Below, piece after piece: positions 1 to 37,650 of a DNA stretch of 37,650 bases. The stretch covers positions 1 through 37,650 of the forward strand of contig LWTL01000104.1 of NCBI GenBank assembly GCA_002101235.1, given 5' to 3'. A program made the position numbers and the translations under genes. Numbering within the stretch: position 1 is the stretch's first letter; the number at the start of each line of letters is the position of its first letter. The stretch comes from Cycloclasticus sp. symbiont of Bathymodiolus heckerae. Lineage in GTDB: Bacteria; Pseudomonadota; Gammaproteobacteria; Methylococcales; Cycloclasticaceae. Under the pieces are notes generated by a model. The model was not told where the DNA came from. It made no database searches and saw only the letters and a program-made list of their open reading frames with translations.

Positions 1-55
1 TGAAAAGCAGTATTTTGAGAATTTAGAAACTGTCTAAGAAAGTGGTGGCAGCTCA
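1..55 (+). mobile_element. Right end of an IS3-family insertion sequence (partial)
   Basis: Bases 2-37 encode the last residues of an IS3-family transposase (EKQYFENLETV, stop TAA at 35-37). The stretch after the stop ends in GGTGGCAGCTCA, and its reverse complement starts TGAGCTGCC, as IS3-family terminal repeats do (TG...CA ends). The same 55 bases occur inverted at 37524-37578, where more of the transposase C-terminus is visible. Sequence similarity stops exactly after base 55, which marks the element boundary. It abuts and truncates the IS30 remnant that follows. Confidence 0.85.
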
Positions 56-514
56 CTAAGATCGTGAAACGCGTTTTCCGCTCTACTACTGTTGCTATAT
101 AACTATTCTTCGACCCGACAATAAGATCGCCTTCCCAATGCCCAGGTACTGTTCGACTTTCTATCGAGGCTGGACGTTCATGTATCGAAACCCCGTCGAC
201 AATTTCCCCTCTGGTGCCTACCTTATGATGCTTTGAGTGGCATAACTTTCGCTTAGTACGTAAATGGTTACGCATCTTTTTTTAAACAGCCCACGTATTT
301 GTATAAAGAAGATTTTGTAAATTATTTCATGAGATACATGCATAGAGCGATCATTAGGGCAGGTCAACTTGAGCCAGGTGGAGACCTCTGTCGCCGGTAT
401 GGCTCAATACCTCCGTGATACCTTAAATAAGAAAAAATAGTCGCATGTGGCTTCTCAATTGTTCTAGCAATGTTGATCATCGGGGAACCTTTTTTCCATA
501 GTTCCCAAATGATA
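56..514 (-). pseudogene. IS30-family transposase remnant
   Basis: Reading the minus strand in shifting frames gives an IS30-type N-terminal helix-turn-helix region (IIWELWKKGSPMINIART, then HGGIEPYR). A deletion follows, then a CPNDRSMHVSHEIIYK segment and the start of the DDE catalytic domain (GEIVDGVSIHERPASIESR, VPGHWEGDLIVGS, IATVVERKTRFTIL). The first catalytic Asp is in WEGDLI. At least one frameshift lies near 290 and an internal deletion near 385-400. The C-terminal half is missing because the IS3 end at 55 cuts into it. It cannot make an active transposase. Confidence 0.85.
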
Positions 515-618
515 AGTTTTTTTCATTCATTAAATATGGCATCACACCAACCTTTTATCGCGGTTCTATTGATTTGTTGCAGTGACCGGCTGAATCCATT
601 CCGATTATTTATTGGGGG

Positions 619-849
619 GATTACAAGACGTTTTCAGGTGAAATAACGCTCTTACACAACGGCCATGAACTTCCCTACAAAGTCTTTAGAAAAGGTGTGG
701 TAGCCGCACAATTACTGGATGAAAAAACCATTAATCATGCGGTTAATCAAGCCGAGCTAAAGCAGCAAAGGAAGCCTGCTTATAAGCCTAAAGTTGACCA
801 TCCACGGCACACTTACCCTGAAAAACATAAACCAACCCCAACTTCCTAA
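619..849 (+). pseudogene. C-terminal fragment of an ISNCY-type transposase
   Basis: An open frame from about 619 ends with TAA at 847-849. It encodes about 76 residues containing DYKTFSGEITLLHNGHELPY followed by KVFRKG and a basic tail with KPKVDHPRHTYPEKHKP. This matches the C-terminal pattern of ISNCY (IS1202-like) transposases, which end in a DYxxG...L.Y..F module and a Lys/Pro/His-rich tail. The DDE core is absent. The bases after the stop (ACCGGACATT..., AGCGGACATTAC...) resemble the repeated GGACATT motifs common at such element ends. I see no gene in 850-992. Confidence 0.65.
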
Positions 850-992
850 AACCGGACATTTTAACTTGGGATAAAAGCGGACATTACTACTTTTGGCTTA
901 CAGTCCAAGACTAAACGGTACTGGACATAGAGGCAGCGTGTTAAAATTTTTTGGATGAGTTTTAGTTTTCGAGGGGTAAATGTAATAAAACA

Positions 993-1640
993 TTACTCCT
1001 CCCAATAATCCTCAAAAACCTTTTCATCCAACGGTGTCGTTTTAGCCCATTCTTCTATTTCCAGCATGGGTTTTTCGTAAAACTCATCAACATGCCCAAT
1101 GCATAAAATAGCCACAGGATGGCTACCTTTTGGCATTTTAAACAGTTTTTTGAGTGCTTCTGGCTCAAACAAAGAAACCCAACCCATGCCAATACCTTCG
1201 GCTCTTGCGGCTAACCACATGTTTTGAATAGCGCACGATAAGGATGCCAAATCCATTTCTGGTAGGGTTCTACGGCCAAAGATGTGTTTTTCTCGCTTAT
1301 CGGGTAATGCGGCAATCAATACGTCGCTACAGCTAAGAACACCTTCCACTTTTAGTCGACAAAACTCATCTTTACGTTCACCCAAAGCTTCAGCCGTTTT
1401 CATGCGCTCTTCGTTAACAATGGCATGTAGTTGCTTGCGTAAGTCGCTGTTTTTTACTCGAATAAACCGCCACGGCTGCATTAACCCAACACTAGGTGCT
1501 AGGTGCGCGGCATATAAAATTTTATCCAGTGTTTTAGCGTCTAAAGGCTCTGAGTTGAAATGACGCATATCACGTCGCTGCGCCATGGCTTTATACAGCG
1601 CTTCTTTTTCTGCTTTACTAAAACTGTGGTCATTCATCAT
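993..1640 (-). CDS. bluB: 5,6-dimethylbenzimidazole synthase BluB
   Basis: BluB is a nitroreductase-fold flavoenzyme that uses oxygen to fragment reduced FMN into 5,6-dimethylbenzimidazole, the lower axial ligand of B12. The 215-residue product shows the N-terminal FMN-phosphate motif RRDMRHF, the APSVGLMQPWRF segment and GIGMGWVSLF, all typical of BluB rather than of generic nitroreductases, and the length is normal. Two ATG codons start the frame (MMND); either could be used. The start overlaps the cysG stop by 4 bases, so it is translationally coupled as the last gene of the riboswitch-1 operon. Its oxygen requirement contrasts with the anaerobic-type markers CbiD and CbiG in the same locus. 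No convincing terminator is visible downstream. Confidence 0.95.
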   Translation of the reverse strand: MMNDHSFSKAEKEALYKAMAQRRDMRHFNSEPLDAKTLDKILYAAHLAPSVGLMQPWRFIRVKNSDLRKQLHAIVNEERMKTAEALGERKDEFCRLKVEGVLSCSDVLIAALPDKREKHIFGRRTLPEMDLASLSCAIQNMWLAARAEGIGMGWVSLFEPEALKKLFKMPKGSHPVAILCIGHVDEFYEKPMLEIEEWAKTTPLDEKVFEDYWEE

Positions 1641-3022
1641 CTGTTAAACCAGTTAAGTTTTTTAGTTAGGTTGACCACCTCGCCAACAATAAACAACGAG
1701 GGTGAAGCCACTGTATTCTCAATCAATGTTTTTGGCAATTCCGATACGTTCGACACTAAAACACGTTGCTTCTTTGTTGTACCTTTTTCAACTAACGCAC
1801 AAGGCATATCCGCTCGCATACCGTTATCAATTAATGATTGGCAAATAATCGGCAAGCCTTTAAGCCCCATGTAAAACACCAAGGTTTTGCCCGGTGAGAT
1901 GAGCTCTTCCCAATTTAAATTAACGCTACCGTCTTGCAATTGCCCTGTTACAAATTGAACCGATTGCGCATAGTCACGATGCGTAAGCGGAATACCTGCG
2001 TAGGATGAACAACCACTCGCAGCCGTAATACCGGGGATGACTTGGAAGGGAATATTCTCTTCTGCCAAGGTTTCAATTTCTTCACCACCACGGCCAAAGA
2101 TGAAAGGATCGCCGCCTTTTAAGCGCGCAACACGTTTACCTTGCTTTGCATAATCAACCAGTAATTGGTTAATGCCGCCTTGTGGAACAGCATGGTCATC
2201 CCGCCGTTTACCCACATAAACAAGTTTGGCTTGTTTATTAATCAGCGCCATTATTTCATCAGACACTAGGCGGTCATATATCACCACTTCGGCCAGTTGC
2301 AGTAGCCGAAAAGCCTTTAACGTTAACAAGTCAGGATCACCGGGCCCTGCACCTATCAAATAAACCTCACCTTTGCTCATCAGCTCTTGTGGGTTTTTCA
2401 AACCCTCGGCTAACAGTTCGTTTGCTTCGTCTTGTTTGCCTGCTAAAAAGGCTTCTGCAATGCTGCCGTTTAGAACAGTTTGCCAAAAACTTCTGCGTTG
2501 CTGTAAATCGGGCAAAATGGATTTAACCGTATCGCGGTGTTCGCCAACAAATGAAGACAGCTCGCCATAAGCATTGGGTACAAACTGGTCTATTTGCTGT
2601 TTTAGAATGGTGGATAACACGGGCGATGAGCCGCTATTGGAAATAGCAATCGTTAAAGGCGAACGATCAATCTCTGCGGGGAATATAAAGTCACACGCTT
2701 GCTGGTCATCCACTCTATTAAAGAGCACGTTATTTTGCCGTGCATAAACGCCTACTTGTTCATTCACATCGCGGCTATTGGTTGCCGCAATAATCAACGC
2801 GTAGTGTTGCGTAATGGCACTCGTTGAAAACGCTGCCTGCACCAATTCACCATCGTTATTTTGTAACAATGCCGCCAGTTCATCACTAATATGTAGCGAT
2901 ATAACGTCAATAATAGCATCTGCTTTTAGTAATGCATTTGCACGGCGTAAGGCGATAGCGCCGCCACCTATTAGCAAGCATCGCTTTTTTTCTAGCTTAT
3001 AAAACAGCGGGTAATACTTCAT
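1637..3022 (-). CDS. cysG: Siroheme synthase / uroporphyrinogen-III C-methyltransferase CysG
   Basis: This trifunctional protein makes precorrin-2 from uroporphyrinogen III, oxidises it to sirohydrochlorin and can insert iron to give siroheme. Residues 1 to about 210 are the Met8-like NAD-dependent dehydrogenase/ferrochelatase part (LLIGGGAIALRRA near the N-terminus). From about 217 comes the SUMT methyltransferase domain: GAGPGDPDLLTLKA, YVGKRRDDHAVPQ, RLKGGDPFIFGRGGEE and the PGITAASGCSSYAGIPLTHR motif. The 461 residues match full-length CysG. It overlaps cobD upstream and bluB downstream by 4 bases each. In this context it supplies the first committed corrinoid intermediate. It is the only visible source of precorrin-2 in the window. 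Confidence 0.95.
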   Translation of the reverse strand: MKYYPLFYKLEKKRCLLIGGGAIALRRANALLKADAIIDVISLHISDELAALLQNNDGELVQAAFSTSAITQHYALIIAATNSRDVNEQVGVYARQNNVLFNRVDDQQACDFIFPAEIDRSPLTIAISNSGSSPVLSTILKQQIDQFVPNAYGELSSFVGEHRDTVKSILPDLQQRRSFWQTVLNGSIAEAFLAGKQDEANELLAEGLKNPQELMSKGEVYLIGAGPGDPDLLTLKAFRLLQLAEVVIYDRLVSDEIMALINKQAKLVYVGKRRDDHAVPQGGINQLLVDYAKQGKRVARLKGGDPFIFGRGGEEIETLAEENIPFQVIPGITAASGCSSYAGIPLTHRDYAQSVQFVTGQLQDGSVNLNWEELISPGKTLVFYMGLKGLPIICQSLIDNGMRADMPCALVEKGTTKKQRVLVSNVSELPKTLIENTVASPSLFIVGEVVNLTKKLNWFNR

Positions 3023-4122
3023 AATAAAACCTTTGAATCGTTCTTAGTCTTCACAGCATCGAGAAACATTTGTACCACGTTACACACCTTATTCCATTTA
3101 TCGTTCGATGCTTTGGAAAGAAGCCCAATTCTTAATAATGACATGTTTGAATCAACATCAATAACGCGCATTAAAACCCCTTGTTGAGCAAACGTTTCAA
3201 AAACAAAATAAGCCGATGCTTTACTCATTTGATATGTAGAGAATAAGCCTTGATGCGTTTGCCGATCCACGCCCATTAAATCCATCACTGGCTGAAACAA
3301 TTGCTGGCAATTTTCCGCTTCTTTTTTAATCGTAAGCCGTGCTTGCTGTTGCCAAGCCACATCGTTAAAAGCGGATATTGCCAAGGATTGTGCTGGGCCA
3401 TTAATTTGCCATAAACCCAAGCGTGTATTTAATTGTTCTAAAATGAAACAATTAGCAAAAACGTAACCTAAACGCACACCGGCCAAGCCAAAAAACTTAC
3501 CAAATGAACGCAAAACAATCACGTTTTCTGGTCTATCTTTTCCCAGTACGCTACGGCTTGGTTCTATGTCTGCAAAAGCCTCATCAACAATGACGCAACA
3601 ACCGTCAGCCAGCATATTAGCCCATTTAAAAATATCATCTGCGGTAAACAACAAGCCCGTTGGGTTGTTTGGGTTAATAATAAGTAGATGCTGGTCGTTT
3701 TGCTGAGTCAGCGCATCGGTAATCAGATTGTGCGCTTCGTCATGGTCAAAAGAAACGTATGGAACAACGTCCCTGCCGGCCTTCAACCAATGTTTTGTAT
3801 ATTCTTGGTAACCCACTGCTGGCGCAAGCAATGGCTTGTTTGCCAACACCTCTGGCAGCGCTTGTATAACGGCTTGGCTGCCAGAAACGGCTAGCATCAC
3901 CTCTTCGTTGTAATACATCTCTGCGGCATCATAAAAACTTGTTTGCAGGTACGGTAGCGATTTAAACGCCTCTGCCTTTATGCTGTCATGTGGGTACGAA
4001 TTAGGGTTGATACCGGTCGATAAATCCACCCATTCATCATACGCAATGCCATAACGTTCACTTGCCGCATTAATATCACCGCCGTGCAATGGGGTAAATA
4101 ACGGGCTATTTTCATGTGCCAT
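3019..4122 (-). CDS. cobD: L-threonine-O-3-phosphate decarboxylase (CobD of Salmonella, CobC of Pseudomonas)
   Basis: This PLP-dependent, aminotransferase-fold enzyme makes (R)-1-amino-2-propanol O-2-phosphate, the linker joined to cobyric acid by CbiB. The 367-residue protein begins with the family signature HGGDINAASERYGI and has DLSTGINPNSYP, NPNNPTG (150-156), IVDEAFADI and the Schiff-base lysine in RSFGKFFGLAGVRLGY (about K209). The naming differs between organisms, so the function is given in words. Its stop overlaps the cysG start by 4 bases, and its start lies immediately beside the cbiB stop. No L-threonine kinase (PduX-like) is present in the window, so threonine phosphate must come from elsewhere. 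Confidence 0.94.
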   Translation of the reverse strand: MAHENSPLFTPLHGGDINAASERYGIAYDEWVDLSTGINPNSYPHDSIKAEAFKSLPYLQTSFYDAAEMYYNEEVMLAVSGSQAVIQALPEVLANKPLLAPAVGYQEYTKHWLKAGRDVVPYVSFDHDEAHNLITDALTQQNDQHLLIINPNNPTGLLFTADDIFKWANMLADGCCVIVDEAFADIEPSRSVLGKDRPENVIVLRSFGKFFGLAGVRLGYVFANCFILEQLNTRLGLWQINGPAQSLAISAFNDVAWQQQARLTIKKEAENCQQLFQPVMDLMGVDRQTHQGLFSTYQMSKASAYFVFETFAQQGVLMRVIDVDSNMSLLRIGLLSKASNDKWNKVCNVVQMFLDAVKTKNDSKVLL

Positions 4123-5061
4123 TTATAGCAACTCCTGCAATATGGCGATGAGCATTAAGGCTACAAGCCACACCGCCAAACTTTTTGTTAATAAGGTACA
4201 GGCTGAATAGATCAAACTTGCATTCGCTTTTTTCCCACCCTGCTTAGCCGTTACACCCAAGGTGATACGTTGGTGCGTATCTTCCCCGTATGTAGCCGCG
4301 CCGCCCAAGGTTACATTTAAAGCACCTGCGCCTGCCGCCATAACGGGGCCTGCATTGGGGCTATCCCACTGGTGGCCTTGTTGAAACCAACTATTAAAGC
4401 CGTGCTTTGTTTGCCCAGCCAAGGCATAACTTAACGCAACAAGCCGAGCGGGAATATAATTTAAAACATCATCTAACCGTGCAGCACACCAGCCAAACGC
4501 TAAGAAGCGCTCGTTTTTATAACCCCACATCGCATCCAATGTATTCGCAAGGCGATATATAAAAACGCCCGGAATACCGGCAATACAAAACCAAAAAATG
4601 GGGGCGAATACTGCGTCCGCTCCATTTTCTAAAACAGATTCTACAGCCGCTTTGCTGATGCCTTCTTCATCTAACTGGCTGGTATCTCGGCTTACAATAA
4701 AAGAAACGGCTTGCCGTGCCTGTGCAATATCATTTGCTTGCAGAGGCTTGGCAATGTTTTTCGCATGATCAACTAAACTATGCCAGCCAATGGCTATATA
4801 TAGTATAAAGCACTCGAATAAAGTCTGAAATATTATTGATTCTAATAGTGTTTTTTCAAAAATAACGACTAATGCCGTTAGTGGAACAATCGCTAACAAA
4901 ACTGCTACAATACCTTTTGCACGCTTATTATTCGGCGTATTTAAACGCTTCTCTAACCATTCCACCCACGTACCAAACAAGACTAAAGGATGATAACGCC
5001 GCGGCTCGCCTAATATAAAATCCAGCAGTAATGCGCTAATAACAACGATAAAAGTCAGCAT
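4123..5061 (-). CDS. cbiB: Adenosylcobinamide-phosphate synthase CbiB
   Basis: This integral membrane enzyme attaches aminopropanol phosphate to adenosylcobyric acid, giving adenosylcobinamide phosphate. The 312-residue protein has the family N-terminus (LDFILGEPRRYHPLVLFG), several hydrophobic segments (about 1-15, 50-70, 80-95, 150-170 and 290-310) and the conserved DTSQLDEEGISKAAVESVLE and ENGADAVFAPIFW region. AGPVMAAGAGALNVTLGGAA near the C-terminus is also typical. It lies between cobQ, whose stop is 2 bases upstream, and cobD, whose start is adjacent, so the enzymes that make and use the aminopropanol linker are coexpressed. Confidence 0.94.
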   Translation of the reverse strand: MLTFIVVISALLLDFILGEPRRYHPLVLFGTWVEWLEKRLNTPNNKRAKGIVAVLLAIVPLTALVVIFEKTLLESIIFQTLFECFILYIAIGWHSLVDHAKNIAKPLQANDIAQARQAVSFIVSRDTSQLDEEGISKAAVESVLENGADAVFAPIFWFCIAGIPGVFIYRLANTLDAMWGYKNERFLAFGWCAARLDDVLNYIPARLVALSYALAGQTKHGFNSWFQQGHQWDSPNAGPVMAAGAGALNVTLGGAATYGEDTHQRITLGVTAKQGGKKANASLIYSACTLLTKSLAVWLVALMLIAILQELL

Positions 5062-5063
5062 AC

Positions 5064-6566
5064 TTATTCGCCCATGCTTAATAGTTTTTTCAGCATATTA
5101 AGCGGCAATACTTCTTCTACTGCGTCTGCTAATTTTTCAATGTTTTGTTCTGTGTATTCGTTATAGTCGAACGGTTTTACTTCACTTAAACCCGCCCAAA
5201 AAAGCATGGCTGCCAACATATCCGGCTGGTCAAACACGCCATGAATATAAGTACCACGCACAGAATCATCGGCATTTTTTGCACCATCCATAAACTCAGC
5301 TTCATTGTCGTCAACGGCTTTAATAGAAAACAACGGCAAACTTAAATCATCACCCGTACTCTCACCTGCATGAATCTCGTAACCGGAAACCTTTGCATGC
5401 GTACTTAAACAAACGCCTGAAACATTGCGCAGTACTTTCTCTTTCGCCAAGGTGGTTTGCATAGATAAAAAACCCAAACCTTCGCTTAAACCCGCTGATG
5501 ACTCTACGCCAATGGGGTCATCCACCGTTTCACCCAACATTTGAAAGCCACCACAAATACCCAACAATTTGCCGCCAAAACGCAAATGGCGTTGTAATAC
5601 CTTTTCCCAGCCTTGCGTTTTTAACCCAGCCAAATCATCTCTTACACTTTTACTGCCCGGCAAAATAATAAGGTCTGCACCTTTAAAATCGGCCACCTCA
5701 GTAACAAATTGGCAATCTACTTGTGGGTGCGCACGTAACACGTCAAAGTCCGTTTGATTACTGGCACGTGGGTACATAAGCACCGCAATTTTCACTTTGT
5801 TTTCTTCACCACTGGCTTGCTGGTCACGCTGGCTACTGCTTAAGCTGTCTTCCGCTTCTATGTGTAAATTCGGTATGAATGGAATAACCGCCAACACTGG
5901 CACGGTGGTTTTTTGTTCCAACCATTCTAGGCCACTTTCTAATAACGCTGGATCACCGCGAAAACAGTTAATAACGAAGCCTTTTACCCGCTTCTTTTCG
6001 GTGTCGCTTAAGAGCGCATAAGTGCCGTATAAATGGGCAAACACACCGCCTCGGTCAATATCGGCAACAATAATAACGGGGCAATCTATCGCCTCGGCAA
6101 GCCCCATATTGGCTAAGTCATGCTCGCGTAGGTTAATTTCCGCAGGGCTACCCGCACCTTCTGCAATCACCACATCCACACTGCCTGCAAGCTTATTGTG
6201 CGTATTAACAACCAGCTCTAATAACGCCGGTTTATATTGGTGGTATTCAGTTGCTTGCATATTACCGATGGCCTTACCGTTCACAATAACTTGCGAACCG
6301 CGTTCACTGTTTGGCTTAAGTAATACAGGGTTCATCGTGATAGATGGCTCTAAATAACACGCCTGCGCCTGCACCGCTTGTGCGCGACCAATCTCGCCGC
6401 CCTCGGCTGTTACCGCTGAATTAAGCGCCATGTTTTGTGATTTAAACGGTGCAACTTTAATTTTATGCCGCGCTAGTATGCGGCAAATAGCAGTCACCAA
6501 AATGCTTTTACCCGCATCGGATGTTGTACCTTGAACCATTAGCGTATGCGGTGCTGCGAAACTCAT
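5064..6566 (-). CDS. cobQ: Cobyric acid synthase CobQ/CbiP
   Basis: This glutamine-dependent amidotransferase amidates positions b, d, e and g of adenosylcobyrinic acid a,c-diamide. The N-terminal half is the ATP-binding dethiobiotin-synthetase-like domain (MVQGTTSDAGKSILVTA, residues about 10-26; KPNSERGSQVIVNGK; ADIDRGGVFAHLYGT). The C-terminal half is a class-I glutaminase-like domain with the nucleophile region LLGICGGFQMLGE and the histidine in GTYIHGVFDQP. The length of 500 is close to the family norm. Its start overlaps the cobN stop by 4 bases. CbiA/CobB, the related a,c-diamide synthase, is encoded in the other riboswitch operon. Confidence 0.95.
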   Translation of the reverse strand: MSFAAPHTLMVQGTTSDAGKSILVTAICRILARHKIKVAPFKSQNMALNSAVTAEGGEIGRAQAVQAQACYLEPSITMNPVLLKPNSERGSQVIVNGKAIGNMQATEYHQYKPALLELVVNTHNKLAGSVDVVIAEGAGSPAEINLREHDLANMGLAEAIDCPVIIVADIDRGGVFAHLYGTYALLSDTEKKRVKGFVINCFRGDPALLESGLEWLEQKTTVPVLAVIPFIPNLHIEAEDSLSSSQRDQQASGEENKVKIAVLMYPRASNQTDFDVLRAHPQVDCQFVTEVADFKGADLIILPGSKSVRDDLAGLKTQGWEKVLQRHLRFGGKLLGICGGFQMLGETVDDPIGVESSAGLSEGLGFLSMQTTLAKEKVLRNVSGVCLSTHAKVSGYEIHAGESTGDDLSLPLFSIKAVDDNEAEFMDGAKNADDSVRGTYIHGVFDQPDMLAAMLFWAGLSEVKPFDYNEYTEQNIEKLADAVEEVLPLNMLKKLLSMGE

Positions 6567-9500
6567 TGCGCCCCTTCTTTTTGATTATCTAAATCCAACA
6601 ATAAGCCCTGTAATTTTTCAGCATACTCTTCACTATCCGACCACATATTGCGCTGTGTGGCTTCCAATAAACGCTCGGCCATTTCTTCCAATGCATTGAC
6701 ATTATTGTCTCGTAAAAACGCTTGGTTTTTCTCATCAAAAATCAAGCTGTCCGCCACTTGTTCGTACTGGTAGTTATCAATCAACTGCGTGGTTGCATCA
6801 TAAGCAAATAAATAATCCACACTGGCAGCCATTTCAAACGCGCCTTTATAACCGTGTTCACGCATTGCATTTTGCCATTTTGGGTTTAACACACGCGAAC
6901 GAATCACGCGGTTAAGCTCTTCTTTTAACGTACGTATTTTAGGTGCGGCTGGGTTTGAATGGTCGTTATGGTAAACAACTGGAGCTACCCCTTTAAATAC
7001 CGACACCGCATTGCTCATACCGCCTTGGAACTGATAATAGTCATCCGAATCCAATATATCGTGCTCGCGGTTATCTTGATTATGCGCCACCGTATCCACT
7101 TGGCTAAGCTGCTGCTGAAACGCCCGTTTTGCCTGCACGCCGTCTTTTAATTCACCCGAACCATACGCATAGCCGCCCCAATTAACATAGGCTTCGGCTA
7201 AATCCTTTGTCGATTCCCAGCAACGCTCATCAATCAAACCTTGCAAGCCTGCGCCGTACGCCCCTGGTTTGCTGCCAAACACGCGAAAGCTGGCTTCACG
7301 AAACGCCTCTTCTTCACTCATGCCCTGCTCGCTAAGTTCCTGCGCCCGTGCGGTAACATGCTGTTTAATGGTATTGCTGTTGCCCGGCTCATCCAATGTA
7401 GCAATCGCCAATACAGCCGTATCAAACAAGCGCATAACATTGGGAAACGCATCGCGGAAAAAACCCGACACTCGCAAGGTCACATCCACACGCGGGCGCT
7501 GTAGCAACATGCTGGGAATTATTTCAATATCTATAACCCGTTGCGAGCCTACCGCCCAAATGGGTTTAACGCCCATTAAGGCAAACGCTTGGGCAATATC
7601 ATCACCGCCGGTTCGCATGGTTGCCGTGCCCCATACCGATAACCCCAGTTGAACGGGGTAATCGCCGTGGTCTTGTAAGTGGCGTTCAATTAACGCATCG
7701 GCTGAAAGCTTGCCAATTGCCCATGCCGCTTTTGATGGAATAGAACGGTTATCAACCGAGAAAAAGTTTCGCCCTGTTGGCAACGTATCTAAGCGGCCTC
7801 GGGTTGGCGCACCCGATGGCCCAGGTTCTATAAAGCGCCCGCTTAATCCTTTTAATAACGCCGAAGTCTCTTGCTCCACACTGCGGTGCAGTGCCGCTAA
7901 TACGGTGTTTTTTATAAACGTTAATTGTTGCGATGTGTTCGGCAAACTTGCCTGTACCATCGCGTCTATTTCTTGATCGCCCAGTACATATTTATTAATC
8001 AGCTCTAGCGCATACAGTTCCAAACGCTCGCGGGTATCGGCTTCTGTTCGCCATGCGCTGTTTGAAATAGTTTGCAACACATCGGGCTTATTACCCGACC
8101 AAACAGCTTGCTCATTTTTTAAAGGGTCGAAAGGAGCAAGGTTTAAATCATCCACTAAATTATGCAGAAGCCCTTTACCCATATTATCGACACCTCGCGG
8201 CAAACGCACCAAAGCAACCAAGGTATCGGCTAGTTTATCGTTCGCGGGTAATTGCCCCAATATATGCAAGCCATGCCTAATTTGCGCCTCTTTAATATCA
8301 CACAAATAAGCGTCTAATTGTTCCAGCAACTCATCATCATTTTGCTGAGTAATATTCAACTCTTCCAGCACATGCGTTTGCCGAATTTGTTGCAAAATTT
8401 TATCCCGAAGCCATTGCTCACGGCGCGCATCCATACCCAGCGCTTGATAATATTCATCCACCAAGTTTTCAAGTTCGGCTAAATCGCCGTACACTTCTGC
8501 GCGTGTCATCGGTGGCATTAGATGATCAATAATCACCGCTTGCGTGCGACGTTTTGCTTGTGCGCCTTCACCTGGGTCATTCACAATAAACGGGTAAAAG
8601 TGCGGTGTTGGGCCAAGAATAACATCCGGCCAACAGGTTGCAGATAAGGCATTACCTTTGCCCGGAAGCCACTCTAAATTACCGTGCTTACCCACATGTA
8701 TAACTGCATCTATTTGGTAGCAGTGTCTTAACCAAAAATAAAAGGCTAAATAGCTATGCGGCGGTACTAAGTCGGGGTCGTGATAGTTCGCCAACAAGTC
8801 CAAGTTAAAACCACGTGCAGGCTGTATGCCCACAAACGTTTCACCCAAGCGGATACCGGCAATCATTAAGCGGTGCTCACGGTATTTAGGGTCTTTATCG
8901 GGCGTTCCCCAGCGTTCTAAAACGGCTTGTTGCGTTTTAAGAGGTAACGCGGCGAAGAAGCCATTATATTCATCCACACACAAACTTTGCCAGCACGGCA
9001 ATTGGTGCAAGGTATTAGGGTTATTGGTGACTGACTCAAGCAAGGCTTCAATTAAGGCGTTTCCATCATCAGGTATGTCTTGTAATGGATAACCTGCCGC
9101 CTTCATGGCGTTTAAAATATTCAGCGTAGAAGCCGGTGTATCTAACCCCACACCGTTACCAATTCGCCCGTCTTTTGTGGGGTAGTTTGCCAAAATTAAC
9201 GCCACACGTTTTTGCGCATTGTCTTTCTTTGTTAATGCGCAATAACGCACCGCTAACTCGGCAACAAATTCCGCACGTTCTTGATGAAGCACATAACGCA
9301 CAACCGACAACTGGCAGCGTTTGGAATAATACGCTTCCGATTTAAAACTAATCGCACGGGTTGTAATGCGCCCATCCATTTCTGGCAGTACAACTTGCAT
9401 GGCAATATCACGGCTACTTAAACCTTGGCTGTACGATTGCCAATACGCCTCATTACTGCTGGCAAGCATTAGCTGTAAAACTGGCACATCCACAACAAAT

Positions 9501-10384
9501 GGCGACACTGCACGGCTAGGCTGCGAGCTAAGTTCGGGGCTAGACACGGTATTACTCGAAAAGCCCGTTGTATTTAAAATAATACTCGCCTGACTCGTCA
9601 GCAATAAATCATTCACCAAAGCCAACGATTCCGCATTTTTTAATGAATTAATGGCGATAGGCAACACGTTTAAATTCGCTGCTTCTAAACACGTTATTAA
9701 CGCATCAAACATCGCCGTATTACCGCTTTGTAAATGGCTACGATAGAACAATAATAACGCCGTTGGCGCATCAGGATTTTGCTGCCAGCGCTGTTGCCAA
9801 TCTGCCAAACTGGCGTGTGCTTTGCTGGGCATATACAACATGCACGTGGGTAATGTGCGTGGCTCTTGCCAGTCAGTCGTTTGTGAAAAGTATTGCGCCC
9901 CAAGGTATTGAAGCAACTGACGATGGTTATCTACACCCCCCTCTCTAAGGTAACGCCAAACACGAAACGCCTCTGCCGAACCAACGGTTGAAGCATCTAA
10001 CAAGGCTTGGTCTAAGGCATCATCCCCCGGCACAATAATTAAGCGACGGTTTTGCGATGGCTTAGCCGCAGCGGCCCAGTCCACCAAACGTTCTAAACCA
10101 TATTGCCAATAGTTTTTACCGCCCAGTAGCGACAATACAATAAGCTCTGCATGTTCCAGCACACTGGCTTCGTACAAATCAAACGCGGCGGGTTTTGTTA
10201 GGTTCATCCAATTTGCCAAACGCACACTGGGGAACGAATCCGGCAACGATTCAACACTCGCGGCTAACGCCGATAAAGTGCCATCTGCCGCCGATAAAAC
10301 AATGATTTCAGCAGGCGTTTGCTGTAAATCGACAATGCCTTCATCGTCTGAAAAACCGCCCGGCTTTGCCGCTAATAAATGCAC
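6563..10384 (-). CDS. cobN: Cobaltochelatase large subunit CobN
   Basis: CobN is the porphyrin-binding subunit (related to BchH/ChlH) of the ATP-dependent chelatase that inserts cobalt into hydrogenobyrinic acid a,c-diamide. The 1273-residue protein starts with the CobN-type MHLLAAKPGGFSDDEGIVDL. It carries HVGKHGNLEWLPGKGNALS, the segment LGPTPHFYPFIVNDPGEGAQ and FRVFGSKPGAYGAGLQGLID, all characteristic of the family. It is not truncated. It would need AAA+ and VWA partner subunits; the fused ChlI/ChlD protein at 25016-26725 is the obvious candidate. It sits 5 bases after cobW and overlaps cobQ by 4. This late-insertion chelatase coexists with the early-insertion chelatase CbiX at 13611-14735. 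Confidence 0.96.
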   Translation of the reverse strand: MHLLAAKPGGFSDDEGIVDLQQTPAEIIVLSAADGTLSALAASVESLPDSFPSVRLANWMNLTKPAAFDLYEASVLEHAELIVLSLLGGKNYWQYGLERLVDWAAAAKPSQNRRLIIVPGDDALDQALLDASTVGSAEAFRVWRYLREGGVDNHRQLLQYLGAQYFSQTTDWQEPRTLPTCMLYMPSKAHASLADWQQRWQQNPDAPTALLLFYRSHLQSGNTAMFDALITCLEAANLNVLPIAINSLKNAESLALVNDLLLTSQASIILNTTGFSSNTVSSPELSSQPSRAVSPFVVDVPVLQLMLASSNEAYWQSYSQGLSSRDIAMQVVLPEMDGRITTRAISFKSEAYYSKRCQLSVVRYVLHQERAEFVAELAVRYCALTKKDNAQKRVALILANYPTKDGRIGNGVGLDTPASTLNILNAMKAAGYPLQDIPDDGNALIEALLESVTNNPNTLHQLPCWQSLCVDEYNGFFAALPLKTQQAVLERWGTPDKDPKYREHRLMIAGIRLGETFVGIQPARGFNLDLLANYHDPDLVPPHSYLAFYFWLRHCYQIDAVIHVGKHGNLEWLPGKGNALSATCWPDVILGPTPHFYPFIVNDPGEGAQAKRRTQAVIIDHLMPPMTRAEVYGDLAELENLVDEYYQALGMDARREQWLRDKILQQIRQTHVLEELNITQQNDDELLEQLDAYLCDIKEAQIRHGLHILGQLPANDKLADTLVALVRLPRGVDNMGKGLLHNLVDDLNLAPFDPLKNEQAVWSGNKPDVLQTISNSAWRTEADTRERLELYALELINKYVLGDQEIDAMVQASLPNTSQQLTFIKNTVLAALHRSVEQETSALLKGLSGRFIEPGPSGAPTRGRLDTLPTGRNFFSVDNRSIPSKAAWAIGKLSADALIERHLQDHGDYPVQLGLSVWGTATMRTGGDDIAQAFALMGVKPIWAVGSQRVIDIEIIPSMLLQRPRVDVTLRVSGFFRDAFPNVMRLFDTAVLAIATLDEPGNSNTIKQHVTARAQELSEQGMSEEEAFREASFRVFGSKPGAYGAGLQGLIDERCWESTKDLAEAYVNWGGYAYGSGELKDGVQAKRAFQQQLSQVDTVAHNQDNREHDILDSDDYYQFQGGMSNAVSVFKGVAPVVYHNDHSNPAAPKIRTLKEELNRVIRSRVLNPKWQNAMREHGYKGAFEMAASVDYLFAYDATTQLIDNYQYEQVADSLIFDEKNQAFLRDNNVNALEEMAERLLEATQRNMWSDSEEYAEKLQGLLLDLDNQKEGAQ

Positions 10385-10389
10385 TTAAC

Positions 10390-11466
10390 TTAAATAACTG
10401 CTACAGACAACGCATCCGTTATCACTTGTTCAGTCACGTCTTTACAGATAACAACTAAGCGAGTTTGTCTTGGCTCATCGGCTGTCCATAAGCGGTCAAA
10501 GTGTAAGTCTAAGCGTTTGCCAACAGCCTGTACAACTTGGCGCATGGGCTTATTTGGTATCGCTGCAAAGCCTTTTGCTCTGTAAATATTGTGGTTTTGT
10601 AGCAAGCCATTTAAAGCCTGTTGAAAACGTTCAATATCCACTTCGCCTAAGGTAATAACGTACGAGTCAAAATGATCGTGTGCATGCTCGTGATGATGGC
10701 CGTGCTCGTGGTGATGGTCGTGGTGATTATGCACGGCATCTATGCGTTCTTCAGCAGCCGATTCAATACCAATTAACACGTCCAACTGTACGTCACCGTG
10801 GTCCACATACAATGTTTTAACGGCATCTGGCACGGCGTGTTGCACAATCGCTTTAACGCGCTCTTTTTGGGCGTTATCCAATAAATCACTTTTACTCACC
10901 ACAACAAGGTCTGCGGCACTTAGTTGGTCATCCAACAGTTCACGCAAACTTGGGTCGTGTTCTAAGCTATCATCTGCCAAACGCTGCGCTTCAACCAACG
11001 CCTCATCGTCTGCAAAACGGCCAGCAGAAACAGCGGGGCCATCAATAACGGTAATAACCGCATCCACCGTGCAATGCTTTTTAATTTCAGGCCAGTTAAA
11101 TGCCTGCACTAATGGTTTAGGAATAGCCAAACCCGATGTTTCAATCAATATATGATCAATATCATCACGGCGTTCTATTAGCTCTAACATCACCGGTAAA
11201 AACTCTTCTTCCACCGTGCAACAAATACAGCCATTCGCCAGTTCGTAAATACCATCGCCCAGTGAAGCCGACTCCGCCTCGCCATCTTCACAATCTAACG
11301 GACAATTTCTCAGTAAGTCAGCGTCAATATCCAGCTCGCCAAACTCGTTCACAATAACCGCAATGCGCTTGCCTGCCGCTTGTTTAATGACATTCGACAA
11401 TAAAGTGGTTTTACCGCTACCTAAAAAACCAGTAACAATAGTGGCAGGTATTTTATTCAGGTTCAT
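10390..11466 (-). CDS. cobW: CobW-type metallochaperone GTPase (COG0523)
   Basis: CobW proteins are GTPases thought to deliver cobalt to the late chelatase. The 358-residue protein has a Walker A motif GFLGSGKTT (about 13-21), the metal-binding CxCC motif in NGCICCT (C80, C82, C83), ETSGLAIPKP, and SKSD as the guanine-specificity motif. A long His-rich linker (about 243-267, alternating His/Asp/Glu) precedes the CobW C-terminal domain. The linker probably binds Co or Zn. It lies 36 bases after the porin and 5 bases before cobN, which supports a cobalt-delivery role for CobN. The metal preference cannot be read from sequence. Confidence 0.93.
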   Translation of the reverse strand: MNLNKIPATIVTGFLGSGKTTLLSNVIKQAAGKRIAVIVNEFGELDIDADLLRNCPLDCEDGEAESASLGDGIYELANGCICCTVEEEFLPVMLELIERRDDIDHILIETSGLAIPKPLVQAFNWPEIKKHCTVDAVITVIDGPAVSAGRFADDEALVEAQRLADDSLEHDPSLRELLDDQLSAADLVVVSKSDLLDNAQKERVKAIVQHAVPDAVKTLYVDHGDVQLDVLIGIESAAEERIDAVHNHHDHHHEHGHHHEHAHDHFDSYVITLGEVDIERFQQALNGLLQNHNIYRAKGFAAIPNKPMRQVVQAVGKRLDLHFDRLWTADEPRQTRLVVICKDVTEQVITDALSVAVI

Positions 11467-11502
11467 AAGCTCTCTGTTTTAATTATTTTAGGACGGTGTT
11501 GT

Positions 11503-12735
11503 TTAGTAATTATAAGTCAATATCGCACGTAGCTGATGGTCTTTACCCGCTACATTCTTATCGTTAACGTGTGCATAAACGAAATCAAGCATCGCCGTAT
11601 CGCTCCACCCATAACTTAGGTATATATCCGTCTCTTCCACATCGTAATCAGACTTATCGCGTGCATTAAATTGCCCAAAAGCGCTGCCTAATGTTACGTG
11701 ATGGCTTACCGCATATTCCAAACCAATAAGCACCGCTTCGGCTCTATCGCCTGCAACAGCGTCCAACGTTTGATCTTCCATAGATGTAAAAAACGCACCA
11801 CCGCCAAGACTTGGCAATGCACCGTTATTCGTATGGTTGCGGTTATACGCAAAGGTTGCCGTTATATCGTTATAGTTTATGGCCGATAAAACACCCCACG
11901 TTTTTGCATCCACCACGCCCATATTGCGCGAGCCAATGTCTTCACCCCAATCTGCTTGTACTGCAACGGTATATTCAATATTACCCATGTTTCCGCTGTG
12001 GCTTATATCGGCATATATAATTTGCACATTATCCGTCACGTTGTAATACCAAAGGCTCGTTTCAGCAAAGTCACCTTCGTGCGCAACCCACGCCAACCAA
12101 GAACGGTGACCATCGCCACCAAACGCATCGCCTACACCTTCAAAATGCGATTGATCCAAACCATTTTCCCAGCCGCTCATCGTACGAACAAAACCCGCAC
12201 CTGCGTGTAAGTTATCCGCCAAATGAAACTCAGCAAGGTACGCTTCAAACAAATTCGGCACCAAGCGAAGGTCATCACTGTCCATATGCGGTGTATCGAG
12301 TCTTTGGCGGCCTAAGTTAGCTTCAAACGAATCAAAAGACAGTATTAAATGCGCCTCTCCCAGCATTAAATAACCGTCAGTTCTTTCGTTAAAAAAGTCA
12401 CCGTGCACACGGTCATCATTGCTACGATTTAAACCTGCGCCCACTGTTCCAAAAAGCGCCGCATGAAACGTTACATGCTCGTTAACAGCAAAGTAGCAAC
12501 CTAACTCGCCACCAACAGCATTCGCCGCCAGTGTATTAACCGCACCAAGAGACGAACGCATAGCACCTGCTCGCAACCTGCCACTACAACCAGACTGTTT
12601 GCCAAAATGCTCAACCACCTGATGAGGCGCTGCATAAAAATTATAAGGAAGGCTCGGCCGTTCAGCAGGGCTATGCGCCCAAACAGATTGGCTTAATACG
12701 ATAAAAAAGACCGCGTAAAATTTATTAAAACTCAC
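11503..12735 (-). CDS. OprD-like outer membrane porin, first gene of riboswitch-1 operon
   Basis: The product is a beta-barrel protein with alternating strands and a C-terminal aromatic end (LRAILTYNY), as outer membrane barrels have. I prefer the GTG start at 12735 (410 residues) to a longer frame opening at a TTG at 12783. AAGGA lies 7 bases upstream of the GTG, and it gives a clean signal peptide (SFNKFYAVFFIVLSQSVWA, cleavage likely before HSP). The segment EANLGRQRLDTPHMDSDD followed by LRLVPNLFEAY resembles Opr-family porins. It leads an operon of cobW, cobN and later B12 genes behind a cobalamin riboswitch. It may therefore admit cobalt or another precursor. That is inference, and no TonB box or plug is visible. 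Confidence 0.85.
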   Translation of the reverse strand: MSFNKFYAVFFIVLSQSVWAHSPAERPSLPYNFYAAPHQVVEHFGKQSGCSGRLRAGAMRSSLGAVNTLAANAVGGELGCYFAVNEHVTFHAALFGTVGAGLNRSNDDRVHGDFFNERTDGYLMLGEAHLILSFDSFEANLGRQRLDTPHMDSDDLRLVPNLFEAYLAEFHLADNLHAGAGFVRTMSGWENGLDQSHFEGVGDAFGGDGHRSWLAWVAHEGDFAETSLWYYNVTDNVQIIYADISHSGNMGNIEYTVAVQADWGEDIGSRNMGVVDAKTWGVLSAINYNDITATFAYNRNHTNNGALPSLGGGAFFTSMEDQTLDAVAGDRAEAVLIGLEYAVSHHVTLGSAFGQFNARDKSDYDVEETDIYLSYGWSDTAMLDFVYAHVNDKNVAGKDHQLRAILTYNY

Positions 12736-12741
12736 AAAATA

Positions 12742-12796
12742 TTCCTTCTGCGCCCGTCGCACAGTAAAAGATAATAAAATCAATAAGCAGAAGGAA
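12742..12796 (-). promoter_or_regulatory. Anti-Shine-Dalgarno hairpin of riboswitch 1 (expression platform)
   Basis: On the minus strand TTCCTTCTGC (12796-12787) is perfectly complementary over 10 bases to GCAGAAGGAA (12751-12742), with a 35-base loop. The downstream arm contains the AAGGA ribosome-binding site of the porin GTG start at 12735. The structure would hide the site and is a plausible translational off-state for the upstream aptamer. It also supports the chosen start. Confidence 0.65.
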
Positions 12797-12867
12797 GAAT
12801 ATACACAGCAGGCAAGAACGCCTACGAATGATAGCTACAGCCCTCCGCCGCTCATTGCCAATTGTTA

Positions 12868-13038
12868 AAGGTAGGTCTCCGGACTCATAAGTGGCTTGCG
12901 CCTATTTAGCACCTTCCCATATTGCAGCAATAAAGTGGTTATTAGCTAAACATTTACTTAATTACCGTTGCGGGGGCAGCGTCGGATTATAAACTTCACC
13001 GAACTTCCCTATTAAGCCTAAAAGGCACCTGTAACGTG
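12868..13038 (-). promoter_or_regulatory. Cobalamin riboswitch 1
   Basis: Read on the minus strand, the order of conserved elements is that of a cobalamin (AdoCbl-type) riboswitch: GGTGCC (13029-13024), TTAATAGGGAA, the B12 box GCTGCCCCCGCAACGGT (12980-12964) and AGTCCGGAGACCTACC near 12890-12870. It lies between a promoter at 13045-13073 and the porin gene, so binding of B12 should repress the porin-cobW-cobN-cobQ-cbiB-cobD-cysG-bluB operon. Confidence 0.95.
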
Positions 13039-13044
13039 GGGTGT

Positions 13045-13073
13045 ATTGTATGAATCACTAGGGGTAAAATCAA
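13045..13073 (-). promoter_or_regulatory. Sigma-70-type promoter of riboswitch-1 operon
   Basis: On the minus strand TTGATT (13073-13068) and TACAAT (13050-13045) are separated by exactly 17 bases. Transcription would start near 13038, right at the 5' edge of the riboswitch aptamer. Confidence 0.7.
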
Positions 13074-13307
13074 GTTTATGAATACCTCGACATAATTCTC
13101 TTTTAATAGTTTTTTCAGGTCTATTAAAAGACCATTTTGAGCGTCTATGTTAATCACATTCTTTTAAGAATAATAAGTTTTTGAAGCCCCTAAGTTCATT
13201 AAAAAGAAACAACTAATGTTTAAGGTGTGTTGTTATTGAAAAAACCAATAGGCTCAGAGTAAAGCTCCCCTTTTTTAAAGCAGCCCCTAGAGTTCGTCTA
13301 GATATGA
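13074..13307. other. Intergenic DNA with no recognised gene
   Basis: This AT-rich stretch lies between the riboswitch-1 promoter and the IS3 fragment. I see no open frame with coding character, no riboswitch on the plus strand and no RNA gene. Confidence 0.5.
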
Positions 13308-13427
13308 GGTTCCCCCGCGAAACTGGATACCAAAAATAACTACATTAGAGTCCAACATAAGTAGAAAGAAAAACGCCTTTACTAAAGCGTTTAAACTAGA
13401 AGCCTTGAGGCTGGCAGAACACCCCAA
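13308..13427 (+). pseudogene. 5' end of an IS3-family orfA (remnant)
   Basis: From 13363 one frame reads RKKNAFTKAFKLEALRLAE then HPN, the N-terminal helix of IS3-family OrfA proteins. The upstream GGTTCCCCCGCGAAACTGGATACC resembles an IS left end followed by a short leader. The frame is lost after about 13427, so only the start of the element survives. It differs from the IS3 copy at the window ends, of which only the 3' part is seen. The rest up to cbiX (13428-13610) holds no recognisable gene, only a possible TAGAAT -10 box near 13575 without a clear -35. Confidence 0.6.
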
Positions 13428-13610
13428 TACATGCATTGCGTACCTTGCCAGGGATTTATATTTAAAGGGGACGCGGTGAATTCAATCAGAAAACACAACA
13501 CTTAGGTTAAAAAGCAGCCTCCCATGAAACAAAACCTCCATAGCTTTAATATTTCAATCCACGTTAATAGCGTAGAATTAGCGGCTAACTTTTAATTCGA
13601 TGAAATCACC

Positions 13611-14735
13611 ATGAGTCTTATACAAAACCTTCCTAGCCATTGCGGTATTTTAATTTGCGGGCACGGTAGCCGCGCTAAAATTGCTGAAGAGGAATTCAGC
13701 TTGTTGGCAAAAGGTTTGCGTGAGCGTTTCCCTTCCGCTAAGGTTGAGTACGGTTTTTTAGAGTATTCTTCACCGAATATTCATATGGCACTGGATAAGT
13801 TAATTGCCCAAGGCGTTACGCATATTTACGCGGTTCCCGGTATGTTGTTTGCAGCAACTCATGCTAAAAATGATATTCCATCGGTACTGACAACGTACCA
13901 AAAAAAGCACCCGCAGCTGACTATTGAATACGGGCAGGAACTGGGCTTACAAGACAACATGATTAATGCGTTTCAAACGCGTATTTTAGAATCGCTTGGC
14001 TTGAACGAAACCCCAAGCACCGGCGATTTATACGACACGATGTTGGTTGTTGTTGGGCGAGGAACATCGGTTGTTGAAGCCAATGCCGAAGCAACAAAGT
14101 TAACCCGTATTGTTTGCGAGAACTTGGGCTTTGGTTGGTCGGAAACTGTATATTCTGGCGTTACCTACCCGTCTGTTGGGCGTGGTTTAGACATGGCGGC
14201 AAAACTTGGTTTTAAGAAAATAGTGGTTGCGCCCTACTTCTTATTTGGCGGCAAATTGATTGACCGTATTTATGCCTATGTTGATACCGTTGCAGAACAA
14301 ATACCGGATATAAACTTTATTAAAGCGGATTATTTACGCGACCAAGCGTTTGTTATTGATACGTTTATTTCACGTATTGAGGAAATTATTGATAACGATA
14401 AGCAAGCACACGGCCAGCTAAACTTAATGCAAGACTTTAAAGACCGCCTTGAGCGCGGCGAAATAGACGTTCACCATCATCATGCTGAGTTTAAAGAAGA
14501 CGATAGCAGTGCGCACAGTCATTCACATGAGCATAGCCACTCTCACGACAATGATCATTCGCATGGGCATTCACACGCGCCATATAAGCACATTGCCCAT
14601 CCACACGGCCCAAGGACGATGATTAACGACAATGTTTGTTGTTGTTTTATGGGACAGTTTCCTGCATCGGTTATTGAGGAAGAGAAACGTGTGAAGGTTG
14701 AGAAGGCTGGTACGCCTAGTTGTAAGAAGAATTAG
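13611..14735 (+). CDS. cbiX: Sirohydrochlorin cobaltochelatase, long form (CbiX-L)
   Basis: CbiX inserts Co2+ into sirohydrochlorin, the first step of the early-insertion (anaerobic) B12 route. The 374-residue protein holds two CbiX-type domains. Domain 1 has LICGHGSRA (H18) and LFAATHAKNDIP (H84), the metal-handling histidines. Domain 2 (about 143-260) has VVVGRGTS in place of the GHGS motif and VAPYFLFGGKLIDRI. A His-rich segment follows (about 287-332), then three consecutive cysteines (C343-C345, NVCCCFMGQ). Known long CbiX proteins have a His-rich region and a cysteine cluster that can hold an Fe-S centre; whether three adjacent Cys do this is unknown. It is a single gene, transcribed opposite to both operons, with no riboswitch upstream. 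Confidence 0.92.
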   Translation: MSLIQNLPSHCGILICGHGSRAKIAEEEFSLLAKGLRERFPSAKVEYGFLEYSSPNIHMALDKLIAQGVTHIYAVPGMLFAATHAKNDIPSVLTTYQKKHPQLTIEYGQELGLQDNMINAFQTRILESLGLNETPSTGDLYDTMLVVVGRGTSVVEANAEATKLTRIVCENLGFGWSETVYSGVTYPSVGRGLDMAAKLGFKKIVVAPYFLFGGKLIDRIYAYVDTVAEQIPDINFIKADYLRDQAFVIDTFISRIEEIIDNDKQAHGQLNLMQDFKDRLERGEIDVHHHHAEFKEDDSSAHSHSHEHSHSHDNDHSHGHSHAPYKHIAHPHGPRTMINDNVCCCFMGQFPASVIEEEKRVKVEKAGTPSCKKN

Positions 14736-14816
14736 TTTTCGGGGTTTTTCTTTAGGGCTCCTATAGCAGCGCCTTTAATAGTTTCGATTTAAAACGAGTA
14801 TTTATTTTAAAGGCTT

Positions 14817-14842
14817 TCGCCCTGTGGGCGAGTTGCTTTTTT
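14817..14842 (+). terminator. Intrinsic terminator after cbiX
   Basis: TCGCCC-TGT-GGGCGA forms a 6-bp stem with a 3-base loop (14817-14831), followed by GTTGCTTTTTT. It lies about 80 bases after the cbiX stop, in the left arm of the repeat. Confidence 0.6.
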
Positions 14843-15340
14843 GTCTGTAGCAACAAAGTAACCAAAAAAATGCCACCCTAACGCCTCACCTACGGTTCCC
14901 TCAGCACCATCTGTTTTTACAACTGCTGTGGAACTCACCCGACAAAGCACGGGCTCAGACAACCACAACAGAAAGCCTTGTAAAAATAAATGGTACTTCG
15001 GTGAGGCAAAATGGGACCCAAGGTCAAAAGAACAAATAAACCGAAGTTTCACCTTTGTTCGCGCTTAAATTATTGAATGATTTCGGATACGTGAGCGCGT
15101 TGTTTGAGCCTGTTTTCTAGATGAGTTTAGCGTGAACCCGAAATGATTTAATAATTTGCGATTGGGCTGCTTTTTCTTTGGTTCGTTTTTAGTCGAGTTA
15201 CAGATGACTTTTATCTGCATAAAGAGACTTATCCCTTGTGCTTTTGGGTGTGCAACACCAAGGTATAAGCCTCAATAAGGCAGAATAACCCCTCTGCCAA
15301 ACTGAGACTAAAAGAAATGAATGCCCCAGCGGCAGCGAAT

Positions 15341-15366
15341 AAAAAAGCAACTCGCCTAAAAGGCGA
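15341..15366 (-). terminator. Intrinsic terminator after the cob operon (cobM)
   Basis: On the minus strand TCGCCT-TTT-AGGCGA (15366-15352) is followed by GTTGCTTTTTT. It starts about 30 bases after the cobM stop and lies in the right arm of the repeat. Confidence 0.65.
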
Positions 15367-15397
15367 AAACTCTTAAATACAATTAAAGGCTAACCCC

Positions 15398-16213
15398 TTA
15401 TCCTTTCTTAACGTGATGCCCCAAATTATTCTCTATAGACCTTGGCTTTTCTGGTTTCACTTTTGGGCGATAAATATGCGCTTTGTTTTCGTCGTATAAA
15501 TACGAGTCATTAAAGTCATCACCGGCTAACACATGCCCTACTAAAATAAGTGATGTACGGGTGAATTTTTTATCTCTTACCTTTTTCACAATATCTTTTA
15601 GCGTGCCGGTTACTTTATCTTCATCGGGCCACGATGTTCTGTAACACACGGCTACGGGGCAATCTTCTCCGTAATGCGGTATGAGTTCTTCTACAATTTT
15701 GTGGATACGTGTAACGCCTAAGTGTATGGCAAGTGTTGCGCCACTGGCGGCGAGTGCTGGCAATCGTTCGCGTTCTGGAAACGGTGTTTTGCCTTCGTAA
15801 CGGGTCATAATAATGGTTTGTGAAACGCCCGATAAGGTGAGTTCTTTACCTAACCAAGCCGCAGATGCGGAGGTGGCGGTAACGCCGGGGATAATTTCAA
15901 ACGGTATATCTAATGCCTTTAAGCGCCTAATTTGCTCGCCTATTGCGCCGTATAACGATGGGTCGCCGCAGTGAACACGGGCTACATCTTGCCCAGCTTT
16001 ATGCGCTTGTTCTATATGTGCGATTATTTCTTCTAGATCTATTGATGCGCTGTCTATAATTTTATCGGCGGTGTTTTCGGCACTCGCAAAAACTTCTCTG
16101 GGCACTAAAGAACCGGCATATAAAATAACGGGGCACGATTCAATTAAACGCTGCCCTTTTAAGGTGATTAATTCGGGGTCACCGGGGCCTGCTCCAATAA
16201 AATAAACGGTCAT
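15398..16213 (-). CDS. cobM: Precorrin-4 / cobalt-precorrin-4 C11-methyltransferase CobM/CbiF
   Basis: This SAM-dependent tetrapyrrole methylase adds the C11 methyl group. The 271-residue protein opens with VYFIGAGPGDPELITLKGQR, then YAGSLVP, VHCGDPSLYGAIGEQ, PGVTATSASAAWLGKELTLS and MTRYEGKTPFPERE. These are hallmarks of CobM/CbiF and separate it from the related CobI and CobJ. The C-terminus has a short basic tail. The start overlaps the cobJ stop by 4 bases. It is the last gene of the riboswitch-2 operon and ends just before a terminator hairpin. Sequence alone does not show whether the natural substrate contains cobalt. Confidence 0.94.
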   Translation of the reverse strand: MTVYFIGAGPGDPELITLKGQRLIESCPVILYAGSLVPREVFASAENTADKIIDSASIDLEEIIAHIEQAHKAGQDVARVHCGDPSLYGAIGEQIRRLKALDIPFEIIPGVTATSASAAWLGKELTLSGVSQTIIMTRYEGKTPFPERERLPALAASGATLAIHLGVTRIHKIVEELIPHYGEDCPVAVCYRTSWPDEDKVTGTLKDIVKKVRDKKFTRTSLILVGHVLAGDDFNDSYLYDENKAHIYRPKVKPEKPRSIENNLGHHVKKG

Positions 16214-16986
16214 AGTTTTTTCCTATAGCCACGCGGTGTGTACACCCACTCGCTGGAGCCGTTAACGATGTGTTGCGTTTCGCTATTACCAACGGTGACG
16301 AGCGTGAACATGTCGATGTCTTTGGCATCTAGCTCATCTAAGCGAATAATGGTGATGGACTCGTCTTCACGCGTGAGTTGGCGGCCAACTAATACGGGTG
16401 TACTGGCGGGTCTATATTCCAGCAAAATGTCGCGTGCGGTGTTTATTTGCCAATCGCGTTTTTTGGAACGCGGATTATAAAACGAGACGACAAAATCGCC
16501 CTGCCCACAGGCATGTAAACGTTTCAAAATCGTTTCCCACGGGGTGAGCAAGTCGGACAGTGAGATGGTACAAAAATCATGCCCTAGCAATGCACCAACG
16601 CGGCTTGCACCGGCTTGCATGGCTGAAATACCGGGTACGACTTCTATATCTACATCTAACCATTCGGGATGCTTTTCTTTACCTTGTAACTGCTGATCGA
16701 GCAGTTCAAACACCAAGGTTGCCATCGCATAAATGCCTACATCGCCGCTTGAGATAAGCGAAGTTGTTTTGCCGCTTGCCGCTAAGTCTAACGCTAAGCG
16801 TGCGCGGCCAATTTCTTCGCCTAATGGCAAATCGTGATGTGTTTTTCCATCGCACACGCTGCCAAGCAGGTCTAAATACAAACCGTATGCGACTAAGTCT
16901 GTGCTTGCTTCAACAGCCGCTATGGCTTTGGGTATAACAAATTCTTTGTCGCCAGGACCTGTGCCTACTATGTATAGTTTTTTCAT
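16210..16986 (-). CDS. cobJ: Precorrin-3B / cobalt-precorrin-3 C17-methyltransferase CobJ/CbiH
   Basis: This enzyme methylates C17 and drives ring contraction. The 258-residue protein has LYIVGTGPGDKEFVIPKAI, VAYGLYLDLLG, SSGDVGIYAMATLVFELL, PGISAMQAGASRVGALLGHD followed by FCTISLSDLLTPWE, and SFYNPRSKKRDWQ, the clear signature of the CobJ/CbiH subgroup. No CobG-type monooxygenase is present to make precorrin-3B. Together with CbiG and CbiD this suggests the CbiH-type reaction on a cobalt-containing substrate. The gene starts 3 bases after the cbiG stop and overlaps cobM. Confidence 0.94.
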   Translation of the reverse strand: MKKLYIVGTGPGDKEFVIPKAIAAVEASTDLVAYGLYLDLLGSVCDGKTHHDLPLGEEIGRARLALDLAASGKTTSLISSGDVGIYAMATLVFELLDQQLQGKEKHPEWLDVDIEVVPGISAMQAGASRVGALLGHDFCTISLSDLLTPWETILKRLHACGQGDFVVSFYNPRSKKRDWQINTARDILLEYRPASTPVLVGRQLTREDESITIIRLDELDAKDIDMFTLVTVGNSETQHIVNGSSEWVYTPRGYRKKL

Positions 16987-16989
16987 TTT

Positions 16990-17778
16990 TTAATTCTCTT
17001 GCTCTTTATATGACCGTGCAATTGCACAAGTAGCCTTATCTGTTTTTTGCTTAACAAGCCGCAGTTCTGCTACTTGCCCTGTGTTTTCCTGCGCCGCGAC
17101 TAACGCCGCCGACTCTGCTACGCCGTATACGCCAACCACGGAATGAACATAATCTGACTTGGTGCTTAACTGATTTTCTACAACGGATAACTGCTGCGCT
17201 GAGTACGTTTGGTAGGGACGTTTTTTTAAATCGGCCAGCGTTATTAGGCCCTCTTCGTCCGCTTTAACGTCAATACTGTTAATGCTCGCGACATCATCCA
17301 TTGTTAGGCCGGCTTGCTCAAGGCATTGCGCTAAAAAATCGCTTAAATGTTCTACTGAACAGCCCCGCTCACACCCCATGCCAACCGTATAAACCGGTGC
17401 GGTGTAGGTTTTACAGGTTGTAATAACGGCTTGTGCATTTATTGCATCTGCCAGCTCCTTCGCCCACTGGTTTGCGCCACCCTCGTGGCCAGACAGTAAC
17501 GGCACTATAAACTTGCCCTGCTCATCCATCACCAATACAGGTGGGTCTTGCTGTTTGTTTTTTATAACCGCCGCCAAACTTCGCACGGCAATACCCATAG
17601 CGGTAATAAAAATAAGCGCATGGCCTTGTGTAAATAGCTGCTGAACATGCTCGGTGAATGGCGCTGGTTTAAAACTAACGTTCACCGTTTTACCGGATGT
17701 TTTTAAAACATCGCCGAGTTTATCAGCCAACGTGTGACCGGCATCGGTTAGCGCAATAATGGTGACATTTTTATTCAC
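16990..17778 (-). CDS. cbiG: Cobalt-precorrin-5A hydrolase CbiG (short, two-domain)
   Basis: CbiG opens the delta-lactone ring formed in the anaerobic pathway and releases acetaldehyde. Residues 1 to about 120 form the CbiG N-terminal domain (ITAMGIAVRSLA and VPLLSGHEGGANQWAKELA). Residues about 128-262 form the CobE-like C-terminal domain (VGMGCERGCS and SVVGVYGVAESAAL). At 262 residues it is shorter than enterobacterial CbiG (about 350). The gap falls where a middle domain normally sits, so this is a compact two-domain form. The presence of the hydrolase domain argues for the oxygen-independent ring-contraction chemistry. It overlaps cobI by 4 bases and precedes cobJ. Confidence 0.88.
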   Translation of the reverse strand: MNKNVTIIALTDAGHTLADKLGDVLKTSGKTVNVSFKPAPFTEHVQQLFTQGHALIFITAMGIAVRSLAAVIKNKQQDPPVLVMDEQGKFIVPLLSGHEGGANQWAKELADAINAQAVITTCKTYTAPVYTVGMGCERGCSVEHLSDFLAQCLEQAGLTMDDVASINSIDVKADEEGLITLADLKKRPYQTYSAQQLSVVENQLSTKSDYVHSVVGVYGVAESAALVAAQENTGQVAELRLVKQKTDKATCAIARSYKEQEN

Positions 17779-18491
17779 GACCGGTCTCTTTGCGAACGGA
17801 TAACAACAAATAATGAGAAGTACGGCCCCTCTGTAGCGGTTAGCTGGGTTACATCAGTCATAATGCGTTCGTTATCGCGGCCTATGTATTCTAAGTAGTT
17901 TGCATCGGCTAGTCGGCCTGTGGCCTTTAGCGCATTAAGAATACGCTCGCGAGCGCGCCCTGCTTTCATAATAACAACCGTATCGTTGTTGTTTAACGCC
18001 TGCTCTAATTGTTGCGAACTGTGCCGCCCACTGACGACTGAAAAGGATTCTTTCAGCATGGTTAACGGCATTTGCAAGGCAGATGATGCCGCATGTACGG
18101 ATGAAATGCCGGGGATAACTTCGCAGCGATTATTGCTTTCTAAACGTTCTAGTAAATAAGCAAAGGAGCCAAAAAATAGCGGGTCGCCTTCGCAAATGAA
18201 GACAACGTTTTTACCTTCATTTAAATGCTTCTGAATTGTTTTTGCGGCTTGGTCGTACACGGCGTTAATGTCATGGCGATCTAACACCATAGGAACGCAA
18301 ACGGGGATTTCTAGCCGTGTTTTTTTAGTGCTTTCCAGTGCTTGTACGGCAATAACTTTTGCCTGCGATTCACCCGTTTTATTGGCAATAAAGCTGATCA
18401 CATCGGCCTGCTCTATCGTGCGCCATGCTTTAACGGTCATTAGTTCTGGATCACCAGGGCCTACGCCTACGCCTATAAATGTTGCTGTCAC
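17775..18491 (-). CDS. cobI: Precorrin-2 / cobalt-factor II C20-methyltransferase CobI/CbiL
   Basis: This SAM-dependent methylase acts first among the ring methylases of this locus, at C20. The 238-residue protein begins with the CobI/CbiL glycine-rich motif FIGVGVGPGDPELMTVKAWR. It has CEGDPLFFGSFAYLLERL, PGISSVHAASSALQMPLTM and the dimer/SAM segment VVIMKAGRAR. Length is normal for the family. It overlaps both the cobL stop and the cbiG start by 4 bases, in the tightly coupled middle of the riboswitch-2 operon. Confidence 0.94.
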   Translation of the reverse strand: MTATFIGVGVGPGDPELMTVKAWRTIEQADVISFIANKTGESQAKVIAVQALESTKKTRLEIPVCVPMVLDRHDINAVYDQAAKTIQKHLNEGKNVVFICEGDPLFFGSFAYLLERLESNNRCEVIPGISSVHAASSALQMPLTMLKESFSVVSGRHSSQQLEQALNNNDTVVIMKAGRARERILNALKATGRLADANYLEYIGRDNERIMTDVTQLTATEGPYFSLFVVIRSQRDRS

Positions 18492-19741
18492 GATATTGCC
18501 TTTTTCTGTAGTTTTAACACCATTACGGGGCGTTTTTTATTGAATGAGAACCCAGCATTGCCTAACTCGCCCCTGCTTACAGACAACTCTACGCATTCAA
18601 CTGCTACGTCTTCAAGCGTTAAACAGAACTGTTCTAGCTGTTGTTTTGTTTGCTCGGTGACTGCGGTAATGACCATTAATCCTTCGGCCGGTAATTTTCT
18701 CCACAGCATAGGAAGCAGTGTCTCTAGTTCGCCACCACTGCCGCCAATGAATAATTTATTCGGGCTTGGCAAGTCGGCCAACGCTTCTGGCACACGCCCT
18801 GCTATAGGGTAACAATTTGAGCTAACACCAAAGTTAGCGGCGTTATCTTTTAATTTTTCTAGCCGCTGCGCATGTTGCTCTATGGCATATACCGTTGCAC
18901 GTTCGTTGCTTTTAGCCAGTTCTACCGCTACGCCGCCACAGCCTGCGCCTATGTCCCAAATAACATCGTTGTTACTCACATTCATCATAGACAATACAGT
19001 TAAGCGCACTTCTCGCTTGGTAATCATCCCTGTTCCGGCTGCTTTGCCTGTTTGAAAAAAGTGATCTTCTATGCCTAATTTACTGGCATGTTCGCCGCTA
19101 CGCTTGCCTGTTTTTATAACGGTGACATGTAACGGGTCTACGTTTAAATCCGTTTCGTTTAATAATTCTGCCACGGTGAATTGGCGAACTTTCTGTTGCG
19201 GATAGCCCAGCTGTTCACCCACCCAAAGGGTTGCCTGTTTAAAGCCTGCGCGTGCACATTCTTTTGCCAATGCCTGCGGCGTGCTGTCTTTATCGGTTAA
19301 TACGATGAGGGTTTGCTGCGGCTGTATTGTTGCCCTAATTTTTTCTAATGGACGGCCATGCAGGCTAATAACATCTGCATCCTGAAGTGATAAACCGAGT
19401 GCATGACAAGCCGCTTGCACACTGGATACAGCAGGATGAAAAAAGAGACTTTCTGCTGCGAAGTTTTTTGTAAACCAACGCCCTATGCCATAAAACAAGG
19501 GGTCGCCCGATGCTAAAACAACAACATTTTTGCACGCTGAATCTTCCAATAATGCTTTGAGTTTAGACAGCGCTGGCAATGGCTGCTGAATGGGTTGGGT
19601 TGATAAACCTTGCAGCGCGAGTTCTATTAAGCCCAACTGCCGCGGCGAACCAATCACTAAGCCTGCGTATTGCAAAGCGTGAAGCGCATCATCACTTAAA
19701 CTGGCACCTGCAACCGCACCTAATCCAATAATATGAATGCG
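18488..19741 (-). CDS. cobL: Precorrin-6Y C5,15-methyltransferase (decarboxylating) CobL / CbiE-CbiT fusion
   Basis: This two-domain enzyme methylates C5 and C15 and decarboxylates the C12 acetate. The N-terminal CbiE domain starts with RIHIIGLGAVAG and includes VLASGDPLFYGIGRW. The C-terminal CbiT domain (from about residue 190) has the SAM motif WDIGAGCGGVAVELAKS followed by LFIGGSGGELETLLP. I prefer the GTG at 19741 (417 residues), which begins directly at the family's conserved N-terminus and 22 bases after the cobH stop. The frame is open to an ATG at 19801, which would overlap cobH and add 20 unlike residues. No strong ribosome-binding site distinguishes the two. Confidence 0.9.
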   Translation of the reverse strand, partial: RIHIIGLGAVAGASLSDDALHALQYAGLVIGSPRQLGLIELALQGLSTQPIQQPLPALSKLKALLEDSACKNVVVLASGDPLFYGIGRWFTKNFAAESLFFHPAVSSVQAACHALGLSLQDADVISLHGRPLEKIRATIQPQQTLIVLTDKDSTPQALAKECARAGFKQATLWVGEQLGYPQQKVRQFTVAELLNETDLNVDPLHVTVIKTGKRSGEHASKLGIEDHFFQTGKAAGTGMITKREVRLTVLSMMNVSNNDVIWDIGAGCGGVAVELAKSNERATVYAIEQHAQRLEKLKDNAANFGVSSNCYPIAGRVPEALADLPSPNKLFIGGSGGELETLLPMLWRKLPAEGLMVITAVTEQTKQQLEQFCLTLEDVAVECVELSVSRGELGNAGFSFNKKRPVMVLKLQKKAIS

Positions 19742-19763
19742 CACAGTTTGCTGCGTTTCGGCG

Positions 19764-21314
19764 TTAATAATATTCACCCTGATGGCAACGCAATAAAGCA
19801 TTACACGCCGCCGCAGACACGGCGCTACCGCCCTGCTTGCCCAATAAGGTAATACATGCCACGCCTAATCTTTTATGTGCAGCCCATAACGCATCTTTTG
19901 ACTCTGCCGCGCCAACAAAGCCAACGGGCATACCAATAATAAGTGCTGGCTTTTCGCAGCCTGCCTCGATCATTTCTAACAAACGAAATAACGCAGTAGG
20001 TGCATTGGCAATAACCACAATACTACCCGCCAAGTGTTCGCCCCAATAGGCTAACGCGGCCATGCTGCGGGTTTCTCCGGTTTGTTTTGCTAATGCAACG
20101 GTGCGCTCGTCATTCAAAAAGCACAGCGGCTCTTTGCTAATCATTCGTTTTGTAATGCCTTGTTTAACCATCTCAACATCGCAGATGATATTGGCTTTTT
20201 CGGCAATAGCTTTTAGCCCTTGTTCACACGCACCCTCGCTAAAGCGCACTTGCTGCGCAACCTCCGGCATACCCATGCTATGCACAATACGCATCACCAC
20301 TTGTTGTTGCTCACGGCTTAGGCCATCTAACGTTGTTAAGGCTCGAATTTGCCGAAAGCTTTCTTTTTCAATACTCTGCGGATTTGTTTCGTAGCTATCA
20401 CTCATATTTTCATGAAACCTTCCCACGAAAGTTCTTTCACTTCTATGCGGCGTTAAAAATGTGCTCAATCGGTCATTTACTACAGTAAACTCCCTCTTTC
20501 CGCGCCTTTTTGCCTTGCCTAGAAGCGAAATCTCCTTCCGTGTAAAGGTCTCTCTATCCTTATTTTTTTTATGCGCGCATTGTGCAATAACAAACTTACG
20601 ACAACGCGCACTATCGGTAAAATTTTCATCAACGCGGCTTATCGTTGACCGTGTAAACATAAACACGGGGAGCGTTAATTCACGCGCTGCATCTAACTTA
20701 GCAACAACCGCCTTACCCCCACTATTTTTGCTGATAATAGCATCAATATTATGTGCTTTAAGCAGCGCTAATTCAGACGCTTTATTGAATGGCCCAATTG
20801 CTTTAATCCATTCAACGCTTGCCGGTAAATTAAAGCGTGGCTTAACGGCTGTTCGCAGCACAATATGCTGATTAACCGATTGCGCCAATAAGGCGTTAAG
20901 TATCGATTGTTCGACTTGCCCGCAGCTTAAAAGCACACTGGTTTTATCGCGCAGTTGCGGCAATAGTTGCGTCCAATCATCCACAGCTATCCATTTATCG
21001 CCTTCGCTTGCTTCCCATGCTGGGCGAGTATACCGCCAACAAGGTATGCCCATTTCATGCGCTACTTTGCCTGCGGTGTCACTCATATTGGCTGCGTAAG
21101 GATGGGTTATATCTAAAATAGCGGTGATGTTTTGCTTGGCAATGTACTGCGCCAAACCACCAAATTGTGTGAACCCGCCAGAGACAATATCACATGGCAC
21201 ATCGGGCTGACGAACCAAGCCTGCAATGCTGTATATAAGTATTACACCTTGTTCGTGCAAGTCACACGCCATGTGCCTTGCATCAGCTGTGCCGCCCAGT
21301 AAAAGTACGGTCAT
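19764..21314 (-). CDS. cobK-cobH: Fused precorrin-6A reductase CobK/CbiJ and precorrin-8X methylmutase CobH/CbiC
   Basis: One 516-residue frame joins two usually separate enzymes. Residues 1 to about 250 are CobK/CbiJ, which reduces the macrocycle with NADPH ([35 protein letters not shown]). Residues 304-516 are CobH/CbiC, which shifts a methyl from C11 to C12 ([48 protein letters not shown]). The linker (about 250-303) is basic, unlike either family, and is the translation of a repeat-like sequence (20406-20560). An internal ATG at 20405 would give a normal-length 213-residue CobH, so separate CobH could also be made. The start overlaps cbiD by 4 bases. Confidence 0.9.
20406..20560. repeat. 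Intergenic-repeat-like insert between the cobK and cobH parts
   Basis: This stretch codes only for the basic linker of the fusion. On the plus strand it contains GCGGCGTTAAAAATGTGCTC, a near-palindrome CATTTACTACAGTAAACTCC (20474-20493) and TTTTTGCCTTGCCTAGAAGC, a composition resembling dispersed leader repeats of gammaproteobacteria. It starts directly before the ATG at 20405, the natural CobH start. Length and frame happen to be compatible with read-through. Boundaries are approximate. Confidence 0.5.
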
Positions 21315-22441
21315 ACCCCGCTGCCTTTGCCTGCGTAGGCGATTAAATTACCTTGTCTATTGGTTGCCCACACTTCCACATCTACCTCTGCGGGCACAAT
21401 ACTTTCGGCGAATGCGAGGGCTTTTTCGCATAATGCTGCGGCTAAATCTAGGCCCTGTTCATTACACAGTTGAAGCACTTCTATACTGGTATTTGCGCCT
21501 AGAATAGCGGCTAATAATTGTTCATTAGCACCCAATTCTTCAGCTGTTTTCGCTAGGTGTTTAAAGTCTATGGATGATACACGGCTGTTTAAATCCATAT
21601 GTCTATTAGCCAGTTTGCTAACCTTGCCTAAGCCACCACAAATACTTAGTTTAGCCACGGGGTTTTTACGAAGGTGCTTAAAAACTGCCCCTGCAAAATC
21701 ACCCATTTCAATTAAGGCACTGTCTTCTAATTGGTAGTGGTTTCGAATGGCTTCTTCGCTGGTGTTGCCCGTTGTAGCCGCTATGTGTTGTATGCCATTG
21801 GCTTTGGCAACATCTATACCTTGGTGGATGGAAGCAATCCATGCGGCGCAAGAGTACGGGCGAACAATGCCGGTTGTTCCTAAAATAGATAAACCACCTA
21901 AAATACCGAGCTTAGGGTTCATTGTTTTTTGTGCGATAGCCTCGCCATTTATCACCCCAACGGCCACTTCAAAACCGCCATTGTACTGATAGAACATTGC
22001 CATTTTTTGCAGGTGTTCTTGCATCATTTTTCTAGGCACGGGGTTTATAGCAGGTTCGCCAACATCTAACACTAGCCCTGCTTTTGTAACTGTGCCAACA
22101 CCTGTAGCGGCTTTAAAGATAACACCTACATGTTCAACTAAGGCCAGTTCAACAAACACTGTTGCGCCGTGTGTTACGTCGGGGTCATCGCCTGCATCTT
22201 TAATGGTTGATGCTTTGCAAACGTGTTTCACTAAGGCTAATTCGGTAATGGGTAGATCAACTTCTTTACCCTTTGGCAGCGTAATAGATACCTTGTTAAG
22301 GCGCTTTTCACCCAATAAAAAGTGTGCTGCAGCGACGGTACAAGCCGTTGCACAAGAACCCGTTGTTAAGCCTGTTCTTAGAGGTTTAGTGTTTTCTTTG
22401 CTCTCTTCCCACACGCGTACTACGCCAACTGGGTTAGCCAA
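21311..22441 (-). CDS. cbiD: Cobalt-precorrin-5B C1-methyltransferase CbiD
   Basis: CbiD methylates C1 in the cobalt-containing (anaerobic) pathway and replaces CobF in many proteobacteria. The protein has the diagnostic [19 protein letters not shown] near residue 22, [25 protein letters not shown]-like INPVPRKMM and [14 protein letters not shown]. The frame opens at a TTG (22441), which overlaps the upstream transporter gene by 22 bases. A GTG at 22414, 6 bases after that gene's stop, is an alternative start giving 367 residues. Neither has a clear ribosome-binding site. It overlaps the cobK-cobH start by 4 bases. Its presence without CobF or CobG marks the route as at least partly anaerobic-type. 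Confidence 0.92.
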
Positions 22442-23106
22442 ATGCTACCCACAGAAATTGAGATAAGCGCCAAAACTTGGCGGTTGTATTGCTGAAAAAG
22501 CGCATACCGTTCGCCGAGCAATTTTTGGCAATAGGAATAACTGGCACTAAAGCCAAGCATTGCTAGCATCACACCTGCTGAAAACACGAGCAAGTACAAT
22601 AAAACGATACTCAACTCACCGTAAGCCAGTGCTGGCACCAACGCTATTACCGGCGCGCTGCCTGCAAAACCGTGTAATAAGCCAACCATTACGGGCTTAT
22701 GTGCACGTTGAACATTGCTGCTTTTTTGCGTGTTGCTGACATGCTTTTCATCGTGCCAATGGCGATGAACAAGGCCGCCGTGTGCATGCTCATGCAACGT
22801 AATGCGCTCACGCTTAAAGGTAAACATTAACCAAAAGCCCATTAACACCAACATAATGCCTATGGCCATTTCTGCAAACATTGCCCACTGCTCTGGCACT
22901 TTTACATCAAAAACAAATAAAAGCACGGCAATGCCAATAACCATAGCACTGTGGCCTAACGCCCAATAAAAGCTAAAAAACAAACGCGGTTTTAATGCTG
23001 CTTGCTTATTTGTTAGTACCGATAGGGTCATCACATGGTCTGCATCTAGCGCATGCAGCATGCCTAGGCTTAAACCCAATAATAGCACCGGTAACATATC
23101 AAGCAT
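22420..23106 (-). CDS. NiCoT/UreH-like nickel-cobalt transporter
   Basis: This 228-residue membrane protein has about six hydrophobic segments. The first carries [15 protein letters not shown], the HxxxDH-type metal signature of nickel/cobalt permeases. A His-rich cytoplasmic loop ([18 protein letters not shown], about 105-122) and [20 protein letters not shown] follow. It is smaller than classical NiCoT permeases (about 330 or more) and closer to UreH/HupE-like or RcnA-related transporters, so import direction and metal are inferred from context. It lies between cobB/cbiA, with an 8-base overlap, and cbiD, with a 22-base overlap. This makes a cobalt supply role likely. Confidence 0.82.
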
Positions 23107-24421
23107 TTAAAATGCCTTTGGGATTGAATATTGCGGCTATTGCACGAGGGTTAGAGGGGAAAAACACATGTAAATAACTGGCTGTTAATTGTTTTTCACG
23201 GTAAATAGATTCGCCATTTGCAGCATGCCGCTGACGTTTTCCGTATGCAATAGGCTCGGGCGTTTCATGACTGCGTGAGCGATGATGCGCATGGCCTCGC
23301 AGCTCACCTTCTGGTAACGGTAACGATTGCATGCCTTGGCAGCCACGTTTACCTCGCATTGCGCCGTGCCCGTCAAGTAAACCCGCCATCGGGTATTGTT
23401 CTTCGTTTAAATCGGTTAGGGATTCTAAACAATATAAAAACCCGCCGCACTCTGCCAATATTGGCATATTTTGCTGATGCGCTGCTTTAATAGCCGCCAG
23501 CATCGGTTTGTTTTTTGATAAGGCTTCTACATGTAATTCGGGGTAGCCTCCGGGTAACCAAAGCGCATCCACTTCTGGCAAACAATCGTCTGCCAACGGT
23601 GAAAAATAATGCACCGATGCACCCATGGCTTGTAGCAAGCGTATATTTGCATCGTAAATAAAGCTAAAGGCTACATCTTTGGCAATGCCAATGCGTATAT
23701 TCGTTAAGAGCGGTTCTACTACTGCAATATCTGCTGATTCGAAACATACTTCTTCAAACCCGTTTAACGCGCCGGAAAAGCCAGACTGCTCCAGCCAATC
23801 TGCCCCCGCACTAAAGCGCAGCTCTAACTCATCGGCTACTTCTGACGCTTGTACTAAACCCAAATGCCGCTCGGGCAGTGCCACTTCGTCTGATGTTTTT
23901 AAACTCGCCAATAAGGGCAAGGAGTCTGGCAATGCCTCTTCTATTAATTCACGGTGTCGTTCCGTACTGCAATTGTTGGCAATTAAACCGGCAACGGTGA
24001 TATCACTTCTGAAATTGGCCAAGCCTGTGGCAATAGCGGCGGCGGTTTGCGCCATGCCTTTAACATCCATAATAATGGCGATGGGTATATTAAAACGTGC
24101 GGCTAAATCTGCGCTAGATGGCGTACCATCGAACATGCCCATCGCACCTTCAATAAGTATTAAGTCTGCTTCTTTTGCGGCTTCATACAGCTTTTGCTGA
24201 CACCATGCATCACCTGCCATCCATAAATCCAATTGCTCTACTGGCTGACCGGATGCCTGCTCTAAAATTTGTGGGTCTAAGTAATCTGGCCCTGTTTTGA
24301 ATACACGTACCACTTTACCTTGGCGCGTTAACAACCTCGCTAAAGCAGCGGTTATGGTTGTTTTACCTTGCCCCGATGCGGGCGCAACGAGAAACAATGC
24401 TGGGCAATGAGCTGAGGCCAC
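23099..24421 (-). CDS. cobB: (Hydrogeno)cobyrinic acid a,c-diamide synthase CobB/CbiA
   Basis: This glutamine-dependent enzyme amidates the a and c side chains of the corrin ring. The 440-residue protein has the ATP-binding motif FLVAPASGQGKTTITAAL at the N-terminus, KTGPDYLDPQIL, IEGAMGMFDGTPSSAD, and a C-terminal glutaminase-like domain with the cysteine in LAECGGFLYCLESL. It ends with the family's ASYLHVFFPSNP. The start is a GTG that shares its first base with the cobO stop. Sequence cannot settle whether the substrate is cobyrinic or hydrogenobyrinic acid, the question raised by the two chelatases. Confidence 0.93.
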   Translation of the reverse strand: MASAHCPALFLVAPASGQGKTTITAALARLLTRQGKVVRVFKTGPDYLDPQILEQASGQPVEQLDLWMAGDAWCQQKLYEAAKEADLILIEGAMGMFDGTPSSADLAARFNIPIAIIMDVKGMAQTAAAIATGLANFRSDITVAGLIANNCSTERHRELIEEALPDSLPLLASLKTSDEVALPERHLGLVQASEVADELELRFSAGADWLEQSGFSGALNGFEEVCFESADIAVVEPLLTNIRIGIAKDVAFSFIYDANIRLLQAMGASVHYFSPLADDCLPEVDALWLPGGYPELHVEALSKNKPMLAAIKAAHQQNMPILAECGGFLYCLESLTDLNEEQYPMAGLLDGHGAMRGKRGCQGMQSLPLPEGELRGHAHHRSRSHETPEPIAYGKRQRHAANGESIYREKQLTASYLHVFFPSNPRAIAAIFNPKGILNA

Positions 24422-25014
24422 TAAAATTCAATACCTATTTGTGCTTTAACGCCTAAGCGGAAAGCGTGTTTTTCATCCTGCACGACAGAAATAGTATCGG
24501 CGATGGCTTGTAGCGGCGTTGCCATTGTTCGGCCCGTAATAATAACGTTCTGATCTTTTGGGCGGTTCTTTAACGCCTCCACAACAGGTTCTACATCTAA
24601 ATAATCGTACTTAAACATATACGACATTTCATCAAAGACGAGTAAGTCGTAAGTTGGGTCTTGTAGTAGTTCTTCAGCCAATGCCCATGCTTTTTTAGCG
24701 GCGGCAATGTCTTGTGTTTTATCTTGTGTTTCCCACGTAAAACCATGCCCCATAACATGCCAGTCTATTAGGGCACTGTCTTTAAAAAACTTATACTCGC
24801 CCGTTTCCATGCGCCCCTTAATGAACTGGATAACTGCGCATTTTTTACCGTGCCCTGCTGAACGCGCCATTGTGCCAAAGGCAGAACTGCTTTTACCTTT
24901 ACCCGGGCCTTTTAACAAAATAAGCACACCGCGTTCTTCGGTCGCTTTAGCAATTTTTTTATCCATCACGGATTTTTTATTCGCCATGCGTTTTTGATGC
25001 TTATCGTCTGTCAT
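24421..25014 (-). CDS. cobO: Cob(I)alamin / cobyrinate adenosyltransferase CobO/BtuR
   Basis: CobO transfers the adenosyl group from ATP to cobalt(I), forming the Co-C bond of adenosylcobalamin. The 197-residue protein has a Walker A motif LKGPGKGKSSSAFG (about 34-47), VIQFIKGRMETGEYKFF, the Walker B-like LLVFDEMSYMF, and NVIITGRTM. The N-terminus is basic (KHQKRMANKKSVMDKK), as in BtuR/CobO. It starts 1 base after the chlID stop, and its stop abuts the cobB start (TAGTG). Confidence 0.95.
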   Translation of the reverse strand: MTDDKHQKRMANKKSVMDKKIAKATEERGVLILLKGPGKGKSSSAFGTMARSAGHGKKCAVIQFIKGRMETGEYKFFKDSALIDWHVMGHGFTWETQDKTQDIAAAKKAWALAEELLQDPTYDLLVFDEMSYMFKYDYLDVEPVVEALKNRPKDQNVIITGRTMATPLQAIADTISVVQDEKHAFRLGVKAQIGIEF

Positions 25015-25015
25015 A

Positions 25016-26725
25016 TTAAATACCCTTGGCCATTAGCGGCAAATAGTTTGCGTTAAGTTGCGTGGCTAAGCGCTTTGCTTGGCCGCGCTTCACTTCAGAT
25101 TGCTCGCTGTCTATAACCAGCACATCGTCCAGTAGGGCTAAGCCATCTAAACTGTCGGATGTTTTACCGTCGGTAATGAGATAGGTTTTTATCTGTAAAC
25201 TCGGGTCTTTGTGGAATATTTTCTGCTGATAATCTTTTGCGTACTGTAAGCCTTCTCGTAACGGCGTTCCACCCGCTGCTTTTATATTATTTAACCAACT
25301 TTTTAGTGCTTTAGGCGCACGTACTTGTGGCATTAATAAATCTACTTGGTCGTTTCCAAACCCTAAAATAGTGAGTTCTTCACGCTGTATATACGCTTGC
25401 TCGGCAATATTTAGCACCGCTGCTTTCGCATTAGCAAACCCGTTGGCATATAAAGTAGAAGCCGATGTATCTAAAACAACCATGTGCAAAATGGGTTGTA
25501 CAGTAGCTGTTTTGCGAAATAGCACATGCTTTAGTGGCCATTCGCCTAAATTGCTCACCAAGGTAGAGAACCAGTTAACCGACTGCCCCTGCTTTGCCGT
25601 ACCGCTTGATTGTTTTTTAACACCTTGTGCAACGCCTTTCTTTTTCGCATATTGAGCCGTACTGCGCTGGCTTAATTTTACTTGTTGCACAATATTGCAG
25701 TTAATGCTTTTACTAAGTTCAGCTTCTATTTGTTGCGATTGCGCAGGCATTTGCCCCCAATCTCCATTATCAGCTTTAGAGTCTTCGCTTTGTGATGGCT
25801 CATTCGGCCTTGAAAAAGGCGGCTGTGGTGGTGTTTGCGGTGTATCGTCTTTTGGCTGTTCTTTACGACGATGCGTGAGCACCAGTTCTTCAACCGCCTC
25901 TATATTTTCAAGCTGAACCTGTTGAGCGTTATTAAGCGCCGCATGTGCTGTTGCTGCTTTTAACCAAACAATATCGGCACGTAAACCATCGACATTCGCG
26001 CGCGCGCAACGGTCGGCAATTTCTTCCCGCATTGCATCCGGTACTGTAATGCTTTGCAACTGTTGTTGCGCTTGCTCAATATTATTAATAATTTGTTCTT
26101 GCTGTGTGGCATAGCCTGCAATAAACGCTTTAGAATTACGGTCAAACTCTTCACGCAAACGCACAATATTCATACGCTGCTCTTTAGTGAACAAACCGTT
26201 TAACTCAACAGCCAAGCCAAACCTGTCTTTTAACTGCGGCCTTAACTCACCTTCATCAGGGTTCATTGTTCCCAGCAAAATAAAGTTTGAGTCGTGCTGG
26301 TGGCTCATGCCATCTCTTTCGACATAGTTAACGCCGCTAGCACTTACATCTAACAGTAAATCGACTAAGTTATCGGGCAGTAAATTCACCTCATCCACAT
26401 ACAGCACCCCACCATCGGCTTTCGCTAATAAACCGGGGTTAAAGCTAACTTGTTTACTGGATAAGACTTTTTCTAAATCTAACGTGCCCACTAGCATGTC
26501 TTCGGTTGCACCTAAAGGTAAGGTAACAAAGGCGCTGGTTTTTGAATGAGGCATAACATCTGCCAAGCCTCTTGCTAAAGTTGATTTAGCCGAACCACGA
26601 GGGCCACTTATCAACACACCGCCAATCATGGGGTTTATTGCGCAAAGTATCAGTGCTAGTTTGAAGCTTTCCTGCCCTTGAACGGCAGAAAATGGAAAGT
26701 TATGTCGTGTGTGCATTGCTGTCAC
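25016..26725 (-). CDS. Fused ChlI/ChlD-type chelatase ATPase subunit
   Basis: This is a magnesium-chelatase-like motor protein, here probably the partner of CobN for cobalt insertion. Residues about 10-290 form an AAA+ domain (Walker A GPRGSAKST, 41-49; Walker B GGVLYVDEVNLL, 105-116; GTMNPDEGELRPQLKDRFG). A Pro/Gln/Asp-rich linker (about 290-335) leads to a VWA domain with the MIDAS motif DTSAS (419-423), GGTPLREGL and LITDGKTSD. The I and D subunits are fused in one chain, as in several proteobacteria that lack CobS/CobT chelatase genes. The frame opens at GTG 26725; an ATG three codons later is an alternative. It follows cbtA by 16 bases. Confidence 0.88.
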   Translation of the reverse strand: MTAMHTRHNFPFSAVQGQESFKLALILCAINPMIGGVLISGPRGSAKSTLARGLADVMPHSKTSAFVTLPLGATEDMLVGTLDLEKVLSSKQVSFNPGLLAKADGGVLYVDEVNLLPDNLVDLLLDVSASGVNYVERDGMSHQHDSNFILLGTMNPDEGELRPQLKDRFGLAVELNGLFTKEQRMNIVRLREEFDRNSKAFIAGYATQQEQIINNIEQAQQQLQSITVPDAMREEIADRCARANVDGLRADIVWLKAATAHAALNNAQQVQLENIEAVEELVLTHRRKEQPKDDTPQTPPQPPFSRPNEPSQSEDSKADNGDWGQMPAQSQQIEAELSKSINCNIVQQVKLSQRSTAQYAKKKGVAQGVKKQSSGTAKQGQSVNWFSTLVSNLGEWPLKHVLFRKTATVQPILHMVVLDTSASTLYANGFANAKAAVLNIAEQAYIQREELTILGFGNDQVDLLMPQVRAPKALKSWLNNIKAAGGTPLREGLQYAKDYQQKIFHKDPSLQIKTYLITDGKTSDSLDGLALLDDVLVIDSEQSEVKRGQAKRLATQLNANYLPLMAKGI

Positions 26726-26741
26726 AAGACAGCCTTAACGT

Positions 26742-27470
26742 TTAATGCTGAACATCAGCGTTTGAATCAAACCGTTTTACCGCATAACCACACAATACAC
26801 CCAGCGCTATCCAAAAAACAAAGTTGCTTAGGCTGGTTGCTGAAATAAACTGGTGATGTAACTGCGTTAAAGTTTCAACTGCTGATAAGTCTGGGTGGAC
26901 AAACTCTGGGCCCGAAATATGAGGTGCGCCTATTAAATGAGGGGCAACTAAACAAACTAAGCCCAACACTTTATATTTAATGGGTGCGAACGCTAAAGTA
27001 GCTAAACCCGCAATAGAAGCAACCACAGTGAATAACCACCACACTTGTCGAGATTCAAGAGCCGCTGCTTGAGTGCCTGGAATTTCTGGTGACAAACCTA
27101 GCGCCGGTGCTGCAAAAAAGGCAATAAAACCAGCCGCACCCCAAAGAAAACCTTTAGCTAAACTTAACTGCGCAATACCTTGCGATTGAAACTGATTCAT
27201 TATCGCCAATAAAATTGCCGCAAAACCAATTGCCGCTAAAACGTTCGCAAAAAAGGTATACAGAATTCGTTCTGCACCATCTTCTGGCCCCCACTCTTCA
27301 TCCGCCGTGTGCATATCGGCTGATGCTGGTGCTGTTTCTACTTCAGCTATTTCGTAGTTTTCCGCTTCATAAATGATGTTTGTAACATCTAGCATTTGCA
27401 CACCACTGTTTAACAAGCCTGTTAACAGGCCTATAAAAACAGCACTAAAAATAATTTGACGAAAACTCAT
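26742..27470 (-). CDS. cbtA: Cobalt transporter subunit CbtA
   Basis: CbtA is a predicted multi-pass membrane protein found with CbtB next to B12 riboswitches and proposed to import cobalt. The 242-residue product has about six hydrophobic segments, an acidic loop after the first (ENYEIAEVETAPASADMHT) and the family segment LAKGFLWGAAGFIAFFAAPA followed by LGLSPEIPGTQAA. I choose the ATG at 27470 because GGAGAG lies just upstream with good spacing; the frame continues to an ATG at 27482 that would overlap that site. A terminator-like hairpin separates it from cbtB. Confidence 0.92.
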   Translation of the reverse strand: MSFRQIIFSAVFIGLLTGLLNSGVQMLDVTNIIYEAENYEIAEVETAPASADMHTADEEWGPEDGAERILYTFFANVLAAIGFAAILLAIMNQFQSQGIAQLSLAKGFLWGAAGFIAFFAAPALGLSPEIPGTQAAALESRQVWWLFTVVASIAGLATLAFAPIKYKVLGLVCLVAPHLIGAPHISGPEFVHPDLSAVETLTQLHHQFISATSLSNFVFWIALGVLCGYAVKRFDSNADVQH

Positions 27471-27490
27471 CACTCTCTCCATAAAAAGTA

Positions 27491-27519
27491 AAAACCCAAA
27501 CCATAAAGGTTTGGGTTTT
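27491..27519 (-). terminator. Terminator-like hairpin between cbtB and cbtA
   Basis: A perfect 12-bp stem (AAAACCCAAACC / GGTTTGGGTTTT) with the 5-base loop ATAAA is followed on the minus strand by a U-rich run (TACTTTTTAT). The T-run lies on the downstream side only for minus-strand transcription. It sits inside the riboswitch-2 operon, so it may reduce rather than stop transcription beyond cbtB. Confidence 0.7.
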
Positions 27520-27545
27520 AAAATAAAACGTTAACTATGCTTTGC

Positions 27546-27728
27546 CTAGTGACAAGGGAAAGCGTGAGCATGGCGAGCATCATGTGCAGCATTGTGCGCT
27601 ACATTAATGGGTGCAAAGCCAACAGCTAACAAAACAACTACGCCAAAAATCATCGCGGCAATGTTGCCACCTGCTTTACTGTTAGTTGCTGAAAGAGATT
27701 GAGTGTTACTTGAAACTTGTGTTGTCAT
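27546..27728 (-). CDS. cbtB: Cobalt transporter subunit CbtB
   Basis: CbtB is the small partner of CbtA: about 60 residues with one transmembrane helix (AAMIFGVVVLLAVGFAPINV, about 25-44) and a His-rich C-terminus (HNAAHDARHAHAFPCH) that probably binds metal. AGGAG lies 8 bases before the ATG. It is the first gene after riboswitch 2, and a hairpin terminator follows it. Confidence 0.93.
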   Translation of the reverse strand: MTTQVSSNTQSLSATNSKAGGNIAAMIFGVVVLLAVGFAPINVAHNAAHDARHAHAFPCH

Positions 27729-27770
27729 AAAAGAACTCCTGCGCCATCCGCGCTATAAATAACTGAAGGG

Positions 27771-27903
27771 TATTGGCTGGTCTCCGGGCTTAAAAAATAC
27801 CACTATTTTTCATTACCGTTGCGGTGGCAGCGATGGAATAACGTTTCATTAATAAACAAAAAGCGAACCATACTTCCCAATTAACCTACAAAGGAACCAA
27901 TAC
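27771..27903 (-). promoter_or_regulatory. Cobalamin riboswitch 2
   Basis: On the minus strand the outer stem TATTGG/CCAATA (27902-27897 with 27776-27771) encloses TTAATTGGGAA, the B12 box GCTGCCACCGCAACGGT (27831-27815) and AAGCCCGGAGACC. It precedes cbtB by 43 bases. A short GCGC...GCGC stem lies just before the AGGAG ribosome-binding site and could be part of the expression platform. It should repress cbtB through cobM when B12 is present. Confidence 0.95.
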
Positions 27904-27911
27904 GTTTCTTG

Positions 27912-27940
27912 ATTCTACGTCAGGAGCTAACACCATGCAA
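27912..27940 (-). promoter_or_regulatory. Sigma-70-type promoter of riboswitch-2 operon
   Basis: On the minus strand TTGCAT (27940-27935) and TAGAAT (27917-27912) are exactly 17 bases apart, placing the start at the 5' edge of riboswitch 2. It lies only 19 bases beyond the stop of the small gene at 27960. Confidence 0.7.
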
Positions 27941-27959
27941 ACCCATTTCAACAAACAGG

Positions 27960-28331
27960 TTAGAGCAACTTCTTTAAATGGTATAAATTACTGTCGACCT
28001 TCCCACCACCACTCTTCGCTTCCGGCTCATAAAGCTCAACAACCAAGCCTTTATCTGCCAAAGCTATGTTCAATTTACCTGCATAAATGGCGTTTTTAAA
28101 CGCTTTATACGGAATGTCTTTTAAGAGAAGAATCGCTTGATGCAACGAAGACAGGTCAAACACATAGCCGGTATCAACCTTGCGCAAGCCGCTATTAGAA
28201 GAAGCCAAAGTATTGGACGTATTAACGTTCTCTGCCATTAACTGTTCAAAAAAATCGATGATGTGTTTTTGTTTCTTCAAACTGTCACTTTCTGTTATCA
28301 CTCTCTGATTTTCACAGGTTACATTACTCAA
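27960..28331 (-). CDS. Small protein of unknown function downstream of the SIR2 gene
   Basis: The product (up to 123 residues) is not recognised. It has an N-terminal segment that may be helical (SLKKQKHIIDFFEQLMAEN, about 18-36), a Ser/Asn/Thr-rich stretch, and a compact C-terminal half (SSLHQAILLLKDIPYKAFKN, then IALADKGLVVELYEPE) that looks like a small alpha/beta fold. No signal peptide, membrane segment or metal motif is visible. The frame opens at TTG 28331, and a GTG at 28301 is an alternative; neither has a clear ribosome-binding site. It lies 67 bases after the SIR2 gene on the same strand and is probably cotranscribed. Nothing resembling a terminator separates it from the riboswitch-2 promoter. 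Confidence 0.6.
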   Translation of the reverse strand: MSNVTCENQRVITESDSLKKQKHIIDFFEQLMAENVNTSNTLASSNSGLRKVDTGYVFDLSSLHQAILLLKDIPYKAFKNAIYAGKLNIALADKGLVVELYEPEAKSGGGKVDSNLYHLKKLL

Positions 28332-28398
28332 CGATTACTGGGGTTGCTCATAAAATACAAAACTAAAGCCTCATTCAATGTTACTCATTGCCTCTTTA

Positions 28399-31300
28399 TC
28401 ATTCAATGTGTTCTTCAAGCGCATACCGCACCTCTGGCAAGGGGTCTTTTTTCGCTTCACTTAATAATTCTGTTAATTCAACTTTATCGGGGGACACTTG
28501 AAGCAACGCCTGAGTTAACCTAGCACAATCAGCACGCACACTTGAGGCTCTAACAGACTTCATCGTATCTGTACCAATAGCGTTATAACTATACTCCTCA
28601 AAAATACGAAGGACTGACTCACCTAAACCCTCTACTTGTTCATCACTTAACAGTCTTTCATCCACCAGCCATTTAGCTGCGCTTAGCAAATACTGCAAAC
28701 CCACAACTCGCCCGGACTCTATAGTAAAAACAAGCCTTGAATATAAGCTAATAAATAGTGGGTTAACGTCAGCCCCAGCTAATATTGTCCATTGCTTTAA
28801 AGCGGTTACTGCAAAATAGACATCATCAGCTTCACCGCTTAGCAAAGCGGTACGAATGTCTTTTTCTACCTTCATAGCAGTAACTTCACTTATACCTGCA
28901 AAATAAATCCCCCCTGGGAGTGCGGCCTTAGCCCCATCAAGTTGTAAAAAAAGTTGTAATTTTTTAAATCGATCAAGTGTTTTCGCTTCGCTCGCTAATG
29001 CTGGAACAATAGCATGAGCCAGAGCATTAGCTAGGTTAGAGACCATATCCCTTCTAGTGTCCACGGCCACATCATTGTCTATATCATCGCTCTGCCACAC
29101 CACCAAATTATCAAACAAAATCTGTGCCTGCAGAGGTGTAGGTAATAGTTGCGTCTCTTTGTTGATCGCTGCATTTGCCATTCCAGAATAAAGGGTTCGA
29201 ATAGCATTAGCTTCTGGCGATGGATAGCAACGTATTTCACTCTGACTAGCCAGTAATACTGATTCATCACACGCATATAAAGAGTCGCGTATCAATTGCT
29301 CGGCCTTGTCTGCATCAGGCGATGGCAACAACAAAAAAACATGCAAATAAAGTGTTGTATTAGGCAACTTCATTTGGTCCGTTGAGTCACCCCAAATAGC
29401 ATGAGCTAATTGCTCCCTCTCAGTAACTGATAAAAAGTGAGCTTTTCTTGCTAGGGGAAGCAAACGTAACAAAGCATTACTCTTAGATTTTACATCAGTA
29501 GAACCTACCGCCTTAATTAACTCATGTATACGGGGTGCTAAACGCAGATAAGCATCGCGTGAATTAACGTTATCAACCACAGGGTTAGGCCAGCCCCTGT
29601 CAGTAACACCCTGACACTCATGTGGCAATGGGAAGGCCAACGCTTGCTCCACCAAAGTAGCTTGCTCAGTTGCAGAGATAGCTTCTAATGAAAACTGAAG
29701 TGCATGCGCTATTACTGGAATAAGCCAATGGTGTTGAAATTTAGGTTTCGCCCCCAGAGACAGCGCCAATATAAAAACCTCTTTGGCTAGCTCCGACTCC
29801 AATCGAACTGACAAGCGCGCTAGCACCTCAATAAGTACTATCAACTCTGCTAAAGCAACAACAGCATTTTTTCCACTCTCATACTGAACCGTCCAATAAT
29901 CAATAGCGCTGCGTATATATTCAACCAATGTCTTAACCACATAAACGGGAAGGCAAGCAATAGCTATACGTGAAAACTGTTTTGCTATAATAGGCGATGT
30001 TGCACTTCCGGCCGCACGTATTGCCAAAACACAATCGGCTAAACAGTTACCGCTACCACCGACTTCCAACAAGTCTCCAACTGCATTGGCAAACATATTG
30101 ACGTTAACCGCTCCGGTTACACGCAAAGGCATACCTACCTCGCGAGTAAGCCCCTCTAGTAACAAGCATACCTCTGTGTCACTGTTAAATGTTCTGTTGT
30201 TGGTATTATCTTTGTAATGGCCTTGTTGAAAACCAGGTTCAATCGGATTTTGACTTTCTTGTTGTTTTTCCTGCTCATCCTTAATTTTATTTTCGATAGA
30301 ATTGATGTGCACTTGTGGGTCGCATAACCATTCACGATAAATGCCTTCAATAAAAGGGTTCAATTTTTCAATTGAATCATCAAACCAAGAATAAGCGCGA
30401 AGCAACCTATATGCCCACTGTAACCGAGAAAGGGTGAAGACCGAATAACGGTCATGTCGGTAGTTCTGTCGTAGCTTTCCGTAAGCTTGAGCCACCAATT
30501 CTTTGGCTTCTTCATATCGCCCTAGCTCCATAACAAATAAGGCTTGCCGAAGTAGCCACACCGGGTCTTCACCTATAATATCTTCAACCACATTTTCTAT
30601 GGCTTTAAAATCAAGTTTATCTCGCGCCATTAATGCACGGTGGTAAGCTAGTTCTGCTTGGCAATCCGGCAAATACTGCGCATGTTTTTCGAGAATATGG
30701 ATAAGTCGCTCTGTGTACTGTTGCGCATTAGTCTTGGCTTCATCGCCGTCTATGTCTTGCCAGCGGCTATTTTTTAGCAATGCGAGGCATATTTCTAACT
30801 GTTGCTTTTTGCTTATCGCACATGGTGCGTCTGGGTTGGCAACGGTTAAACACTCCTCAGCTAACCACGGTTCAATATAATCAAACGTTGTATTGCGTCG
30901 CCAAATAATTTCATACAACAGTTTAGCGCAACAGTCAGCATCAAGAGCCGCCAGATTATTGGCCGAGGGACTAGGATGGCTCAATTGTGTTTTAAGCTTC
31001 CATTGCAGCGAGGGTGGACATACCAGCCAACCAGGGTAGGACTCCCTGTCGTATTTTAATTGCTCTAATTGGCCTGATAAAAGTGATGATGCATACTCCA
31101 TATCGTTATATAAACGAGAGTGATCCTTATTAGAAAAATTTTTTGGATGTAAGTCAGCTGGCCGCCATTGATGGGGCAGTGTTTTAGTTCTTTTCTCATC
31201 TTGCAAAGCCCTTAAAAATAGTTTCGTTGCCTCTTCGTGCTGCAAGTCAGTATTGTCGATGTGTTTTACAGCACTCCATAAATCAATAGGTGCAATATTA

Positions 31301-32070
31301 AGTGATTCTAAGTATTTACGCTTTGCTGCACTTAAATTGAGCGCACCCACCAAATAAATCTTTCGGGTGTGGTCTTTTAATTGATCGCGGACCCAGCCCG
31401 TCCATTGCAAAAAATTAGGGTCATCACCTGAAAAACCTAACAAACACAGTTCTTTTTCAATAAAAACTTGTCGTACAAAATTGACAAAGGGGGCGAAATT
31501 CGTTGGGTATTTTCGGTAATCTTCTTCAGCTGCAATCAACGTATCTGTAATACCGATAGTACCGTGCAATTTAACAATTCTTGGGGATTCCGCCCACGTT
31601 AAATCACTTGTTTTAGTTACGGGGGTGTAATAAGGGCTATGGATGTTTTCCGCAGCTTGCTCCAATAAAGTATCCCAGTTTGTGGTCATGATTTCCGACC
31701 ACGGTAATTTTAATAATGACGTATAAATAACACCTGTTGCCCAAACTTCATTATTCACCAAGGTGCGGATTTCATCATTTAACGCCGCTGAGCCAAAAGA
31801 AGCCCGATATTCTTCAGCAATACGCAATGGGTTCGAGAAATTCAGCTCTGGTGAATCTGGACTAGTCTTTTCAAGCAAGCGTCTACTTAACGCATCCCAT
31901 AGTGGCATCCGTATTTCTTTGTTTATATGTACTGCTGCACTTCGGCTAAACCCTGCGCCTATCATAATGGCTGCACCTTGCTCGTTAGCATTAAACTGAT
32001 GTAATGCAGCCGCTAGCTTTTTTATTGCCGGATAATCTGACAGTTTTTTTACACTTGAATCCATTGGCAT
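28399..32070 (-). CDS. Large SIR2-domain protein with helical-repeat C-terminus (candidate defence NADase)
   Basis: Residues about 30-280 form a SIR2-like domain: IGAGFSRSA (37-45), TTNWDTLLEQA with N131, VKLHGT with H169, and LLGFSGDDPNFLQW (about 210-223). Asn and His are the catalytic pair of SIR2 NAD-consuming domains. The remaining 900 or so residues are Ala/Leu-rich helices with TPR- or HEAT-like spacing (for example VMELGRYEEAKELVAQAYGK) and no transmembrane segment. The overall design resembles defence-associated sirtuins, which sense phage and deplete NAD+. That function is inference; no phage-related or HerA-like partner lies nearby, only the small gene downstream. AAGGA precedes the start. 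It interrupts an otherwise B12-only locus, which suggests insertion. Confidence 0.85.
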   Translation of the reverse strand: MPMDSSVKKLSDYPAIKKLAAALHQFNANEQGAAIMIGAGFSRSAAVHINKEIRMPLWDALSRRLLEKTSPDSPELNFSNPLRIAEEYRASFGSAALNDEIRTLVNNEVWATGVIYTSLLKLPWSEIMTTNWDTLLEQAAENIHSPYYTPVTKTSDLTWAESPRIVKLHGTIGITDTLIAAEEDYRKYPTNFAPFVNFVRQVFIEKELCLLGFSGDDPNFLQWTGWVRDQLKDHTRKIYLVGALNLSAAKRKYLESLNIAPIDLWSAVKHIDNTDLQHEEATKLFLRALQDEKRTKTLPHQWRPADLHPKNFSNKDHSRLYNDMEYASSLLSGQLEQLKYDRESYPGWLVCPPSLQWKLKTQLSHPSPSANNLAALDADCCAKLLYEIIWRRNTTFDYIEPWLAEECLTVANPDAPCAISKKQQLEICLALLKNSRWQDIDGDEAKTNAQQYTERLIHILEKHAQYLPDCQAELAYHRALMARDKLDFKAIENVVEDIIGEDPVWLLRQALFVMELGRYEEAKELVAQAYGKLRQNYRHDRYSVFTLSRLQWAYRLLRAYSWFDDSIEKLNPFIEGIYREWLCDPQVHINSIENKIKDEQEKQQESQNPIEPGFQQGHYKDNTNNRTFNSDTEVCLLLEGLTREVGMPLRVTGAVNVNMFANAVGDLLEVGGSGNCLADCVLAIRAAGSATSPIIAKQFSRIAIACLPVYVVKTLVEYIRSAIDYWTVQYESGKNAVVALAELIVLIEVLARLSVRLESELAKEVFILALSLGAKPKFQHHWLIPVIAHALQFSLEAISATEQATLVEQALAFPLPHECQGVTDRGWPNPVVDNVNSRDAYLRLAPRIHELIKAVGSTDVKSKSNALLRLLPLARKAHFLSVTEREQLAHAIWGDSTDQMKLPNTTLYLHVFLLLPSPDADKAEQLIRDSLYACDESVLLASQSEIRCYPSPEANAIRTLYSGMANAAINKETQLLPTPLQAQILFDNLVVWQSDDIDNDVAVDTRRDMVSNLANALAHAIVPALASEAKTLDRFKKLQLFLQLDGAKAALPGGIYFAGISEVTAMKVEKDIRTALLSGEADDVYFAVTALKQWTILAGADVNPLFISLYSRLVFTIESGRVVGLQYLLSAAKWLVDERLLSDEQVEGLGESVLRIFEEYSYNAIGTDTMKSVRASSVRADCARLTQALLQVSPDKVELTELLSEAKKDPLPEVRYALEEHIE

Positions 32071-32319
32071 TTTTATCGTTTCCTTACATAAAAGTTATTT
32101 AATTCAAAATCAATAGGTTTTGTCAGGCTTGAGGTATATGTTACTCCATCTACTTATACTTCATTTATGCAGCAACTCACTCCTAGCATAATTGACTAAT
32201 AACCATCTATGTTCTGCACAGTGCTGTCACCAATCCTCTTCAGCAAAAAACAACGCCTTCGTACACTCAAACACTTAGCTTTGTTATGATACTGTTTTTG
32301 CCAATATGCCACACTCACT

Positions 32320-32850
32320 ATGATTCAACTCGTCCTCGGCGGCGCTCGTTCTGGTAAAAGCCAATACGCCGAACAACAAGCCAGCCGCACCGACAAAACT
32401 GTTTTTTACATTGCTACCGCTACTGCGGCCGACAATGAAATGAGCGAACGCATACAGCAGCACCAGCAACAACGCCCTGAACATTGGACAACTGTTGAAG
32501 AAACCCACCATTTAGCGGCCGTTTTACAACAATACGCAAAGCCGAATCGCACCTTATTAATAGATTGTTTAACGCTTTGGCTAAGCAATATTTTGTTTAC
32601 ATCCACCGGTGAAACTGACGAAGCCTGCTTTAAAGCCGAAACAGCGGCGTTATTAAAAATATTGCCTACTTTGGCGGGTAATATTATTTTAGTGTCCAAC
32701 GAAGTGGGCCAAGGCACAACGCCAATGAACGCAATGGCTAGACGCTTTATTGATGAAGCAGGAAAGCTACACCAACAAATTGCCGAATGCAGCGACCAAG
32801 TTACTTTTGTGACTGCGGGGCTTCCTCAGCAATTGAAACAAACGTCATGA
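32320..32850 (+). CDS. cobU: Adenosylcobinamide kinase / adenosylcobinamide-phosphate guanylyltransferase CobU/CobP
   Basis: CobU phosphorylates adenosylcobinamide and forms adenosylcobinamide-GDP. The 176-residue protein has the P-loop LVLGGARSGKSQYAE at its N-terminus, the guanylylated-His region EHWTTVEETHHL, LIDCLTLWLSN and LVSNEVGQGTTP. It starts the plus-strand cobU-cobT-cobC-cobS group. The 249 bases upstream, shared with the divergent SIR2 gene, hold no riboswitch. A TATGAT at 32285-32290 could be a -10 box, but no good -35 is present. Confidence 0.95.
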   Translation: MIQLVLGGARSGKSQYAEQQASRTDKTVFYIATATAADNEMSERIQQHQQQRPEHWTTVEETHHLAAVLQQYAKPNRTLLIDCLTLWLSNILFTSTGETDEACFKAETAALLKILPTLAGNIILVSNEVGQGTTPMNAMARRFIDEAGKLHQQIAECSDQVTFVTAGLPQQLKQTS

Positions 32851-33875
32851 ACTGGATTAATGAGGCCATTCAAAAGCCCTGCCGCGCATCGCTAGAAAAA
32901 GCGCAAGCGCGACAAAGCGTGCTTACCAAGCCCGCGGGTTCACTGGGTTATTTGGAAGGTATTGCAACTCGCCTTGCCTCATTACAAGCTTGCCAAAAAC
33001 CTTCGTTAGATAAAGCGCACATCACCATTTTTGCCGCCGACCACGGCATTGCAAACGAAGGGGTTTCTGCGTTTCCACAAGCGGTAACAAAAGCCATGGT
33101 GGCTAATTTTGCATCGGGCGGCGCTGCCATTAGTGTGCTGGCAAAAGTGCATAACGCTTCGTTGGAAATTATTAATGTAGGCGTTGTCGATTGCTCAACC
33201 GATGGCGTTCTTCACCAGCCCGTTGCTAACGGCACAGCAAGCTTCGTTCAACAAGCGGCGATGACGCCTGAACAGCTTACCCAAGCTTTAAGCGTTGGCA
33301 AACAGGCCATCGAACGTATTTCCCAAGCCGATGTATTTATTGGTGGCGAAATGGGCATTGCAAACACCACCAGCGCAAGTGCTTTGGCTTGCGCCATTTT
33401 AGGCAGCCCTGCCGAACAATTGGTCGGCGCGGGCACTGGTCTAAACCAACAAGGCATTAATAAAAAACAACAACTTATTGAAAAGGCTTTAGAGCTGCAC
33501 AAAGCTCATTTGAATAGCCCTTTAAGCATTTTGCAGCACTTAGGCGGCTTTGAAATTACCGCGCTCGTTGCTGCTTATATTCGTTGCGGCCAACTCGGCA
33601 TACCCGTTATTATTGATGGTTTTATTAGCACAGTAGCCGCATTAATCGCTGTACGCATACATCCGTCATTAAACGATTGGTTCTTTTACGGACATCAATC
33701 AGAAGAGTTCGGCCACCAACATGTACTTAGCGCATTAAACGCACGCCCTATTTTAAATTTAGCGATGCGCTTAGGTGAAGGCAGTGGTGCGGCAACCGCA
33801 CTACCTATTCTTCGCGCCGCTTGCGAACTGCACAACAACATGGCTACCTTTGAAGAAGCAGGTATTTCAGCATGA
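32847..33875 (+). CDS. cobT: Nicotinate-nucleotide-dimethylbenzimidazole phosphoribosyltransferase CobT
   Basis: CobT activates the BluB product to alpha-ribazole phosphate using nicotinate mononucleotide. I start it at the ATG 32847 (MNWINEAIQK), which overlaps the cobU stop in an ATGA arrangement; the open frame extends 20 codons further upstream into cobU. The 342-residue protein has KPAGSLGYLEGIA, FAADHGIANEGVSAFPQAVT, GEMGIANTTSASAL and the catalytic-glutamate region RLGEGSGAATALPIL. Length and motifs are normal. This CobT is unrelated to the Pseudomonas chelatase subunit of the same name. Confidence 0.95.
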   Translation: MNWINEAIQKPCRASLEKAQARQSVLTKPAGSLGYLEGIATRLASLQACQKPSLDKAHITIFAADHGIANEGVSAFPQAVTKAMVANFASGGAAISVLAKVHNASLEIINVGVVDCSTDGVLHQPVANGTASFVQQAAMTPEQLTQALSVGKQAIERISQADVFIGGEMGIANTTSASALACAILGSPAEQLVGAGTGLNQQGINKKQQLIEKALELHKAHLNSPLSILQHLGGFEITALVAAYIRCGQLGIPVIIDGFISTVAALIAVRIHPSLNDWFFYGHQSEEFGHQHVLSALNARPILNLAMRLGEGSGAATALPILRAACELHNNMATFEEAGISA

Positions 33876-34465
33876 GCCTAACCATTGATTTACTGCGCCA
33901 TGGTGAAGTAGCCGGTGGCTTAAAACTACGCGGCAATGTCGACGACCCTTTAAGTGATAAAGGTTGGCAACAAATGCGCCACGTCACCCGTGGGGAAAGC
34001 TTACCGTGGGAACAGATCATCACCTCACCCCTACAACGCTGCGCTTTATTTGCTGAAGAATTATCTCAGCGCACAACAACGCCTTTAACGACGAATAGCG
34101 GCTTCAAAGAAATTAGTTTTGGTGATTGGGAAGGGCAATTTATAAGCACTTTGTACGAAAAGCACCCACAAGACATGCAGGACTTTTGGAATAACCCCGA
34201 GCAAATAACACCGCCCAATGGCGAACCTTACGTGCTATTTGAAAAGCGTATAAAAAAGGCATGGCAACAGCTAATAGAAAGTAACGATGCCGAGCACATT
34301 TTACTGGTCGCGCATGGCGGCGTTATTCGTGCTATTTTCAAGATAATACTGGCCTTACCGATTCAATCCTTTTTCAGTATTGATGTACCACATGCAGGGT
34401 TAAGCCGAATTATTATTGAAGAAGGCACTGCCCGCATTGGCTTTATTAATGGGCAATTATCATGA
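33872..34465 (+). CDS. cobC: Alpha-ribazole phosphatase-like histidine phosphatase CobC
   Basis: This histidine-phosphatase family member is thought to remove the 5'-phosphate from alpha-ribazole phosphate or adenosylcobalamin phosphate. The 197-residue protein has the phospho-acceptor motif DLLRHGEVAGG near the N-terminus, LRGNVDDPLSDKGWQQM, TSPLQRCALFAEEL and the second catalytic His in LLVAHGGVIRAIFK. It overlaps cobT and cobS by 4 bases each, which supports the B12 assignment over a general phosphoglycerate-mutase-like role. Confidence 0.9.
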   Translation: MSLTIDLLRHGEVAGGLKLRGNVDDPLSDKGWQQMRHVTRGESLPWEQIITSPLQRCALFAEELSQRTTTPLTTNSGFKEISFGDWEGQFISTLYEKHPQDMQDFWNNPEQITPPNGEPYVLFEKRIKKAWQQLIESNDAEHILLVAHGGVIRAIFKIILALPIQSFFSIDVPHAGLSRIIIEEGTARIGFINGQLS

Positions 34466-35184
34466 ATGCTTTCCTTTTAGCACTACAGTTCCTCACTCGC
34501 ATACCTATTCCCTTCGCCGTTGAGCCAACACCTAAAAACTTAGGCGACTCTGTTCTTTACTACCCACTTATTGGCGCTATTATTGGCTTCTTTTTATTCG
34601 CTGCGGCACACCTATTAGCCGATGTCGACACCCTTCTATCTGCCGCTTTAATATTAACCTTATGGATTGGGCTAACGGGTGGCTTACATTTAGATGGCAT
34701 AGCAGACTGTGTGGATGGCTGGATCGGCGGCCAAGGAAATATAGAAAAATCGTTACACATTATGAAGGACCCTAATGCCGGGCCTATGGGCGTAACCGCG
34801 CTTGTTTTATTGTTGTTATTAAAATATGCCGCATTAACCGTACTACTGAACAACAATGCGCTCAGCATTCTACTGATTGCCCCCATTATTGGCAGAGCCA
34901 GTGTTCTGTTTTTAATGATTAGCACAAACTATATAAGAGCAAACGGCCTTGCTGAAACGATGATAAAAAACCTGCCGCGCAATAAAGCTACGGTCATCGT
35001 TTTAATCGTCATAATACTTTATATATTGATTGCCAATATCTGGTCCGCCCTACTTTTAACCTTATTTGCCTGCTTCCTTAGACATCTATTCATCAGTCTT
35101 TTTAACGGAATAACAGGCGATATGCTTGGTGCATCAGTCGAACTGAATGGACTGGCCATTCTACTTATAGCAGCACTTCTTTAA
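34462..35184 (+). CDS. cobS: Adenosylcobinamide-GDP ribazoletransferase (cobalamin synthase) CobS/CobV
   Basis: This integral membrane enzyme joins adenosylcobinamide-GDP to alpha-ribazole, the last assembly step. The 240-residue protein shows ALQFLTRIPIP at the N-terminus, the conserved metal/substrate motif LHLDGIADCVDGW, MKDPNAGPMG and several hydrophobic helices. NGITGDMLGASVELN near the C-terminus is also characteristic. It ends the plus-strand group and is convergent with the recombinase remnant. Between them (35241-35273) an imperfect hairpin GCCTAAAACG / CGTTTTCAGGC is visible without a T-run. Confidence 0.94.
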   Translation: MNAFLLALQFLTRIPIPFAVEPTPKNLGDSVLYYPLIGAIIGFFLFAAAHLLADVDTLLSAALILTLWIGLTGGLHLDGIADCVDGWIGGQGNIEKSLHIMKDPNAGPMGVTALVLLLLLKYAALTVLLNNNALSILLIAPIIGRASVLFLMISTNYIRANGLAETMIKNLPRNKATVIVLIVIILYILIANIWSALLLTLFACFLRHLFISLFNGITGDMLGASVELNGLAILLIAALL

Positions 35185-35310
35185 ATTAGAGTAGTCACTC
35201 TCTAGGTGCTATTGAAGTAATAATCTTTATCGTAGTCCCTGCCTAAAACGAAAAAGTGTTGACGTTTTCAGGCGTTATTGACAACTAAAAAATCTATCTC
35301 CTCCTACATC

Positions 35311-35826
35311 TCATACGTCTAATTTCAATTTACGCTTCACGTCGAGCGGCAAGTGAGCAATGGATCGCTTAACAACCTCATCTATATTCATTTGAGCACA
35401 TCTCTCAACCTCTTTTGTCTTGTCCTGTAATTCTTTGACCAGTTCGCCTTTGCGGCGCGTATTCAATCCATTGCGGACTTTTGACAATCGGTTGTTCTTG
35501 GCATCTTCAAGCTTCTGGTTTACCTCGTTCAAGTGAACGGTAAGGGCATTTGAGTAGCCCGCACTGCCGAATAGAGGTTGAGGATTGATGCCAACCATCC
35601 TAGCTACTTCCGCCTTTGTAATCTGATAATCGGATTTCTTCTTGTACTGACTCTTCAGTGAATGACTACGAATAAAGCGCTTTTTCTGCTTGCGGAACGA
35701 ATCAATAGCCTCGAAAGCCTTCAGCGAATTATTCTTATTACTTACCCATGCGGGAAACACCTTCGCGTCATCCGCCGGCAAATCATTTTGACCAATGAAC
35801 TGATCCAGATAGTTATCATCTGACAT
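35311..35826 (-). CDS. Tn554 TnpC-like coiled-coil accessory protein
   Basis: I start this at ATG 35826 (MSDDNYLDQF, 171 residues), one base after the upstream recombinase stop; GAGG lies about 8 bases before it. A longer frame would run back into the recombinase gene. A central helix-turn-helix-like part (ITKAEVARMVGINPQPLFG) is followed by a charged, probably coiled-coil region (LNEVNQKLEDAKNNR and RKGELVKELQDKTKEVERC). This layout is like the small accessory proteins encoded after paired tyrosine recombinases in Tn554-type elements. The family assignment is by architecture and position only. Confidence 0.6.
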   Translation of the reverse strand: MSDDNYLDQFIGQNDLPADDAKVFPAWVSNKNNSLKAFEAIDSFRKQKKRFIRSHSLKSQYKKKSDYQITKAEVARMVGINPQPLFGSAGYSNALTVHLNEVNQKLEDAKNNRLSKVRNGLNTRRKGELVKELQDKTKEVERCAQMNIDEVVKRSIAHLPLDVKRKLKLDV

Positions 35827-35827
35827 A

Positions 35828-37537
35828 TCAGGCCTCATCAGAGTAAAGGGAGGAGATAACCAGCGTTTCCTTAAGGTGTCCAATGAAAGCATCGTACTTA
35901 GCATTGCCGCTGTTGTGCCTTAGCTGCTCGACCCTCTTTAAAGCTATTTTCACCGTTTGAATATGCGGCTCCTTTATGAACGCAGGCAATTTTGGATTCC
36001 TACACACAGCCACGTCGCGTTTTATATAAATAACGATACCTAGGTAGTTACCTTCCGAGACATCAGCATTAACGCAGCCGAGACAAAGTCGGGGCTTAGC
36101 CGTTATTCGTTTTGGCACCCCATCCACAGAACAGCGAGCCTGTTTCTCAGTACCTTCTCTTAAAACACACGTACCCCAAGCATTAGGCTTTATGTCGATA
36201 ACTTTTTCACCTGAAATTCGATGTGCCAACTGTTCGTGTTCTTGATCAGAAACCACCTTAGTCATACGCACGGCCTTTGATAGGTAACGGTCAAACCCAC
36301 CAGCATACTCTCGTTTCTCGTCTGTTATTGCCATAATGTGTTGACGCACCATACCGTTGATTACAGTCCGGGTTGCTACCTGATAGACAGCTAGCGTCTC
36401 CTTGTCTCGGAGATAGTTCATGAAAAACCGTTCATCCAAGTGCTTAAAATTGGCACGGATGAACTTGCCCACGTCGCCCCTATAGCGCACGAGTACAGCC
36501 TCAGCCCAAACATGACGAAAAGCATGTGCCGATGGGTAGACCATACCCGCAGTCAATTCATTAGAAAGTGCGCGCACGGTGGCCATGCTAAAGTCATGGC
36601 CGCCAGAGGCAAGCTTCTCTTTAGTTTCTTCTGAAAACGCTGTGTCCAGTATTTTCGTCTGTTCAATATTAAGCGTTCCTTCTGCGTAAGCCTTATACAT
36701 CTCTGAACTGTGGCTGTAGGTACTGTCATATATGTGCGTGTGCAAGATATAGAACTTTGGTAAATCTCTTTGAAGGGTATTACGAATATCCGTTAGCCGG
36801 CGTAATTCACTATTTAAATATTTCGAGTTTAAGGTATCTAAACGTTTAAATAACTCATAATTGTTAACAAAGTCACTCCATAAGATGGATACACGACAAC
36901 TCACACTGACTGAAGAGTTAGCCGAACCTTTTGCCACCGTCCTGAGCTGACTATACAGCGCTGGTGACGTTGACTGACTAAAGTTTAGCTCGTTAAGCAT
37001 GTATATTAACAGGTAGCCTTGAGAAGTGATTTCACGCTCAACAAGCGTTGATCCACTGGTCTTAGGAACCATCCATTCAACAATAAACCGTATCGGAGTG
37101 TAGAGGTTATCTAGTACTTCAGAATTTACTGATGCTTTTACATCAGACAAAGAAAAGCCATACTCACTACGACGCCAACCAGTCAACCCTACAAAATAAG
37201 TAACGCCAGCACTCTCAATATAATGAGTTACAGAGCGAATATGCAGTATGCCCAAGTTTCTTTTACGTAACGACTTTGGTGCCTTTCCGATTTCTTCCAA
37301 TAAGAAACTTTGAATAGTTTTTAAGTTATTAGGTAACGTATGAGAATGTTTTTCAATAACTTCCAGACACAACTTCAAAAAATCTTCAACATTAGGTGAA
37401 AGTGAAACTCCTTCTGAATTTAACGCAGATTCATACTCCCGAAATACCTGCCCAAGCGTTTTTCCATAACTAGTAATGTAATGACTCATTAAAAACGAAC
37501 GAATAAACTCTTGCGTATCAAATTGAGCTGCCACCAC
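35828..37537 (-). CDS. Tyrosine recombinase, Tn554 TnpB-like, probably 5'-truncated
   Basis: The frame of up to 569 residues carries tyrosine-recombinase motifs: motif I Arg in GLTGWRRSEYGFSL (R122 or R123), a basic hairpin near 150-170, HAFRH (H338, R341), and the likely nucleophile in FFMNYLRDK (Y375). About 190 residues follow the nucleophile, with LCLGCVNAD and several cysteines, as in large recombinases of Tn554-like elements. The first codons (GTG at 37537) lie inside the IS3 end at 37524-37578, so the authentic start and probably part of the DNA-binding domain are lost; an ATG at 37489 (MSHYITSYGK) is another possible start. It precedes the TnpC-like gene by 1 base. Confidence 0.7.
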   Translation of the reverse strand: MVAAQFDTQEFIRSFLMSHYITSYGKTLGQVFREYESALNSEGVSLSPNVEDFLKLCLEVIEKHSHTLPNNLKTIQSFLLEEIGKAPKSLRKRNLGILHIRSVTHYIESAGVTYFVGLTGWRRSEYGFSLSDVKASVNSEVLDNLYTPIRFIVEWMVPKTSGSTLVEREITSQGYLLIYMLNELNFSQSTSPALYSQLRTVAKGSANSSVSVSCRVSILWSDFVNNYELFKRLDTLNSKYLNSELRRLTDIRNTLQRDLPKFYILHTHIYDSTYSHSSEMYKAYAEGTLNIEQTKILDTAFSEETKEKLASGGHDFSMATVRALSNELTAGMVYPSAHAFRHVWAEAVLVRYRGDVGKFIRANFKHLDERFFMNYLRDKETLAVYQVATRTVINGMVRQHIMAITDEKREYAGGFDRYLSKAVRMTKVVSDQEHEQLAHRISGEKVIDIKPNAWGTCVLREGTEKQARCSVDGVPKRITAKPRLCLGCVNADVSEGNYLGIVIYIKRDVAVCRNPKLPAFIKEPHIQTVKIALKRVEQLRHNSGNAKYDAFIGHLKETLVISSLYSDEA

Positions 37538-37650
37538 TTTCTTAGACAGTTTCTAAATTCTCAAAATACTGCTTTTCATACCTCATTGGTGACAGTCCGT
37601 CATTATTACCATGATGCCGTTTAGGGTTGTAGAAAAACTCAATATAATCG
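37524..37650 (-). mobile_element. IS3-family insertion sequence, right end and transposase C-terminus (runs off window)
   Basis: The minus strand from 37649 encodes DYIEFFYNPKRHHGNNDGLS followed by PMRYEKQYFENLETV and a TAA at 37544-37542. This is the conserved C-terminus of IS3-family OrfB integrase-like transposases. The terminus GGCAGCTCA ends at 37524, inside the recombinase frame. Bases 37524-37578 are identical, in inverted orientation, to 1-55. The rest of the element lies beyond the window. Confidence 0.88.

Follow-up and report, generated by a model that had tools for sequence, protein, structure and literature searches.

The window, which is the whole stretch of DNA analysed here, is one complete contig of 37,650 bases. 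Its minus strand carries, in order, a gene for a large SIR2-domain protein, a 123-amino acid ORF, a cobalamin riboswitch, cbtB and cbtA, while divergent from the SIR2 gene on its other side are cobU, cobT, a histidine phosphatase gene (cobC) and cobS (Table 1). The initial annotation had set the SIR2 gene between the riboswitch-2 genes and cobUTCS, a placement which was borne out, and both riboswitches are real. Since the second of these follows the SIR2 gene and the 123-amino acid ORF and precedes cbtBA, its position is not one from which it would control the SIR2 gene. Beyond cobS two further minus-strand ORFs (35311-35904 and 35828-37537) show no significant Pfam family.

The SIR2 ORF contains no internal stops. 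Codon usage marks both it (0.195 bits per codon) and the 123-amino acid ORF (0.234) as coding-like, on a scale where the other genes of the window range from 0.014 to 0.419 and spurious ORFs do not exceed 0.040. The GC3 of the SIR2 gene (0.361) lies inside the range of the window genes (0.327-0.505), and the composition is therefore not telling. Around the gene there is no tRNA that would mark the border of a mobile element and no convincing flanking repeat, and no other recognisable defence gene was found elsewhere in the 37,650-nt window.

Table 1. Coordinates of the SIR2 gene, its domains and the surrounding features in the window
Feature	Position	Strand	Remarks
First cobalamin riboswitch	12853-13047	-	
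Second cobalamin riboswitch, upstream of cbtBA (cobalt uptake)	27758..27916	-	context only
123-aa ORF, orphan	27960..28331	-	TTG start, same strand, 67 bp after SIR2 stop
SIR2-domain protein, divergent PADLOC/NCBIfam Dsr2 family member	28399..32070	-	1223 aa, ATG start
C-terminal helical region, HEAT/ARM-like solenoid, presumed sensor	28402..31203	-	residues 290-1223
N-terminal SIR2 (NADase-type) domain	31201..32070	-	about residues 1-290; N131, D133, H169
Divergent intergenic region, SIR2 to cobU	32071..32319	.	similarity to sister genome G016 ends 32237

Domains, fold and family of the SIR2 protein

Pfam SIR2_2 (PF13289) matches residues 126-262 of the protein [E 4.3e-23], and the two catalytic motifs are present, N131 within TTNWD and H169 within KLHG. 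AlphaFold, with one plasmid row left out of the alignment, modelled residues 1-625 (the SIR2 domain plus a middle region) with a pLDDT of 90.1, and residues 290-1223 as almost all helix (pLDDT 91.8, pTM 0.92). ORF, Pfam and AlphaFold agree with the initial annotation of a 1223-residue SIR2 protein with N131, H169 and a long helical tail.

The top fold match of residues 1-625 is B. subtilis DSR2 [Z about 30; 265-270 residues at 2.2 A], followed by ThsA [Z 26.8; 264 residues at 2.5 A], KomC, SPARSA, Avs5 and SIR2-HerA; the Sir2 homologue 1m2k stands at rank 50 [Z 13.9]. Alignments to DSR2 span up to 466 residues and run on into the middle region (8y3m, rmsd 6.6 A), with the Z score carried by the SIR2 domain. 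As modelled, the SIR2 domain has a DSR2/ThsA-like fold. The initial annotation had proposed a fold search of the C-terminal region against DSR1/DSR2 and other SIR2 defence proteins; the PDB matches listed for this region were many HEAT/ARM solenoids, generic and with no stand-out, and among viral proteins there was no useful match. DSR2 did not appear among the PDB matches listed, although the region may still have a fold like that of DSR2.

Although it shares the SIR2 fold with Thoeris ThsA, the window protein has a far longer, all-helical C-terminal region and no SLOG domain by Pfam, and no TIR (ThsB) partner was seen among the scanned neighbours. A SIR2 NADase effector domain is likewise common to SIR2-HerA (Nezha), SPARSA, Avs5 and KomC, but no HerA, Argonaute, STAND or Kom partner was recognised at the window locus, where the neighbours of the SIR2 gene are an orphan ORF, cbtB/cbtA and cobU, with no adjacent HerA helicase as in SIR2-HerA.

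Two family models named Dsr2 cover nearly the whole protein. The PADLOC model (PDLC02184) aligns with residues 30-1137 (model positions 22-1131 of 1222; E 2e-131), and NCBIfam NF041819 with residues 31-1191 (positions 18-1182 of 1215) at 442 bits, which does not reach the NCBIfam equivalog cut-off of 1400 bits. Because the score lies so far below this cut-off, the protein is a divergent superfamily relative rather than an equivalog, and function need not transfer to it. With the proteins of these models it has in common the SIR2 N-terminus, an alignment over some 1200 residues and the single-gene arrangement, whereas it belongs to a separate, mostly proteobacterial branch scoring below the cut-off. 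To our knowledge no member of this branch has been tested experimentally.

The relation to the solved B. subtilis DSR2 (8wkt and others) is of a different kind. Both proteins combine SIR2 and a long helical region in one chain, and both have the SIR2 fold and the N/H catalytic pair, but the C-terminal region of the window protein has no detectable sequence relation to that of the solved protein. A C-terminal profile of the window family matched no DSR2 chain in the PDB and, against the C-terminal region of a Priestia DSR2, gave an hhalign probability of 4.5%. This Priestia protein of 983 amino acids (L150 3812-6760) is orthologous to the DSR2 of B. subtilis whose structure is solved (1254 bits, full length), yet it matches neither PADLOC Dsr2 nor NCBIfam Dsr2, both of which match the relatives of the window protein. 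Judged by these comparisons, 'DSR2' is a name shared by two C-terminal families which are mutually unmatched in sequence. The comparison with DSR2 raised in the initial annotation is upheld for the SIR2 domain, and in the C-terminal region no sequence relation is detected. B. subtilis DSR2, whose catalytic residues are N133/H171, is activated by a phage tail tube protein (PMC11087589; PMC10973363); given the two families, annotation of a protein as Dsr2 is no ground for expecting this trigger.

Relatives and their genomic settings

When one genome was scanned for each species, at least 399 relatives of the SIR2 protein emerged; most are proteobacterial, and the rest include sequences from Acidobacteriota, Chloroflexota, Nitrospirota and further phyla. 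The best 80 of these were fetched, and among them the highest identity is 52% over the full length. In the tree the window protein falls in a mostly betaproteobacterial clade. Over the 81 aligned sequences N131 and D133, both part of the search pattern, are present in all, and H169, which lies outside the pattern, is kept in 80; the catalytic residues, whose loss in the family would have counted against a defence role in the initial annotation, are thus conserved. The lone exception at H169 is a SAR202 sequence (L114) with N instead of the catalytic H. The C-terminal region closes with a DPLPEVR motif, of which LPEVR (residues 1211-1215 of the window protein) is near-invariant among the 78 relatives which reach that point (P 78/78, E 77/78, R 77/78). 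The gene was not found in any of the 17 other genomes of the genus, and occurs in 5 of 311 genomes of the order.

Relatives are found in mobile DNA. Some lie within IMG/VR proviruses, one is in a phage genome record, and others are borne on plasmids of Ideonella, Rhizobium, Methylorubrum, Priestia and Brevibacillus, where some copies adjoin TIR, caspase-like, second SIR2 and transposase/IS genes. Three relatives stand as single genes, as prophage cargo, amid provirus head or terminase genes (L024, L026 and L028, the neighbours of the last appearing Mu-like when read by eye). A 47%-identical provirus relative (L025 8001-10972) is cut short and followed by what by eye is an IS3-type transposase-like ORF pair.

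Other relatives are associated with defence genes. In Cricetibacter (L048 7699-17076) a type I-C cas operon encloses the relative, which separates cas3 from cas8c/cas7c, and in Bibersteinia (L052 7679-17004) ORFs of similar size flank it in the same positions, apparently the same cas arrangement. Cas3c, Cas8c and Cas7c were each matched by two members in a survey of 130 ORFs around relatives, a survey which has no matched random-locus control. The Mesopusillimonas relative (L044) has a DrmD-like helicase on one side and a type III methyltransferase on the other, and a 51%-identical Methylococcaceae relative follows hsdR-hsdM-hsdS-like genes (hsdS recognized by search, the others by size and order). 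Some relatives, such as that of the complete genome G228, have no adjoining defence gene.

The 123-residue ORF, the cobalamin genes and locus history

The initial annotation had raised a pairing of the SIR2 gene with the 123-residue ORF, and the two might form a two-gene defence or toxin-antitoxin-like operon in which the small protein is partner, activator or inhibitor. They share a strand, are 67 bp apart and are both coding-like, and the small protein has a weak ZorC-like match (ZorC positions 373-422; 17.8 bits; E 2.8e-4). However, no homologue of it was found in 101 relative loci, on plasmids, in viral contigs, in 60 relatives or in 321 genomes of the class. As it is found nowhere else there is no conserved pair, and we regard such an operon as unlikely; the ORF is most likely an accessory or orphan gene of no relation to the SIR2 gene.

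That the protein is a SIR2 enzyme with a housekeeping role in NAD metabolism or protein acylation, and not one of defence, is very unlikely. The SIR2 domain is indeed common to deacylases, but here the nearest folds are defence NADases, with 1m2k far down the ranking, the relatives have a patchy, mobile distribution, and the matching family model is the anti-phage Dsr2.

The cobalamin surroundings of the gene were examined by tblastn of 28 proteins of the window's B12 region against the 101 relative loci. None matched, and the same queries matched 26/26 cbtA/cobU control loci; nor are there B12 genes near the SIR2 copies of three order-mates. Homologues of the protein are thus not tied to B12 genes, a tie which, together with absence from defence islands, the initial annotation had held would speak against defence; on this search the B12 link was rejected. 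The speculative connection of NAD and NaMN chemistry to CobT put forward there, a cobalamin-linked sirtuin working beside that enzyme (Salmonella CobB was once reportedly able to replace CobT), has the position between riboswitch/cbtBA and cobUTCS as its sole support, and is extremely improbable in view of the 101 loci with their positive controls, an intact adjoining CobT [DBI_PRT; E 7e-122], a sister genome (G016) keeping cobUTCS without the SIR2 gene, a SIR2_2 protein with about 930 extra residues, and a riboswitch downstream of the gene.

Comparison with G016 bears on the history of the locus. Its cobUTCS genes show 91% nucleotide identity over exactly 32237 to 35184 of the window and adjoin rpmH/yidC-type genes (read by eye); the SIR2 gene is situated at a point where gene order differs between the sister genomes. 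Elsewhere in G016 (C68, L158; 9188-19342) decayed porin-cobN-bluB fragments, with 80-88% nucleotide identity to the window, immediately adjoin type I restriction-modification genes, so that the loss of B12 genes and the gain of defence genes coincide at this locus. Because cbtA is absent in the genus, a newly acquired B12 island had at first been considered, an idea weakened by these decayed pieces, since loss explains at least the porin-cobN-bluB part. From these sequences, it is more probable that G016 has lost the de novo synthesis of B12 than that the window genome has newly gained it.

A probable divergent defence protein of the Dsr2 kind

Because its relatives occur in prophages and beside defence genes and never with B12 genes, we consider the protein a divergent defence protein of known kind and not a B12 enzyme. 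Very probably it is a defence-associated sirtuin of the Dsr2 kind, encoded by a single gene and acting by abortive infection, whose location among B12 genes is incidental. The full-length Dsr2 match, the catalytic residues, the fold and the mobile and defence settings all accord with the stand-alone, NAD-depleting protein which the initial annotation envisaged. It is from sequence, fold and context that we infer the NADase activity, autoinhibition, tetramer, phage trigger and cell outcome.

In the healthy cell the helical C-terminal region would keep the SIR2 domain inactive. On sensing some component of the phage, which is probably a protein, this region would release the N-terminal NADase, so that NAD+ would be hydrolysed and phage growth would stop; the protein may act as a tetramer. 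The large protein thus probably destroys the NAD of the cell on phage attack.

More tentatively, the window protein may represent a large single-gene SIR2 defence branch with its own sensor, which ends in DPLPEVR and would recognise some part of the phage that is not the tail tube. Certain copies could serve as a back-up killing arm within operons of type I-C CRISPR and of type I/III restriction; this wider proposal is possible, and we do not hold it as the expected outcome.

The tempting link between NAD and B12 is removed here as unsupported, and the name Dsr2 alone does not carry with it activation by the tail tube as in B. subtilis DSR2. The Dsr2-kind reading of this gene adds a widespread divergent branch to the SIR2 defence proteins.
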